Shown here one piece after another: positions 1-64,000 of a stretch of 64,000 nt of DNA. Both the position numbers and the translations under genes were made by a program. Each line of letters begins with the position of its first letter. Position 1 is the first letter of the stretch. The stretch is taken from the NCBI GenBank assembly GCA_017305665.1, contig JAFKKH010000017.1, positions 186,001-250,000 on the forward strand, in the 5' to 3' direction. Source of the DNA: Hyphomicrobiales bacterium. Its GTDB lineage: Bacteria > Pseudomonadota > Alphaproteobacteria > Rhizobiales > Xanthobacteraceae. The notes beneath the pieces are model-generated. The model had not been told where the DNA came from. It did not search any database and saw only the letters and a program-made list of their open reading frames with translations.

Positions 1-2
1 CC

Positions 3-2258
3 GACGCCAATGAACAACGTCTGCGTGCCGACATTCGCGCGCTGCAGGCGGAATCCGACCGCTTTCGTGCGCTGCTGTTCGCGGAGCCGCAGGTTCTGAT
101 CTCCTGGGGTGCCGGTGAGAACCGTCCGCAGATCAGTGGCGACATCTCGCTGCTGACGCCGCAGGACGCCCACCAGCCACAACGGCTTCTGGCATTTGGA
201 ACCTGGCTGCCGCCGGAGCCAGCGTTGCAGATGGATCACGCGGTCGATGCGCTGCGCGACGCTGGCGAAGGTTTTCTGCTCAACCTCGTGACGTCGGCCG
301 GCCGCTCCGTGGAAGCCATGGGCCGGGCTATCGGCGGCCAGGCCATCGTACGCATCCGCGATCTCGGCGGGTTGCGCCGCGACCTCGCCGACATGACGCT
401 CCGCCACAAAAGCCTGCTCGAGGAAACCGATACGCTGCGGGCCTTCGCGGCGGCGGCCCCCTGGCCGCTGTGGGCGCGGGGCGCCGACGGCAATCTCAAC
501 TTCGCCAATGTCGCCTATGCGCGCGCCACCGAGGCCGCCAGCACGACCGACGCGATCGAGCGCAATCTCGAACTGCTCGATAGCGGCGACCGCGTTGCGA
601 TGGCGCGGGCGCTGAACGATCATGCCGCCTTCGCCTCGCGCGTGCCGATCGTGATCGGCGGCGAGCGGCGCATTTACGACGTTCATGCGCTGAAGGTCGC
701 CGGCGGCACCGCCGGCATCGCCATCGACGCCGGCGAGGCCGCAGCGCTTAGCGCGGCTCTCGTGCGCATGGCGGAAGCCCATCGCCGCACCCTCGACCAG
801 CTCTCCTCCGGCGTTGCCGTATTCGATGGCCAGCGCCGGCTCGCGTTCTACAACGACTCCTATCGCCGGCTGTGGGACCTCGACCGCGCCTTCCTCGACA
901 GCAATCCCGACGACTCCAGCGTGCTCGATCGCCTGCGCGCCGGACGCAAGCTGCCCGAGCAATCGGACTTCCGCGCCTGGAAAGCTCGGTTGCACGAAGC
1001 CTATCGCGCGGTCGAAGCGGCCAAGGATGTCTGGTATCTGCCGGACGGGCGCGCGCTCAGCATCGTCACCACGCCCAATCCGGAGGGCGGTGTCACCTAT
1101 CTGTTCGATGATGTGACGGAAAGCCTCGACCTGGCGCGACGGTACGACCGGCTCATCAACGTGCAGCGCGAGACGCTCGACAGCCTGACCGAGGCGGTCG
1201 CGGTGTTCGGCAGCAACGGCCGCGCGCAGTTGTTCAACCCCGCCTTCGCCCGGATGTGGAAACTGTCGCCCGACGCGCTTGCGGAACAGCCCCATATCGA
1301 AACCGTCGAGGGCTGGTGCAAGCCGCTCTTCGACGACGCGACGTCCTGGCTGACGATCCGCAACGCGATTACCCGTATTGACGACCGCGTCTCCGTGCGG
1401 CTCAAGCTCGAGCGCAAGGACGGCACCGTGCTCGACTGCACGACAATGCCGTTGCCCGACGGCGCCACCATGGTGACGTTCCACGACATCACCGATACCG
1501 AGAACGTGGAGCGGGCGCTGCGCGAGCGCAACGATGCGCTGGAGACCGCCGACCAGATGAAGGTCGATTTCGTGCACCACGTCTCGTACGAACTGCGCTC
1601 GCCGCTGACCACCATCATCGGCTTTGCGCATCTGATGAGCGACCCCGGCACCGGGCCGCTGACTGCGAAGCAGGCCGAGTACGTCAACTACATCACCTCG
1701 TCCACCGACGCGCTGCTCGCACTGACCAACAACATTCTCGATCTCGCCACCATCGACGCCGGCGCCATGACGCTCGAACTGGGGCCGGTGGACGTCCGCA
1801 AGATCATCGAGGCGGCGGCGGAAGGCATTCAGGACCGCCTGAGCCTCGACCGCATCGCGCTGAGGATCGACATCGACCCCCATATCGGCAATTTCACCGG
1901 AGACGAGCGTCGCATCGTTCAGGTGCTCTATAACCTGCTCGCCAATGCCGTCGGCTTCTCGCCGCCCGACGCCGAGATCACCGTGAGCGCACGGCGCACC
2001 GACCACAGCGTCAGCTTTGCCGTCACGGACCAGGGCCCCGGCATTCCGCCTGACGTCAAGGACAAGGTTTTCGACTGGTTCGAGAGTCGCGCCAACGGTT
2101 CGCGGCATCGCGGCGCGGGCCTCGGCCTCTCGCTGGTGCGCTCCTTTGTGGAGCTCCACGGCGGACGCGTGCATTTCGATTCGACCGTCAAACGAGGCAC
2201 CAGGGTCGTTTGCGATTTCCCGCTCGACCAGACCGCGCATCGCAACGCCGCGGAATGA
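3..2258 (+). CDS. divL: DivL-like PAS sensor kinase homologue (5' truncated)
   Basis: The frame is open from the first bases, so the N-terminus lies outside the window; about 751 residues are visible. Several PAS-like segments precede a kinase core. The dimerisation helix reads VSYELRSPL, with Tyr (codon 1587-1589) where normal histidine kinases have the phospho-acceptor His. This is the hallmark of DivL, which in Caulobacter binds DivK and controls the CckA-CtrA cell-cycle relay. The ATPase domain keeps an N box (NLLANAVG), G1 (DQGPGIP) and G2 (GAGLGLSL), so ATP binding looks intact. The stop overlaps the next start codon (ATGA), implying translational coupling to the tsaE fusion gene. The only uncertainty is the missing N-terminus. 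Confidence 0.88.
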   Translation, partial: DANEQRLRADIRALQAESDRFRALLFAEPQVLISWGAGENRPQISGDISLLTPQDAHQPQRLLAFGTWLPPEPALQMDHAVDALRDAGEGFLLNLVTSAGRSVEAMGRAIGGQAIVRIRDLGGLRRDLADMTLRHKSLLEETDTLRAFAAAAPWPLWARGADGNLNFANVAYARATEAASTTDAIERNLELLDSGDRVAMARALNDHAAFASRVPIVIGGERRIYDVHALKVAGGTAGIAIDAGEAAALSAALVRMAEAHRRTLDQLSSGVAVFDGQRRLAFYNDSYRRLWDLDRAFLDSNPDDSSVLDRLRAGRKLPEQSDFRAWKARLHEAYRAVEAAKDVWYLPDGRALSIVTTPNPEGGVTYLFDDVTESLDLARRYDRLINVQRETLDSLTEAVAVFGSNGRAQLFNPAFARMWKLSPDALAEQPHIETVEGWCKPLFDDATSWLTIRNAITRIDDRVSVRLKLERKDGTVLDCTTMPLPDGATMVTFHDITDTENVERALRERNDALETADQMKVDFVHHVSYELRSPLTTIIGFAHLMSDPGTGPLTAKQAEYVNYITSSTDALLALTNNILDLATIDAGAMTLELGPVDVRKIIEAAAEGIQDRLSLDRIALRIDIDPHIGNFTGDERRIVQVLYNLLANAVGFSPPDAEITVSARRTDHSVSFAVTDQGPGIPPDVKDKVFDWFESRANGSRHRGAGLGLSLVRSFVELHGGRVHFDSTVKRGTRVVCDFPLDQTAHRNAAE

Positions 2259-3778
2259 CAGCACCCACCACATTTTCGACCGCGCTCGTCAACGAAACGG
2301 CGACCGCGAATCTGATGGCTGATCTCGCGCTGCTGATCGGGCCGGGCGATGTCATCACGCTGTCCGGCGATCTTGGCGCCGGCAAGACTGCCGCCGCCCG
2401 CGCCATGATCCGCTACCTCGCCAGCGACGACACGATCGAGGTGCCGAGCCCGACGTTCACGCTGGCGCAGCAGTACGACCTGCCGCCCTATCCGCTGCTG
2501 CACGCCGACCTCTATCGGATTGCCGATCCCGGTGAGCTCGAGGAGATCGGCCTCGCGCCGCTGCCCGAAGCAACCGTGGCGCTGATCGAATGGCCGGAGC
2601 GTGCACCGGACGCATTGCCCGCCGACCGGATCGACATCGCCTTCAGTCATCGCCCCGCGCTCGGCTCGACGGCGCGCGCGGCGGAGATCACCGGCTACGG
2701 CAAAGCCGCCGCGCAGGTCGCGCGGCTCGCAGCGCTGCGTCAGTTCCTCGATGAGGCCGACTATCTCGATGCGAAACGCCAACGCATGGCCGGCGATGCC
2801 TCGACGCGGTCCTATGCCCGGCTGATCCGCAGCGACGGCAGCTTCATTCTGATGAACGCGCCGAAGCGGCCCGACGGACCTGCGATCTACGACGGCAAAT
2901 CCTACAGCGCGGCGGTGCATCTCGCTGAAGATGTGAAGCCGTTCGTTGCCATCGCCCACGGCTTGCGCGACCACGGCTTTTCCGCGCCGGCGATCCATCA
3001 CGCCGATCTGGAAACGGGATTTCTCATCACCGAGGATTTTGGCAGTGAAGGATTCGTGTCCGGCACGCCGCCGGCGCCGATTCCGGAGCGCTATCAGGTT
3101 GCCACCGACATGCTGGCAGCGCTGCATCAGCAATCGCTGCCGGACACCCTGCCGCTCGCGCCGCATCTCACCTACGCGATTCCGGGCTTCGACACCGACG
3201 CGCTGCTCGTCGAACTTGGCCTGATGCTGGAATGGTATCTGCCCGATCGCAACGTTGAACCGAGTAGCGCGCTGCGCGCGGAATTCGAGACCATGTGGCG
3301 CGAGCTGCTCGCAAAGCCGGCCGCGGCACCGAAGACATGGGTGCTGCGGGACTTCCATTCACCGAACCTGATCTGGCTGGACCAGCGCCACGACACCGGA
3401 AAGGTCGGCGTCATCGACTTCCAGGACACCGTGCTTGGTCCCGCCACCTACGATCTCGTCTCGCTGCTGCAGGACGCGCGGGTCGACGTGCCCGAGTCCC
3501 TCGAACTCGCGATGCTGACCCGGTACATGAAGGCCCGGCTGGGCTCCGGCCAGCCGTTCGATCCCGCGGGCTTCGCCGAACTCTACGCCATCATGTCGGC
3601 GCAGCGGAACACGCGGCTGCTCGGGACGTTTGCGCGACTCAACCGCCGCGACGGCAAGCCGCATTATCTGCGTCACCAGCCGCGGATCTGGACCTACCTC
3701 ACCCGCTCGCTGCCGCACCCCACCCTGTCCGCGCTCCGGACCTGGTATGAAACCCACGTCCCGCCCCCGGCGGCCTGA
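2255..3778 (+). CDS. tsaE: TsaE / AmgK-like sugar kinase fusion
   Basis: This is a 507-residue two-domain protein. Residues 1 to about 150 are TsaE (YjeE), the ATPase of the t6A tRNA-modification complex, with a Walker A GDLGAGKT at residues 38-45. The rest is an APH-fold phosphotransferase with RDFHSPNLIW as catalytic loop and DFQD as metal-binding motif. It resembles AmgK, the anomeric MurNAc/GlcNAc kinase of cell-wall recycling, and murU, which encodes the next AmgK-MurU step, lies just downstream. The ATG at 2255 overlaps the divL stop. A longer in-frame start at 2210 lies inside divL and is less likely. The fusion is usual in Rhizobiales; the sugar substrate is inferred from context. Confidence 0.9.
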   Translation: MTAPTTFSTALVNETATANLMADLALLIGPGDVITLSGDLGAGKTAAARAMIRYLASDDTIEVPSPTFTLAQQYDLPPYPLLHADLYRIADPGELEEIGLAPLPEATVALIEWPERAPDALPADRIDIAFSHRPALGSTARAAEITGYGKAAAQVARLAALRQFLDEADYLDAKRQRMAGDASTRSYARLIRSDGSFILMNAPKRPDGPAIYDGKSYSAAVHLAEDVKPFVAIAHGLRDHGFSAPAIHHADLETGFLITEDFGSEGFVSGTPPAPIPERYQVATDMLAALHQQSLPDTLPLAPHLTYAIPGFDTDALLVELGLMLEWYLPDRNVEPSSALRAEFETMWRELLAKPAAAPKTWVLRDFHSPNLIWLDQRHDTGKVGVIDFQDTVLGPATYDLVSLLQDARVDVPESLELAMLTRYMKARLGSGQPFDPAGFAELYAIMSAQRNTRLLGTFARLNRRDGKPHYLRHQPRIWTYLTRSLPHPTLSALRTWYETHVPPPAA

Positions 3779-3879
3779 AACCCGCGGTTTTTACCGCTTG
3801 TTAGCCCTCGCGGCCTAATTTCGGGGCCGGATTTTGCCGAAGATCGCATGATCGCGGTCTTCGACGACGGGAGCAGACC

Positions 3880-4203
3880 ATGGCAGCAGCAGAGCGACGC
3901 AAGGGCGAACGCGTCACCTTCGAACGCGGCTTCAACGCGCACATGATGGGCATCGACGGCACCTGGCGCCGCGAATGCACCATGGAGGACGTATCGGAGA
4001 CCGGCGCCAAACTCACCGTCGAAGGCTCCGTGGAAGGTCTGCATCTGAAGGAATTCTTCCTATTGCTTTCATCGACCGGCCTTGCCTATCGCCGCTGCGA
4101 GCTGGCCTGGGTCAACGGCGACCAGATCGGCGTCAACTTCCTGAAGCAGAACGACAAGAAGAAAAAGACCGGCCGCCGCAACGGCGCTTCCGCTGACGCC
4201 TGA
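3880..4203 (+). CDS. PilZ domain protein
   Basis: This 107-residue protein is essentially one PilZ domain. The N-terminal Arg-rich stretch RRKGERVTFER and the DVSETGAKL motif (DxSxxG) match the two c-di-GMP-binding elements of PilZ. The C-terminus is a Lys/Arg-rich tail. It probably binds c-di-GMP and acts as an adaptor, with unknown partners. A purine-rich stretch (gggagcaga) precedes the ATG. It sits alone between the tsaE fusion and murU in the same direction; the neighbours give no further hint of its target. Confidence 0.85.
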   Translation: MAAAERRKGERVTFERGFNAHMMGIDGTWRRECTMEDVSETGAKLTVEGSVEGLHLKEFFLLLSSTGLAYRRCELAWVNGDQIGVNFLKQNDKKKKTGRRNGASADA

Positions 4204-4330
4204 GGTCACGGCCGATCCGGTGCACCGTGTCATGCGTGCGTCACGCCGGGCGTCTATCGCGAGAGCGATTGATGCGATTCATGGTACAGTCCACTGAATC
4301 GAACAGCATGCGCCGGAGACGCCGCTGAGA

Positions 4331-5053
4331 ATGCCCGTGACCCCCACCAAAGCCATGGTTCTTGCCGCGGGACTCGGCCTGCGCATGCGGCCGCTGACGG
4401 ACCGGATGCCGAAACCTATGGTTCCCGTGGCCGGCAAACCGCTTCTGGATCACGTGCTCGACAAGCTCGCGGACGCCAATGTCAGCGAAGCGGTCGTCAA
4501 CGTGCATTACCTGCCCGATCAGATCATCGATCATGTGGCGCATCGCAGCCGCCCGCGCATTATTATCTCCGACGAGCGCGATCAGGTGCTGGGCACCGGC
4601 GGCGCCGTGGTGAAGGCGCTGCCGCTGCTCGGCGACGCGCCCTTCTATCATCTCAATGCCGATACCATGTGGATCGACGGCGTCCGGCCCAATCTGGCGC
4701 GGATGGCCGATGCCTTCGATCCCGCGCGCATGGACATCCTGCTGCTGATGGCGCCGACCGCGACCAGCATCGGCTATAGCGGCAACGGCGATTACGCCAT
4801 GCTGACCGACGGCGCATTGCGCAAGCGGAAAGAGAATCAGGTCGTCCCCTTCGTCTATGCTGGCGTCGCCATCATGTCGCCCGCGCTGTTCGCCGATGCG
4901 CCGACGGGCGAGTTCTCGCTGACGAAGATGTTCGATCGTGCCAATGAACGGGAACGTCTGTTCGGACTGCGGCTCGATGGCGTCTGGATGCACGTCGGAA
5001 CGCCCGACGCGGTTCAGGCTGCCGAAAAAGCGTTTCTTGTCAGCGTCGCCTGA
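4331..5053 (+). CDS. murU: MurNAc-1-phosphate uridylyltransferase family protein
   Basis: This 240-residue sugar nucleotidyltransferase begins with the signature LAAGLGLRMRPLTDRMPKPM. A GTGGA loop (residues 90s), a DTMW metal-binding segment and a C-terminal GTP motif in HVGTPDAV follow. The family transfers UMP to sugar-1-phosphates. MurU acts after AmgK in the peptidoglycan recycling route that bypasses de novo UDP-MurNAc synthesis. The AmgK-like domain encoded two genes upstream makes MurU more likely than a mannose- or glucose-1-phosphate enzyme, which is the main alternative. It is cytoplasmic, with no signal peptide. Confidence 0.82.
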   Translation: MPVTPTKAMVLAAGLGLRMRPLTDRMPKPMVPVAGKPLLDHVLDKLADANVSEAVVNVHYLPDQIIDHVAHRSRPRIIISDERDQVLGTGGAVVKALPLLGDAPFYHLNADTMWIDGVRPNLARMADAFDPARMDILLLMAPTATSIGYSGNGDYAMLTDGALRKRKENQVVPFVYAGVAIMSPALFADAPTGEFSLTKMFDRANERERLFGLRLDGVWMHVGTPDAVQAAEKAFLVSVA

Positions 5054-5135
5054 TCTCTCCGCCTGATCTTTCGGCGAATCCCTTGCCTGCCGCCGCACCT
5101 GCCATGATATGCCTGATTTCGAATCGGGATCCCTC

Positions 5136-8100
5136 ATGCGCGTCCTCAACGTCCCCGCCTCGGCACCATTTCTGCGCACCGTCATCACGGCGCTGGTCGA
5201 TGGCGAACTGATCGCGGGATTTCGACCGCGCGCGGAGCCCGAACGACTCACCGAGGCCACGCTGTATCTGCCGACGCGGCGCGCCGGCCGCATGGCGCGC
5301 GAGATTTTCCTCGACGTGCTCAATGTCGACGCCGTGATCCTGCCGCGCATCGTGGCGCTCGGCGACATCGACGAGGATGAGCTGGCGTTCGCGCAAGCCG
5401 CCTCGCCATCGGCAGAAACGCTGGACTTGACGCCCGCGCTCGACGGCCTCGCGCGCCGCCTCGCGCTCGCGCAACTCATCGAAGCCTGGGCGAAGCAGCT
5501 CAAGCCGGGCGATCCGGCGCAAGCGCCGCTCGTTCTCGGCGGCCCGGCCTCGACGCTGGCGCTCGCAGACGATCTCGCGCGGCTGATGGATGACATGACC
5601 ACGCGCGGCGTGGACTGGCGCGCACTCGACGGGCTGGTGCCCGATGCACTCGATAAGTACTGGCAGCTCACGCTCGATTTTCTGAAGATTGCCCGCGACT
5701 ACTGGCCGGCTTACTTGAAGGAGACAGGACGGATCGAACCGGCGCTGCGGCGCGACCGGCTGATCGAGGCCGAGGCTGCGCGTCTCGCCACGCATCACGC
5801 GGGGCCGGTGATCGCGGCGGGCTCCACCGGTTCGATGCCGTCAACGGCAAAACTGTTGCATGTCATCGCAAAGCTGCCGCACGGGGCCGTCGTACTGCCG
5901 GGGCTCGACACCGACCTCGACGACGACGCATGGCAACTGATCGGCGGCATCCGAGACGAGACCAGCCGCACCTTCACCTCGCCGCCTGCCGCCGGGCATC
6001 CGCAATTCGCCCTGTATGGGCTGCTCAAGCGGTTCGGCCTGTCGCGCGCAGACGTTGCAACGCTCGGCACCGCGGCAAGCCATGGCCGCGAGATGCTGAC
6101 GTCTGAGGCGATGCGGCCGTCCGATGCCACCGCGGAATGGCACACACGCCTTGCCGAGCCAGACGTGGCGAAGAAGATCGCAGCCGGTATGCAGAACCTC
6201 GCGGTGATCGCCGCGGCCAATCCCGAGATGGAGGCGCTTGCGATTGCCGCCGCCATGCGCGAGGCGCGCGAATTGAACAAGACCGCCGCGCTGGTGACGC
6301 CCGACCGCGCACTGGCGCGACGGGTGATGGCCGCGCTCGGCCGCTGGAATCTCGTCTTCGACGATTCAGGCGGCGATGCGCTCATGGATACGCCCGCTGG
6401 AATCTTCGCGCGGCTGCTTGCAGGCGCGGCCTGCAATGGCCTGGAACCGCCGACCTTACTGGCGCTGTTGAAGCATCCGCTGTGCCGGCTCGGCCGGCCG
6501 GCAGGCGGATGGTCGCGCGCGGTCGCAACGCTGGAACTCGCGATCCTGCGCGGCACCCGTCCGCCGCGGGGTTGCAAAGGATTGACTGAGGAGTTCGCCC
6601 GCTTTTGCAGCGAATTGGACAAGCTCAATCGCGGTGAAAGTTCGTCGCTGCATCGTGCCGAGCCGCGCACCAGATTGAAGCCGCACCAGTTAGATGACGC
6701 CCGCGCGCTGATCGCGGCATTGCAAAATGCGCTGGCGCCGCTCGAAGGTGATGGCACATCGCGATCCGCGGACTTCAGCGTCTTCGCGGCACGGCATCGG
6801 CAGGCAATCGAGATGCTGTCTGGCGACGAGGACGGCACAGCCGCGGCTTTCGATGGCCATCAGGGCCTCGCGCTCGCAGGCGCGTTCGACGATTTGCGCG
6901 AGGCCGGCGAGCGCAGCGGCCTTGTCGTTCAGCTCGCCGACTATCCCGATGTGTTCGAGGCCGCGTTTGGCGACCGCACCGTGCGACGGCCGCAGGCTGC
7001 GGCGGCAGCCTTGCGGATCTACGGCCCGCTGGAAGCACGTCTCACCCATTGCGACCGCATCATTCTCGGCGGTCTGGTGGAAGGCGTCTGGCCGCCATCA
7101 CCGCCAAACGATCCCTGGCTCAGCCGTCCGATGCGGCACGATCTGGGGCTCGATCTTCCGGAGCGGCGGATTGGCCTGTCCGCGCACGATTTTGCGCAGC
7201 TGCTTGGCGCCGAGGACGTCATTCTCAGCCATGCCGCCAAATCGGGGGGCGCGCCGGCGGTTGCCTCGCGGTTCCTGCACCGGCTCGAAGCGGTTGCCGG
7301 CGACGCGCGATGGAGCGCAGCGGTCGAGGCGGGCGCCAAATATGTCGGCTATGCGGAAATTCTCGATCAGCCGGACAAGGTGACCCCCGTCGCGCAGCCC
7401 GCGCCGAAGCCGCCGCGCGCGGCCCGGCCGCTGAAACTCGCGGTGACCGCGATCGAGGACTGGCTGCGCGATCCCTATACCATCTACGCCAAGTACATCC
7501 TCGGGCTTGCGCCGCTCGATGCCGTCGACATGCCCTTGTCGGCGGCCGATCGCGGCTCGGCGATCCACAACTCGCTCGGCGACTTCACGAAGCTCTATCC
7601 AATGAGCCTGCCGGACGATCCCGCCGAAGTCTTACGGGTCATCGGTGAAACAAACTTTGCACCGCTGATGGAGCGGCCGGAGGCGCGTGCGCTGTGGTGG
7701 CCGCGCTTCAAGCGCATCGCAACGTGGTTCGCCGAGTGGGAGCAGGCGCGCCGTGCACATCTCGTCAAGATCGATGCCGAGGTCGGCGGTGACATCCAGA
7801 TCCCGGTCGACGGCGAACGCAATTTCGTCTTGTCGGCGCGCGCCGACCGGATCGAACATCTCAGCGACGGCCGCTTCGCCATCGTCGATTACAAGACCGG
7901 CACCCCGCCGAGCAGCAAGCAGGTCCGGCTCGGCCTGTCGCCGCAGCTCACGCTGGAATCCGCGATCATCCGCGGAGGTGGCTTCGACGGCATTCCGGCG
8001 GGGGTCTCCATCAGCGAACTGCTGTATGTCCGGCTCAGCGGCAACAATCCGCCCGGCGATCCCCGGCCGGTCGATCTCGACAAGAGCAAGACCGAGACCC

Positions 8101-8291
8101 AAACGCCGGATCAGGCGGCGGACAGCGCGCTGGAAAAACTGCAAGCGCTGATCCGCGCGTTCGACAACGAGGAGCAAGGCTACACCTCGCTGAACCTGCC
8201 GATGTGGACGACGCGTTACGGAACCTATGACGATCTGGCGCGGATCAAGGAATGGTCGGCGGCCGGCGGATTGGGGATCGAGGAATGGTGA
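5136..8291 (+). CDS. addB: Double-strand break repair protein AddB
   Basis: This is the AddB subunit (1051 residues from this start) of the AddAB helicase-nuclease, which processes double-strand ends for RecA loading. The N-terminus MRVLNVPASAPFLRTV matches alphaproteobacterial AddB. The helicase-like half is degenerate. The C-terminus carries a PD-(D/E)XK nuclease, seen as ARADRIE followed by VDYKTG. An ATG at 5109 would add nine residues but does not resemble the family start. The stop overlaps the addA start, so the two subunits are translationally coupled. Confidence 0.93.
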   Translation: MRVLNVPASAPFLRTVITALVDGELIAGFRPRAEPERLTEATLYLPTRRAGRMAREIFLDVLNVDAVILPRIVALGDIDEDELAFAQAASPSAETLDLTPALDGLARRLALAQLIEAWAKQLKPGDPAQAPLVLGGPASTLALADDLARLMDDMTTRGVDWRALDGLVPDALDKYWQLTLDFLKIARDYWPAYLKETGRIEPALRRDRLIEAEAARLATHHAGPVIAAGSTGSMPSTAKLLHVIAKLPHGAVVLPGLDTDLDDDAWQLIGGIRDETSRTFTSPPAAGHPQFALYGLLKRFGLSRADVATLGTAASHGREMLTSEAMRPSDATAEWHTRLAEPDVAKKIAAGMQNLAVIAAANPEMEALAIAAAMREARELNKTAALVTPDRALARRVMAALGRWNLVFDDSGGDALMDTPAGIFARLLAGAACNGLEPPTLLALLKHPLCRLGRPAGGWSRAVATLELAILRGTRPPRGCKGLTEEFARFCSELDKLNRGESSSLHRAEPRTRLKPHQLDDARALIAALQNALAPLEGDGTSRSADFSVFAARHRQAIEMLSGDEDGTAAAFDGHQGLALAGAFDDLREAGERSGLVVQLADYPDVFEAAFGDRTVRRPQAAAAALRIYGPLEARLTHCDRIILGGLVEGVWPPSPPNDPWLSRPMRHDLGLDLPERRIGLSAHDFAQLLGAEDVILSHAAKSGGAPAVASRFLHRLEAVAGDARWSAAVEAGAKYVGYAEILDQPDKVTPVAQPAPKPPRAARPLKLAVTAIEDWLRDPYTIYAKYILGLAPLDAVDMPLSAADRGSAIHNSLGDFTKLYPMSLPDDPAEVLRVIGETNFAPLMERPEARALWWPRFKRIATWFAEWEQARRAHLVKIDAEVGGDIQIPVDGERNFVLSARADRIEHLSDGRFAIVDYKTGTPPSSKQVRLGLSPQLTLESAIIRGGGFDGIPAGVSISELLYVRLSGNNPPGDPRPVDLDKSKTETQTPDQAADSALEKLQALIRAFDNEEQGYTSLNLPMWTTRYGTYDDLARIKEWSAAGGLGIEEW

Positions 8292-11200
8292 AGGCCCCCC
8301 GTCCCGTTCATCCCGACGCCAGCGCGCGCCAGCAGCGGGCGTCCGATCCGGCCACATCGGTGTTCGTCTCCGCCAATGCCGGATCTGGCAAGACCCACGT
8401 GCTGGTTCAACGCGTGATCCGCCTGTTGCTCAACAACGTCGATCCGGTGCGCATCCTTTGCATCACCTTCACCAAGGCCGCCGCCGCCAACATGTCGGAG
8501 CGGGTGTTCTCCACTCTGGGACACTGGGTGACGCTCGACGACGACGCCTTGGACGCCGCGCTGCGCGATACCGGCATCGCCCGTCCGGATGCCAAGGCAC
8601 GTCAGCGCGCGCGGCAACTATTCGCGGCGGCGCTTGAAACGCCGGGCGGGTTGAAGGTGCAGACCATCCACGCGCTCTGCACGCGGCTGCTGCAGCAGTT
8701 CCCGTTCGAGGCGCGGGTGCCGGCGCGTTTCACCGTGCTGGACGAGCGCGACCAGACCGAGATGATGGAGCGCGCAAGCCTCGGCGTCATGCTGGCAGCG
8801 TCGCAAAACCCGGACAGTCCCGCTGGACGCGCGCTGCAATATGCCATGGGCGCCGCAGCCGACGTGACGTTGCGCGACGTGGTCAATCAGGCCTGCCTCA
8901 GCCGCGATCATTTCGTGGCATGGACGACGGAACGCAGCATCGAACAAGCGATCAGGGATGTGGCCGATGCCGTCGGCGTCGATCCCGATGATCGCATCGA
9001 AGATGTCGAGCGCGAGATCGTCGACGGACCTTATTTACCGCGCGCGGAATGGGACTCGCTCACCGCGGTTCTGGACACGGGCAACAAGTCCGACATTGAA
9101 CAGGCCCGTCGCCTGCGTGAGGCGCGCGCCATGGTCGGTGACGCCGCGCAGGTGGACCGCTACCTGGACGTGTTCCTGACCGGGACGTCCGAGCCGCGCA
9201 AATCCTTCGTCACCAAGAAGATCAGCGATGGCAGACCGGACATCGCCGCCATGCTCGACCGGGAATGCCAGCGCGTGATCGGGCTGCTCGACCGCCGCCG
9301 CGCGCTGAACGTCCGCGATCGCACGCAATCCCTGCTCGTCATCGCTACTGCGGTCGCCGCCAATTATCGGCGCGAGAAGCTGGAACGCGGCCTGCTCGAT
9401 TATGACGACCTGATCGACAAGACGCTTCAGATGCTGGACCAGACCTCGCCGGGCTGGGTGCATTACAAACTCGACCGCGGCGTCGATCACGTGCTGATCG
9501 ACGAAGCGCAGGATACCAGCCCGAGACAGTGGGACATCGTCGAGCGCATCATCGCGGACTTCACGTCAGGCGAAGGCGCGCGCGAGGGCGTCAAGCGCAC
9601 CATGTTCGCGGTCGGCGACGAGAAGCAGTCTATTTTCTCCTTTCAGGGCGCCGCGCCGCGCGAATTCGACGATCGGCGCCGCAAGCTGGAGCAGAAATTC
9701 CGCGACGCCGAACTACCGTTCCGCAAGGAGGACTTCATCTATTCGTTCCGCTCGGGGAAGACGATCCTCGAGTCGGTCGATCATGTGTTCCGTGACGAGG
9801 CGATCTATACCAGCATCCATGCGGTCGGCGCCCATCCGGTGCATGAATCGCTGGCCGATGCCGCCCCCGGCGTGGTCGATCTCTGGAGTCTGGAGGAGCG
9901 CGACAAGCGCGAGGAGATCGAAGGCTGGCGCGCGCCGTTCGATGCCGTCTCGGAGACCAGCCCCGAGGTCAAGCTCGCCCGCCGCATCCAGACCGAGATC
10001 AAGGCGCTGATCGCGCAGCGCACGATGACCGGCCCCATGGGCAACCGCCGCCCGCTCAGCTACGGCGATATCCTGGTGCTGGTGCGCCGGCGCGGCAATG
10101 CGTTCGACGCCATCATCCAGGCGCTCAAGCAATCCGGCATTCCCGTCGCCGGCGCCGACCGCCTCAAGCTGACCGAGCACATCGCCATCATCGACCTGAT
10201 GAACCTCGCCGATGCACTACTGTTGCCGCAGGACGATCTGGCGCTGGCAGTGGCGCTGAAGAGCCCGTTGTTCGGCCTCGATGACGACGACCTGTTTTCG
10301 ATCGCTTACAAGCGCAAGGGATCGCTGCGCGACGCGCTCGCCGACCATGCGGCCACCGACGGCAAATTCCAAAACGCCCTGAACCGCCTGAAGGCGTGCG
10401 AGAGCCGCGCGACGCAGGACACACCATTTGCTTTCTATGCGTGGCTGCTCGGCGGAGATCGAGGGCGGCTGCGCATCCTGCAGCGGCTCGGTCACGAAGC
10501 CAACGATGCGCTCGACGAATTTCTCGAACTCGCGCTGGCGTATGAGCGCAAGGCGCCCGCGTCCCTGCAAGGCTTTATGGCCTGGCTGCGCGCCGCCGAC
10601 ACCGAGGTGAAGCGCGATATGGAGATCTCGCGCGACGAAGTGCGCGTCATGACGGTGCACGGCGCGAAGGGGTTGGAGGCTTCCGTCGTTTTTCTTGCTG
10701 ACACCGTGACGTCGCCCGCCGATACCGAGCGTCTCAGTCTGATCCGGATGCCGCGCGGCAACGCGGCGCCGCACGCGGCCGGCGTCACCGTCTGGGCCGG
10801 CAGGAAGGCCGAGGATCCGCCCGCTGTGGTGAATGCCCGCGCGGCCATGATCGGGGAGACCGAGCACGAATATCGCCGCCTGCTTTACGTGGCCATGACG
10901 CGCGCGGCGGATCGGCTGATCATCGGCGGCTGCAAGCCCGGCAATCGCAAGGATGTGCGTCAGTACGCATGGTACGACCTGATCGACAAAGGCCTCGGCA
11001 ACTCCGGCCTCACGATGCGGGAGATCGAGACCCCGGCCGGGACGGTCAAGCGTTACAGCCGGCCGGGAGACACTGAACCGGCCGCTGCCGGTCAGGCCGC
11101 ACCAGCCGTGGCGGCGCGGATCGCATTGCCGCCGTGGCTGCGCACGATGGCCACGCCGGAGGCACCTTCCGATCAATTGCTACGGCCGTCCGATACGGAC

Positions 11201-11776
11201 GACAACACGCACCATGCCGTTCGCGCCGGCGAATCCCTGGACACTCGCAGCCGCGCGCTACAGCGTGGCACGCTGGTGCATCGCCTGTTGCAGTCGCTGC
11301 CCGATATTCCGCAAGAGCGCCGCCGCGACACCGCGCTGGCCTTTCTCGCGCGCAACGCGGGCGACTGGAGTACGGCCGAACGCGACGCCCTGGCGACGCA
11401 AGTGCTGGCGCTGATCGCGGACCCGAAATTCGCTCCGGTGTTCGCGGCCGGAAGCCGTGCCGAAGTCGCCATCGCCGGCCGCGTGACGACGCGGCGGGGA
11501 CAGTCCGCCCTCGTCTCCGGCCAGATCGATCGTCTTGTGGTGACCCCGGACGCGGTCCTGATCGTCGATTTCAAGACCAACCACGCGCCGCCTTCAAAGG
11601 TCGCCGACGCACCGCAGGTCTACATCCGCCAGCTCGCGCTCTACCGCGCGGTGCTCGGCAAGCTCTACCCCGGCCGTCCGATCAAGGCGGCGCTGCTTTG
11701 GACCGAAACGCCTGAAATGATGGAGATTTCAGGCCCTGCTCTGGACGCGGAGCTGGCCGCCATCATCTCCATGTGA
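8285..11776 (+). CDS. addA: Double-strand break repair helicase AddA
   Basis: This 1163-residue UvrD-type helicase-nuclease is the partner of AddB. It shows motif I SANAGSGKTHVL near residue 30, motif II DEAQDTSP, helicase motif VMTVHGAKGLEA, motif VAMTRAADRL and a C-terminal RecB-like nuclease (GQIDRLV, then VDFKTNH). The ATG at 8285 overlaps the addB TGA. A frame start at 8252 lies well inside addB and is rejected. Like addB, it acts in homologous recombination and repair in the cytoplasm. Helicase and nuclease motifs look intact. Confidence 0.95.
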   Translation: MVKAPRPVHPDASARQQRASDPATSVFVSANAGSGKTHVLVQRVIRLLLNNVDPVRILCITFTKAAAANMSERVFSTLGHWVTLDDDALDAALRDTGIARPDAKARQRARQLFAAALETPGGLKVQTIHALCTRLLQQFPFEARVPARFTVLDERDQTEMMERASLGVMLAASQNPDSPAGRALQYAMGAAADVTLRDVVNQACLSRDHFVAWTTERSIEQAIRDVADAVGVDPDDRIEDVEREIVDGPYLPRAEWDSLTAVLDTGNKSDIEQARRLREARAMVGDAAQVDRYLDVFLTGTSEPRKSFVTKKISDGRPDIAAMLDRECQRVIGLLDRRRALNVRDRTQSLLVIATAVAANYRREKLERGLLDYDDLIDKTLQMLDQTSPGWVHYKLDRGVDHVLIDEAQDTSPRQWDIVERIIADFTSGEGAREGVKRTMFAVGDEKQSIFSFQGAAPREFDDRRRKLEQKFRDAELPFRKEDFIYSFRSGKTILESVDHVFRDEAIYTSIHAVGAHPVHESLADAAPGVVDLWSLEERDKREEIEGWRAPFDAVSETSPEVKLARRIQTEIKALIAQRTMTGPMGNRRPLSYGDILVLVRRRGNAFDAIIQALKQSGIPVAGADRLKLTEHIAIIDLMNLADALLLPQDDLALAVALKSPLFGLDDDDLFSIAYKRKGSLRDALADHAATDGKFQNALNRLKACESRATQDTPFAFYAWLLGGDRGRLRILQRLGHEANDALDEFLELALAYERKAPASLQGFMAWLRAADTEVKRDMEISRDEVRVMTVHGAKGLEASVVFLADTVTSPADTERLSLIRMPRGNAAPHAAGVTVWAGRKAEDPPAVVNARAAMIGETEHEYRRLLYVAMTRAADRLIIGGCKPGNRKDVRQYAWYDLIDKGLGNSGLTMREIETPAGTVKRYSRPGDTEPAAAGQAAPAVAARIALPPWLRTMATPEAPSDQLLRPSDTDDNTHHAVRAGESLDTRSRALQRGTLVHRLLQSLPDIPQERRRDTALAFLARNAGDWSTAERDALATQVLALIADPKFAPVFAAGSRAEVAIAGRVTTRRGQSALVSGQIDRLVVTPDAVLIVDFKTNHAPPSKVADAPQVYIRQLALYRAVLGKLYPGRPIKAALLWTETPEMMEISGPALDAELAAIISM

Positions 11777-11945
11777 GGAACCTTGACCCGGCAAGGGCGC
11801 GTTCATAGGTTGGATGGCATGATATCGTGTGGTGGTTCTGACATTCGCAAAAATGGCTCGCTGCGAAGTAATGCGAATGTTAGAACCGGAACATGAGCTG
11901 CGCGATTCTTTCACGGCGCGCATCACCGATGTAACGAGGTATTCC

Positions 11946-12266
11946 ATGGCTGTTGGCAAGGTTTCGGACACCGATTTCGAATCGGAAGTGCTCAAGGCGA
12001 ACGGCCCGGTTGTGGTCGATTTCTGGGCCGAATGGTGCGGCCCGTGCCGCATGATCGCACCCGCGCTCGACGAGATTGCCGGCGCCATGGGCGACAAGGT
12101 CAAGATCGTCAAGCTGAACGTCGACGAGAGCCCGAAGACGGCCTCGAAGTACGGCGTGATGTCGATCCCGACCCTGATGATCTTCAAGGGCGGCGAGATG
12201 GCTTCGCGCCAGGTCGGTGCCGCGCCGAAGCAGAAGCTGCAGCAGTGGATCAACGGCGCGGTCTGA
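11946..12266 (+). CDS. trxA: Thioredoxin
   Basis: This is a standard 106-residue thioredoxin with the redox motif WAEWCGPCRM and the cis-Pro segment MSIPTLM. It reduces protein disulfides using electrons from thioredoxin reductase. The start at 11946 (MAVGKVSD) is preceded by an acgaggta Shine-Dalgarno-like stretch. A frame extension to 11829 adds an unconserved leader. It lies 170 bp after addA and is followed by a strong terminator. Confidence 0.96.
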   Translation: MAVGKVSDTDFESEVLKANGPVVVDFWAEWCGPCRMIAPALDEIAGAMGDKVKIVKLNVDESPKTASKYGVMSIPTLMIFKGGEMASRQVGAAPKQKLQQWINGAV

Positions 12267-12292
12267 TTTTTCTGCGCTTTGGAAATTTACGA

Positions 12293-12320
12293 ACGGCCGG
12301 CTCATCGCCGGCCGTTTTTG
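12293..12320 (+). terminator. Rho-independent terminator of trxA
   Basis: A perfect 9-bp GC-rich stem (12293-12301 with 12307-12315, acggccggc pairing gccggccgt) with a 5-nt loop is followed by a T5 run. It lies 26 bp after the trxA stop, between convergent trxA and folC. Confidence 0.9.
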
Positions 12321-12355
12321 TTTGTTGGTCGCTCTCTGGGAGAGGGAAGGAAGAA

Positions 12356-13684
12356 TCAGCCCGGCAGCGTGCCGTTCTCGGCCAACACGTGGCCTGCAAG
12401 ATAGAGCGATCCCGCGATCAAAATGCGCGGCGGGATTTCGTAAGCCAGCCGCGTCAGCGATTGCAGCGCCGCCGCGACATCAGACGCGGCTTCGACGCGC
12501 ATGCCGAGCGCGCGCACGGCGTCCGCCAGCACGTCGGGCGGCATCGCGTTCTCGGTCTCCGGAATCGGCACGACGATGATGTGGCGGGTCAGCCCGGCGA
12601 AATTGGCCAGAAAGCCCCTCGCATCCTTGGTGCCCATCATGCCGACGATCAGCACCAGCGGCCGCGACACCCGCTCCTCGAGATCGCCGAGCGCCGCCGC
12701 AGCTACCCGCCCACCGTCGGCATTGTGCCCGCCATCGAGCCAGATCTCGGCGTCGCGCGGCGCTCGATCGACCAGCCTGCCCGACGTCAGTCGCTGCATC
12801 CGCGCCGGCCACTCGGCGCCGGTGACGCCGCGCTCGTAGGCCGCCGTATCGATCCTGAACAATGTCTGCGTCCGCAGCGTTGCGATCGCAAGCCCGGCAT
12901 TGTCGAACTGATGCCGCCCGAACAGCCGCGGCGCGGCGAGATCGAGCAGGCCGCGCTCGTCCTGATAGACCAGCCGTCCGCGCTCGACGCTGACATGCCA
13001 GTCCTGGCCGGCGGCATGCAACGGACTGCGCATCTGCTTCGCCCGCTGCTCGATCACGGCCTGCGCTTCCGGCAACTGCTCGGCGGTGATCACCGGCACG
13101 CCACGCTTGATGATGCCGGCCTTCTCGCCGGCGATCTGGATCAGCGAATTGCCGAGAAATTCGATGTGATCGATGCCGATGGGCGTGATGACGCAGGCGA
13201 GCGGCGCCTCAACCACATTGGTGCTGTCGAGCCGGCCGCCGAGCCCGACCTCCAGCAGCAGTACGTCGGCAGGAACCTTCGCGAACAGCAGAAACGCCGC
13301 CGCGGTCTTCATCTCGAATTCAGTGATGGGTTCGCCGCCATTGACACGTTCGCATTCGAGCAGCGCGTCGCGCAAGTCATCGTCGCCGACCAATGTCCCT
13401 GCGAGTCGCACACATTCGTTGAGTCGCACCAGATAGGGCGAGGTATAGGCGTGCACCTTCAAGCCTGCGGCTTCGAGGATCGCGCGCAGGTACGCGACCG
13501 TCGAACCCTTGCCGTTGGTACCGGCGACATGGATCACCGGCGGCAGCTTGCGTTCGGGATGATCCAGCCGGGCCAGGATGCGCTGCATCCGATCGAGAGT
13601 CAGATCGATCTTGTTCGGATGCAGCTTCGACACCCGCGCGACGACGTCGCCGAGCGGCGGCTGGGCGGACGAGCTGGCGCTCAC
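12356..13684 (-). CDS. folC: Dihydrofolate synthase / folylpolyglutamate synthase
   Basis: This 442-residue Mur-ligase-family enzyme adds glutamate to dihydropteroate and then to folates. It has the FolC P-loop [10 protein letters not shown] (near residue 50) and the following [10 protein letters not shown] segment. Further motifs are [11 protein letters not shown] and, near the C-terminus, LDGGHN. The start is GTG and overlaps the accD stop (GTGA), so it is coupled to accD, an order usual in this lineage. It is the last gene of the trp-accD-folC run. Confidence 0.95.
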
Positions 13685-14616
13685 GCCTGAGGCGCTGGCG
13701 CCGCTGTTTCAGCGGCAGGCACCGGCTCGGCTGCGACCGGCGTGATGGATGGCTTGACCGCATCGACCGCGGGCGCCTTGGTCAGCAGGCGGCATAGCCG
13801 CGCCAGCGTCGGGCGCAACTCGTGGCGATGCACCACCATGTCCACCATGCCGTGGTCCTTCAGGTATTCGGCGCGCTGGAAACCGTCCGGCAATTTTTCA
13901 CGGATGGTCTGCTCGATGACGCGCGCACCGGCAAAACCGATCAGCGCACCGGGCTCCGCGATCTGGATGTCGCCGAGCATGGCATAGGATGCCGTGACGC
14001 CGCCGGTGGTCGGATTGGTCAGTACCACGATGTAGGGTTGGCCGGCCTCGCGCAGCATCTGCACCGCGACGGTAGTGCGCGGCAACTGCATCAGCGACAG
14101 AATACCTTCCTGCATCCGCGCACCGCCGGAGGCCGCGAACACGATGAACGGGCATTTCTTTTCGACCGCAAGCTCGAGCCCGCGCACGATGGCCTCGCCC
14201 GCCGCCATGCCGAGCGAACCGCCCATGAAATCGAAATCCTGCACCGCGACCACGACGCCAGCATTTTCAAGTTTGCCGAACCCGACCTTCACCGAGTCGT
14301 TCAGCCCGGTCTTGGCCCGCGCATCCTTGATGCGGTCGACATATCTGCGCTCGTCGCGAAACTTCAGCGGATCGGCGGTGACGTCGGGCAGCGCCACGTC
14401 ATACCAGGTCTCATTGTCGAAGATCGACTTCATGCGCGCGTTCGCGCCCATGCGCATGTGATAGTTCGAGCCGGGAATGACAAACTGGTTGCTCTCGACG
14501 TCCTTGTAGAACACGAGTTGCCCGGTATCCGGACACTTGATCCAGAGATTTTCCGGAGTTTCGCGCTTGAGGATGCTGCGAATCTTGGGCCGGACAACGT
14601 TGGTCAACCAGTTCAT
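13681..14616 (-). CDS. accD: Acetyl-CoA carboxylase carboxyltransferase subunit beta
   Basis: This 311-residue beta subunit of carboxyltransferase transfers carboxyl from biotin-BCCP to acetyl-CoA in fatty-acid synthesis. The crotonase-like core is complete, with the GGARMQEG oxyanion segment. The N-terminal Zn-ribbon present in E. coli (four Cys) is degraded: only one Cys remains (IKCPDTG) and the second pair is replaced by VIPGSNYH. The C-terminus has an Ala/Pro-rich tail of about 30 residues. The AccA partner is not in the window. Confidence 0.95.
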
Positions 14617-14727
14617 GGTCTGCTCCGAATCGCACAGCGCCTGCGGCGCATGGCTCCTGACTATATGGCCGTCCCGGCCAGACCGGGCAACGGCGGATTC
14701 CGGAATAAAATACCCCGCAATTGCGGC

Positions 14728-15564
14728 TTATTCGGCGGCCTGCCGCGCCGACCGGACACCGCCGGCCAGCGAAGCCACGAGGTCGACGACCGCACCGACT
14801 GTTTTTGCCGTCGCCTTGCCCTCGGCATCGAGGCTCTTGGCCAATACGTCGACCAGCGCCGTGCCGACCACCGCACCATTGGCACGCTCGGCGATGGCCT
14901 GCGCCGCCTCCGGCGTGCGGATACCGAACCCGACGCAGACCGGCAGCGGCGTGTGGCGTTTGATGCGGGCAACCGCCGTACCGACCGCAGATGAATCCGC
15001 CGCCGCGCTGCCGGTGATGCCGGTGATCGAGACGTAGTAGACGAAGCCCGACGTGTTCGCGAGCACCGCGGGCAGACGCTTGTCGTCGGTGGTCGGCGTC
15101 GCCAGGCGAATGAAGTTCAGCCCGGCCTTCATCGCGGGAATGCACAACTCGGAGTCTTCCTCCGGCGGCAGATCGACGATGATCAGGCCGTCGACGCCGG
15201 CAGTCTTCGCATCGGCCAGAAATCTATCGACGCCATAGATGTAGATCGGGTTGTAGTAACCCATCAGCACGATCGGCGTCGCATTATCGTCCTTGCGGAA
15301 GGCGCGCACGAGATCGAGCGTCTTCTTCAAGGTCATGCCCGCCTTCAGCGCGCGCAGGCCGGCGGCCTGGATCGCCGGACCGTCCGCCATCGGATCGGTG
15401 AAGGCCATCCCGAGTTCGATGATGTCGGCGCCGGCCTTCGGCAGCGCCTTTATGAGATCGAGCGACGTCGCCATGTCAGGATCGCCCCCCATCACGTAGG
15501 TGACGAAGGCCGAGCGTCCCTGCGTCTGCAGCTCGGCAAAGCGTGTGTCGATACGAGTGGTCAC
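14728..15564 (-). CDS. trpA: Tryptophan synthase alpha subunit
   Basis: This 278-residue TIM-barrel subunit cleaves indole-3-glycerol phosphate to indole, which is channelled to TrpB. The catalytic Glu lies in IIELG and the catalytic Asp in FTDPMADGP; the usual Pro before Phe is Ala here (GMAFTDP). The phosphate loop appears as VGFGIRTPE and VVGTALVD. Its start overlaps the trpB stop by 4 bp, so the two subunits are co-translated. Confidence 0.96.
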
Positions 15565-16778
15565 GTCTTCTTCCTGCCCTTCAAGATGTCGCCGACCTGC
15601 GGCACGTCCTTGTCGCCTCGGCCCGACAGATTGACCACCATGAGGTGATTCTTCGGCCGCTGCGGCGCGAGGTCCATGACGCGCGCGATGGCGTGCGCCG
15701 ATTCCAGCGCCGGGATGATGCCCTCGAGCCGCGACAGCAATTGAAATGCGCTAAGTGCTTCCTCGTCAGTGGCCGAGAGATATTTGACGCGGCCGGTTTC
15801 GTGCAGCCAGGAATGCTCCGGCCCGATGCCGGGATAATCGAGGCCCGCCGAGATCGAGTGCGCGTCCTGGATCTGACCGTCGTCGTTCATCAAGAGATAC
15901 GTGCGGTTGCCGTGCAGCACGCCGGGCCGGCCGCCGGTGAGCGAGGCCGCGTGTAGCTTGTCGAGGCCGTGGCCCGCCGCCTCGACACCGAAAATCTCGA
16001 CCGAGGAGTCGTCGAGGAACGGATGGAAAAGACCCATCGCGTTGGAGCCGCCGCCGATGCAGGCGATCAGCGAATCCGGCAGGCGGCCCTCGGCCTCCTG
16101 CATCTGCTGCCGCGTCTCGTCGCCGATTACGGACTGGAAATCGCGCACCATCATCGGATAGGGATGCGGCCCCGCCACCGTGCCGATGCAATAGAAGGTG
16201 TCGTGCACGTTGGTCACCCAGTCGCGCAACGCCTCGTTCATGGCATCCTTCAGCGTGCGCGTGCCCGATTGCACCGGCACCACCTTGGCCCCAAGCATTT
16301 CCATGCGGATGACGTTGGGCTCCTGCCGCGCGACGTCCACCGCGCCCATGTAGACCACGCAGTCCAGACCGAAGCGCGCGCACAGCGTCGCCGTCGCCAC
16401 GCCATGCTGGCCCGCGCCGGTCTCAGCGATGATGCGCTTCTTGCCCATGCGGCGCGCGACCAGAATCTGGCCGAGCACGTTGTTGACCTTGTGCGAGCCG
16501 GTGTGATTGAGCTCTTCGCGCTTTAGATAAACCTTCGCGCCACCCAGGTGCTCGGTGAGGCGCTGCGCGAAGTACAGCGGCGACGGCCGGCCGATATAGT
16601 CCTTGCGATAGCCGGCCATCTCGCGCTGGAACGCCGGATCGTTCTTGGCGTCGGCATAGGCCTTTTCCAGATCGAGGATCAGCGGCATCAGCGTTTCCGC
16701 GACGAAGCGGCCGCCGAACATGCCGAAATGCCCGCGCTCGTCGGGGCCGGAGCGGAAGGAATTGAGACGAGAATTCAT
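15561..16778 (-). CDS. trpB: Tryptophan synthase beta subunit
   Basis: This 405-residue PLP enzyme makes tryptophan from indole and serine. The PLP Lys is K97 in [10 protein letters not shown], the catalytic Glu is in [10 protein letters not shown], and the phosphate-binding loop is [10 protein letters not shown]. It is followed by trpA with a 4-bp overlap. The 136-bp gap to upstream trpF is filled by a palindromic repeat. No leader peptide or trp attenuator is evident there. Confidence 0.97.
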
Positions 16779-16784
16779 TGGGTG

Positions 16785-16893
16785 CCGTCATCCTGAGGTG
16801 CGAGCGCAGCGAGCCTCGAAGGATGGCGGCCGCGTCGATCAAGGCCGTCGCCCTTCGAGGGCCGCGCAATGCGCGGCCACCTCAGGGTGACGG
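16785..16893. repeat. Dispersed palindromic repeat between trpF and trpB
   Basis: Complementary ends ccgtcatcctgaggtg (16785-16800) and cacctcagggtgacgg (16878-16893) pair with one mismatch, and the interior also contains complementary gcctcgaagg/cccttcgagg blocks. From memory this resembles an abundant repeat family in Bradyrhizobium-type genomes. In RNA it would form a long hairpin between trpF and trpB. Confidence 0.75.
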
Positions 16894-16914
16894 CAATAAG
16901 TTCGGCATCCGCTA

Positions 16915-17574
16915 TCATGCTGGGCTCACCGAGTCAGCCGCTCGCGCGGCCCGAACGAAATCGCGGATCAGGTCGGCATCCTTGACGCCGGGGGCACTTT
17001 CGACGCCGGACGAGACATCGACGCCGCCGGCGCGCGTGATCCGCACCGCATCCTGAATATTGGCGGCGCTGAGGCCACCCGACAGCATGAACGGAATGCC
17101 GAGCGCGAGGTTTTCCAGCAGATGCCAGTCGAAGGGCATGCCGAGCCCGCCCGGCCGCGTCGCCTCCTTCGGCGCGCGCGCATCGAACAGGATGCGATCG
17201 GCTACAGTGGCGTAACCGGGCAGCGACGCCAGGTCGGCGGCCGTCTCGACGCCCATCGCCTTCATCACCGGCAGGCCAAACTTCTGCTTGATGTCGCGGA
17301 TGCGCGCCACGGTCTCTTTGCCGTGCAGTTGCAGCAGATCCGGCCGCAGGGTTTCGACGATGTTGCCCAGCGTCGCATCGTCGGCATCGACGGTCAGCGC
17401 GACCTTGCCGGCGCGGCCCTTCACCCGCGCGCCGAGCTCGCGCGCGAGAGAGAGATCGAGATGCCGCGGCGATGGCGGGAAGAACACGAAGCCCACCATG
17501 TCGGCGCCCGCCTCCAGCGCCACGTCGAGCGTCGCAGGGGTGGACAGGCCGCATATTTTGACGATCAGGGACAT
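16915..17574 (-). CDS. trpF: Phosphoribosylanthranilate isomerase
   Basis: This 219-residue TIM-barrel enzyme converts phosphoribosylanthranilate to CdRP in tryptophan synthesis. The general-base Cys is in VKICGLS at the N-terminus, the acid Asp in ILFDARAP, and the phosphate-binding segments are FMLSGGLSA and DVSSGVES. The ATG at 17574 has gagagc upstream. The frame remains open further upstream but without family similarity. It is first in the trpF-trpB-trpA-accD-folC run. Confidence 0.95.
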   Translation of the reverse strand: MSLIVKICGLSTPATLDVALEAGADMVGFVFFPPSPRHLDLSLARELGARVKGRAGKVALTVDADDATLGNIVETLRPDLLQLHGKETVARIRDIKQKFGLPVMKAMGVETAADLASLPGYATVADRILFDARAPKEATRPGGLGMPFDWHLLENLALGIPFMLSGGLSAANIQDAVRITRAGGVDVSSGVESAPGVKDADLIRDFVRAARAADSVSPA

Positions 17575-17699
17575 GCTCTCGAACGATATTGGCGCGGACC
17601 GGGGTTGTCGGCGTAAAGCCGAGCCCGGGCTTGGGCGCGATGGGGCGGGTTCTACAACGTCGGGCCGGGCTTGTCTCCCGCCGCGCGCGACGGGGCGAA

Positions 17700-18074
17700 C
17701 TACGGGTTCGGGGCACCACCGCCATATCCGGCCCCCGGCGTCAGGTCCGGCAGCCGCCGCGGATCGGGGGAAACTGCCGTGCGGGATCGCAAATCGGCCA
17801 GTTCCAGCCGCGCCTGCCGCGCATCGGCCTCGTGCTGGCGAGCCGCACGCCGCCAGTGGCGCTGCCGAAACCAGGTGGCAATGCCCCCGGCCACCACACC
17901 GAGGATCGCAACCGCAATGATCACCATGAACAGCGGCAGCGTGACCCCGGCCGACGGGTCGCTCGAATTGAACGGATCGAACGACACCGTCACGAGACGC
18001 CGGTTGGCCACCGCGAACACGACGAATATGACACCGAGCGGAATGACGATCAGGCCGGTCAGAAACTTGCGCAT
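17700..18074 (-). CDS. lapA: LapA-domain (DUF1049) inner-membrane protein
   Basis: This 124-residue protein has two predicted membrane helices (about residues 4-22 and 45-65), the second followed by a basic cytoplasmic segment (WFRQRHWRRAARQ) and a coiled-coil-like region. In enterics LapA works with LapB on LPS assembly and LpxC turnover; whether that holds here is unknown. Placement between ihfB and trpF is usual for the lineage. The start at 18074 gives MRKFLTGLIV; an upstream frame start at 18119 lacks similarity. Confidence 0.8.
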   Translation of the reverse strand: MRKFLTGLIVIPLGVIFVVFAVANRRLVTVSFDPFNSSDPSAGVTLPLFMVIIAVAILGVVAGGIATWFRQRHWRRAARQHEADARQARLELADLRSRTAVSPDPRRLPDLTPGAGYGGGAPNP

Positions 18075-18172
18075 GATCTCTCTCGCGACGGCGATATCGG
18101 GCCACGCTGGCCAGCGCACGGGCCCGGAATGAAGGGCCCGATAGTCATTATTTCCCGCCGGCTATAACGCTG

Positions 18173-18481
18173 TTATGCGCCGGCTTCGCTCGCTACGCTG
18201 TAGTCGCGATTGAGCCGCTCGCGCATTTCCTTGCCGGTCTTGAAAAACGGAACGCTCTTTTGATCGACCGGGACATGCTCGCCGGTGCGCGGATTGCGGC
18301 CTGCGCGCGCGGGCCGGTGCTTGACCGAGAATGCGCCAAAACCCCGCAGTTCGACGCGATCTCCCCGCGCGAGCGCTGCGACGATCTCTTCGAGAATCGC
18401 GTTCACGATATTCTCCACGTCCCTCTGATAGAGGTGTGGATTATGTTCGGCGATGCGCTGAACGAGTTCGGATTTGATCAT
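18173..18481 (-). CDS. ihfB: Integration host factor subunit beta
   Basis: This 102-residue HU/IHF-family DNA-bending protein begins [17 protein letters not shown]. The beta-arm region includes the family signature [12 protein letters not shown] with the intercalating Pro. It forms the IHF heterodimer with IhfA, which is not in the window. Tyrosine-integrase elements such as the tRNA-Leu island in this window often depend on IHF. The start at 18481 is chosen by family length. Confidence 0.95.
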
Positions 18482-18651
18482 CGAGACTGGGACCCGTGAC
18501 GTGGGGAAGCCCATTTCCGTGAAAACAGCCAGAACTGTCAAGACGCTAAATGCGATTCAGACGAATTGAAAATCCTCTATGACAGCCCGTGTCGCGGAAA
18601 AAATTGTCCCTCGCAGTGCGAAAAATCCGCGCAGGCGCCCCGATTTGAACC

Positions 18652-19629
18652 TTAGTTCGGGACTGCGGGCTCCCACAGCGCCAGCATGCCGTCGAGACCG
18701 AGCCGATCGACCGCACGCACGACGCCGGTCTGCTCGACCTGCCGCGCGATGTTGCTCAACCCAAGGGCGTTGAGCGTGACCGCGGCCGCCGTGCGCAGGA
18801 ATGTCAGATCGCCGAAGCGCGGCGACATCTTGAAATCGTGCACGGGAAGACCGGACTTCACCTTCTTCTCCGCCACGAGCCATGCGATCGCGGTTTTCTC
18901 GTCGCCGAGCTGATCGATCAGCTTGAGGCCAACCGCTTGCCGGCCGGTGAAAACACGGCCATCGGAGACTTTTGCAAGCTGCTCCTCGCTCATGCTGCGA
19001 CGCGTCTGCACCAGCCCCTTGAACCAGGCATAAGAATCCTTGACCAGCGCATCGAGTGCGGCACGCGCCTCCGGACTGGTCGGCTCGTAGCCGTTCGGCG
19101 CTGCCTTTAGCGGCGAGGATTTGACCGATTCCACCTGCACGCCGACCGTCTTCAGCAATTCGGTGAAGTTGGGAAACTGAAACAGCACACCGATCGAGCC
19201 GACCAATGCCGTCTGCTGTGCAACGATATGATCGGAGGCGAGTGCGGCGATGTAGCCGCCCGACGCACAGAGCCCGTCAACCACCACGACCAGCGGCTTC
19301 TTGGCTTTCAGACGCATCAGCGAATCGTAAAGCTGCTCGGAGCCGGAGGTGGTGCCGCCCGGCGAATTGATGTGCACGATGACTGCGGGCGCATTCGACT
19401 TGGCGAGCCGCTCCAGTGCCTCGACGCGCTCCTGGTCGCTGCGGATCAGCCCCTCGATCTTGACGCGCTCGATCGCATTCACGCCCGCCAGCTTGCGGCC
19501 CGACGGTGTGCCATAGACGCCGAAGGCGACAATCGCGGCGATGGCGATCAGCACCGCGACCACGCGCCAGAAGGTGAGCTTGCGGCGCATCCGGCGGCGA
19601 TCGACGATCACGTCCGATTCAAGCGACAT
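18652..19629 (-). CDS. sppA: Signal peptide peptidase SppA
   Basis: This 325-residue serine protease degrades cleaved signal peptides at the inner membrane. An N-terminal membrane anchor lies at about residues 19-40. The Ser/Lys dyad is visible as Ser123 in CASGGY and Lys175 in SSPLKAAPNGY, and GSIGVLFQ is the expected core motif. The length fits the short single-core SppA form. It lies between the RND pair and ihfB. Confidence 0.93.
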   Translation of the reverse strand: MSLESDVIVDRRRMRRKLTFWRVVAVLIAIAAIVAFGVYGTPSGRKLAGVNAIERVKIEGLIRSDQERVEALERLAKSNAPAVIVHINSPGGTTSGSEQLYDSLMRLKAKKPLVVVVDGLCASGGYIAALASDHIVAQQTALVGSIGVLFQFPNFTELLKTVGVQVESVKSSPLKAAPNGYEPTSPEARAALDALVKDSYAWFKGLVQTRRSMSEEQLAKVSDGRVFTGRQAVGLKLIDQLGDEKTAIAWLVAEKKVKSGLPVHDFKMSPRFGDLTFLRTAAAVTLNALGLSNIARQVEQTGVVRAVDRLGLDGMLALWEPAVPN

Positions 19630-19746
19630 CGAAATTTCTCCTGGTGGACCTAATCATGGTCCGCATCGCGGTGCGCATGACGTTGATTTGGTGGGGTCAA
19701 ATTACATCAATTGCGATGCAATATGAAGAACGGGGCCTCGTGGCAA

Positions 19747-22700
19747 TCAGGCATGGCCGGATGGGGAGCCGGTTCCGCGCCGCCCGCCAAAGCGCGCCTT
19801 CACACGCTCGCGCATCCGCTGGAATACCACATAGAGCATCGGCACCAGGAAAATTCCGATCGAGCTTGCGGCGATCATGCCGCCGAACACGGCGGTTCCG
19901 ACGGCGCGCCGGCTGATCTGGGCGGCGCCGGTGGCAACCACCAGCGGCGCCAACCCGAGAATGAACGCGATCGATGTCATCATGACCGCGCGAAACCGCA
20001 TCTGCGCTCCGAGAACGGCCGCCTTATCGACATCGAGGCCGGCTTCGCGTTGCTCCTTGGCGAATTCGACGATCAGAATGCCGTTCTTCGCAGCGAGCGC
20101 GATCAGCACGACCAGTCCGATCTGCCCGTAGAGATCGAGGCTGAGACCGGCGATCTTGATGCCGATGTAGGAGCCCAGCACGCCGACGACGACCGCGAGC
20201 AGCACGGGAATTGGAATCGTCCAGCTTTCATACAGGGCCACGAGGAACAGATATGCGAACAAGACCGCGAGCGCGAGGATGATACCGGTCTGTCCGGATG
20301 CGGCCTGCTCCTGATACGCCGTGCCGGTCCATTCGAAGCTGTAGCCGGACGGCAAGGTATCCTTCGAGACCTGCGTCATGGCCTGCAGCGCCGTGCCCGA
20401 CGAGACACCAGGTGCGGGGCCGCCGTTGATGGTGATGGCGCGATAGTTGTTGTAGCGCGTGATGACCTGCGGCCCCTGCACGAATCTCAGGCTCGCGATC
20501 GAGCGGATCGGCACCATCTCGCCGTGGCTGTTACGGACATAGATGCGCCAGATGTCGGGGATGTCAGCGCGATCCTTGGCATCGCCCTGCACGTTGACCT
20601 GCCAGGTGCGGCCGAGCATGTTGAAGTTGTTCACGTAGATGCCGCCAAGCGTGGCTTGCAGCGCCGCGAACACGTCGCTCATGCTCAATCCCAGCGCCTG
20701 CGCCTTGGCACGATCGATGTCCAGATAGAGCGAGGGATTGGTCGCGGTGAAAGTCGAGAAAACGCGCGCCAGTCGCGGATCGCGATTCGCCGCCGCGATC
20801 ACGCCGCTCATGACGCTGTTGATGGCGGAGGGATCCTGGCCCTCGAGCGCTTCGAGCACGTATTCGAAACCGCCACCCGTCGACAGGCCGATGATCGGCG
20901 GCAGGTTGAAAGCCACGACATTGGCTTGCCGGACCTGCGAGCCCGCCGCGAAAACCTTTCTGATGACCGCCTGCGCCGAATCCGCCGCGGCCGTGCGATC
21001 CGCGAACGGCTTCAGCCGGGCCACGACGAAGGCGCTGTTGGGAAGGCTGCCGCCATCGAGCAGCGAGAAGCCGATGATCGAGAGCGTGTGCTCGACGGCC
21101 GGGATGCCCTTCAGGATTTGCTCGACCTGCTTGGTGACGTCGCTGGTGCGGGCCACCGACGCGCCGTCGGGCAACTGCACCATGACAAAGAACGCGCCCT
21201 GATCCTCCTCGGGAAGGAAGCTCGTCGGGGTAATACGCGACAGCCCGAACACCCCGCCTGCGCATACCGCGATCGCGACGAGCGACAGGATCGAGATGCG
21301 AACCAGCCGCCGCACGCCGCCGGCGTAGCGGTCGCGCGTCCAGTCGATGCCGCGGAGCACGCGAGCCATAAGGCCGCGGCGCTCCCCGACGTGACGCAGG
21401 AACAGCGCGCACAGCGCCGGCGACAGCGTCAGCGCGTTGATCGCGGAAATCGTCATGGCGGCGCTGATGGTCACGGCGAACTGCCGGAACAGCGTTCCGG
21501 AAATCCCCGGGATGAACGCGATCGGCACGAACACCGAAAGCAGCACGAGACTGATGGCGATGATCGGCGCGGTGATTTGCGCCATCGCCTTCTTGGTCGC
21601 CTCCGTCGGCGACAGCTCCGGCTCCTCCTCCATCACCCGCTCGACGTTCTCAACCACGACGATCGCGTCATCGACCACGATGCCAATCGCCAGCACCATG
21701 GCGAGCAGCGACACCGTGTTGGCGGAATAGCCCATGGCCAGCAGAACGGCGAACGCACCGATCAGGCTGACCGGAACCGCGACCACCGGAATGATGGTGG
21801 CGCGCACACTGCCCAGAAACAGATAGACGACGATCACGACGAGAATGAACGCCTCGCCGAGCGTCTTCAGCACCTCCTTGATGGTGTCGGTCACGAAGGT
21901 CGTGGTGTCGAACTGGACGAGATACTTCAGTCCCTGCGGAAACCGGCTCGACAAACCTTGCAGGGTCTTCTGAACCGCCGCCGCGGTCTTCACGGCATTG
22001 GCGCCCGGGGCGAGATAGATGCCCATACCGACGCCGGGGCGACCGTCGATCCGCGATTCGGTGTCGAGGTTCTGGGCGCCGATCTCCACGCGCGCGACGT
22101 CGCGGACGCGCAGCAGCGACCCGTCGGAGTTGGCGCGCAGCACGATGTCGCCGAACTGCTCCGGCGTCGTCAGGCGTCCCTGGGTCTGCACGTTGAACTG
22201 GAATTGCTGGTCCTCGCTGATCGGCCGCGCACCGATGCGGCCGACCGGCGCCTGCACGCTCTGGGCGCGGATGGCATTGACGACATCGGACGGCGCGAGG
22301 TTGAGGCTGGTCAGACGCTGCGTATCGAACCAGATCCGCATCGAATAGTTCATGCGCGCGAACAGCGTGGCCTGACCCACGCCCGGGGTGCGCGAGATCG
22401 CATCGAGGACGTTGACGATCGCATAGTTGGTGATGAAGACCGGATCCTGCGCGCCGGTGTCGCTATAGAGGATCACGAACTGCAGAACGGCCGAGGATCG
22501 TTTCTGAACCGTGAGCCCCTGAAGCTGAACTTCGGAGGGCAACTGCGCCAGCGCGGCCTGCACGCGATTGTTGACGTTGACGGTGTTGATGTCCGGATTG
22601 GTGCCAAGCGCGAAGCTGACCGTCAGCGTGTAGCTGCCGTCGTTGCCGCTGGTCGACTTCATGTAGAGCATCTTGTCGACGCCGACGACCTGCGCTTCCA

Positions 22701-22896
22701 GCGGCTGCGCGACGCTCGATTCCACCACCGAAGCGGACGCTCCGGGGAACGTCCCGCTCACCGTGACCTGCGGCGGCACGATGTCGGGAAACTGGGCGAC
22801 GGGAATCTGCGTCAGCGCCAGTAATCCGGCAATCGTCGTCACGATCGCGATGACGATCGCAAGCCGCGGCCGATCGATGAAGACGGAGGAGATCAT
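19747..22896 (-). CDS. RND efflux permease (HAE1 family)
   Basis: This 1049-residue inner-membrane proton-drug antiporter of the AcrB/MexF type begins [19 protein letters not shown]. It has the usual layout of twelve membrane helices with two large periplasmic loops, and TM4 carries the proton-relay acidic pair ([17 protein letters not shown]). Its start overlaps the stop of the adaptor gene (ATGA), giving an operon of two. No outer-membrane channel gene or local regulator is adjacent, so it must use a TolC-like channel encoded elsewhere. The substrate is unknown. Confidence 0.93.
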
Positions 22897-24140
22897 TTCG
22901 ACCCTTCCGGCGTCTTCGCCCCGCCCGCCGGCGCGGGGGCCGGCGACATCGTGCCGGCCTGCTGGGCCTGTTTCATGATCGACTGGATTTCTGTACCTGC
23001 CGGCCCCGGAGTCACGACCTGCCCCGCCCGAACGCGCTGCAGGCCTTCGGCGATCACCTTATCGCCGAGCGACAGCCCATCGGTGACGGAAGCGATGGTC
23101 GCAGTCGACTGGCCCAAATGTATTCGGCGCTGCACCGCTTTGTTGTCGGCTCCCACCACCATCACGTAATCGCCCTGCTGATCGGACAACACCGCCGAGC
23201 GCGGAACGGCGAGCACCTGAACAGGCTCCACGCCTTCCAGCAGCACGGTGACGAATTCGCCGTCGAACAGTTCGCGCGCAGTCTGCGGCGCACCGCTCGT
23301 ATTGGCGTAAAGCGGAGGATTGGGGATCGTGCCCCTGACGAGCAGGGTGTCGGTTGTCTGGGTGATGCTGTTGCTGGCGAAGTTCAGATGGCCAACCTGC
23401 TGATAGGTGCGCCCATCCGGCAGTTTCAGCCGGATCACCACTGCGGAGTAACCGCCCTTGGTGGCATATCGCGCGCGCAGCGACAGAACCTCGCGCACCG
23501 GAATCGGGAAGGTCACGTACATTGGATCCTGGCTGACGATAGTAGTCAGCGTGCCGGAGCTCGGGCTCACCACGTTGCCTTCGGTCACGGCGGTGCGGCC
23601 GATGCGGCCGTCGATCGGAGAGCGGATGTCGGTGTAGTCGAGATTGATCTGGGACAGCTGAACCTGCGCCTCCGCGGCCTGGACCTGCGCCTCGAGGCTC
23701 TTCTGATTGGCGATGGCCGCGTCATAGTTCGATTGCTGTCCGGCGGGACCGGAGAGCAGCGTCCGCTGGCGCTCGGTGGTGAGTTGCGCGTTTGTCAGCG
23801 TCGCCTGCAGTTGCGCGACCTGAGCCTTCTTCGCAGCGAGATCGGCTTCGAACGGGCCGCGCTCGAGCATGTAGAGCGGCGCGCCGGTCTTGATCTCGGC
23901 GCCCTCCTCGAACAGCCGCTTGTCCAGGAATGCGGTGACACGCGCCACCACGTTGACGCGGTTGACCGCTTCGATACGGCCGAGAAACTCGTTGCTCTCC
24001 GTGATCGGCCGTTTGACCACCTCGACGACGCCCACGGCAGGAGGAGGCGGGTTCGCAGGCTGTGCCCAAACAGCCGGACATGTCGCAAGCGCGACGAGGC
24101 CTGCCGTCAGGAGACCGACCAGCCCTCTCTCAAACTGCAT
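22893..24140 (-). CDS. RND efflux membrane-fusion adaptor
   Basis: This 415-residue periplasmic adaptor (AcrA/MexE-like) bridges the RND pump to an outer-membrane channel. It has a Sec signal ending near AVWAQ (about residue 26), a lipoyl/hairpin region with long helices ([16 protein letters not shown]) and beta-barrel domains. The ATG at 24140 is preceded by a strong ggagggcaac site. An upstream in-frame start at 24182 adds 14 residues before the signal and is rejected. A Cys at the end of the signal is not in a good lipobox. Confidence 0.9.
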
Positions 24141-24327
24141 GTTGCCCTCCTGCGCAGCGAACGAGAGCCCCCGTCCTAACACATTTCAGTTGGCACAGCA
24201 GCCCCGCGATGGGGCATCGACGCTCGTCTGCGCGTCGTGGTCCTTTGCTGTCACGGGGCCGCTCGGTGCCGCCTCATGAAATCGTGATTGACGCCGGATG
24301 GGTTAATCCTTGCGCAACCCTCAGAAA

Positions 24328-24358
24328 CAAAAAAAGCCCCGGTCGAAACCGGGGCTTT
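24328..24358 (-). terminator. Rho-independent terminator of rpsA
   Basis: A 10-11-bp stem (24333-24343 with 24348-24358) contains ccccgg pairing ccgggg around a 4-nt loop. On the minus strand it is followed by a run of Ts. It lies 29 bp downstream of the rpsA stop and separates rpsA from the RND operon. Confidence 0.92.
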
Positions 24359-24386
24359 CGATGTGTTGCGATGAAGCGCGGGGCGA

Positions 24387-26090
24387 TTACTTCTCGCCGC
24401 GGTTCTTCAGCGCGGTGCCGAGAATATCGCCGAGTGTCGCGCCGGAATCGGACGAACCGTACTGCGCGATGGCTTCCTTCTCTTCCGCGACTTCGAGCGC
24501 CTTGATCGAGACCTGCACCTTGCGGGCCTTCTTGTCGAACTGGATCACGCGGGCATCGACCTTCTCGCCGACAGCGAAACGCTCGCTGCGCTGGTCGTTG
24601 CGGTCGCGCGCCAGTTCCGAGCGCTTGATGAAGGTCTGGAAATCGGTACCGACGATCTGCACGTCGATGCCGCTGTCCTTGACGTCGAGCACTTCGCAGG
24701 TGACGACCGCGCCCTTCTTGACGTCGCCCGGCTCGGCGAACGGGTCGCCTTCGAGCTGCTTGACGCCGAGCGAGATGCGCTCCTTCTCGACATCGACGTC
24801 GAGGACGATGGCCTTGACCATGTCGCCCTTCTTGAAGTTGTCGATGACCTGCTCGCCCGGAAGCTTCCAGTCGAGGTCGGAGAGATGGACCATGCCGTCC
24901 ACGTCGCCTTCGAGGCCCAAAAAGAGGCCGAACTCGGTCTTGTTCTTGACCTCGCCTTCCACGGTCGAACCGACCGGGTGGCTCTCGACGAACACTTCCC
25001 AGGGATTGCGCATGGTCTGCTTGAGACCGAGCGAAATGCGGCGCTTGACGCTGTCGACTTCGAGCACCTGCACCTCGACTTCCTGCGAGGTGGAGACGAT
25101 CTTGCCGGGGTGCATGTTCTTCTTGGTCCACGACATCTCGGAGACGTGGATCAGGCCTTCGATGCCCGGCTCGAGTTCGACGAACGCACCGTAGTCGGTG
25201 ATGTTGGTGACGCGGCCGGTGAAGCGGGCGCCGAGCGGATACTTGGCCTCGATGCCCTGCCACGGATCGTCCAGCAACTGCTTCATGCCGAGCGAGATGC
25301 GGTGGGTCTCGTGGTTGATCTTGATGATCTTGACCTTCACCGTCTGGCCGATGGTCAGCACCTCGGTCGGATGGTTGACGCGGCGCCACGCGATGTCGGT
25401 GACGTGCAGCAGGCCGTCGATGCCGCCGAGATCAACGAACGCACCGTAATCGGTGATGTTCTTGACGACGCCGTCGATCACCTGACCCTCTTCGAGGTTC
25501 TGCACCAGCTCCTGGCGCTGCTCGGCGCGGGTCTCTTCGAGAACCGTGCGGCGGGACACGACGATGTTGCCGCGGCGGCGATCCATCTTGAGGATCTGGA
25601 ACGGCTGCGAATTGTTCATCAGCGGGCCGACGTCGCGGATCGGGCGGATATCGACCTGCGAGCGCGGCAGGAACGCCACGGCGCCGTCGAGATCGACCGT
25701 GAAGCCGCCCTTGACCTGATTGAAGATGACGCCCGTGACCTTCTCGTTGGCGTTGAAGGCCTTCTCGAGCTTGCCCCAGCTTTCCTCGCGGCGCGCCTTG
25801 TCGCGCGACAGCACGGCCTCGCCGAGCGCGTTCTCGATACGATCGAGAAACACCTCGACCTCGTCGCCAACCTTGAGGGTGTTTTCGCGGCCGGGCCCGG
25901 CGAATTCGCGCAGCGCCACGCGGCCTTCGGTCTTCAGGCCGACGTCGATGACGGCCATGTCCTTTTCAATCGCAACCACCTTGCCCTTGATGACGGAGCT
26001 TTCCTGGAGGTTGCCGCCCGCGAAGGACTCGTCGAGCATTGCGGCGAAATCGTCGCGGGAGGGATTATAGGAAGACGCAGTCGAAGCCAT
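24387..26090 (-). CDS. rpsA: 30S ribosomal protein S1
   Basis: This 567-residue ribosomal protein consists of six S1 (OB-fold) repeats that bind mRNA leaders and promote translation initiation. Repeats are recognisable by recurrent blocks such as DYGAFVDLGGIDGLLHVTD and DYGAFVELEPGIEGLIHVSE. The ATG at 26090 has a ggag Shine-Dalgarno seven bases upstream. The leader contains a possible autoregulatory structure, annotated separately. A terminator follows. Confidence 0.97.
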   Translation of the reverse strand: MASTASSYNPSRDDFAAMLDESFAGGNLQESSVIKGKVVAIEKDMAVIDVGLKTEGRVALREFAGPGRENTLKVGDEVEVFLDRIENALGEAVLSRDKARREESWGKLEKAFNANEKVTGVIFNQVKGGFTVDLDGAVAFLPRSQVDIRPIRDVGPLMNNSQPFQILKMDRRRGNIVVSRRTVLEETRAEQRQELVQNLEEGQVIDGVVKNITDYGAFVDLGGIDGLLHVTDIAWRRVNHPTEVLTIGQTVKVKIIKINHETHRISLGMKQLLDDPWQGIEAKYPLGARFTGRVTNITDYGAFVELEPGIEGLIHVSEMSWTKKNMHPGKIVSTSQEVEVQVLEVDSVKRRISLGLKQTMRNPWEVFVESHPVGSTVEGEVKNKTEFGLFLGLEGDVDGMVHLSDLDWKLPGEQVIDNFKKGDMVKAIVLDVDVEKERISLGVKQLEGDPFAEPGDVKKGAVVTCEVLDVKDSGIDVQIVGTDFQTFIKRSELARDRNDQRSERFAVGEKVDARVIQFDKKARKVQVSIKALEVAEEKEAIAQYGSSDSGATLGDILGTALKNRGEK

Positions 26091-26095
26091 TTGTT

Positions 26096-26200
26096 CTCCA
26101 ATGCGGGATATTTGCCGGCCATTCGGGTTGAGGGACGTTTCGCGCGGGAAGGGTCAGGGGTCCGCAAATCCTGACGACCGTCTTGCATTGGAGATGCAAA
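26096..26200 (-). promoter_or_regulatory. Candidate SD-masking structure in the rpsA leader
   Basis: In the rpsA transcript, a 5' block tctccaatgc (complement of 26185-26194) is perfectly complementary over 10 nt to gcattggaga, which contains the rpsA Shine-Dalgarno (complement of 26095-26104). The 5' block also forms a local hairpin, ttgcat/atgcaa, with the anti-SD ctcca in its loop (26184-26200). The two pairings are mutually exclusive. Ribosomal protein S1 is autoregulated in other bacteria; this specific structure is an inference from complementarity. Confidence 0.4.
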
Positions 26201-26439
26201 AGCGGGCCGGCAGCAGGCCTTCGCGATCGAAGCGATGATTTTCCCGGAGCCATTCGCGAGCAGACGATCGCAACCCGATCGACGTTCAAGGACCTGAGCG
26301 GGGCGTTCCTCCAATGACGGCGGGAGCTTGAAACTCCTGCCGGCCCGCTCGGACGGCCTCGACAATATCGGGGCGGCCCGGATGCTGGGGATATAGCTTC
26401 AAAGCCCCTTGCAAACAAGGGTTTTCTGGAAATGCCGCG
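26201..26439. other. Non-coding stretch between FkbM gene and rpsA
   Basis: The full rpsA-FkbM gap is 349 bp (26091-26439). Apart from the rpsA leader structure, no convincing gene is seen; the minus-strand frames here have no recognisable similarity. It presumably carries the rpsA promoter, but no -35/-10 pair stands out by eye. Confidence 0.5.
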
Positions 26440-27177
26440 TCAGCTTCGCGGGCGAAACAGGAAGTTATTGCAATAATCCGGGTGGTCCCAGAACTGCGGG
26501 CCCGACGGCTTCTGGTGAACCGCCGGATCGAACGCGGACAGCGGCAGCATGGCGCCCCGCCTGAAGAAAAAGCCCTCGTATCCCAAGCCGTTAAGGAACG
26601 CGAACACATCTTCGACCGATCCCTCGGGGAGATGCCTGTTCTCGCATTCGAACACGAGCCACGGCCGGTATTCCGACAAAATGCGCGTCGCTCCGCGGAA
26701 GATCGCGAGTTCCGCCCCCTCGGCGTCCAGCTTGATCAGGGAGATACGCTCCTCCCGGGGAACGTAGTCATCCAGCGCAACGACCCGGACTTTCAGGTGC
26801 GTCCCGCCCGGCGCTTTCGCGACCAGTGAAGCACTGGGGGAATTGGTGGTGGGAACGAACAGGTCAAGCGTGCCGCCGCCGGACCACAATGCCTTCTGTT
26901 CGATGATGACGTTAGGCGCCGCCGCGACATCGCGTAGATAGGCCGCAAGAGAAGGCTGAGGCTCGAACGCCAGCACGCGTCCCGCGTTTCCGACCCACCG
27001 GGAAAGCCAATAGGTGTAGCTGCCTTTGTGAGCGCCCACATCGCACACCGTATCGCCGCGCCTGACATGACGGCGGATGATCGCAAGCTCGGCGCGCTGA
27101 TCCCGCCATCTGGCTCTCAGGGCACGCCAGGTGAAGCGCGCGTTCATTGCTGCCTTCCGGACGAGCCGAACGATCAC
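26440..27177 (-). CDS. FkbM family methyltransferase
   Basis: This 245-residue SAM-dependent methyltransferase has FkbM-type motifs: SAM-binding [12 protein letters not shown] near residue 45, VLAFEPQP, and [11 protein letters not shown] typical of the family. The substrate is unknown; FkbM enzymes O-methylate polyketides and glycans. The start is GTG at 27177, overlapping the cmk stop (GTGA), which suggests coupling; ATG at 27147 is a shorter alternative. Its position between cmk and rpsA interrupts a pair often adjacent in alphaproteobacteria. Confidence 0.85.
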
Positions 27178-27812
27178 GCGCCGCGCCGCCTGATCTTCGC
27201 CGCCTCGACGATGGCGATGGCCGCTTTCACCCCGGCCTCGATATCGAGATGGGAATTGTCGAGCACATGGGCGTCCGCCGCCGCCTTCAGGGGGGCGGTC
27301 GCGCGGTTCTTGTCCCGTTCGTCGCGTTTGAGGATATCGGCGAGCACCATGGCCTCGTCGGCCGCCTCGCCCCGCGTCCGCATTTCCAGCGCGCGCCGAC
27401 GCGCGCGAACGACCGGATCGGCCACCACAAAAATCTTCACGTCGGCATCTGGGCAGATCACCGTGCCGATGTCGCGGCCGTCGAGCACCGCGCCCGGCGG
27501 CTCCGCCGCGAACTGCCGCTGAAAGGTCAACAATGCCTCGCGCACCCGCGGAAACGCCGACACCACCGAGGCAGCCTCGCCGACGGCTTGCGTCTTCAGC
27601 ACCGGATTGCCGAATTTTTCCGGATCGAGTTCGAGCGCTGCGGCAACCGCCTGCGCCTCATCGGTCAGTTCGGCGCCGGCGTCGAGCATGGCCTGGGCGA
27701 CGGCGCGATAGATCACGCCCGTATCGAGGTGGCGGAAATGGTAGTGGTGCGCCAGTCGCTTGCCGAGCGTGCCTTTTCCCGATGCGGCCGGTCCGTCGAT
27801 GGCGATGATCAT
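27174..27812 (-). CDS. cmk: Cytidylate kinase
   Basis: This 212-residue (d)CMP kinase begins [20 protein letters not shown], with the P-loop GPAASGKGT. The [14 protein letters not shown] segment is the CMP-binding signature. Its start overlaps the aroA stop (ATGA) and its stop overlaps the FkbM start, so aroA-cmk-FkbM form a translationally coupled run. Confidence 0.96.
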
Positions 27813-29155
27813 GAAAAATCCGCTCCCAGCCGCCGCATCATCGGCACGAAATCCGGGAAGCTCGTCGCGATGAATGCGGTATCGTCGACCTTGACCGGCG
27901 CATCCGACGCGCAGCCCATCGCCAGCGCCGACATGGCGATGCGATGATCCATGTGAGTGGCAACGAGGCCGCCGCCCGGCACATGGCCGAGGCCCTCGAC
28001 CATCATGTCGTCGCCGGAAATCTCGACCTTGACGCCGTTGACGCGGAGCATGGCGGCGGTCGCTTCCAGACGATCGGATTCCTTGACGCGCAGCTCCTGC
28101 AGGCCGCGCATCGTGGTGACGCCTTCCGCGAACGCGGCCGCGACCGCAAGCACGAGATATTCGTCGATCATCGACGGGGCGCGCTCCGCCGGCACCTCGA
28201 CGCCGCGCAGCCGCGACGCCTTGACGCGCAGTTGCGCCATCGGCTCGCCGGTATCAGCGCGCGTCTCGCTCTCCTCGATGGAGGCGCCCATCTCGCGCAG
28301 CGTCGTCAACAATCCAGTCCGCAGCGGGTTGGTCATCACATCGGTCAGCACGATGTCGGAGCCCCCGGTGATCAGTGCCGCGACGATCGGAAACGCCGCC
28401 GATGACGGATCGGCCGGCACCACGACATCGGCACCATGCAATTCGGGTTGACCCGTGAGCGCGATGCGGCGGCCATGGCTGCCCTCGCGCTGCGAAGTGA
28501 TGTCGGCGCCGAAGTGTTTGAGCATCAGTTCGGTGTGGTCGCGGCTGGCTTCGCTCTCGATCACCGTAGTGATCCCCGGCGCGGACAATCCCGCGAGCAG
28601 CACCGCCGACTTGATCTGCGCCGAGGCCACCGGCGTGCGGTACACGACGGGAAGCGGATCGCGGGCGCCGGCAAGTGCAAGCGGCAAGCGTCCGCCCTCG
28701 CTCTGGCTCGTAACCCGCGCGCCCATCAGCTCCAGCGGATCGAGGATGCGCCGCATCGGCCGCGAGCGCAGCGAGGCGTCGCCGTCGAAGGTCGCCGTGA
28801 TCGGACAACCGGCGACCGCGCCCATCACCAGACGGCATCCGGTGCCGGAATTTCCGAAATCGAGCGGCGCATCGGGCGTCGCGAACCCGCCGGTGCCGAC
28901 GCCGTGCACCGACCACACAACCGCGCCGTCCCTGTCCTGTCGCTCGACCTTCGCGCCCAGCGCCTGCATCGCCTTGGCGGTATTGAGGACGTCCTCACCC
29001 TCGAGCAGTCCGGTGATCCGGGTTTGTCCGACCGCCAGCGCGCCCAGAATCAGGGCCCTGTGGGAGATCGACTTGTCGCCGGGCACCCGGACGCGGCCAG
29101 TCAGGGACTGGCTTTTTCGTGCTGCGAGCGGCACCGGTTGGCCGGAATGAGTCAA
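27809..29155 (-). CDS. aroA: 3-phosphoshikimate 1-carboxyvinyltransferase (EPSP synthase)
   Basis: This 448-residue shikimate-pathway enzyme condenses shikimate-3-phosphate with PEP. It has the N-terminal [16 protein letters not shown] and the segment [10 protein letters not shown], as in class II enzymes. The PEP-site motif reads [10 protein letters not shown] with Gly104, where the glyphosate-tolerant CP4 enzyme has Ala. C-terminal RVKESDR and [10 protein letters not shown] motifs are present. It heads the aroA-cmk-FkbM run and has a 4-bp overlap with cmk. Confidence 0.96.
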
Positions 29156-29328
29156 GATTGTGGTCCTTCGGGCACAGCGAGATCAAATCCACCCCGCAAA
29201 TGCGGGGCTGGTATCACAGGGGCACCGGCCCGTCACGCCCGCGGCGCTCTCCTGCAAAGCGCTATTGACAGCGGCGCCGCAACTCGCCAAGTGAAGCCCG
29301 CTTTTCAAGAAATTCTGGGATTCCACAC

Positions 29329-29739
29329 GTGGCCAAATCCGAGCTCGGAACCAAGCGTATTTGCCCGACGACAGGCAAGAAATTCTACGATCTGAATAAG
29401 AATCCGGTGATCTCGCCCTATACCGGCGAGGTTGTGCCGATCGTCGTGGCGCCGCCGCCCCGCACCCGCGGGGGTGAAGCGGCGCGCGCTGCCACCGCTG
29501 CCGAGACGACTCAGGAGCCCGCGGAGGCCGAAGAGTTGGTCTCGCTGGAGGAGGCCGATGCCGAGGAGAACACTGGCAAGGTCAAGGCCGCCGTTCCCGA
29601 GTCCGAGGACGACATCGAGATCGACGAGAGCCTCGACGATGATGAGGACGACGATTCGACCTTCATCGCCGACGAGGAAGAAGGCGACGAGGACGTGACC
29701 GACATCATTGGCGACGTCGGAAGCGACGAGGAGACTTGA
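29329..29739 (+). CDS. TIGR02300 family acidic protein
   Basis: This 136-residue protein of unknown function is conserved in Rhizobiales. The N-terminal 40 residues are well ordered (GTKRICPTTGKKFYDL, then NPVISPYTGE), resembling half of a zinc ribbon with only one Cys. The remainder is very acidic, with Asp/Glu runs (DDDEDDDS, DEEEGDED). The start is GTG at 29329, supported by the conserved MAKSELGTKR N-terminus and gggattcc upstream. A function in transcription or chromatin-like binding can only be guessed. Confidence 0.85.
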   Translation: MAKSELGTKRICPTTGKKFYDLNKNPVISPYTGEVVPIVVAPPPRTRGGEAARAATAAETTQEPAEAEELVSLEEADAEENTGKVKAAVPESEDDIEIDESLDDDEDDDSTFIADEEEGDEDVTDIIGDVGSDEET

Positions 29740-29748
29740 GATCGTCCC

Positions 29749-29773
29749 TGAACTGTGGTTCAGGGTCTCTGCC
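29749..29773 (+). terminator. Hairpin after the TIGR02300 gene
   Basis: A perfect 8-bp stem ccctgaac/gttcaggg (29749-29756 with 29761-29768) with a tgtg loop is followed by tctct. It lies 9 bp after the stop codon. The T-run is weak, so termination is likely but not certain. Confidence 0.55.
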
Positions 29774-29805
29774 CGCGCCGAACTGATTTGCGCGGGAACG
29801 GTTAA

Positions 29806-29881
<76 letters not shown>

Positions 29882-30054
29882 TCCTTCGCCGAAGGCGAAG
29901 CATGTCCGGCGTCGCCCGTCTGACGCTTTCCCTGATAAATTTCGCGCTCTCGACCTCGAACGACTTCTGAAGTCCCATTCAAGTCCGGGCATTTGCGAAG
30001 TCGCGTCTAAAATGTTTTATCTGCGCGATCAGCTCCGAACGCAGACGAAATCCC

Positions 30055-31260
30055 ATGATCCCTGAACTTGCTCCCGGCGCCATGGCCGGTCTCCGCGTCA
30101 TTGACTTGTCGCGCGTGCTCGGCGGCCCGTACTGCACGCAAATTCTCGCAGACCACGGTGCAGATGTCGTCAAGGTGGAACCGCCGGCCGGCGACGAAAC
30201 ACGCGACTGGGGTCCTCCGTTCCATGAGGACGACGCGGCCTATTTCATCGGCACCAACCGCAACAAGCGCTCGATCGGCCTCGACCTCGCGACCGAAGGC
30301 GGGCGCGCGGTGCTGATGACCATGCTCGAGACCGCCGACGTGCTGATCGAGAACTTCAAGCCGGGCACGCTCGACAAATGGGGCATCGGCAACGCCTACC
30401 TGCGCGAAAAATTTCCGCAGCTGGTTCATTGCCGGATTTCGGGCTTCGGCGCTGACGGTCCGCATGGCGGTCATCCCGGCTATGACGCCATCGTGCAGGC
30501 CATGACCGGCATGATGGCGGCGACGGGATCGCCCTCGAGCGGCCCGACCCGCATCGGCGTCGCGCTGGTCGACATCACGACCGGACTCTATGCGACGGTC
30601 GGCATCCTGATGGCGCTGTCCGAGCGCGCCCGCTCCGGCCAGGGGCAGTTTCTGGAGACGACGCTGTTCGAAACCGGCCTCGCCATCATGCATCCCCACA
30701 CGGCGAACTTCTTCTTCACCGGCAAGCCGCCCGCGCTTACCGGCAACGAGCATCCGAACCTCGTGCCCTACGCGGTATTCCCGGCGCGCGACGGCAACCT
30801 GTTCATGGGTGTCGGCAACGACGGCACCTTCCGAAAACTGTGCCGCGAACTCGGACGGCCGGAACTCGGCACCGATCCGCGCTTCGCGCGCAACCGCGAC
30901 CGCGTCGCCAATCGCGACGCGCTACGCGCCGAACTGGTCGGCATCCTGAAGGATCATGACGTCGAGCCGTTGTGCCGCCGCCTGCTCGCCTCGGGGTTGC
31001 CCGCGGGGCCGGTGCAGGGAATCGACACGGCGCTTAAGAGCGAGCACGTCAAGCATCGCGGCGATATCATCGAAAAGGACTGGTACAAGGGCGTCGCATC
31101 GCCGATCCGGTTCGATCGCACCAAGGCGAGCCTGCGTCGCGTGCCGCCGAAATTCAGCCAGGACACGCGCGCGGTGCTGGAAGAATACGGCTACTCCAAG
31201 CAGCAGATCGACGATCTGATCGCGCAAGCCGTGGTCTGCGGCCCGGAGCGGCGGCGATAG
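30055..31260 (+). CDS. CaiB/BaiF family (class III) CoA-transferase
   Basis: This 401-residue family III CoA-transferase moves CoA between carboxylic acids. The N-terminal GLRVIDLSRVLGGPYC, DHGADVVKVEPP and NRNKRSIGLDL blocks are diagnostic. The catalytic Asp is expected in GYDAIVQAMTG. The substrate (formyl-, crotonobetainyl- or other acyl-CoA) cannot be read from sequence, and no neighbouring acyl-CoA dehydrogenase narrows it. It starts after tRNA-Ala and is separate from the ugp operon. Confidence 0.92.
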   Translation: MIPELAPGAMAGLRVIDLSRVLGGPYCTQILADHGADVVKVEPPAGDETRDWGPPFHEDDAAYFIGTNRNKRSIGLDLATEGGRAVLMTMLETADVLIENFKPGTLDKWGIGNAYLREKFPQLVHCRISGFGADGPHGGHPGYDAIVQAMTGMMAATGSPSSGPTRIGVALVDITTGLYATVGILMALSERARSGQGQFLETTLFETGLAIMHPHTANFFFTGKPPALTGNEHPNLVPYAVFPARDGNLFMGVGNDGTFRKLCRELGRPELGTDPRFARNRDRVANRDALRAELVGILKDHDVEPLCRRLLASGLPAGPVQGIDTALKSEHVKHRGDIIEKDWYKGVASPIRFDRTKASLRRVPPKFSQDTRAVLEEYGYSKQQIDDLIAQAVVCGPERRR

Positions 31261-31643
31261 GCCGCCCCATCGGGCTTCCTTGCGCGTGTTGACGCCGTCT
31301 CGTTCGGACAGGCACCTTGTTAGACTTTCGGACGTCAACCAAGAGACGGCGCACCCGACGCCGTCTCAAAACCCCTGCAAGCCTGGCCATGGCCGGCATC
31401 ACTATCGGCTGGCTCTCCGCCCGGGGAGCCTTCATAATTGTGCATAATTACGCTTTGGCGGTCTCCGGCTGCGGAGCCGCGCCCGAAAACGCATGAAACC
31501 TAAGTCGAGGGCCGGTCCCTGATTTTGCCCTTCCCTTCGATCGGGTTTCCCCGCTATCGTCCGCTTTCACTTGCACGGTCATTTATACGTCATCCAGCGC
31601 TGCTATCGCGCGAAACGAAGATGACGGTCCAACCTGGAGGAAA
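31261..31643. other. 383-bp intergenic region upstream of ugpB
   Basis: No gene is supported here. A perfect 9-bp inverted repeat gagacggcg/cgccgtctc (31343-31351 with 31359-31367) has a third partial copy gacgccgtctc at 31291-31301. A second hairpin ggtctccg/cggagcc lies near 31461-31481. An AT-rich island containing cataattgtgcataatta (31434-31451) may be a promoter or operator for the transporter operon. Confidence 0.5.
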
Positions 31644-32963
31644 ATGATGGCTATTCGACAATTTGGCAGCGCTGCGGCAGTCGCCGCGCTTTTGGCGCTG
31701 GCAACCCCCGCGCACGCTGTGACGGAGATCAATTGGTGGCACGCGATGACCGGTGCCAACAATGACGTCATCGTCAAGCTGGCGAACGATTTCAACGCTT
31801 CGCAGAAGGACTACAAGGTCGTCCCGACCTACAAGGGCGGCTATGCCGACACCATGAATGCCGGTATCGCGGCATTCCGCGCCGGCAATGCCCCGGCGAT
31901 CATGCAGGTGTTCGAGGTCGGCACCGCCACCATGATGGCGGCGACCGGCGCGGTGAAGCCGGTTTACAAGCTGATGCAGGAGACCGGCGAGAAGTTCGAT
32001 CCGCAGGCCTACCTGCCCACGATCACCGGCTACTACTCGACCTCCAAGGGCGAGATGCTGTCGTTCCCCTTCAACTCGTCCTCGACGGTGATGTGGATCA
32101 ACCTCGACGCGCTGAAGAAGGCCAACATCGCGGAGATTCCGAAGACTTGGCCGCAGGTGTTCGAGGACGCCAAGAAGCTGAAGGCCGCCGGCTACACCAC
32201 CTGCGGGTTTTCCAATGCGTGGGCGACCTGGGTGAACCTCGAGCAGCTCTCGGCCTGGCACAACGTACCGCTCGCCACCAAGGCCAACGGTCTCGACGGT
32301 TTCGACACCAAGCTCGAGTTCAACGGACCGGTACAGGTTCGTCACCTGCAGAACCTGATCGATCTGCAGAAGGACAAGACCTACGACTACTCGGGCCGCA
32401 CCAACACCGGCGAAGGTCGCTTCACGTCGGGCGAATGCCCGATCTTCCTGACCTCGTCCGGCTTCTTCGGCAACGTTCAGAAGCAGGCCAAGTTCAAGTG
32501 GACCAACGCACCGATGCCCTACTATCCGGACGTCAAGGGTGCTCCGCAGAACTCGATCATCGGCGGCGCGTCGCTTTGGGTGATGGGTGGCCAGTCGCCT
32601 GAAGTCTACAAGGGCGTCGCCAAGTTCCTCGCCTTCCTCTCGGATACCGACCGTCAGGTCTACATCCACAAGGCGTCGGGCTATCTGCCGATCACCAAGG
32701 CCGCCTATGCCAAGGCCAAGGCGGAGGGCTTCTATAAGGATCAGCCTTATCTCGAAACGCCGCTGCTCGAGCTCACCAACAAGCCGCCGACGGAAAATTC
32801 ACGCGGCCTGCGCCTCGGCAACATGGTGCAGCTCCGCGACGTCTGGGCCGAGGAGATCGAACAGGCGCTCGCCGGCAAGAAGACCGCCAAGGAAGCGCTG
32901 GACGCGGCTGTCGAACGCGGCAACGTCATGCTGCGGCAGTTCGAAAAGACCAACGTCCACTAA
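31644..32963 (+). CDS. ugpB: Glycerol-3-phosphate-type ABC transporter substrate-binding protein
   Basis: This 439-residue periplasmic binding protein has a Sec signal ending ATPAHA (about residue 25). The mature protein begins with EINWWHAMTGANND, typical of UgpB, and the core matches family 1 extracellular solute-binding proteins. UgpB binds sn-glycerol-3-phosphate and glycerophosphodiesters. The start is supported by a strong cctggagg site. It heads the ugpBAEC operon, and a hairpin after the stop probably lowers expression of the membrane genes relative to the binding protein. Confidence 0.92.
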   Translation: MMAIRQFGSAAAVAALLALATPAHAVTEINWWHAMTGANNDVIVKLANDFNASQKDYKVVPTYKGGYADTMNAGIAAFRAGNAPAIMQVFEVGTATMMAATGAVKPVYKLMQETGEKFDPQAYLPTITGYYSTSKGEMLSFPFNSSSTVMWINLDALKKANIAEIPKTWPQVFEDAKKLKAAGYTTCGFSNAWATWVNLEQLSAWHNVPLATKANGLDGFDTKLEFNGPVQVRHLQNLIDLQKDKTYDYSGRTNTGEGRFTSGECPIFLTSSGFFGNVQKQAKFKWTNAPMPYYPDVKGAPQNSIIGGASLWVMGGQSPEVYKGVAKFLAFLSDTDRQVYIHKASGYLPITKAAYAKAKAEGFYKDQPYLETPLLELTNKPPTENSRGLRLGNMVQLRDVWAEEIEQALAGKKTAKEALDAAVERGNVMLRQFEKTNVH

Positions 32964-32977
32964 AGATACATGACGTG

Positions 32978-33013
32978 AAATGGATCGCCGGAGTTGCTCC
33001 GGCGGTCCATTTT
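32978..33013 (+). terminator. Intercistronic hairpin / attenuator between ugpB and ugpA
   Basis: A long stem aaatgga + cgccggag pairs ctccggcg + tccattt (32978-32993 with 32997-33012), with one small internal loop and a 3-nt loop, followed by only a short T tract. Such structures after binding-protein genes typically stabilise the upstream mRNA and partly terminate transcription. Confidence 0.7.
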
Positions 33014-33066
33014 GCTGCAAAAATACTGTGTGCGGGCCGTCCGCGCGCATGACGACCCGGGGGTCC

Positions 33067-33948
33067 ATGCAGAAGCAAACCGTTTTCCAGTCACGTCTGC
33101 TGCCTTACCTGCTGGTTGCGCCGCAGCTCGCTGTGGTGCTGATCTTTTTCTACTGGCCCGCCGTACAGGCGGTGATTCAATCGTTCCTGGTGCAGGATGC
33201 CTTCGGGCTATCGACCACGTTCGTCTGGTTCGACAACTACCGCGATCTGCTCGCTGAGCCCGGCTATTTCAATGCCATCGTCCGCACCTTCGTTTTCTCG
33301 TTCCTGATCGCGCTGTCGTCGCTGTCGGCCGCGCTGCTGCTCGCCGTAATGGCCGACAAGCCGCTGCGCGCCGGCCCGTTCTACCGCACGATGCTGATCT
33401 GGCCCTATGCGATCGCCCCGCCCGTGGTCGGCGTGCTCTGGGTCTTCATGCTCAATCCGTCGCTCGGCATCCTCGCCCACGGATTGCGCGCCATGGGCTT
33501 CGACTGGAATCCGTTGCTGGATGGCACGCAGGCCGCAGGCCTCATCATCCTCGCGGCAGCATGGAAGCAGATTTCGTACAACTTCCTGTTTTTCCTCGCC
33601 GGGCTTCAGGCGATCCCGTCGAGTGTCATCGAGGCCGCCGCGATCGACGGCGCCCGGCCCGCGCGACGATTCTGGACCATCATCTTCCCGCTGCTGTCGC
33701 CGACGATCTTCTTCCTGATCGTCGTCAACATCGTCTACGCCTTCTTCGACACCTTCGGCATCATCGACACCATGACCCGCGGCGGTCCGGCGAAGGCGAC
33801 CGAGACGCTGGTCTACAAGGTCTATCAGGACGGCCTGCTCGGCGGTAATCTCGGCGGCTCGGCGGCGCAATCGGTGATCCTGATGGTCATCGTGATCGGA
33901 CTGACCGCCATCCAGTTCCGCTTCGTCGAACGCAAGGTGAATTACTGA
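33067..33948 (+). CDS. ugpA: Glycerol-3-phosphate ABC transporter permease UgpA
   Basis: This 293-residue permease has six predicted membrane helices. The cytoplasmic EAA loop, [15 protein letters not shown], contacts the ATPase. The start [16 protein letters not shown] at 33067 fits the family. The frame extends to 32980 but includes the intercistronic hairpin, so that start is rejected. The stop overlaps the ugpE start (TGATG). Confidence 0.93.
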
Positions 33949-34796
33949 TGGTCGAGCGTCAGAAATTCGGCAACCTGATCCCGCACGTCATCCTCTGCAT
34001 CGGCGTGCTGATCGTTGCATTTCCGATCTACATCGCCTTCGTCGCCTCGACGCAGGATACCGCCACCATCGCCAACGGCCAGATGTCGCTGTGGCCGGGA
34101 CCGCATTTCCTCGATACGTATTACAGAACGATCTTCGTCGGCTCGTCGGGCACCACGCGCGAGCCGGTGGCCATGATGATGTTCAATTCGCTGGTGATGG
34201 CGCTGATGATCGCGGTGGGCAAGATCGCAATCTCGATCATCTCGGCCTTCGCCATCGTCTATTTCCGCTTCCCGTTCCGGATGTCGATCTTCTGGCTGAT
34301 CTTCATCACGCTGATGCTGCCGGTCGAGGTGAGAATCTATCCGACCTACAAGATCGTCGCGCAATTGCACCTGCTCGACAGCTACGCCGGCCTGTCGCTG
34401 CCGCTGATCGCATCGGCCACCGCGACGCTGCTGTTCCGCCAGTTCTTCATGACCGTGCCCGATGAATTGCTGGAAGCGTCGCGCATCGACGGCGCGGGAC
34501 CGTTCCGCTTCTTCAAGGATACGCTGCTGCCGTTGTCGCGCACCAACATGGCGGCGCTGTTCGTGATCCTGTTCATCCTCGGCTGGAATCAATATCTGTG
34601 GCCGCTGCTGATCACGACCCGCGACGACATGCAGACCATCCAGACCGGCATCCGCAAGATGATCGCCTCGCACGACGCGCTGACCGAATGGCCGGTGGTG
34701 ATGGCGACCGCGATCCTCGCCATGCTGCCGCCGGTGTTCATCGTCGTGGCGATGCAAAAGCTGTTCGTGCGCGGACTGGTCGAGACGGAGAAATAG
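33948..34796 (+). CDS. ugpE: Glycerol-3-phosphate ABC transporter permease UgpE
   Basis: This 282-residue second permease has six predicted helices and the EAA-type motif [16 protein letters not shown]. It pairs with UgpA to form the membrane channel. Its start overlaps the ugpA stop by one base, and ugpC follows after 8 bp, so the genes are coupled. Confidence 0.93.
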
Positions 34797-34804
34797 GACC
34801 TCAA

Positions 34805-35893
<1,089 letters not shown>

Positions 35894-35928
35894 CCCGAAT
35901 TCAAGGCGTTGGACAACGTTCCCGGCGT

Positions 35929-35959
35929 CTTGAACGATACGCAGATCATCGCCATATTG
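35929..35959 (+). promoter_or_regulatory. RpoH (sigma-32)-type promoter for hsp20
   Basis: cttgaac at 35929-35935 and ccatattg at 35952-35959 match the sigma-32 -35 (CTTGAA) and -10 (CCATNT-like) elements with a 17-nt spacer. It lies upstream of the ROSE-like leader of the small heat-shock gene, where a heat-shock promoter is expected. Confidence 0.65.
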
Positions 35960-35965
35960 GTTTTG

Positions 35966-36045
35966 ACCGTCCGGCAGCCGCCAGGCGGCCAAAGCGGGGT
36001 GCCGCAAGGGCCCCAATTCAAAGTCGCTTCGAGAGGACTTTGTGA
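35966..36045 (+). promoter_or_regulatory. ROSE-like RNA thermometer in the hsp20 5' UTR
   Basis: The 3' hairpin (36019-36042) pairs caaagtc-g-ct with ag-gactttg, so tcgct base-pairs with the Shine-Dalgarno agga, leaving a bulged G opposite it. This is the U(U/C)GCU-SD pairing that defines ROSE elements, known from Bradyrhizobium small heat-shock genes. GC-rich hairpins (gccgcc/ggcggc at 35977-35989; gggg...cccc at 35995-36014) precede it, as in ROSE leaders. At growth temperature the SD would be closed; heat would open it. Confidence 0.75.
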
Positions 36046-36471
36046 ATGTCTCGTGTTCCTTCGTTATCCAGTCCGTTCCTGCTGGGATTCGACGAGATTG
36101 AGCGTGCGCTCGACCGCGTCGTCAAAGGCGCCGACGGCTATCCTCCCTACAACATCGAGCGGTGCGACCGGAACAACGGTCAACCCGAACGCCTGCGGAT
36201 CACGCTGGCGGTGGCGGGGTTCACCCGCGACCAACTCGATGTGACCATTGAGGAAAATCAGCTCGTGATCCGGGGCCGGCAGCAGGACGACAAGACCCGG
36301 CAATACATTCATCGCGGCATCGCCGCGCGCCACTTCCAGCGCACCTTCGTGCTGGCGGAGGGGATGCACGTGCTGGGTGCGGACCTGAAAAACGGGCTGT
36401 TGTCCATCGATCTCGCCAGGCCAGAGCCTGAACGGGTCGTTAAGACAATCGCTATCAATGAACACGAATAA
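36046..36471 (+). CDS. Hsp20 / alpha-crystallin small heat-shock protein
   Basis: This 141-residue IbpA-type chaperone binds unfolding proteins under heat stress. Visible elements are the alpha-crystallin domain (from YNIERCDRNN to about residue 130), the conserved LKNGLLSIDL and a C-terminal IAI anchoring motif. It is preceded by a sigma-32-like promoter and a ROSE-like thermometer and is followed by a DUF1150 gene, a pairing common in Rhizobiales. Confidence 0.93.
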   Translation: MSRVPSLSSPFLLGFDEIERALDRVVKGADGYPPYNIERCDRNNGQPERLRITLAVAGFTRDQLDVTIEENQLVIRGRQQDDKTRQYIHRGIAARHFQRTFVLAEGMHVLGADLKNGLLSIDLARPEPERVVKTIAINEHE

Positions 36472-36531
36472 TGCATCTGGATGCAACAAGTAGCGGACTC
36501 GACCGCTTGGTCTACAGAAGGAGTCGAGACC

Positions 36532-36798
36532 ATGAGTGAACTGAACCTGACCCACGAACCCGAAAGCGTGTCCCCGGAGGCGCTGGCGCATCTCGGCGAA
36601 GGCCATATCGCCTACGTGAAGGAAATCCGCTCCGAGGATGTGCCGGGACTGTTCCCGCAGGCACCGCAGATCGCGCCGGGCCTGAAGCTGTTCGCGCTTC
36701 ACACCGCCAGCGGCGAGCCGATCATGCTCACCGACTCGCGCGAGGCGGCGATCGCGAACGCCTGGAGCAACGAATTGCAGGCCGTCAGCGTGCACTAA
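36532..36798 (+). CDS. DUF1150 protein
   Basis: This 88-residue small soluble protein belongs to the DUF1150 family, seen in IAYVKEIRS and [12 protein letters not shown] followed by the C-terminal [11 protein letters not shown]. Function unknown. It lies 60 bp after hsp20 in the same direction, with a gaaggag Shine-Dalgarno, so it is probably co-transcribed and heat-induced. It may assist the small heat-shock protein, which is inferred only from the conserved pairing. Confidence 0.85.
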
Positions 36799-36830
36799 GG
36801 CACGCCTCGTCCGCATAACCGAGTTAGAGG

Positions 36831-36866
36831 AAAGCGGCGGCGCGCGGAGCGCTGCCGCTTTTTTTG
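36831..36866 (+). terminator. Rho-independent terminator after the hsp20-DUF1150 operon
   Basis: Stem aagcggc/gccgctt (36832-36838 with 36854-36860), extended by an inner GC hairpin, is followed by a T7 run. It ends the heat-shock transcript ahead of ilvD. Confidence 0.9.
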
Positions 36867-37048
36867 TTTTAAGGCCTCCTCCGGCCGCCGCGTCGCTTGC
36901 GACCGAGACGCGCATGGCATCCATTCGCGGGCCGATTTTGCGGCTACGGCGTTTGACCCATCGCCCGCGGAGAGTATGTTCGCACGTCCGCCGTCAGCGG
37001 ACCTTTATTGCCAGCACAGACGCGATCGCCGTCACCGAGGGTTTCACC

Positions 37049-38890
37049 ATGCCTGCCTATCGTTCCCGTACCTCCACCCATGGCCGCAACATGGCCGGCG
37101 CCCGCGGCCTGTGGCGCGCCACCGGCATGAAGAACGAGGACTTCGGCAAGCCGATCATCGCCGTGGTGAATTCTTTCACCCAGTTCGTGCCCGGACATGT
37201 GCATCTGCAGAACCTCGGCCAGCTCGTCGCGCGCGAGATTGAGAAGGCCGGCGGCGTCGCCAAGGAGTTCAACACCATCGCGGTCGATGACGGCATCGCC
37301 ATGGGCCATGACGGCATGCTCTACAGCCTGCCCTCGCGCGAACTGATCGCCGACAGCGTCGAATACATGGTCAACGCACACTGCGCCGACGCCATGGTCT
37401 GCATCTCGAACTGCGACAAGATCACGCCCGGCATGTTGATGGCCTCGCTGCGCATCAATATCCCCACCGTGTTCGTCTCCGGCGGACCGATGGAATCCGG
37501 CAAGGTCACCATCAAGGGCAAGGCCAAAGCCGTCGACCTGATCGACGCCATGATCGCGGCCGCCGACGACACCGTGAGCGACGCCGAAGTCGAGGTGATC
37601 GAACGTTCGGCCTGTCCGACCTGCGGCTCGTGCTCCGGCATGTTCACCGCCAATTCGATGAACTGCCTCACCGAAGCGCTCGGCCTCGCATTGCCGGGCA
37701 ACGGCTCGGTGCTCGCAACCCACGCCGACCGCAAGGGCCTGTTCGTCGAAGCCGGTCATCTGGTCGTCGACCTGGCGCGCCGCTACTACGAACAGGACGA
37801 CGCCAGCGTGCTGCCGCGCAACATCGCGAACTTCAAGGCGTTCGAGAACGCGATGACGCTCGACATTTCCATGGGCGGCTCGACCAACACCGTGCTGCAT
37901 CTGCTCGGCGCCGCCTACGAAGGCCAGGTGCCGTTTACCATGAAGGACATCGATCGCCTGTCGCGCCGCGTGCCGGTGCTGTGCAAGGTCGCGCCTTCGG
38001 TCGCGGACGTGCATCTGGAAGACGTGCATCGCGCCGGCGGCATCATGGGCATCCTCGGCGAACTCGATCGCGCCGGGCTGATCGACACCAGCTTGCCTTC
38101 GGTGCACAGCGCCTCGCTGAAGGAGGCGCTGGAGCGCTGGGACATCAAGCGCACCAAGAGCGAGAGCGTGCGCACCTTCTATCGGGCCGGCCCCGGCAAC
38201 GTGCGCACCGAACAAGCCTTCAGCCAGGACAAGCGGTTCGATGACCTCGACACCGACCGCGCCGCCGGCTGCATCCGCGACGCGGAGCATGCCTATTCGA
38301 AGGACGGCGGCCTCGCCGTGCTCTACGGCAATATCGCGCGCGACGGCTGCATTGTGAAGACGGCAGGCGTCGACGCCAGCATCCTGAAATTCTCCGGCCC
38401 CGCGCGCATCTTCGAAAGCCAGGACGCGGCTGTCGATGCCATCCTCGGCAACAAGATCAAGCCGGGCGACGTTGTCGTCATCGTCTACGAGGGACCGCGC
38501 GGCGGCCCCGGCATGCAGGAGATGCTGTATCCGACCAGCTACCTGAAATCCAAAGGCCTCGGCAAAGCCTGCGCGCTGATCACCGACGGGCGCTTCTCGG
38601 GTGGATCATCGGGCCTGTCGATCGGCCACGTGTCGCCGGAAGCCGCGGAAGGTGGCGCGATCGGCCTCGTCGAGGAAGGGGATCGCATCGAGTTCGACAT
38701 TCCGAACCGCACGGTTCATCTCGCCGTCGACGATGCCGAGATGGAGCGCCGCCGCGCGGCGATGAACGCGAAAGGCGACAAGGCGTGGAAGCCGGGCCCG
38801 CGCAAGCGGCGCGTGACGATGGCGCTGAAAGCCTACGCCGCACACGCCACCAGCGCCGCGCTCGGCGCCGTGCGTGTGGTGAAGGACTAG
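37049..38890 (+). CDS. ilvD: Dihydroxy-acid dehydratase
   Basis: This 613-residue Fe-S dehydratase makes 2-keto acids for valine, isoleucine and pantothenate synthesis. The start [20 protein letters not shown] at 37049 is the family N-terminus; the frame opens at 36914 but has no similarity there. Cluster ligands are visible in [10 protein letters not shown] and in [15 protein letters not shown]. The C-terminal [11 protein letters not shown] motif is present. Length is normal. It is transcribed alone. Confidence 0.96.
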
Positions 38891-38926
38891 GGCGCGCGTC
38901 TCGATTACAGGAAGTCATCCAGCATC

Positions 38927-38979
38927 ATGCGCGGGCATAGCCGCCGTTCGAAGAACGGCGGCGCCTATGACCCGCGCAT
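38927..38979. repeat. Long palindrome downstream of ilvD
   Basis: The blocks atgcgcggg-catag-ccgccgttc and gaacggcgg-ctatg-cccgcgcat (38927-38949 with 38953-38979) pair over 23 bp with two small bulges around a gaa loop. A second palindrome, gccgggtcaggcccggc (near 39008-39024), lies about 30 bp downstream. Both look like dispersed repeats of this family and may also terminate ilvD or DUF930 transcripts. Confidence 0.7.
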
Positions 38980-39059
38980 CCATCTCTCTTCAAGAAAATG
39001 ATGGATGGCCGGGTCAGGCCCGGCAATGACGATCGGGAAACTTGCGGCGCGCAGCCAGC

Positions 39060-39461
39060 TCAATCCCACAGGCCGTATTCGGGCCACTTCGACTTCGGGA
39101 TGAGTTCGCCGACGCGATAGGTGAACGACAGCACCTTGAGATGGTCGGGCGAGCCCTTGCACGTGAACGAAAATGCGTACCACTTGCCGCCGCTGCGGAA
39201 TGCGCCGCCGCTGCCCACGATCGTGTCGCCGCGAACCCGGGGCGCCGTGATGACGTTGGCCTTGGCGCGATCGGGCCTTGGAAGCTTCTCGCTCTTGCCG
39301 ATGTGAGTGACCGCGGCAAGGTCGCAGACCTGCTCCAGACGCGTCTGCGGATCGAGTTTGCTGAGGCTCGCGATGAACCTGGAATCCGCCGCACCGGCCG
39401 ATGTCATGAAAGTGAGTGTGAGAGCAGAGATCGGCAGCAGGTATTTCGCGGACGGCATCAT
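39060..39461 (-). CDS. DUF930 secreted protein
   Basis: This 133-residue protein has a Sec signal ending SAGAADS (about residue 25). The mature part matches DUF930 through DPQTRLEQVCDLAAV, PDRAKANVI and WYAFSFTCKGSPDHL. Two Cys may form a periplasmic disulfide. Function unknown. It stands alone between ilvD and ptsN. An ATG three bases further in (39458) is an equally good start. Confidence 0.8.
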   Translation of the reverse strand: MMPSAKYLLPISALTLTFMTSAGAADSRFIASLSKLDPQTRLEQVCDLAAVTHIGKSEKLPRPDRAKANVITAPRVRGDTIVGSGGAFRSGGKWYAFSFTCKGSPDHLKVLSFTYRVGELIPKSKWPEYGLWD

Positions 39462-39609
39462 GACCCCGGACGGATTTCGGACGATTGCCGTGTAGCAGCC
39501 TCGGGTGATTCGGAATAGTTACAACGTCTTCACGCGAAGCGGAGACCCGTTCGCGCCAGGAATGCGTCAAACAAGACGGCTGGGTTCAGACACTGCGAGC
39601 GGAGAACAT

Positions 39610-40071
39610 CTAGGCTGCTGTCGCCGGCGGCAGCGCCAGCACCGAATAGATCGCCTGCGCATCGCGCGAGGCGCGCAGCTTCTTGGCGATGTCCTGATCG
39701 CGCAGCAGACGCGCGATGCGCGCCAGCGCCTTGAGATGATCCGCGCCCGCGCCTTCCGGCGCCAGCAGCAGAAACATCAGATCGACCGGCTGGCCGTCCA
39801 TCGCCTCGAAATCGATCGGGCGCTCGAGCCGCGCGAACAGGCCGAAGATCTTGTCGAGCTTCGGAAGCTTGCCATGCGGAATCGCGACGCCGTAGCCGAC
39901 CGCGGTCGTGCCAAGCTTCTCACGCTGCAGCAGCACCTCGAAGATCGCGCGCTCGCTCTGCTCCGTCAATTCGGCGGCGCGCGCAGCCAACTCCTGCAGC
40001 GCCTGCTTCTTGCTGTTGACTTTCAACGCGGGAAGGATCGCCTCGGGTGCGACCAGATCAGTAATCATCAT
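39610..40071 (-). CDS. ptsN: PTS IIA-like nitrogen regulatory protein PtsN
   Basis: This 153-residue EIIA-Ntr protein accepts phosphate from NPr and signals nitrogen and potassium status. The phospho-acceptor is His66 in VAIPHGKLP. It follows hpf in the rpoN-hpf-ptsN order widespread in proteobacteria. Two large hairpins occupy the gap upstream. Confidence 0.94.
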   Translation of the reverse strand: MMITDLVAPEAILPALKVNSKKQALQELAARAAELTEQSERAIFEVLLQREKLGTTAVGYGVAIPHGKLPKLDKIFGLFARLERPIDFEAMDGQPVDLMFLLLAPEGAGADHLKALARIARLLRDQDIAKKLRASRDAQAIYSVLALPPATAA

Positions 40072-40205
40072 GTGACGTTCCGAGGTAAGTTCTGCCGAGG
40101 TGAGTTTTGCCGTCAGGTTGCGGAAGAGACTTCAGACAAACAGCAACAAGCGTGAGAACACATACGGGCGAAGGCACATGGCTTGCGGTTCGAAACCGCC
40201 CCGGC

Positions 40206-40283
40206 CTGGTGTGGTGGTTCAGAAGTTCGCTCCATTTTCTCTGCGCGTTCTCCAAGCGAACTTCTGAACCTAAACCACACCAG
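40206..40283. repeat. Long hairpin 1 between ptsN and hpf
   Basis: Arms 40206-40231 and 40255-40283 pair over 25 bp: nine from ctggtgtgg/ccacaccag and sixteen from ggttcagaagttcgct and its complement, interrupted by one asymmetric internal loop. The apical loop is 23 nt. The inner block gaagttcgc is shared with hairpin 2. Confidence 0.9.
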
Positions 40284-40296
40284 ATCCATAAGTCTG

Positions 40297-40371
40297 CCAG
40301 TGTCCTGTCGAATCCGAAGTTCGCTACAAGGCTGCTGCACAATGAGGCGAACTTCGGATTCGGGACACTGG
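40297..40371. repeat. Long hairpin 2 between ptsN and hpf
   Basis: Arms 40297-40324 and 40347-40371 pair over about 25 bp: ccagtgtcc/ggacactgg and cgaatccgaagttcgc with its complement, interrupted by a 3-nt bulge. Its architecture copies hairpin 1, with a different outer sequence and the same inner gaagttcgc. Confidence 0.9.
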
Positions 40372-40501
40372 ATGACCGGGGCTTATAGTCTAGCGCAAGA
40401 CGAATGCCAATTCTGAAACTTTCGTCCTAATCGGGGGAAAACTCGCTCCGAAAGGCCGCGGACCATAGGGAGGACGCTGCGGCGCGTCAATGGCGGCGAC
40501 G

Positions 40502-41098
40502 TTATGCACCGCCATTAACCACCGGCGGATCAACCCAGCCGACGTTGCCATCGGTTCTGCGATAGATCACGTTCACCCGGCCGCTGGAGCCATGCTGGAA
40601 TACCAAGACGGAGGCGCCGGTGAAATCGAGTTCCATCACCGCTTCGCTGACCGACAGCCGCCGCAACGGTGTAGTGGCTTCCGCGATGATGACCGGATTG
40701 AACGCGGCGACTTCGTCGTCAGTTTCCATGGCCGGCGCTTCGATGATGTAGCTCGGCGCATCCAGTTCCGCGATCGCTTCCGCCGCCGCGTGTGCCTTGC
40801 GCGCCGAGCGATCCTTCAGGCGGCTCTTGTAGCGGCGCAGCCGCTTCTCGATCTGCAGCAGCGCCTGATCGGCGCTTGCATAGGCATCTCCGGCACTGGA
40901 CTCGGCTTCGAGCGTCACGCCGGAATCCAGATGCAGCGCACAGTCGGTGCGAAAACCGAAGCCATCCTTGCTCAGCGTGATGTGACCTGAATAATTGCCG
41001 TCGAAATATTTTCGCAGCACTTCATCGGTGCGATCGCTGACGCGGCCGCGCAGCGCTTCTCCGACACTGATGCTCTTGCCCGAAATTCGAAGAGTCAT
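40502..41098 (-). CDS. hpf: Ribosome hibernation promoting factor, long form
   Basis: This 198-residue long-form HPF causes 100S ribosome dimers in stationary phase. The N-terminal domain starts MTLRISGKSISVGEALR. The C-terminal dimerisation domain is LRRLSVSEAVMELDFTG to NVIYRRTDGNVGWVDPP. The start at 41098 has gagg upstream; a 4-residue longer start at 41110 is possible. It lies between rpoN and ptsN. Confidence 0.94.
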   Translation of the reverse strand: MTLRISGKSISVGEALRGRVSDRTDEVLRKYFDGNYSGHITLSKDGFGFRTDCALHLDSGVTLEAESSAGDAYASADQALLQIEKRLRRYKSRLKDRSARKAHAAAEAIAELDAPSYIIEAPAMETDDEVAAFNPVIIAEATTPLRRLSVSEAVMELDFTGASVLVFQHGSSGRVNVIYRRTDGNVGWVDPPVVNGGA

Positions 41099-41272
41099 GG
41101 CATGCCTCATTCGTCATGAGTGGGAAGGGATTATCAGGCGAGCCGCGCGCGCAATCAAGCCGTCGCGGTGTCGCGGGAGCGGTCGGAAGCCGAAGCAGAC
41201 GCCGACTCGTGGGTGGAGTGAATTTGACATGCGCGACCCATCTGGCCCCGCGTCCAAATGCGAGTGTTGGAA

Positions 41273-42859
41273 TCAGACCACCAGCGCGTTGCCAAGCACG
41301 CTCTGCTTGTCGCGGCGACGCTGCACGGAGGAAGGAATTCGCAAGGCCTCGCGATACTTCGCTACGGTGCGGCGGGCGATATCAATGCCCGACTCGCGCA
41401 ATCGTTCCACGATGGTGTCGTCCGACAGAATGGCTGACGGACTTTCCGCGTCGATCAACTGCCTGATGTGATGACGGACCGCTTCCGCCGAATGGGCATC
41501 GCCCCCGTCGGCCGCGGCGATCGACGCGGTGAAGAAATACTTCAACTCAAAGATACCGCGATTTGTCGCCATGTATTTGTTGGCGGTGACGCGCGACACC
41601 GTCGATTCATGCATCTGGATCGCGTCCGCCACGGTCTTGAGATTGAGCGGCCGCAGGTGCGCGACGCCGGAGGTGAAGAATCCGTCCTGCTGGCGCACGA
41701 TTTCGGTCGCGACTTTCAGAATGGTGCGGGCGCGCTGGTCGAGCGCGCGCACCAGCCAGGTGGCATTCTGCAGGCAGTCGGTGAAATAGGATTTGTCGCC
41801 GTCCTTGCGGATCGTCTTCGACAGTTCGGCGTAATAGGTCTGGTTGACCAGCACACGCGGCAACGTGTCGCTGTTGAGCTCGACGAGCCAGCCGCCGTCC
41901 GGCCCCGGCCGCACATAGACATCGGGCACCACGGTCTGCGTGCGCGTGGCGCCGAACTTCAGGCCCGGCTTGGGATCGAGATGACGGATCTCGCCGATCA
42001 TGTCCGCGAGGTCTTCGTCGTCGACGCCGCAGATCTTGCGCAAGCCCGCAATGTCGCGCTTCGCGAGCAATTCAAGATGCTCGACCAGCGCCTGCATTGC
42101 CGGATCGTAACGATCCTTCTCGCGCAACTGGATGGCGAGGCACTCGCTCAAGTTACGCGCGCAGATGCCCGGCGGATCGAACGTCTGCAGCACCGCGAGC
42201 ACAGCCGCGACGTCGCTCGCGCTTGCACCAAGTTTGTCGCCGACGTCGCCGAGATCGGCGGGCAGATAGCCCGCGTCATCGACGAGATCGATCAGGTACT
42301 GCCCGATCATGCGCTGCGCCGGCGCCGTGACCGCGACCGCGAGCTGTTCGGCGAGATGCTCACCGAGCGTCACCTCCGCCGCGACGAAGGCCTCGAGATT
42401 GTAGTCGTCGTCGTTCGAGGCACCGCCGCCCCATTCGGTGAACGCGGTCGGCGCGGCATCCTGCGCGGTGCGCGCCGCAGCCTCGGCCGGCTCCTCGGGA
42501 AAGACGTTTTCGAGGCCGCTGTCGAAGGTCTGCTCAAGATCTGTGCGGCTGCCGAGATCGCGGCTCATCCATTCTTCGGCGGCAGGCTCCACATCCGGGC
42601 CACTCGCGCCGCCGTCATCCCCGAAGGCCGCCGCCTCGTCGCCCTCGGCAAATCCGGCGTCCCGGGCCGGCTCACCGGCCACGGGCGGCTCGGGGCCGTC
42701 GCTCGCGCGCTCCAGCAGCGGATTCCGTTCCAGCTCGTCCTCGACGAAGGCCACCAGATCGAGATTCGAGAGCTGCAGCAGCTTGATCGCCTGCATCAAC
42801 TGCGGCGTCATCACCAGCGACTGGGACTGGCGGAATTCGAGTCTCTGCGTCAGCGCCAT
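41273..42859 (-). CDS. rpoN: RNA polymerase sigma-54 factor
   Basis: This 528-residue sigma-54 begins MALTQRLEFRQSQSLVMTPQ, the activator-binding region I. An acidic region II follows (about residues 50-150). The RpoN box ARRTVAKYRE near the C-terminus recognises the -24 promoter element. It directs nitrogen and related regulons. The start at 42859 fits the family; the frame opens at 42982 without similarity. It lies downstream of lptB, the usual order. Confidence 0.95.
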   Translation of the reverse strand: MALTQRLEFRQSQSLVMTPQLMQAIKLLQLSNLDLVAFVEDELERNPLLERASDGPEPPVAGEPARDAGFAEGDEAAAFGDDGGASGPDVEPAAEEWMSRDLGSRTDLEQTFDSGLENVFPEEPAEAAARTAQDAAPTAFTEWGGGASNDDDYNLEAFVAAEVTLGEHLAEQLAVAVTAPAQRMIGQYLIDLVDDAGYLPADLGDVGDKLGASASDVAAVLAVLQTFDPPGICARNLSECLAIQLREKDRYDPAMQALVEHLELLAKRDIAGLRKICGVDDEDLADMIGEIRHLDPKPGLKFGATRTQTVVPDVYVRPGPDGGWLVELNSDTLPRVLVNQTYYAELSKTIRKDGDKSYFTDCLQNATWLVRALDQRARTILKVATEIVRQQDGFFTSGVAHLRPLNLKTVADAIQMHESTVSRVTANKYMATNRGIFELKYFFTASIAAADGGDAHSAEAVRHHIRQLIDAESPSAILSDDTIVERLRESGIDIARRTVAKYREALRIPSSVQRRRDKQSVLGNALVV

Positions 42860-42994
42860 GGGAGCAAGGACGATCGGAAAGTTGGTCCGATTCTTGCTTA
42901 TCTCTTTCCGGGGACGATGTATACGGCCCGATGCATTGGACCATCTGATGAGGCGGAGCAGCTCGCGGCCGCACCCACCCAAGCGCCGGCCCGC

Positions 42995-43993
42995 CTACAG
43001 CCGGAACTCCTCGCCGAGATACAGCCGCCGCACGTCGGGATCGTTGACGATCTCGTCGGGCGTGCCCTCGGTCAGGATCTCGCCGGCATAGACGATGTAG
43101 GCGCGGTCGGTCAGGCCGAGCGTTTCGCGCACATTGTGGTCGGTGATGAGCACGCCGATGCCGCGATTGGTCAGGTGGCGCACCAGATCCTGGATGTCGC
43201 CGACCGCGATGGGATCGATGCCGGCAAACGGCTCGTCGAGCAGCATGTAGTTCGGCCGCGTCGCCAGCGCGCGCGCGATTTCCACGCGGCGCCGCTCGCC
43301 GCCGGACAACGCGATCGACGGCGTCTTGCGCAGCCGCGTGATGTTGAACTCCTCGAGCAGGGCATCGAGCTCGGTCTCGCGCTTCTTCTTGCTGGGCTCC
43401 ACGACCTCGAGCACGGCGCGGATGTTCTGCTCGACGGTGAGGCCGCGGAAGATCGAGGCTTCCTGCGGCAGATAGCCGATGCCGAGCCGCGCGCGCTGAT
43501 ACATCGGCAGCTTCGTCACATCGTGACCGTCGAGTTCGATCGCACCGCGATCCGCCGGAATGAGGCCGGTAATCATGTAAAACACGGTGGTCTTGCCGGC
43601 ACCGTTCGGACCCAGCAGCCCAACCGCTTCGCCGCGGCGGACATAGATGCTGACGCCACGCACCACCTGACGCGAGCCGAAACTCTTTTCAACGCTGTGC
43701 ACGGCCAGGTAGCCGGGACGCGTCGCCATCCGGGGTGCCGCCGCGCCGTTGACGGCGGCACGCTGGCGCGGCGCCTGTTGCGCGGGACGCGCCGGCGGCC
43801 GGGCTTGCGGAGAAACGGCCGGCGCGACATCGCGTGGCGCGGCGCGTGCGATCGGCGGCGCATCGCGCACCGGACCGCTCAGCATCTCGCCGATGCTGTC
43901 GCCGAGCGCCGTGATGTCCGCCTGGCCGCGCGCAAATCCCTGCGGCCCGCGCTTCGGCGGGCGTTTGCGGAACACGCTGAAGATATCCACCAT
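42995..43993 (-). CDS. lptB: LPS export ABC transporter ATPase LptB (N-terminally extended)
   Basis: This 332-residue ATPase powers LPS export with LptFG. The ABC domain starts near residue 94. It has Walker A GPNGAGKT (128-135), signature LSGGERRRVE and Walker B YMLLDEPFAGID. The first 90 residues are a Pro/Ala/Arg-rich extension absent from E. coli LptB. ATG at 43729 would give a standard-length protein. The extension is coding-like and is common in this family. Confidence 0.92.
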   Translation of the reverse strand: MVDIFSVFRKRPPKRGPQGFARGQADITALGDSIGEMLSGPVRDAPPIARAAPRDVAPAVSPQARPPARPAQQAPRQRAAVNGAAAPRMATRPGYLAVHSVEKSFGSRQVVRGVSIYVRRGEAVGLLGPNGAGKTTVFYMITGLIPADRGAIELDGHDVTKLPMYQRARLGIGYLPQEASIFRGLTVEQNIRAVLEVVEPSKKKRETELDALLEEFNITRLRKTPSIALSGGERRRVEIARALATRPNYMLLDEPFAGIDPIAVGDIQDLVRHLTNRGIGVLITDHNVRETLGLTDRAYIVYAGEILTEGTPDEIVNDPDVRRLYLGEEFRL

Positions 43994-44212
43994 GGACGTT
44001 CGCTCAGCCTCTCACGGTCATCCGCTCGCACGCCGCGGCGCTCGCCTGATTCGCCGCATCAGCATGAATGAGGTGACGGCCATTGCCCAGCGGAACGCCG
44101 GCAGTTGTGGCCCGGCTCGACCGCCGCGGCCACGAGCCGGCTCGCGCTAGATAGAGACGGGCTGCGGCGGGTTCAACCGCCTGCCGTGCGGCGTTTTGAT
44201 AATTCCTTGATA

Positions 44213-44917
44213 TCATTTCTGTTTTTGTGCGCTGGGAAGCGGCATGGGGCCGGAAAGCGGGCTGCCCTGTCCTGACGACTGGAACAGGCCCTGCACCCGC
44301 CCGCTGTTCGATTCGACCCGGGACACGCCGGTGGTCATGTCCACGATCAGCCGGTCGCCGCGCAGCACGTTCTTGCCCTGGGTCAGCACCACGCCGCCGA
44401 GCATGGTGACCAGATTGGTTTTGGTGTCGAAGATCGCTGTCTCGCCGGTAACGACCTGATCTTTTTGGGTCACCACCACGTTGCCCTTGGCTTCCAGCCG
44501 CTTGATCGAGGACGCGCCCGCCGGCCCCGGCGTCGCCGACTTCATCGCGGTCTTGGTAGGCGCCTTGGCCTTGCCGCCGGACGACGACGCGTTGCTCCCC
44601 TCGTAATAGACCACGAGTATCTTCGACGTCATCGTGGTGTCGCCCTGCACCACCTTGACGTTGCCGGAGAACGTCGCCTCCTTCTTCTTGTCGCGCATCT
44701 CGAGCGCCGCAGCCTCGATCTGGATCGGCTGATCGCGGTTCTGCGAAAAACCCTGCATCGCGTTGGGCACGCCCTGAACCGAGCTTTGCCCGGCCGCCTC
44801 GCCCGCCGTCATGACGGCAAACGCGATCAAACCGCTACCGATCATGCAAGCTGCGCGGATCGCCGGCGAAAGGTTGCGGATATAACGATGACGGAAACGC
44901 TTCATGGCCGAATTCAT
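44213..44917 (-). CDS. lptA: LPS transport periplasmic protein LptA
   Basis: This 234-residue OstA-domain protein forms the periplasmic LPS bridge. A signal sequence spans about residues 20-43, ending GEAAGQ. The OstA fold follows: QIEAAALEMRDKKKEATFSGNVKVVQ, and a second repeat GNVVVTQKDQVVTGETAIFD. A Ser/Gly/Ala-rich insert lies between. It overlaps lptC by 4 bp and is followed by lptB after 219 bp. Confidence 0.92.
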   Translation of the reverse strand: MNSAMKRFRHRYIRNLSPAIRAACMIGSGLIAFAVMTAGEAAGQSSVQGVPNAMQGFSQNRDQPIQIEAAALEMRDKKKEATFSGNVKVVQGDTTMTSKILVVYYEGSNASSSGGKAKAPTKTAMKSATPGPAGASSIKRLEAKGNVVVTQKDQVVTGETAIFDTKTNLVTMLGGVVLTQGKNVLRGDRLIVDMTTGVSRVESNSGRVQGLFQSSGQGSPLSGPMPLPSAQKQK

Positions 44918-45738
44918 TTCGTGTTGCTGCTGGTATGGCCGCGCTTGTGCGGCCGCGCGCGCGGCCGCTCCGTTGCGACGGGCGGCGGAGGCGGCGCCGG
45001 CTCCTCGCTCGCCTGCGGCGTAGTGGTGAGCGGATGATCCATGATCAGATGCATCACGACATTGTTTTCGAAACGCACCACATCGCCCTTTTCCGTCACG
45101 ACCATCCGGTCCGAGGTCAGCGTCCCGTTCAGCAGCTTGACGTCGACCGGCTCGTCCGAGACGACCGTCCCCTTGCCCATGTCGACCAGCGCATGGTCCA
45201 GCCGCGCTTCATAACCGGTCGAGGACTGCATGAAGATATCTTTCCGCAAGTCGAGTATCTGCGTTTTCGTGTCGAACAATCCGGTGCGGGCATCCATCGT
45301 CACCGTCGACTGGTCTTCCATCCGCACCTTGGCGCGCAAGGTATGCAATTCGACGTGGTCGGGATCGGTGATGTCCTGCGTCGCCGTCTTGGCCCATAAT
45401 TCATAAGGCCGCTTGTCCGGCGTGAAGCCGGACAGGTGCGGCGACTCCATGGTGATCTTGGTGCCCGACACGACGAGGTTGCCCACGTCGACCGGCAGCT
45501 TCGCCAGCGCGCGGAACGGATTGAAGACCGAGATCGCGACCAGCGCGGCCATCACAAGGGCCACCAGCGCCGGCACCGCGATCCGCAGCACCCGTACCAT
45601 ACGGCTGTGGCGCGCCGCACGGGCAAAGCGCGCCTCCAAACCGGCTTGATAGGTCGGGTTTTGAACCGAATACACCGCTGCTCCAGACGCCTGACGGGTC
45701 ATTGTATCGCGAACCGCCGTTTTCCGCAGCCCGGACAT
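44914..45738 (-). CDS. lptC: LPS export system protein LptC
   Basis: This 274-residue single-pass inner-membrane protein hands LPS to LptA. One membrane helix lies near residues 50-72 (AVPALVALVMAALVAISVF), followed by a periplasmic LptC beta-jellyroll and a Pro-rich tail. The start is uncertain: ATG 45738 has ggagag upstream, TTG 45768 extends it by ten residues and ATG 45702 shortens it. Its stop overlaps the lptA start (ATGA). Confidence 0.88.
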   Translation of the reverse strand: MSGLRKTAVRDTMTRQASGAAVYSVQNPTYQAGLEARFARAARHSRMVRVLRIAVPALVALVMAALVAISVFNPFRALAKLPVDVGNLVVSGTKITMESPHLSGFTPDKRPYELWAKTATQDITDPDHVELHTLRAKVRMEDQSTVTMDARTGLFDTKTQILDLRKDIFMQSSTGYEARLDHALVDMGKGTVVSDEPVDVKLLNGTLTSDRMVVTEKGDVVRFENNVVMHLIMDHPLTTTPQASEEPAPPPPPVATERPRARPHKRGHTSSNTK

Positions 45739-45914
45739 CGCGTCGCGACTCTCCGCGAAACCGCTCAAACCGCAGTGGCCCGCGGATTCTGAGCGCGATC
45801 GCTGAATTCATCGTGAAGACCGCCACCGCGGTCCACCGAGACCGAGGAGTGTGACCGAAAAGGGGCGGAATCGCCCTGGCCGCAGCCTGCTTGCCCGGTC
45901 CAGCCGGGATCAGG

Positions 45915-46535
45915 TCACGAATGCGCGAAAATATCCTCGGCCTCCCAGCCGGAGAGATCGAGCCTGGCCCGTGCCGGCAGAAAGTCGAAGCATGCACGCG
46001 CCATCTCGTTGCGGTTCTCGCGGGCGAGCATGGCGTCGAGCTTGTCGCGCAGGGCATGCAGATGCAGCACGTCGGACGCGGCATAGGCGAGCTGCGCGTC
46101 AGTCAGCGTCTGCGCGCCCCAGTCGCTCGACTGCTGCTGCTTCGACAGATCGATGTTGAGCAGTTCGCGCACCAGATCTTTCAAGCCGTGGCGATCGGTG
46201 TAGGTGCGGCTCAGCCGCGAAGCGATCTTGGTGCAATAGACCGGTTGCGGCATCACGCCGAACGCATTGGACAGCGCGGCGAGATCGAAGCGCGCGAAAT
46301 GGAAGATTTTGACGATCTTGGCATCGCCGAGCAGCTTCTTCAGGTTGGGTGCATCATGCTGCCCGTGCGCGATCTGGATGACGTCGGCCGAGCCATCACC
46401 AGGCGACATCTGCACCACGCAGAGCCGGTCGCGATGCGGATTGAGGCCCATGGTTTCGGTGTCGATCGCCGCGGACTGGGTGTAGCGCTTGAGATCCTGG
46501 TCCGGCAGATCGCCGCGGTGCAAACGGATGGTCAT
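45915..46535 (-). CDS. rnd: Ribonuclease D (short form)
   Basis: This 206-residue DEDDy 3'-5' exonuclease trims tRNA and other small RNAs. Motifs are AIDTETMGL (Exo I), HFARFDLAAL (Exo II) and AYAASDVLHLHALR (Exo III, with Tyr). It lacks the HRDC domains of E. coli RNase D, as is usual for the alphaproteobacterial short form. It lies upstream of lptC in the same direction. Confidence 0.92.
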   Translation of the reverse strand: MTIRLHRGDLPDQDLKRYTQSAAIDTETMGLNPHRDRLCVVQMSPGDGSADVIQIAHGQHDAPNLKKLLGDAKIVKIFHFARFDLAALSNAFGVMPQPVYCTKIASRLSRTYTDRHGLKDLVRELLNIDLSKQQQSSDWGAQTLTDAQLAYAASDVLHLHALRDKLDAMLARENRNEMARACFDFLPARARLDLSGWEAEDIFAHS

Positions 46536-46729
46536 GGGGAGAGGCCTCGGGGTTCCGGATCGAATCGGCAGGCCAAGTTACCGCCCAAATTCTCGGGAAG
46601 CGAGAGCGGCGGCACGGTCAGTGTTGCTCCGACGGCGGCCTCACACCGCGAGCAGAGGGCATCGTCCGCAGAATCCAGCGACAAACCTTGCCACCGGAAT
46701 TTGCGGCCGATCGAGCAATCCTCTCAGGT

Positions 46730-48712
46730 TCAATGTCTCGCAACCGCCACAGGGGGCTGGAAAGCCACATTGAGACCGACCTGCCCACCCAGGGCCACTA
46801 CGTTGCTTTGGCCGAACTGGGAGCTGAAGGCAGCGTAGGCCGTGACGTCAGGCGCGAACTTCACCCGCGTGCCCAAGGTGGCCGATCCCCAATCCTTGCC
46901 GGAGAGGACGGCTGGCAACGAATAACTCGGTGCCGTGATGCTCAGCAGCGACGCGGTCACGAGCCGGCCAGTCCCGGCATATTCGTGATCCCAGACGACC
47001 TTGACGTACGGCTCCCACCGATCGAGGCGAATGCTCGCCTGATATCCGAGTTCGGTCACCGCCGAGTTGCGAAGCTGCGCGCCGAACGCCAGAGCCGTCG
47101 GAGCCCCGGACGGATTGGTCTCGGCAAATGAACCGAGATGGACCTGCTGAAGGATGATCCCGACGACCGGGCCGTGCGTGACGTAAACGGCGTCCGTCGA
47201 CGGCGCCTTGGTCGTCAGCGAGGATGAGCTTCCGCTGATCGCGGTTCGGAAGTTGTAACCGGCCTCCGCCGCGAACGATATGTTCGTGCCGCTGGCGCTG
47301 CTCTGGTTGGACTGGACTGTGGTACCGAGAGGGACTTGCCGATTGACCCTGTCCTGAATCGAGCCCCACGTCCCGATCGCGTCGAACCAGAACGCATCCC
47401 TGCGATAGGCGGTGTAGAGACTGGCGGCGAATTCCGTCTGCTTGAAGTCCCCGCCCAGACTGAATGTCTGTCGCGTATAGCCGCCGGAAAATGCCGCGCC
47501 GACGAGCCAGTCTCGCGAAATCGCATAGTCGAAGCCGGCCGAGGTCGCGACCGGGATGCCGGGATCGTTCGGAAAGCCAGGGACGTTGTTGGTCGCCTTC
47601 AACCACGAGACGTCACCGCTAGCCCAACCATGAAAGACGCCCGGGGTGCTGAAGGACAGCGGAATCTGATCCCGAACGGAATTGACGACTGCCAGCCGCG
47701 TCTTGACGGGCGCTTCCGCCAGGAACGAAATCTCGCTGGGCGCGACGATGAGACTGTAGAAATAGTCAGCGATGATTTGCTGAACAGCTCCGGTCGTGTG
47801 ACCGCCGCCGTCAGGCGCGGCCGCACCATCGGCCCAGAAGTGAGTCTTGTTCGCGTCGGGGGTGACGTACTTGGCCGGAGTGCACTGATAGGAATTCGCG
47901 TTGCCGCAGGCCGCGGCGTTGGCGCTTGTCTCCGTAATTCCGAATGGCGTGGGATGGGTGAGGACGTAATTGTATAGTGACGACGCATCCGCCGGAATGA
48001 AATTCACGCCTTGCGACGCAAGCCCATTCCAGAGCTGTCGATCGTACAGAGCGCGCGACGCCACGACGTTGGCGTTGTACGCCCTGTCGGAGGCGATGGA
48101 CGCCTCCGGATTCAGCGCCGGAGTATTGGGTATCAAGATATATCGCGCGCCCGCATTCCATAGCTGCGCAACCTGGCTTGCCGCCTGTTTCGCCAGCAGC
48201 GTGATTTGCGGGGCATTTTGCGGGTCGACGATGTTGCCCGGGTACGGCCCGAAAGCGGCCGTGGTCGTCTTCAGATCGTTGCTGCCGTTCCAGTAGGCAT
48301 AGAGTGCATTCGGATTCGCCACGCCTCCCGTGCTCGCAAGGTAAGCCGCGATCTGCGTTTCGGTCGACAATATGTTGCCTTGCGTGGCGGCGACGCGGGC
48401 ACCGCCGATCGCATAATTGTTGCCGCCGATACCGGGCGTATCGGATGGGATCGCTGACGTCCCAAACTTGCTGGCGAGAATTTGCGCCCAGCCTGGATCC
48501 GGATTCGTCGTCCATGTTCCGGCGCCCGGAGGCGCCAGACCAAATGCCGGCGGATTGCCCAAAGGTCGGTAGAGAAACCAGCCGCTGTCCGTCAGGCTGT
48601 CGCCGAAAAAGAAATTGTTGCCGAACGATTGGGCCTGCGCAGGACCGGCGACGCACAGACCAAGACTGAAAATAGCAATTCCACGTCGAAGCATTCCCGC
48701 CCCCCCAGGCAT
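46730..48712 (-). CDS. GDSL esterase autotransporter
   Basis: This 660-residue type Va autotransporter has a Sec signal ending AQAQS (about residue 28). The GDSL esterase passenger shows the nucleophile motif FFGDSLTDSG (Ser39) and the block III YWNGSNDL. A C-terminal beta-barrel (about the last 280 residues) inserts in the outer membrane, as in Pseudomonas EstA. The usual DxxH of block V is not obvious; DGGGH is the nearest match. The ATG at 48712 has aagggg upstream; 48694 and GTG 48718 are alternatives. Confidence 0.85.
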   Translation of the reverse strand: MPGGAGMLRRGIAIFSLGLCVAGPAQAQSFGNNFFFGDSLTDSGWFLYRPLGNPPAFGLAPPGAGTWTTNPDPGWAQILASKFGTSAIPSDTPGIGGNNYAIGGARVAATQGNILSTETQIAAYLASTGGVANPNALYAYWNGSNDLKTTTAAFGPYPGNIVDPQNAPQITLLAKQAASQVAQLWNAGARYILIPNTPALNPEASIASDRAYNANVVASRALYDRQLWNGLASQGVNFIPADASSLYNYVLTHPTPFGITETSANAAACGNANSYQCTPAKYVTPDANKTHFWADGAAAPDGGGHTTGAVQQIIADYFYSLIVAPSEISFLAEAPVKTRLAVVNSVRDQIPLSFSTPGVFHGWASGDVSWLKATNNVPGFPNDPGIPVATSAGFDYAISRDWLVGAAFSGGYTRQTFSLGGDFKQTEFAASLYTAYRRDAFWFDAIGTWGSIQDRVNRQVPLGTTVQSNQSSASGTNISFAAEAGYNFRTAISGSSSSLTTKAPSTDAVYVTHGPVVGIILQQVHLGSFAETNPSGAPTALAFGAQLRNSAVTELGYQASIRLDRWEPYVKVVWDHEYAGTGRLVTASLLSITAPSYSLPAVLSGKDWGSATLGTRVKFAPDVTAYAAFSSQFGQSNVVALGGQVGLNVAFQPPVAVARH

Positions 48713-48793
48713 GGGCACCCCTTGTAAAGGTCCAATCTATGACGAAGTCGGAAAGGCGAACAATTACCCAAACGGGGACCACGAGATCGCCAT

Positions 48794-48945
48794 GCTAGCC
48801 TGAGGTCGGTGACGCATATGGCTCGGCCTCCGGCGCTTTCTCGTTGTCTCCGGCACCGTCGGAGCGAGCGCCGAACAGTGCGACCAGAACAAGCGCGAGG
48901 CTCCACATCCAGGGCGGTCGCAATGCGTCTCGCGCGAGCAGCAGG
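48794..48945. repeat. Direct repeat, copy 1 (GT87 3' end)
   Basis: This 152-bp segment starting gctagcctgaggtcggtg is about 90% identical in its aligned parts to 49804-50035, but lacks the internal 81 bp. The two copies bracket the NYN gene. Confidence 0.88.
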
Positions 48946-48995
48946 GCGATGACGCACTTCGTTAAGCGGCTGACCCGCATGGCGTTTCTGCTCAC
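48795..48995 (-). pseudogene. Duplicated 3' fragment of the GT87 gene
   Basis: About 50 codons repeat the C-terminus of the GT87 glycosyltransferase (49805-51067), including LLLARD, PWMWSLA and the identical tail NEKAPEAEPYASPTSG. Relative to that gene this copy has lost 27 codons (81 bp). The deletion lies between two cgcga repeats, as expected from slipped mispairing. It has no plausible start of its own and is not a functional gene. Confidence 0.85.
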
Positions 48996-49061
48996 CCTCG
49001 CCGATTTTGGGAATTAAGCCGACTAAGGCAAGATGGCCGTATCCAGACGGAAGGGGTGCCC

Positions 49062-49799
49062 ATGAAAAACGAAGTGGCGCGGTTGCCTCGATTGGCCGTT
49101 CTCATCGACGCAGACAACACCTCGCCGCAAATCGCCGGCGGTCTGTTTGAAGAGATAGCGAAGTTCGGCGAGGCCAGCGTTCGTCGCATCTACGGCGATT
49201 TTTCAAGCTCGCATCTGAAGTCCTGGGCGGAGATTCTTCAGAAGCACGCGATCGACCCCTATCAGCAATTCGCCTACACCAAGGGCAAGAATGCATCCGA
49301 CATCGCGCTCGTCATCGATGCCATGGACCTGCTGCACAGCGGCCGCTTCGATGGCTTCTGCCTCGTCTCATCCGACAGCGACTTTACGCGGCTCGCATCG
49401 CGGCTGCGCGAACAGGGCGCCGAGGTCTATGGATTCGGCGCGCAAAAGACCCCAGAGAGTTTCCGACAGGCCTGCCGCCGTTTCATCTACACCGAGAACC
49501 TGATTCCGGAATCGACGTCATCGGACGCAGACAGTGCCGAAAAACCGAAGTCACTGAAACCACCGAACGCCGCCATTCCGTTCCTCAACAAAGCCATTTC
49601 ACAGGTCGAAAGCGAGGACGGGTGGGCGCCTCTCGGCCCCGTCGGACAGCAAATCTCGAAACTGTTCTCCGATTTCGACGTCCGCACTTATGGTTTCGGA
49701 AAACTCAGCAGCCTCGTTCGAAAGACTGGCGCGTTTGAGATCGACGAAAAGAACGGACCGATGCGCATCCGGGCGCGACCGCGCGCGAGCCGGAAATAG
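49062..49799 (+). CDS. NYN-domain (PIN-like) protein with C-terminal OST-HTH/LOTUS domain
   Basis: This 245-residue protein has an N-terminal NYN (LabA/DUF88) nuclease-like domain with acidic residues D16 and D18 in LIDADN, GKNASDIALVIDAMD and LVSSDSDF. The C-terminal part (from about residue 170, PFLNKAISQVESEDGWAPLG) matches the OST-HTH/LOTUS RNA-binding fold. The ATG at 49062 has aagggg upstream; GTG at 49056 is possible. It is probably an RNA-targeting or RNA-binding protein of unknown role. It lies between two copies of the GT87 3' end, which suggests insertion. Confidence 0.85.
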   Translation: MKNEVARLPRLAVLIDADNTSPQIAGGLFEEIAKFGEASVRRIYGDFSSSHLKSWAEILQKHAIDPYQQFAYTKGKNASDIALVIDAMDLLHSGRFDGFCLVSSDSDFTRLASRLREQGAEVYGFGAQKTPESFRQACRRFIYTENLIPESTSSDADSAEKPKSLKPPNAAIPFLNKAISQVESEDGWAPLGPVGQQISKLFSDFDVRTYGFGKLSSLVRKTGAFEIDEKNGPMRIRARPRASRK

Positions 49800-49803
49800 G
49801 CGC

Positions 49804-50035
49804 GCTAGCCTGAGGTCGGTGACGCATATGGCTCGGCCTCCGGCGCTTTCTCGTTGTCTCCAGCACCGCCGGAGCGAGCGCCGAACAATGCGACCAGAAC
49901 AAGCGCGATCGGCACCAGCGGACCGAGCCGGCCGATCCCGAACAGCAAGGGCGGGCCCAGCGTCGGAAGCAGCCAGACGACAAACGCGAGGCTCCACATC
50001 CAGGGCTGCCGCAACGGGTCGCGCGCGAGCAGCAG
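49804..50035. repeat. Direct repeat, copy 2 (3' end of intact GT87 gene)
   Basis: This is the full-length counterpart of 48794-48945. It comprises the final 77 codons of the GT87 gene plus its stop. Confidence 0.88.
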
Positions 50036-51067
50036 GAACGTCATGGCGATTTGCAGCAGGACCATATCGTAGAGTCCCGAATGCGGCGCCGCCAGCACTG
50101 TCGCGGCAAGGAACACCGCCGCCCTTTCCATCGCGCCCAGCCGCGACCGGAGGGCAGTGACGACCGCAACGATCGCGACGCCGATGGCGACAAGCTGCAC
50201 AGCGGATGCGACTTGCGTCGGCGCGCCAAGCGAGGCCACGCAGGCGTAAACGCTGTTGCCCCACATCCGGCCGGTCTCGATCCACAGATCGTTCGAGCTG
50301 TTCACGTTGGACCAGACCAGCGGAATCCAGCGGATCCAGAGATCCCAGCCGAACATCAAACCACTAAGACCAACCATCACGAGCGGCGACACCGCGGCGG
50401 CGATCAAGGCACGCCACGAACCGGCAGCGATCAGGGCGAACGGGACCAGCACGCAGAACTGAGGCTTGAACGTCAGCAAGCCCAATATGAGTCCCCCCCA
50501 GATCGGACGCGAATCCAGCAGCGCGAAGCCGCCGACGATCAGGGCTGCGACCAGGAACGTGCACTGGCCCGAAATGACGTTGATCGTTACGGCCGGGTAA
50601 AGCAGCACCATGGCGATCGCCATGCCGCCGGCCATCCTGACCAACGGAAACGAGCGCAGCGCCACCACGAGAAGGCCGGCCGACACGATCTGAAAGGCGA
50701 CGTAGGAGCCCAGAAAACCGAGCGGCGCGAACGGCAGCAGGAACACCAGAAAATCCGGCGGATAGGTCCATGGCCGGAAGTCGAGTGGCCGCGACAACCA
50801 GTCGGCGAAGGCCGTGTTGAGAAAATCGGTGAACCGCGTGCCGTCGTAGATCAGCGCGGAATGTCCGTCGAGAACCGAGCGGATGGCGCCGTAGAACACC
50901 ATCCAGTCCGTGCCCAGCGTGTTGTAGTCGAGGCCGATCTTGCCCGGATAGGGAATCGTCGTGATCAGGACCAGCCACTGGTACAGCGACATCAGCACGG
51001 CGGCGATCAGCAGGATCCGCGGCGGACGCAGGACCGGCCGGGCTATCCCGATATCGGCGTTGGTCAA
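49805..51067 (-). CDS. GT87-family (DUF2029) membrane glycosyltransferase
   Basis: This 420-residue polytopic membrane protein has about ten predicted helices. It shows the GT87 features of a periplasmic Asp after the first helix (YNTLGTDWMVFY) and FRPWTYPPDFL. The family uses polyprenyl-phosphate sugars to mannosylate or otherwise glycosylate envelope molecules. Donor and acceptor are unknown here. Its 3' 230 bp are duplicated beyond the NYN gene. Confidence 0.82.
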   Translation of the reverse strand: MTNADIGIARPVLRPPRILLIAAVLMSLYQWLVLITTIPYPGKIGLDYNTLGTDWMVFYGAIRSVLDGHSALIYDGTRFTDFLNTAFADWLSRPLDFRPWTYPPDFLVFLLPFAPLGFLGSYVAFQIVSAGLLVVALRSFPLVRMAGGMAIAMVLLYPAVTINVISGQCTFLVAALIVGGFALLDSRPIWGGLILGLLTFKPQFCVLVPFALIAAGSWRALIAAAVSPLVMVGLSGLMFGWDLWIRWIPLVWSNVNSSNDLWIETGRMWGNSVYACVASLGAPTQVASAVQLVAIGVAIVAVVTALRSRLGAMERAAVFLAATVLAAPHSGLYDMVLLQIAMTFLLLARDPLRQPWMWSLAFVVWLLPTLGPPLLFGIGRLGPLVPIALVLVALFGARSGGAGDNEKAPEAEPYASPTSG

Positions 51068-51718
51068 GAGCGGTCTCCCCGCGCGAAAACGCCGATCGAA
51101 GTCGGCTCACGCGGGCATTCTATCGCGGCGAAACTTTAAGACTGCTTATGCGGCGCGCATGAAAAATCGGGGTGATCTGTTAAGGAAAGCGGTCTGCCGC
51201 CAACGGCGCAAACGAAACTTACCTCTTGATTTGCAATATCATTCTGGAGCGCTGGACTACGCGGCGCCGGCGCATACTCCAATCCCGATACAGACACACT
51301 CCAATGAACTGACAAATCAATGGAGTCTTTCCATCCACTTTCATGTCCGGTTCACGCCCCAATTCTCGCGACCTCACGACAGCATCTGAAGTGTGAGCAA
51401 CCGTTCGACGTGCACGAAACAACGGAGCGAGACTCTGCCGATGGCGTTCGATAGTGACTTCGTTCTTCGGGATGATTGATGCCGGCATCGGTAAGCAATT
51501 CTGACCGAACTGATTGCGCCGAATGACGCGAGAGCTTGTTCGGGCCGTTGCGGCTGATTGTGAATGCCGCTAGCATTAAATTTTAGGGCCGATCGCCCGT
51601 TCAACGAGCGCGTTGAGACTCCGCAAAATCTCCGCGCTCGATCTTTCTGCCGGCCCGTTGCGCTGACACTTACAGATACAAGTTTTTTGCAAGCACAAAT
51701 GTTTTGAGGGAGGCATCC
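51068..51718. other. 651-bp intergenic region, no gene recognised
   Basis: Several frames are open here, but none shows a credible start, domain or codon pattern. A loose inverted repeat actccaat/attggagt lies near 51300-51330. The last 60 bp hold the gagggagg Shine-Dalgarno of the next gene. The region separates the GT87 gene from the NTF2-like gene and is more AT-rich than the core chromosome. Confidence 0.55.
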
Positions 51719-52192
51719 ATGAAAGTTATTACCGCAAGTACGACTGGCGTCGGCATTGCTTTCGCACTTTGTTGTCTGATTTCTCCCGCGTTCGCTGCCG
51801 ACGACGCCATGACCATCGCCAGTGCGTTCAACGCCAAATATGAGCAGGCTGTCGCCTCGAAAGACGCTGCGAAGCTCGCCGAATTCTTCACTCCGGACGC
51901 CGTGTTCCAGAACCCCGTCGGCATATTCAAGGGCAGGGCCGCAATCCAGCACTATCGCGAAGGAGACTTCAAGGCGGGCGTCCAGAAGGAAGACCTCTCG
52001 CTTGCCGCCGCACAGAAAGTCGGTGATGTGATCTACGACTATGGTGAGACCACGATTCACATCCAGTCGCAGTCCGGATCGAAGGATCTCAAGCTGCGTT
52101 GGGGCGCGGTACTGACAAAGTCAGGTAACGACTGGAAGATCGCGCTGCTGACGGCGACCCCGGAAGCGCCACCGCCCCCTCAGAAGCAGTGA
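51719..52192 (+). CDS. Secreted SgcJ/EcaC-type NTF2-like protein
   Basis: This 157-residue protein has a Sec signal ending AFAAD (about residue 26). The mature part is one SnoaL/NTF2-like fold: FNAKYEQAVASKDAAKLAEFF, then FTPDAVFQNPVGIFKGRAAI and a C-terminal WGAVLTKSGNDWKI. The family includes ketosteroid-isomerase-like enzymes and binding proteins; no substrate can be assigned. The ATG at 51719 has a strong gagggagg site. It is the last chromosomal gene before the island. Confidence 0.85.
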   Translation: MKVITASTTGVGIAFALCCLISPAFAADDAMTIASAFNAKYEQAVASKDAAKLAEFFTPDAVFQNPVGIFKGRAAIQHYREGDFKAGVQKEDLSLAAAQKVGDVIYDYGETTIHIQSQSGSKDLKLRWGAVLTKSGNDWKIALLTATPEAPPPPQKQ

Positions 52193-52330
52193 GCAGATAC
52201 AAATCGGCAGGATGCGGGGCGACGCGGGCGCCATGAACGGCCTTGCCTCTCCGCCACCCGGCCATTGTCAATCAACCGGGAGCGCGCAGGGCTTTTGAGC
52301 GCATTTTCTAATGGGAGAGCGCCAGGAAAA

Positions 52331-52352
52331 GAGTGGTGCCCAGGAAAGGACT
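52331..52352. other. Distal attachment site of the island
   Basis: This is a perfect copy of the tRNA-Leu 3' end (core tggtgcccaggaaaggact plus gag). Sequence diverges immediately on both sides. It marks the far boundary of the island, beyond the NTF2-like gene. Confidence 0.9.
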
Positions 52353-52411
52353 GGATCGCCACCGCTCAAATCGACTGATTTGCTAGGGTTTTTGAGCCCA
52401 CCGGCATTTTG

Positions 52412-52434
52412 TGTGTACCGGGTTTGTGTACCGG
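52412..52434 (+). other. Left arm-type integrase-binding repeats
   Basis: Two direct copies of tgtgtaccgg (52412-52421 and 52425-52434) are spaced 13 bp apart. The 17-bp ccgg-g-tttgtgtaccgg unit (52418-52434) recurs with one mismatch at 60684-60700 inside the other end. Paired short repeats inside both att ends are the usual arm sites of tyrosine integrases. Confidence 0.65.
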
Positions 52435-52629
52435 AGACAACGGTCAGAGGGGCGACGGTGTCATCAAGACCTGATCAACCATAATGATCTTGTCGCCCGT
52501 CGTTGCCCGTCCTAAGTTTGTCGTGCTTCGAATCGCTGTAGCCCGCCCGAGCTTTGCTCCGCCAGGCCGAAAGTGATGGTAGGCAACCAACCCACGTAGC
52601 TCCGGCTACCTCGTGAAGGATCAGATGTC
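52435..52629. other. Leader region of the GHKL ATPase gene
   Basis: Together with the att and arm sites this gap totals 437 bp from 52193. No gene is seen. The segment presumably holds the ATPase promoter; aagga lies about 11 bp before the ATG. Confidence 0.5.
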
Positions 52630-54498
52630 ATGACCACCCGCGCAATGCAGGTGGCGAATATTGCGTTCCTTTTGGATCGCCTCGCCGCCGATACTCCCCC
52701 CAATCAGCAGATCCGAGAACTGACGGAGAACGCCCTCGAGGCTATCGAGAGGCGCCAGAAAGCTGGAGACGCATCCGAAGGCGTCATCCGATGGGATGTT
52801 GACTGGGACAATCTCAAACGTACGGGGGAGTACAAACTCTCCATCACGGACAACGGCGATGGCATGACGTCGCAGCAGATGCTGGATTATTTGAACGCTC
52901 TGGCCGTGCAAGGAGCCAACCAAACCCAAGGCATTTCGCAGAACTTTGGCGTTGGGGCCAAGATTACCGCTCTCCATCGCAATAGCCATGGGCTTGTTTA
53001 TCAGTCTTGGCACGATGGTAAGGGGTCGATGGTGAAACTTCACCGCGACGACAAGGAAGGTGTTTATGGCCTGGCCTCCTTCGAGCTTTCCGATGGACCC
53101 GATTGGACACCTCGCATCAAGGACACTTTCAAGCCTTCCGTCATCGACCGGAATGGCACGAAGGTGACGCTGCTCGGCATTTCAGAGGAGAACAACACGT
53201 GCTTTCCGCCCGAGGGGCGGGGGATGAATTGGTTGATCACTTACTTGACGAACCGGTATTTCCGGCTCCCCGAGAACTTGAGGCTTCAAGTTCGAGTGCT
53301 GACGCAGAACGAAGAGGATTGGCCTTCGGAGGAACCGTCCGCGTCGACAAAGACCTTCAACTTTCAGACCGTCGCAGGCTCGAAGGCGTTGTTCGACCAG
53401 TACGCAGAGGCGAAAGGCACGGTGTCCCTCGCAACTGCAGACGCTCATTGGTGGGTGTTCGCCGACCCGAAAGAAGACTCGAAGAAAATGAGTACCCGCG
53501 GCGGTCGAACCTGCAAGGTTGGAATCGTGTTTCAGGACGAGGTTTACGTTCATCTCACGCCCCCAATCGCTCGTCGAATACTTGCAAGCTTCGGGATCGT
53601 GTTCGGGGCAGACCACGTCGTGATCTATATCGAGCCGAAGAAAAGCTTGGAGGTTCGCGCCGATACAGCCCGGAGCCGGATCATCATCAACGGGGAAGAC
53701 GTCCAGGAAGCCAATTGGTTTGAGGTTTGGGGTGCAGAGTTCCGGGAAAAGATGCCGCCCGAAATCAAGGCCAAGATTGATGAGATTATGGCCAAGACTG
53801 AGCGTGACCCTGATGGCAAGACACGTGAACGCATCCTAGAACGGTTACAGCGCATCCGTGATTTGCTGAAGCCGACTCGATACCGACGTGATCCGCAAGG
53901 CACGTTGCGTGCCGCCGGTGAGGCACCTGGCGGAGCATCTGGCTCCGCCGGCGATACTCAGCGTGAGGGCACCTCGACAGGAGGCGGGCGCCGCGGAGGT
54001 ACCTCGAGCGACGACTATCTCGCGGACCTGGTCGAATCCGATGGTGAGTTGGCTCGTCAGGTTGTGGTTTCGACCAAGGAGCCGTCAGTGAAATGGATCT
54101 CCCGCGCGGATGGGACACGGGAGGAGGGCGAATTGGAAGACCTCGCAGCCGAAATCGTGGGCGACAGCCTTTCAGGTGACATGGTCAAGGCCAATCGAGA
54201 TTTTCGAGGATATCGTGACTTGCTTGGATTTTTCTCGAAGGAGTTTAATCCTGGGGGCGATCCGGCAATCAACCGGAAAATCGTGGAGTACATCGAAGAG
54301 TGGATGGAGGGCCAGCTCGTCGAGGCCATCATGACGGTGAGAAATCTGACCAATGGTCGAACATGGACGCCATCGGATATCGATCGTGCCCTTTGCTCGC
54401 ATGCTTTGACCACGGTGATGATGACTCGCTTCCACGTTGTTGAACGGGTGAAGCGCTCGCTTTCCTCCGATATATCGAAGCCGTCCAAAGCGGCGTAA
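52630..54498 (+). CDS. GHKL (MORC/Hsp90-type) ATPase, island cargo
   Basis: This 622-residue protein has a clear Bergerat ATP-binding fold at its N-terminus. The N box is RELTENALEAIE (E33, N34), G1 is TDNGDGM (74-79) and G2 is NFGVGAK (105-111). A transducer-like domain with basic residues follows to about residue 370. A low-complexity Gly/Ser/Arg linker (about 420-470) leads to a C-terminal domain without recognisable similarity. Such ATPases (MORC, MutL, Hsp90) dimerise on ATP; bacterial MORC-like members are linked to defence and DNA transactions. It is the first gene of the island and probably acts with the methyltransferase downstream. No specific function can be assigned. Confidence 0.85.
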   Translation: MTTRAMQVANIAFLLDRLAADTPPNQQIRELTENALEAIERRQKAGDASEGVIRWDVDWDNLKRTGEYKLSITDNGDGMTSQQMLDYLNALAVQGANQTQGISQNFGVGAKITALHRNSHGLVYQSWHDGKGSMVKLHRDDKEGVYGLASFELSDGPDWTPRIKDTFKPSVIDRNGTKVTLLGISEENNTCFPPEGRGMNWLITYLTNRYFRLPENLRLQVRVLTQNEEDWPSEEPSASTKTFNFQTVAGSKALFDQYAEAKGTVSLATADAHWWVFADPKEDSKKMSTRGGRTCKVGIVFQDEVYVHLTPPIARRILASFGIVFGADHVVIYIEPKKSLEVRADTARSRIIINGEDVQEANWFEVWGAEFREKMPPEIKAKIDEIMAKTERDPDGKTRERILERLQRIRDLLKPTRYRRDPQGTLRAAGEAPGGASGSAGDTQREGTSTGGGRRGGTSSDDYLADLVESDGELARQVVVSTKEPSVKWISRADGTREEGELEDLAAEIVGDSLSGDMVKANRDFRGYRDLLGFFSKEFNPGGDPAINRKIVEYIEEWMEGQLVEAIMTVRNLTNGRTWTPSDIDRALCSHALTTVMMTRFHVVERVKRSLSSDISKPSKAA

Positions 54499-54655
54499 GA
54501 ACAAGCGCTCGACCGAAACTCGCCTCGGTCGAGCGCAAATCTAAATTGGCATACGCTCGCGCTTGCTGCCATGCCGCTCGCGGTCCTGGTAACTATCTCT
54601 TAACTAAGCTAAGAACAAAATCAGAACATGATTCGGCTTGGTGGGATAGACTACA

Positions 54656-55300
54656 ATGCAAAATCGGTCGCACGCCGTTATGGCACAGAGGGCGGAGGCG
54701 GCGGACAGCCCCGATGACTTTCCGACCCCACCATGGGCGACCAGAGCCCTATTAGAGCATGTCATCAACGACAGGCATCCTCTCGCAGGGTGCTCCGCGC
54801 TTGAGCCCGCTTGCGGTGCTGGGCATATGTCCCAGGTCCTCAAGGAATATTTCGGACATGTCGAGGCTTCGGATGCACATTCCTATGGATACGGTCCGGT
54901 CCGCGATTATCTGTCCGTCCCGTATGAGGCCAGCACTGTCGATTGGGTAATTACGAATCCGCCGTTTCGACTGGCTGAAGAGTTCGTTCATCGCTCACTG
55001 ATAGTTGCCCGTGTTGGCGTCGCGGTTCTGGTCCGTACGGTTTTTATCGAGAGTTCCGGGCGCTATCGCGCGTTGTTTGAAAAGCGCCCTCCCACAAAAT
55101 TCGCTCAATTTGTCGAACGCGTTCCGATGGTGCGGGGCAGGCTCGACAAGAAGGCGTCGACAGCTACTGGATATGCCTGGCTCGTTTGGGAGAAAGACGT
55201 CAAATCTACCCCGCAGCTCGTATGGATTCCCCCATGCCGCAAACGGCTGGAACGCGAGACCGACTATTATCCAGCTTCTCTGGTCTCTTCCAAAGCTTGA
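54656..55300 (+). CDS. Stand-alone adenine-type DNA methyltransferase
   Basis: This 214-residue class I SAM methyltransferase has DFPTPPWATRALLEHV near the N-terminus, as in phage-type adenine methylases. It carries motif I EPACGAGH (50-57) and the catalytic NPPF (101-104) of N6-adenine or N4-cytosine DNA methyltransferases. There is no target-recognition domain and no adjacent restriction endonuclease, so it is an orphan enzyme. It lies 157 bp after the ATPase gene in the same direction. Its 3' end overlaps the convergent HTH gene by 34 bp. ATG at 54680 is a shorter start. Confidence 0.82.
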   Translation: MQNRSHAVMAQRAEAADSPDDFPTPPWATRALLEHVINDRHPLAGCSALEPACGAGHMSQVLKEYFGHVEASDAHSYGYGPVRDYLSVPYEASTVDWVITNPPFRLAEEFVHRSLIVARVGVAVLVRTVFIESSGRYRALFEKRPPTKFAQFVERVPMVRGRLDKKASTATGYAWLVWEKDVKSTPQLVWIPPCRKRLERETDYYPASLVSSKA

Positions 55301-55590
55301 TCGATATCGGAAACCGCTGCCAGCAGAGCTTCTTTGGCTCGCTCGAGAGCATCGATAGCCCCCTGGGCTGACCTACCTGACAAATACGGGCCGGGAGGTG
55401 GAAGCCGATCCAATGGCGCAGGCTGAACCCAGGTAAACTTATCTCCATTGGAAATTTCACCTATTCGTCCCCCGTTTACGCCAAACCATGCCGCGATGTC
55501 GTGTTGTCGATCGCCCCGCTGGATCATCCCTTTCACCATGGCGGCATCTTCTTCACTCAAGCGAATCCCGCTAGCCTCCGCTCGTGTCAT
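55267..55590 (-). CDS. Small HTH-like island protein
   Basis: This 107-residue protein has an N-terminal helix-turn-helix-like segment (SEEDAAMVKGMIQRGDRQ, then HDIAAWFGVNGGRIGEIS, about residues 12-48). A Pro-rich linker and a C-terminal coiled-coil-like helix (ALERAKEALLAAVSDIDQAL) follow. Good gaggag Shine-Dalgarno. It is convergent with the methyltransferase and lies downstream of the DGQHR gene on the same strand. It may be a regulator of the island; no family is confidently recognised. Confidence 0.7.
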   Translation of the reverse strand: MTRAEASGIRLSEEDAAMVKGMIQRGDRQHDIAAWFGVNGGRIGEISNGDKFTWVQPAPLDRLPPPGPYLSGRSAQGAIDALERAKEALLAAVSDIDQALEETREAG

Positions 55591-55673
55591 GACTAGGCTC
55601 CTCTCTCAGATTTCTGATTCACAGATTTCTTTCGACAAAAATGTTTTGCACTTCGGATTTTCTGACGGATGGA

Positions 55674-55697
55674 GAAGGCCCCGTTTCCGGGGCCTTC
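55674..55697 (-). terminator. Hairpin after the DGQHR gene
   Basis: A perfect 10-bp stem gaaggccccg/cggggccttc (55674-55683 with 55688-55697) with a tttc loop begins 5 bp past the DGQHR stop. T-runs are weak on both strands, so it may terminate or stabilise the transcript. Confidence 0.6.
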
Positions 55698-55702
55698 AAG
55701 GT

Positions 55703-57091
55703 TCAAGCAGCGTTCTCGACCGCTTCATCCTCGTGACGGTTGGGGAGCTTCAACTTCCACCGAATGATATCCCCCAGAACCGGGTAGATGTCGTTGTGCT
55801 TAGCACCGAAGCGCATCAAACCCTTGGTGTCAGTTGAACCGAGATCGCGGTTCGCATTGTCGTGGGGCAGGTAGTCGCTGAGGCCGGGCAGCTTTTTTTG
55901 CCGTTCTGCCGCAGTCATTTCATAGGCCCGCCACATCGGGTTGTTGTGAGAGAAATCCAGATTGGGAATACCATCCAGCAATTCCTCCAGAGCGACTTCG
56001 TCGGATTTTTTGCTCATCGCGAAGTCATAAGTCAGCTTGGCCAGCGCCTTGAGCACGACCGGCTGAGCGGCGACGGTATTCAACTTGGCTTTAGCCTCAC
56101 CGAATCCCGAAATGGACGAAACCGCTTCCCAGAACCGGCGAGCCGTGTCCTCCATCTTGTCCACTTGGCTGGGGACTGCGCCACGGGGATTCGTCTTGTT
56201 CAAGATCAAGATGGAGTTGATGGCAACCAGGTCTTTGCGGGCCATCGAGCCGTCGTGATTGCTCCACTCCACGATGTCCTTCTCCACGACAGGCGCGGTC
56301 AAAATCCCTTCCCCCATCAGTGTGTCCTTGATGAAGACGTTGACCGGATTTGAGTTGTCGAAATCAAAGGCCATGCTTGCCGAGACACTCTTCCCTTTGT
56401 TGTTCAGGTCGGCGAAAAGCTGCCGGCGCTGCTCCGCATCAAGGTTCAGGTGTGCCTCGATCGTCACCGTGCAGTAGTTAAGCGCCAACTGCAGAGCATC
56501 ACGCCAGACCTCCATCTCGGCAGGAGGGATATGTTCCCCCGGCTTACCAGGAAAGAGTGAACCACGCTTGGGATAGGCCTGTGTGGCGCGGACGTTGCGC
56601 AGGAAATCCAGCACGGTATTCATCGCGTACCGGCGGTGCTGGCCGTCGACGACCCACATCAGGGTCGAATGCGAAACACCAATGCGCAGCGAAATCTCAT
56701 CGCCGGCCGGGTTGACCTGTTTCTGCGGCTTCAGATCGTTCATCGTCACCGGAAGATTCACAACGATGGGCTGCAGCGCGTAATAGCGCTGGGGTCCCAG
56801 CACCTTCAGAACTTCCTCGTGATGAGAACTGTCTTTACCTTCAGCCTTGCGCAGATTGGCAGCCGCATGGACCAGGCCCTTCAGGATGTACTGAGCCAGA
56901 AGCCCGGCATGGTTCTTGTCCAGTGGACGCTGAGACACTTCATCGGGGTCCACCGCTCCGTCGTTTGGAACGTCGGACATGTCGATGAAGCGAGCGATAG
57001 GAAGGCGCATGGTGAGGGTCTGCGCACCGAGATTGTAGCTGGCAAGAACGTCTTCGCGGCTTGCCGTGGCTGACGAAAGGTCATAAGTCAT
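55703..57091 (-). CDS. DGQHR-domain (DndB-like) protein
   Basis: This 462-residue protein carries the DGQHR motif at residues 149-153 (WVVDGQHRRYA). It also has the family block QRRQLFADLNNKGKSVS followed by DFDNSNPVN. DGQHR proteins include DndB, the regulator of phosphorothioate DNA modification, and related ParB/sulfiredoxin-like nucleotide-binding proteins found in many mobile elements. No dndA, C, D or E genes are present, so a role in DNA sulfuration is unlikely here. The aaaggat Shine-Dalgarno is good. Six iterons lie 64 bp upstream of the start. Function unknown; a role in regulating the island or in defence is inferred. Confidence 0.82.
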   Translation of the reverse strand: MTYDLSSATASREDVLASYNLGAQTLTMRLPIARFIDMSDVPNDGAVDPDEVSQRPLDKNHAGLLAQYILKGLVHAAANLRKAEGKDSSHHEEVLKVLGPQRYYALQPIVVNLPVTMNDLKPQKQVNPAGDEISLRIGVSHSTLMWVVDGQHRRYAMNTVLDFLRNVRATQAYPKRGSLFPGKPGEHIPPAEMEVWRDALQLALNYCTVTIEAHLNLDAEQRRQLFADLNNKGKSVSASMAFDFDNSNPVNVFIKDTLMGEGILTAPVVEKDIVEWSNHDGSMARKDLVAINSILILNKTNPRGAVPSQVDKMEDTARRFWEAVSSISGFGEAKAKLNTVAAQPVVLKALAKLTYDFAMSKKSDEVALEELLDGIPNLDFSHNNPMWRAYEMTAAERQKKLPGLSDYLPHDNANRDLGSTDTKGLMRFGAKHNDIYPVLGDIIRWKLKLPNRHEDEAVENAA

Positions 57092-57117
57092 AGTAGTTAT
57101 CCTTTAAGTTGCGATAT

Positions 57118-57144
57118 GGCCGGGTAGACCCAATCTACTCGGCC
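57118..57144. other. Inverted repeat in the DGQHR leader
   Basis: An 11-bp stem ggccgggtaga/tctactcggcc (57118-57128 with 57134-57144, one G-T pair) has a 5-nt loop. It is 26 bp before the DGQHR start, in the untranslated leader. On the plus strand it is followed by a T-rich tract, so it could also stop antisense transcripts. Confidence 0.65.
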
Positions 57145-57154
57145 ATTTCTTTTT

Positions 57155-57276
57155 CCAGGGATTTGAAAATCGCCTCCCTGGGATCTTTAATAAAGGACCT
57201 GGCGACTTAATACAATACCCCAGGGACTATATTTTTTCTCCCTGGAAAATGTTTTTAGACCCCTGGAGACTAAATG
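57155..57276. repeat. Six iterons of 21-22 bp upstream of the DGQHR gene
   Basis: Six direct repeats each contain CCWGG, starting at 57155, 57177, 57198, 57220, 57241 and 57262 (steps of 22, 21, 22, 21, 21 bp). Each is followed by an A/T-rich tail approximating rrayTwwaw. Spacing equals two DNA turns, so all sites face the same side of the helix. This fits a cooperative operator or an iteron-type origin. The array lies between the recombinase stop and the DGQHR promoter. Confidence 0.8.
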
Positions 57277-57284
57277 TCAGGAGA

Positions 57285-58037
57285 TTATGCTTTTGAAACC
57301 TGACGGAGGTGCCTTGGTACCACTCTCCGAGAAGCTTTAGTTTCGCCTAACATCCGGGCGACCGCAGTGGCGGCGAAAGGCTTTCCGGAATGACTGACAT
57401 AGCCTGCCCGAGCCAGTTCCGCCGCGATCTCTCTTAGCGACCTCCGTCCGCCCTTCGGGGACTTACGACGGAGCCGCTTTACCAGCGCAATCATGCTGCC
57501 TGCGTTGTCTCGCACATCGATTTCAGCGTGGCTCTTTCGACCCTCGACTTTTACGCCCGTGGCTCGCTTGCGATCCCGCGCAGCCTTCAACTTGCCGACC
57601 AGCCGCGCCTTCTCGAGCTGGGCGAACACACCAGCGATCTGGCGTATGGCGATCTTGAACGGGTCGTTCGTCTCCGTGAGGTTGTCGCCGGAGCTGGTAA
57701 GCACCCGAACGCCACGCTCGATCAGCGCAATGATGCCAGCTTCTTGGACGATCAGTTGGCGCGCAAACCGTGAAGCATCCTCGACCACTACAGTCCGCAC
57801 ACCATTGGTTTCGATCCTGTCCAGCAAGGCTGAGAATCCAGGCCGGCTTTCTATCGGGTCCGCGCCGCTGACATCGTGGTCGTAGAACTCCTCCGTGATC
57901 TCCAGATCCGCCCGCTTCGCAAATACCTCGATCGCGGCCCGCTGGCGCTTGTCACTGTCCTTGTCGGCCCCAACATTCGCCGCACTCGACGTCCTCAGAT
58001 ATGCAATTGCCTTTGTCAATTGCGCTGATTTTACCAT
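57285..58037 (-). CDS. Serine recombinase (resolvase/invertase family)
   Basis: This 250-residue protein has the serine recombinase catalytic domain at the N-terminus, with nucleophile Ser17 in YLRTS. Conserved Arg residues lie in DASRFARQ and the helix E region KARLVGKLKAARDRKR. A C-terminal HTH segment GRRSLREIAAELARAG-YVS follows. The size fits the resolvase/invertase group rather than large serine integrases. An imperfect 28-bp palindrome lies just upstream. It could resolve island multimers or invert a segment; no partner site is proven. Confidence 0.9.
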   Translation of the reverse strand: MVKSAQLTKAIAYLRTSSAANVGADKDSDKRQRAAIEVFAKRADLEITEEFYDHDVSGADPIESRPGFSALLDRIETNGVRTVVVEDASRFARQLIVQEAGIIALIERGVRVLTSSGDNLTETNDPFKIAIRQIAGVFAQLEKARLVGKLKAARDRKRATGVKVEGRKSHAEIDVRDNAGSMIALVKRLRRKSPKGGRRSLREIAAELARAGYVSHSGKPFAATAVARMLGETKASRRVVPRHLRQVSKA

Positions 58038-58054
58038 AAGTTAATCCTATTATT

Positions 58055-58082
58055 TGTTACGTTTTCTTGAGAAATCGTAACA
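58055..58082. other. Imperfect 28-bp palindrome upstream of the serine recombinase
   Basis: Half-sites tgttacg (58055-58061) and cgtaaca (58076-58082) flank an inner tttc/gaaa palindrome; 12 of 14 positions pair. It lies 18 bp before the recombinase start. Its size fits a subsite I-type crossover site or an autoregulatory operator. Confidence 0.65.
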
Positions 58083-58972
58083 GAACTGGCCTCTGACAGC
58101 CAGCGAAATCATTCGCGTCCTATTCTCTCCCTGATCTCGATCAACCCTCAGCACCGGTGAAAGGTCATGGCCACCCAGGCCGTCAAATTATGGCATAAAT
58201 ATGTTTATGCCTATTTTTTGCCACAATATGCCCTCTCTCGCCTGGGTTATTTTTCTCACGAATCTGCAAAAGGGCCATTTTTAGCGCCTCGCAGCCCGCG
58301 AAAGACTAAGGTATTGGATGACCTAGTTTTTCCACAATTGTGTTCTACATACGTTCTTATAGACACCTGAGCCTCGCGGGCGGTCATGTGAACGACAGCG
58401 CGAGGTACCGTGACGGGTACTGTGGGGTGCGATCATCCACCCGAAGGGCACCGCGAAAGCTCGAAGCCCATGGATCGCCGACGGATCGCCAATGCCGTCG
58501 AGAAGTAGCGAGCAATCTTTGTCCGCCAGGCGAGGCGAGATGAGGTGCCTATGCGAGGGGCCGGCTCCGGGGTTCTAACCCAGCCACCAACATCGTCGAG
58601 GTAGCGGGTCGACCGTGGTCAGCATCAGCTGCCCTGCGGGGGACCCGCTATTGCCTGAAGCTCAGGGCACTCTCCAGGGTTCTAGACCTACTCACTGTGA
58701 CTGATAGTAGTCTCCTCCAGACCCTAGATCCCCTCCAGAACCCTAAATCGACCCAAAAAACGGGATCGCCAGCAACAATCCGTCAGAGAAAAATACCTCG
58801 GAACATGCGCATCCCATAAAAGGCGAATTTCGATTTTTTCTGCCCCGCTCGCCTTCCAGAGATCCGCCGGACCAGAAAATGCCCTGAATGGCCCAGCGAA
58901 GGCCGCCCATGCGTTTGGGCTCCGGCCCGATGTTCCCTATATGTTCTACAAACAAACGGATCAGCGGCCTTC
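58083..58972. other. 890-bp non-coding, structured region of the island
   Basis: No gene is supported between the serine recombinase and the integrase 3' end. It holds an inverted repeat tagcgggtc/gacccgcta (58602-58651), a ctcgcg/cgcgag stem near 58374-58405 and three spaced ctccag...ccct elements (58672, 58715 and 58733). Short frames here lack similarity and start signals. It may encode a structured RNA or hold recombination sites. Confidence 0.5.
58192..58217 (+). terminator. Terminator-like hairpin in the island
   Basis: A perfect 8-bp stem ggcataaa/tttatgcc (58192-58199 with 58204-58211) with loop tatg is followed by ta and T6. It would stop plus-strand transcription; no plus-strand gene ends nearby, so its role is unclear. 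Confidence 0.55.
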
Positions 58973-60671
58973 CTATAGCCCCTGATCCCCAAGCGAGGCA
59001 GCGGAGGGCAGTAACGGCACCGGCACCCGCCGGACCACGGCAGCCTTCATCTCGACCGAGTAATGCCGGTAGACGTCCGCCACCGACTTCTTGCCATGAC
59101 CGACGAGCCCATCGGCCAGACTGTCCGGCACTCCCAGCGCCACCAGCTCGGTTTTGAACCAATGCCGGAATGCATGACTTGGATCTTTTCGCCGATCTTG
59201 AAAGCCCGGTTGATCCCGGACCCATTCGGCCACTTTGCCGGCTACGCTCTTGGATGCATGAGCCCCTCTGCGGGTCGCCAGACGTAAAGTTGTAGAAGAG
59301 CGGCCCATCGCCCTTCGATCTCGCAAATTCCATGAACCCCTGCTCGATGAGGGACGGATGTAGCGGCATCGTCCTCTCGCTCCATACATTCTTCAATCGT
59401 CCTCCATCCTCGGCAGGCGCGATTTCGATGACCGGCATGCCCTCGATGGTTTTGACCCTTTGGCCCCACAGTTGCGCCACTTCCCCAATGCGCGATCCGG
59501 TCGTTGCCGCGAGCCACGGCAACCAGCGAAGGTTTGGATGGTCTTGGCTCTTTGCGAGTGAGAGGAGTTTCGCAGCTTCCTCTCGGGTATAGGCCAGCCG
59601 CTTTTCTCCGGCCCGCTCACGGCTGTGGGTCTTCACTCCCTCGGCAACATTCGATGCCAGCCTGCCATTCTGGACTTCATAGTTGAGCAGAGTGCTGAGC
59701 GAGGCGAGATGCCCGGCGTTGATCGTTTTCGATGCGAGGCTCCGTCCGACCAGATGATCCTTCCACGCGACGACATCGGATCTCTGTAGACGTCTGATCT
59801 CATCGTGGCCCAGGAACTCCCTCAGAGATTTGAAGTTACCGCGCCAGGTCATCAGCGTACTCGGCGCTGGCCGTGCCTCCCGTTTCCAATCCTCAAACGC
59901 CTGCGTGAAGGTCCGATTGCTCCTCTGTTCGAAGATCGGATACTGAGCAAGCCGGTGGTCTTCGCCGTAGTTGCCAGCGATATTGTCTTTGAGCCTCCGA
60001 ACGCCCGTATCGGTCGCATGCGCCACCAGCATGAGCAGGCGATTCCGCGTATCACCATCGACGACCTGTCCATTCTGAGTAAGGAGCCAGTCGGTAAGCA
60101 ACCCGAACCGCCGCTCCAGCCCTTCGTTGATGTCATCCGATCGGGGCAAGACGTTGATGCCAGCAGTTAGATCATCGCCGAAAAGCGCGACCGCCGTCCC
60201 TTGGTCATCCGGCATCTGACCGGGAATGATCGGTTCGACATCTGTGATTCGACCCTCCGCCACCGCTCGGTTCAGTGCCTTATGGGCGATCCAAACGTCA
60301 TTCGAGCCAGGATCCTCTTGGAATGCCTCCACGTATAGCTCATGGATGGCGCGGGCCAGCCCAAGCAACTGCTTATGAGTGAGCGACCGCGGGCCGGCAC
60401 GGATGGCCGCGAAGACCTTGTTCAATTCAGCCAACGCCACGCTCCGCCTGAACTCGGCTACATCATCCTCCCGAGTGCGCAGAGAGAATTTGATCTCCGC
60501 ACCAATCGTCACGGTGGTGATGAATGGTTGGCCGCCCATGAACTCTGGAAGTTGGATCAGGACGCGCCGGCTCATCCCACCGCGAGCTAGTACGTCGGCG
60601 GGCGTCCTGAGTCGGAAGATGTGTTTGGAGGAGTCCGTCCGTCGAGTGATGTGTGCCATTCGAAACGCCAT
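58973..60671 (-). pseudogene. int: Tyrosine integrase with a frameshift
   Basis: The N-terminal and core-binding part (from 60671, MAFRMAHITRRTDSS) reads through ATTGSRIGEVAQLW, holding catalytic Arg I. It then loses frame at a C4 run (59273-59276; G4 in the coding strand). The -1 frame immediately continues with AHASKSVAGKVAEW, then HAFRHWF (HxxR), LVGHGKKSVADVYRHYS (second His and Tyr nucleophile) and a stop at 58973. Removing one G restores a protein of about 565 residues. It may be a true mutation or a sequencing error. The frame continues upstream through tRNA-Leu to 60833, which is an artefact. Confidence 0.85.
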
Positions 60672-60683
60672 GAGCGCTGTGTC

Positions 60684-60700
60684 CCGGTTTTGTGTACCGG
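60684..60700 (+). other. Right arm-type integrase-binding repeat
   Basis: ccggttttgtgtaccgg matches the left arm copy (52418-52434) at 16 of 17 positions in the same orientation. It lies between the integrase start and the tRNA-Leu att core. Confidence 0.65.
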
Positions 60701-60752
60701 TCAGCGCCTCAACATCCCTGCAAATCAGCGGCTTCAATCGCTTAGGGGGGAG

Positions 60753-60839
<87 letters not shown>

Positions 60840-60990
60840 CCGGGCGGGTTAGTACGGATCGGCCGCGCGGTTGTCAAATGATTGAGGCGATGTCCGAATA
60901 GGCTTTATGCGGGCGGCCTGTTGACGTGGCGCGGAACGGCGGCCTATCCCTGCATTTGACCCGATTTCACCGCCTGACAAGGACCAGATC

Positions 60991-61959
60991 ATGCCATCGA
61001 ATACGGACACCCTCGTCACGGTTTTCGGAGGTTCGGGCTTTCTGGGCCGCCACGTGGTCCGCGCGCTCGCCAAGCGTGATTATCGCGTCCGGGTCGGCGT
61101 GCGGCGGCCGGAGCTGGCCGGATATCTGCAAACCCCCGGCCGGGTCGGGCAAATCCATGCCGTGCAGGCCAACCTGCGCTATCCGGACTCGGTCGCGGCC
61201 GCGATGCGCGGTTCCCAGGTGGCGATCAACCTGGTCGGCGTTCTGAGCCAGAGCGGCGCGCAGACGTTCGACGCCGTGATGGCGAAGGGCGCCGAGACGG
61301 TCGCGAAGGCGGCCGCCGACGCGGGTGCGCAACTGGTGCACGTCTCGGCGATCGGCGCCGACGCCAAATCGCTTTCGGCCTATGCCCGCGCCAAGGCCGC
61401 CGGCGAAACGGCCGTGTTCGCGGCGGTGCCGTCCGCCACCGTGCTGCGCCCATCGGTGATGTTCGGTCCCGAGGATGAGTTCGCCAACCGTTTCGCGGCG
61501 CTGGCGCGGATGTCGCCGGTGCTGCCGCTGATCGGCGGCGGCGAGACCAGGATGCAGCCGGCCTATGTCGGCGACGTCGCCACCGCCGTTGCCGACGCGG
61601 TCGACGGCAAGACAAAAGCCGGCGCAGTGTATGAGCTCGGCGGTCCGGAAGTGCTGTCGATGCGCGAGATCATGCAGATCATCCTGCGCGTCACCGAGCG
61701 CGAGCGGCCGCTGGTATCGCTGCCGTTCGGGCTTGCGCGCTTCAAGGCAATGTTCCTGCAGTTCGCACCGGGCGCGCTGAAGCTGACGCCGGATCAGGTC
61801 GAGCTGCTGAAGGTCGACAACGTGGTGTCGGACGCCGCGAAGGCTGCCGGCCTGACACTCGAGGGATTGGGCATCACGCCGGATTCGATGGAAGCCGTGG
61901 TGCCGCAATATCTCTGGCGCTTCCGCAAGACCGGACAGTTCGCGCCCAAGGGGGCGTGA
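60991..61959 (+). CDS. Complex I NDUFA9 subunit family protein (NAD-dependent epimerase fold)
   Basis: This 322-residue short-chain dehydrogenase-like protein has an N-terminal Rossmann motif VFGGSGFLGRHVVRAL. Typical later blocks are VHVSAIGAD, VLRPSVMFGPEDEFANR and MQPAYVGDVATAV. It resembles NDUFA9, an accessory NADPH-binding subunit of complex I, and related epimerases with unknown substrate. The C-terminus adds a helical extension. It converges with uppP with one base between the stops, which lie inside a ggggcg/cgcccc hairpin. Confidence 0.88.
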   Translation: MPSNTDTLVTVFGGSGFLGRHVVRALAKRDYRVRVGVRRPELAGYLQTPGRVGQIHAVQANLRYPDSVAAAMRGSQVAINLVGVLSQSGAQTFDAVMAKGAETVAKAAADAGAQLVHVSAIGADAKSLSAYARAKAAGETAVFAAVPSATVLRPSVMFGPEDEFANRFAALARMSPVLPLIGGGETRMQPAYVGDVATAVADAVDGKTKAGAVYELGGPEVLSMREIMQIILRVTERERPLVSLPFGLARFKAMFLQFAPGALKLTPDQVELLKVDNVVSDAAKAAGLTLEGLGITPDSMEAVVPQYLWRFRKTGQFAPKGA

Positions 61960-61960
61960 A

Positions 61961-62767
61961 CTAACGCCCCAGCGCCAGCGCGATCAGGCCGAGCGTACCG
62001 ACGATCACCCGCCACCACGCGAAGAACGTGAAGCCGTTGCGGGTGACGTAGCTCAGGAACGCCTTCACCACGATGAGCGCGGTGATGAACGACACCACGA
62101 AGCCGATCGCGATGATGCCGAGGTGGTCGGTCGTCATGTCGGCGCGGTTCTTGTAGAAATCATACGCGAACGCACCGATCATGGTGGGGATCGCGAGGAA
62201 GAACGAGAACTCCGCCGCCGCGCGTTTGTCGGCGCCGAACAGCATCGCCGAGACGATGGTCGCGCCGGAGCGCGACACGCCGGGAATCATCGCGAGACAC
62301 TGCGCGACGCCGATCCACAGATACATCGGCAGCGGAAACGTCGTGGCATCGTGTTCATGCGGATTGTGGTCGAGCTGATCGACCCACATCAGCACCGCGC
62401 CGCCGACGATCAGCGAGAAGCACACCACCCACGGATTGAACAACAGCTCCTTGATGTACTTGCCGGCGATCAGGCCGACCACGACCGCGGGCAGGAATGC
62501 CACCAGCACGCCGATGACGAAGCGGCGGTCCTCGGGATTCGAGAACATGCCGAGCGCGATCCGCCACAGTTTCGCAAAATAGATCACCACAATTGCGAGA
62601 ATCGCGCCGAGCTGGATCAGGACCGTGAACGTATTCCAGAAGCTGCCTGCCCCGAGGTTGAAGAAGCGCTCGGCGAGCAGCAGGTGGCCGGTGGACGAGA
62701 CTGGCAGGAATTCGGTGACACCCTCGATGATCCCGAGAATGACGGCTCTGATCGCATCGGACAGCAT
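61961..62767 (-). CDS. uppP: Undecaprenyl-diphosphatase
   Basis: This 268-residue BacA/UppP membrane enzyme recycles the lipid carrier by dephosphorylating C55-PP. The active-site motif GVTEFLPVSSTGHLLLAE is near the N-terminus and the second motif PGVSRSGATI is in the middle. About eight helices are predicted. The start at 62767 (MLSDAIRAVILG) fits the family; an upstream frame to 62902 is rejected. Confidence 0.95.
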   Translation of the reverse strand: MLSDAIRAVILGIIEGVTEFLPVSSTGHLLLAERFFNLGAGSFWNTFTVLIQLGAILAIVVIYFAKLWRIALGMFSNPEDRRFVIGVLVAFLPAVVVGLIAGKYIKELLFNPWVVCFSLIVGGAVLMWVDQLDHNPHEHDATTFPLPMYLWIGVAQCLAMIPGVSRSGATIVSAMLFGADKRAAAEFSFFLAIPTMIGAFAYDFYKNRADMTTDHLGIIAIGFVVSFITALIVVKAFLSYVTRNGFTFFAWWRVIVGTLGLIALALGR

Positions 62768-62928
62768 GGGAAGGGCCCGCTCTGGATTGCGCTCGACGGC
62801 AAAAGGCCGGCTCTTCTCGCTTATTCGCGGCATGGCCGCAATGCCGAAAATCGCCGAATCCGCTGTTGCCTGCGCGCGCGGCTTCGCTAGGTTGCCCACC
62901 ATGCGGGCACCCGCCGTTAACGCATTAC

Positions 62929-62975
62929 AGCACGATCCCGAAAAGTGGGAACCGGTTTTCGGACAAGATCATGCT
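62929..62975. repeat. Dispersed palindromic repeat upstream of gst
   Basis: A 47-bp palindrome with agca-gatc/gatc-tgct ends and ccgaaaa/ttttcgg arms around gtgggaacc. This pattern, from memory, is a high-copy repeat in Bradyrhizobium-type genomes. Confidence 0.75.
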
Positions 62976-63069
62976 CCATCAAAAAGATAAGCGACGGGTC
63001 TGATTCAACGCCGTTGAACCGGACCCTAGAGACGTTTTCTTAAGCACCGCAAATCTATCTAAGGGCTTC

Positions 63070-63762
63070 ATGTTCACGCTGTTTCACCATCCGTTCTGCC
63101 CCCACTCGCGCTTTATCCGTCTCGCCCTCGGCGAGTACGGCCTCGACGTGCGTCCGGTGGAGGAACGGGTCTGGGAACGGCGCGAGGCCTATCTCGCGAT
63201 GAACCCGGCCGGAACCACGCCGGTGCTGATCGCCGAGGGACTGCCCCCGGTTCCCGGTGCGGCAGTCATCGCCGAACATCTCGACGAGGCCCATGGCGCA
63301 CGCGCCGGCGACCGGCGGCTGCTGCCGGCATCCGCGGCGGAGCGCATCGAGGTGCGCCGCCTGATGGCGTGGTTCAACGAGAAATTCTTCGAGGAGGCGT
63401 CCGGCCCGCTGGTGACCGAACGCATCTACAAGCGCTTCATGAGCGAGGACACCGGCGGCGGCCCACCGGCGATGGACGTGATCCGCGCTGCCACAGCCAA
63501 TGTGCGCTATCATCTCGCCTATATCGGCTGGCTGGCACGGACGCGGAATTACCTCGCCGGCGACCGGCTGACCTTTGCCGACCTCGCCGCCGCGGCGCAC
63601 CTGTCGGCGATCGATTATCTGGGCGACGTGCCATGGATCGAGGACGACGCAGCGAAGGCCTGGTACGCGCGCATCAAGTCGCGCCCCTCGTTCCGTCCAC
63701 TGCTCAGCGAGTGGCTGGCGGGCGTGCCGGCTTCGCGCACCTATGTGGACCTGGATTTCTGA
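63070..63762 (+). CDS. Glutathione S-transferase family protein
   Basis: This 230-residue GST has an N-terminal thioredoxin fold (MFTLFHHPFCPHSRFIRLAL) with FCPHS in the catalytic-residue position. The glutathione-binding region MNPAGTTPVLI and a C-terminal all-helical domain (WLARTRNYLAGDRLTFADLA) follow. The Cys suggests a thiol transferase or omega/beta-like class. Substrate unknown. It lies upstream of queG, with a dispersed repeat between. Confidence 0.9.
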   Translation: MFTLFHHPFCPHSRFIRLALGEYGLDVRPVEERVWERREAYLAMNPAGTTPVLIAEGLPPVPGAAVIAEHLDEAHGARAGDRRLLPASAAERIEVRRLMAWFNEKFFEEASGPLVTERIYKRFMSEDTGGGPPAMDVIRAATANVRYHLAYIGWLARTRNYLAGDRLTFADLAAAAHLSAIDYLGDVPWIEDDAAKAWYARIKSRPSFRPLLSEWLAGVPASRTYVDLDF

Positions 63763-63770
63763 GTCAGTTT

Positions 63771-63890
63771 TCGTCATTCCGGGGCGCGCGTAGCGCGAAC
63801 CCGGAATCCATAATCACGATTAGGGGTTATAGATTCCCCGATGTGCATTGCACATCTGTGGCCCACGCCAAGAGGCGTGTCCCGGAATGA
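63771..63890. repeat. Dispersed palindromic repeat between gst and queG
   Basis: The ends cgtcattccggg and cccggaatgacg are inverted copies. Inner palindromes ggcgcgcgtagcgcg and gatgtgcattgcacatc are visible. The right end supplies the queG start codon (atgacg). Confidence 0.75.
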
Positions 63891-64000
63891 CGACAACAAG
63901 CGCACTCGACTCCGGTACAAAGCTGAAATTCGCTCTCGCGACCCAGGCTCGCGCGCTCGGCTTCGACGCCGTCGGCGTGACCGGGCCCGATGCGCTCGGC
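63887..64000 (+). CDS. queG: Epoxyqueuosine reductase QueG (3' truncated)
   Basis: Only the first 38 codons are in the window. The peptide LKFALATQARALGFDAVGVT matches the N-terminus of QueG, the cobalamin-dependent reductase that completes queuosine in tRNA. The ATG is inside the palindromic repeat and has no strong Shine-Dalgarno. Identity depends on a short stretch, so confidence is moderate. Confidence 0.75.
   Translation, partial: MTTTSALDSGTKLKFALATQARALGFDAVGVTGPDALG

Follow-up and report, generated by a model that had tools for sequence, protein, structure and literature searches.

Four neighbouring genes on contig JAFKKH010000017.1 of a Hyphomicrobiales bacterium, encoding a GHKL ATPase, a DNA methyltransferase, a small HTH-like protein and a DGQHR protein, raise the question of whether they act together. 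A preliminary description of the window (the whole 64,000-nucleotide stretch of DNA that was analysed) had treated them as one candidate defence or DNA-modification module. The reading that we favor, giving it slightly short of an even chance, is that the island holding these genes carries a facultative two-gene unit of ATPase and DGQHR protein, with a phage-derived methyltransferase/HTH cassette lying between the two.

A tRNA-Leu island and its proteins

The four open reading frames, initially delimited as a unit at 52630..57091, are real and their coordinates are right, but the actual unit is the whole island (52331-60771, 8.4 kb), which also holds the genes of a serine resolvase and of a tyrosine integrase whose frame is broken. 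A 22-bp sequence from the 3′ end of tRNA-Leu is repeated at the two island ends, and the integration site is empty in all seven same-genus relatives compared. Indeed, the att repeats and the empty site agree with the earlier proposal that accessory genes were brought in on an island integrated at a tRNA; the marks of such islands (an integrase, a tRNA 3′-end repeat and an empty site in relatives) are all present, although the integrase frame is broken. The integrase open reading frame runs back into the tRNA, with a likely start near 60671, and its HxxR and Tyr boxes sit in an open reading frame of another frame (58973-59389). The candidate arm-site repeats, two per island end, are the only forward-strand matches in the window, and zero reverse-strand matches were found across it. 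In 1-kb bins, the GC fraction is 0.547-0.575 between 52 and 58 kb and 0.586-0.689 outside 51-61 kb. No cognate restriction nuclease was recognised in the island open reading frames scanned with Pfam, PHROG, PADLOC and NCBIfam profiles.

Table 1. Positions of island features in the window
Feature	Position	Strand	Basis or remark
attL, 22-bp exact copy of tRNA-Leu 3′ end	52331..52352	.	Repeat comparison
Paired TGTGTACCGG repeats immediately inside attL, candidate recombinase arm sites	52412..52434	.	
GHKL (paraMORC-like) ATPase, 622 aa	52630..54498	+	Pfam, motifs, alignment
Strong hairpin 3′ of ATPase gene	54505..54536	.	z -5.2; T-rich tail on minus strand
Phage-type DNA methyltransferase (PHROG 799), 214 aa, NPPF	54656..55300	+	
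Small HTH-like protein, 107 aa	55267..55590	-	3′ end overlaps methyltransferase by 34 nt
Strong hairpin 3′ of DGQHR gene	55674..55697	.	z -3.9
DGQHR/DndB-family protein, 462 aa	55703..57091	-	Pfam, PHROG, NCBIfam
Strong hairpin between DGQHR and resolvase genes	57116..57146	.	z -3.4
Serine recombinase (resolvase), 250 aa	57285..58037	-	Pfam Resolvase 2.4e-23
Tyrosine integrase, broken reading frame	58743..60833	-	Arg box present
Paired TGTGT(A/C)CCGG repeats immediately inside attR	60678..60700	.	
attR, inside tRNA-Leu 3′ end	60750..60771	.	Repeat comparison
tRNA-Leu(CAG), integration site	60753..60839	-	

The ATPase had been called MORC-like with intact N, G1 and G2 boxes. The boxes are intact, as is G3 (RELTEN at 29, DNGDG at 74, NFGVGAK at 105 and GTKV at 176), but the MORC-specific S5 motif (GhXhhpXXRhl) is missing from the window protein, so that MORC membership was rejected and the protein is described here as paraMORC-like. 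One of 34 ATPase homologues has this motif, but its position, residue 76, is not within any S5 region. Residues R29, E30, N34, G76, G78, N105, G107, G109 and T177 are invariant in the 34-member alignment, and the protein scored 26.4 bits against Pfam HATPase_c_3 (cut-off 25). It could not be placed in paraMORC2, which is marked by ExxxH: the window reads EVYVH at 304 and E304 is invariant, with a family consensus that lacks the H. Among the best 60 rows, matches are confined to the GHKL part; no PD-(D/E)XK or DUF4263 nuclease match was obtained in Pfam, NCBIfam or PADLOC, no C-terminal catalytic domain was recognised and no PADLOC model matches the protein. A PADLOC match to PD-Lambda-5_A in one of the 34 homologues was weak (E 0.0079) and was set aside.

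For the DGQHR protein, the earlier label of DndB-like is borne out by a score of 108.8 bits against Pfam DndB PF14072 (cut-off 29.1) and by the DGQHR motif at residue 149; its NCBIfam DGQHR score is slightly below the cut-off (57.0 versus 58.85), and no sequence match was found in the PDB. Motif and family profile are common to this protein and to the DndB/DGQHR family as set out in the available parts of PMC4507180, PMC10853773 and PMC4619093, the latter two of which assign such proteins to the ParB/Srx superfamily. Given the Pfam score, the island genes might be left over from, or regulate, a DNA phosphorothioation (dnd) system. This is very improbable, and a Dnd system was rejected, as the protein falls far below the NCBIfam DndB equivalog cut-off (24.8 versus 328 bits), the TACGN10CGTA site does not occur in the window and dndC and dndD, the two dnd genes searched, have no match anywhere in the host genome, consistent with the earlier remark that no dnd genes lie alongside. 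Unlike DndB, the protein belongs to a distinct clade, PHROG 36010, of Pseudomonas phages and small plasmids.

A methyltransferase/HTH pair with a phage ancestry of its own

The methyltransferase carries EPACGAG and NPPF motifs and matches PHROG 799 at 3.6e-57, with zero Pfam matches above cut-off. It is a full-length member of the C-terminal half of that family, at most 70% identical to viral copies, and 277 relatives were found in viral contigs. It looks like an ordinary phage gene, and, as in the window, some viral copies have a convergent HTH neighbour (11 of 79 viral methyltransferase loci). The pair is of separate phage ancestry; unlike the phage copies of PHROG 799, the window methyltransferase sits in a tRNA island between an ATPase and a DGQHR gene. 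As nothing stronger matched, the HTH label rests on weak PHROG matches (best 0.013) and resemblance. At E 1e-4, a methyltransferase or HTH match was found in none of the 112 other ATPase loci, some of which are duplicates and some partial. The proposal of four genes as one module was abandoned on this ground and on that of the viral convergent pairs.

An alternative grouping, which we regard as unlikely, joins the DGQHR, HTH and methyltransferase genes in a plasmid- or phage-type DNA-modification or anti-restriction cassette that protects its element, with the ATPase as an unrelated neighbour. Plasmid pHAE2 has a similar arrangement of a DGQHR protein, a 117-aa protein, a convergent, overlapping PHROG 799 methyltransferase (36.6% over 183 aa) and a resolvase, but the 117-aa protein has 9% identity to the window HTH protein and is not detectably related. 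In locus L168, near a tRNA-Arg, an HTH relative (47% over 53 aa) comes after the DGQHR gene; this is a mild clue only, because 5 of 21 genomes hold HTH relatives at E 1e-3, one of them being the window's own and the other four giving weak matches. DGQHR genes also lie near cytosine methyltransferase and Vsr genes in L173 (by annotation) and near a Vsr gene in L246. Against this grouping, for most viral methyltransferase/HTH pairs the DNA scanned gave no DGQHR match, and the three further ATPase-DGQHR pairs described below are without methyltransferase or HTH.

Recurrence of the ATPase-DGQHR adjacency

The adjacency of ATPase and DGQHR genes recurs in separate lineages. Such linkage had been named in the preliminary description as its own test, and it was found in three further loci. 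In Keguizhuia (L125) the genes are convergent, as in the window, and 200 nt apart. In a phage contig (L178, with endolysin and tail chaperone genes) and in a genome of the window's family (L241), the DGQHR gene precedes the ATPase gene on the same strand, with a gap of 62 nt in L178 and, if its ATPase starts from an internal Met, of about 92 nt in L241. L178 is not an unbiased draw, as it was first located through its DGQHR gene, and its ATPase is 53% identical to that of L241, so that these two linkages may represent one event. The linked ATPases occupy three places in the ATPase tree (ORFs of <480 aa and repeat fetches left out). Linked DGQHR proteins are scattered in theirs (ORFs of <350 aa and repeat fetches left out, except L231, a repeat of L241): L241 falls in an alphaproteobacterial clade with the unlinked L168, L172 and L246, and L125 is sister to Pseudomonas-phage copies. 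In the DGQHR tree, the window protein sits on a long branch and its position is uncertain.

Among 361 genomes of the window's family, the ATPase is present in 10, the DGQHR protein in 3 and both in 2, the window's own and G1006. With the window's genome excluded, the chance of co-occurrence is 0.049, and that of co-occurrence plus adjacency is about 3e-5 under random placement and an assumed 7000 genes. The DGQHR protein was found in 1 of 398 phylum genomes, which is the window's own. The ATPase occurs in 7 of 72,556 plasmid records and in none of 50,697 phage records. Viral scans with the single ATPase or DGQHR protein gave zero matches, and a scan with the DGQHR alignment gave 14. Weak ATPase matches at E about 1e-4 in the class sample come from open frames of 630-700 aa, several of which we judge to be putative HtpG-like proteins.

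The pair was seen in 3 of the 112 other ATPase loci and in 3 of 22 other DGQHR rows, and most copies of either gene are unaccompanied by the other in the locus DNA scanned. The closest relatives of the window ATPase (L098, 86%; L099 and L100, 65%) likewise gave no DGQHR match there. In the window, about 1.2 kb separates the two genes and their strands differ, so that they do not form an operon. The three hairpins of Table 1 are more stable than all, or almost all, of their shuffled versions. Promoter-like sites (3 versus 3.6 expected) and terminator-like sites (7 versus 8.4) show no excess over chance, and no convincing common operator was found upstream of the ATPase, methyltransferase and DGQHR genes, where only 11-mers with one mismatch are shared.

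Opposite strands, together with the hairpins near the 3′ ends of the ATPase and DGQHR genes, suggest separate transcription, as would be expected if the tRNA island had simply gathered unrelated accessory genes that act alone, the adjacency reflecting shared residence on mobile DNA. This explanation has a real but lesser-than-even chance of being right. The four-gene set is not repeated in any two ATPase loci, small plasmids and Pseudomonas phages carry DGQHR genes without the ATPase, and many ATPase copies stand alone amid ordinary genes. Yet both genes are rare, and in the three further loci divergent copies are directly adjacent, two of these loci having them on the same strand with short gaps; in the genome scan about 1 adjacency was observed versus 2.5e-4 expected from random placement.

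Possible function and gene neighbourhoods

If the facultative ATPase-DGQHR unit is accepted, the pair probably has a defence role. A more specific proposal, offered tentatively and with considerable doubt, is that the two genes make up an anti-phage system not described before, with an ATP-driven clamp controlling a DNA reader or effector of the ParB/Srx superfamily. By analogy with the presumed behaviour of MutL-, MORC- and paraMORC-type ATPases, the ATPase would dimerise on ATP and clamp shut on invading DNA or a DNA-bound complex. The DGQHR protein, predicted to interact physically with it, may then be licensed as a DNA reader or effector, through modification-sensitive DNA binding, cleavage or NTP hydrolysis, and the outcome would be anti-phage activity. 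The methyltransferase would be optional; where one adjoins, its mark may help separate self from foreign. A phage locus (L201), where the gene of a ParB_N-MT-A70 protein overlaps the ATPase gene, would be a second design.

The GHKL-Shedu protein VcSduA, a GHKL ATPase like that of the window, acts in anti-phage defence, and this activity needs its ATPase motif, according to the part of PMC12137116 available. VcSduA has its own PD-(D/E)XK DUF4263 nuclease domain (PMC12137116), whereas none was recognised in the window ATPase. VcSduA lies in an island next to GrwAB (PMC12137116), whose DUF262 domain resembles DGQHR (PMC4619093, in part). DndB is usually treated as a phosphorothioation regulator, and the portion of PMC10853773 available leaves a role as NTPase or nuclease effector open. 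Should the two proteins cooperate, a naturally occurring pair that lacks the rest of the dnd genes would offer a direct way to test this. The pair would then also be one more system whose ATPase has no PADLOC model, and would give a paraMORC-type ATPase a defined DndB-family partner, of which the available part of Iyer, Abhiman and Aravind 2008 (PMC2292703) makes no mention. The island also illustrates how what looks like a four-gene "module" may combine two pairings that are each older than it.

As portrayed in that part of PMC2292703, prokaryotic paraMORCs share with the window ATPase an N-terminal GHKL domain with all ATP-binding motifs, a length of roughly 600 aa and a sporadic, mobile distribution; methylases and Vsr nucleases, which are among the paraMORC neighbours, may adjoin a minority of the ATPase loci here. 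They differ in that the window protein lacks the MORC motif and showed no recognisable nuclease, TIR or HEPN domain at its C-terminus, and in that the SF2 helicase of the paraMORC association is not a recurrent neighbour here. Two neighbour families resembling a C5-methyltransferase and Vsr (named by eye) are shared by 5 of 64 genome ATPase loci; most ATPase loci are without such neighbours, and many have no recognisable defence neighbour. Among 145 ATPase neighbours tallied with Pfam and no distant control, the defence-type proteins comprised four GajA/Old-like proteins and three each of Vsr and DndB, after omission of five near-duplicate loci, loci with an ATPase E above 1e-40 and neighbours >1200 nt away or >1000 aa. 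PADLOC families near the ATPase numbered 386 (145 proteins) versus 79 in a distant control (112 proteins), counts that tally overlapping families and not matching proteins. HamA adjoins the ATPase in L103, DUF3800 in L106 and SLFN_AlbA_2 in L098.

The island and its ends

An open reading frame call on the window placed the four studied genes exactly where the preliminary description had them. They lie in an island of 8.4 kb flanked by a 22-bp repeat, located by repeat search, that corresponds to the 3′ end of tRNA-Leu(CAG). Paired TGTGTACCGG-type repeats are present directly inside each island end, and their patterns find no further match elsewhere in the 64-kb window. The remaining island genes encode, by profile search, a serine resolvase and a tyrosine integrase whose frame is broken, the Arg box lying in one frame and the HxxR/Tyr boxes in another; the island may therefore no longer be able to excise itself. 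The break may be a mutation or a sequencing error, which are indistinguishable here. Stretches from seven of eight same-genus relatives were compared, the ninth genome being the window's own. In all seven, homology on the tRNA side ends at 60749–60753, and no match to the ATPase, MTase, HTH, DGQHR or resolvase genes was found.

Features of the island in the window
Feature	Positions	Strand	Product
Island	52331-60771		
tRNA-Leu(CAG) 3′-end repeat, copy 1	52331-52352		
ATPase	52630-54498	+	622 aa, paraMORC-like GHKL
MTase	54656-55300	+	214 aa, phage-type
HTH	55267-55590	-	107 aa
DGQHR	55703-57091	-	462 aa, DndB-family
Tyrosine integrase	58743-60833		broken frame
tRNA-Leu(CAG) 3′-end repeat, copy 2	60750-60771		

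The ATPase and its linkage to DGQHR

The ATPase had been described as MORC-like. Its GHKL character holds, with all four motifs present, but the MORC motif is absent. Restriction-modification neighborhoods are a setting of such GHKL ATPases, according to the available text of Iyer et al. (2008; PMC2292703), and VcSduA, a GHKL protein that carries a Shedu nuclease, is described as requiring an ATPase residue for defense (PMC12137116, available text). Profile searches recognized no nuclease domain of either the Shedu or the paraMORC3 kind in the window ATPase.

A scan of 84,980 species genomes, using a three-member alignment as query, returned 64 ATPase loci from many phyla at 26%–86% identity, some matches covering the N-terminal two thirds only. 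The nearest relative (L098, Bradyrhizobium, 86%) is adjoined by an SLFN_AlbA_2 protein, and its 22 kb contain no match to MTase, HTH or DGQHR. Profiles were run on 112 ATPase loci, to which the genome and first viral scans contributed 66, the second viral scan 32, family genomes 9 and plasmids 5; L192, L236 and L237 duplicate other loci in this set. MTase and HTH were found at none of these 112 at E 1e-4, and DGQHR at L125, L192 (the same contig as L178) and L241.

Recurrent ATPase–DGQHR linkage, raised in the preliminary description, was thus found at three loci. In Keguizhuia sedimenti (L125), the two genes are convergent neighbors, as in the window, but with no gene between them. DGQHR lies upstream of the ATPase on the same strand at the other two loci. 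One is the phage contig L178, which also encodes an endolysin and a tail chaperone; the other, L241, comes from a genome of the window's own family and has integrase and primase genes close by. Among 361 family genomes, 10 carry the ATPase, 3 carry DGQHR and 2 carry both, one being the window's. With the latter omitted, the co-occurrence probability is 0.049, or ∼3e-5 with adjacency under random placement, and the genome scan gave one adjacent case against 2.5e-4 expected; these figures take placement to be uniform and use rounded numbers of genes (4500 and 7000), and because mobile genes cluster they exaggerate the case. From the DGQHR side, 3 of the 22 other tree rows are linked to the ATPase, within flanks of 4–10 kb or less.

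The ATPase tree puts the window copy, L125 and L178/L241 (a 53% identical pair in a common five-member clade) at three separate positions; the association therefore arose, or persisted, in at least three ATPase lineages. In the DGQHR tree, L125 is sister to Pseudomonas-phage copies and L241 falls within a supported alphaproteobacterial clade alongside unlinked copies; support does not settle the placement of the window and L178 copies. The association is real and recurrent, in a minority of both families.

The third family copy of DGQHR (G1024) has no ATPase beside it; its surroundings (L246:8461-15324) hold genes for Vsr, for a DUF2357-PDDEXK_7 and an AAA protein and, named by eye, for a cytosine-MTase-like product.

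Neighborhoods of the ATPase and known systems

The neighbor tally covered 145 immediate neighbors at 76 ATPase loci. Pfam counts were four for AAA_21 and three each for DndB and Vsr, one DndB case (L178) having first been located via DGQHR; the distant control applies to the PADLOC tally only. In that tally, the neighbors gave 386 families in total, the GajA and Old models counting four each, and the 112 distant control genes gave 79 families with at most two members each among the matches listed. HamA, DUF3800 and SLFN neighbors occur at single loci each. On a viral contig (L201:9923-12888), a distant GHKL ATPase gene overlaps one for a ParB_N and MT-A70 methyltransferase protein, repeating the theme of ATPase, ParB-type protein and methylase with other families. 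DndB and DGQHR proteins are assigned to the ParB/Srx superfamily in the literature (PMC10853773 and PMC4619093, available text).

Many other ATPase loci contain ordinary genes only, and the ATPase is therefore commonly used alone. This solitary use favors a mosaic of independent cargo, a plausible close second, against which stands the adjacency recurring in L125, L178 and L241. Joint action of the ATPase and DGQHR protein in defense is the best single reading, tentatively held.

The window's genome has no match to dndC or dndD. Literature searches, with subscription papers and preprints outside their scope, found no paper that mentions GHKL together with DndB, "GHKL ATPase" with ParB and anti-phage, or "histidine kinase-like ATPase" with "defense system" and Vsr; PMC3506569 names both MORC and DndB, MORC solely in a reference title in its available text.

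C5-methyltransferase-like and Vsr-like genes, partly named by eye, lie near the ATPase in Phycisphaerae, Acidobacteria and a Gemmatimonad (L120, L122, L123, L128 and L133). On Agrobacterium and Dinoroseobacter plasmids (L003 and L004), the ATPase relative has a small gene directly upstream and is followed by genes for an ATP-binding protein and a UvrD helicase, in a Gabija-like order. A conserved small protein of ∼70–95 aa was seen by eye directly upstream of the ATPase in L242, L243, L003, L004, L005 and L113; L242 also has a downstream gene of the metallo-beta-lactamase fold.

The MTase/HTH cassette

Viral contigs contain 277 relatives of the window MTase (best identity 70%), itself a match to PHROG 799 at 3.6e-57; 80 of the relatives were retained and the ORF recovered at 79. 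An HTH relative lies convergent and directly downstream in 11 of these 79 loci, with none detected elsewhere in them. The overlap is up to 22 nt in nine pairs and zero in two, and 34 nt in the window. Given the viral relatives and this convergent arrangement, the pair is a phage cassette, which the island places between the ATPase and DGQHR genes.

On plasmid pHAE2 (L172), DGQHR is accompanied by a 117-aa gene and by a PHROG 799 MTase gene that converges on the 117-aa gene and overlaps it; sequence comparison detected no relationship between the 117-aa protein and the window HTH. Together with a resolvase, these genes take up a large share of its 5.8 kb.
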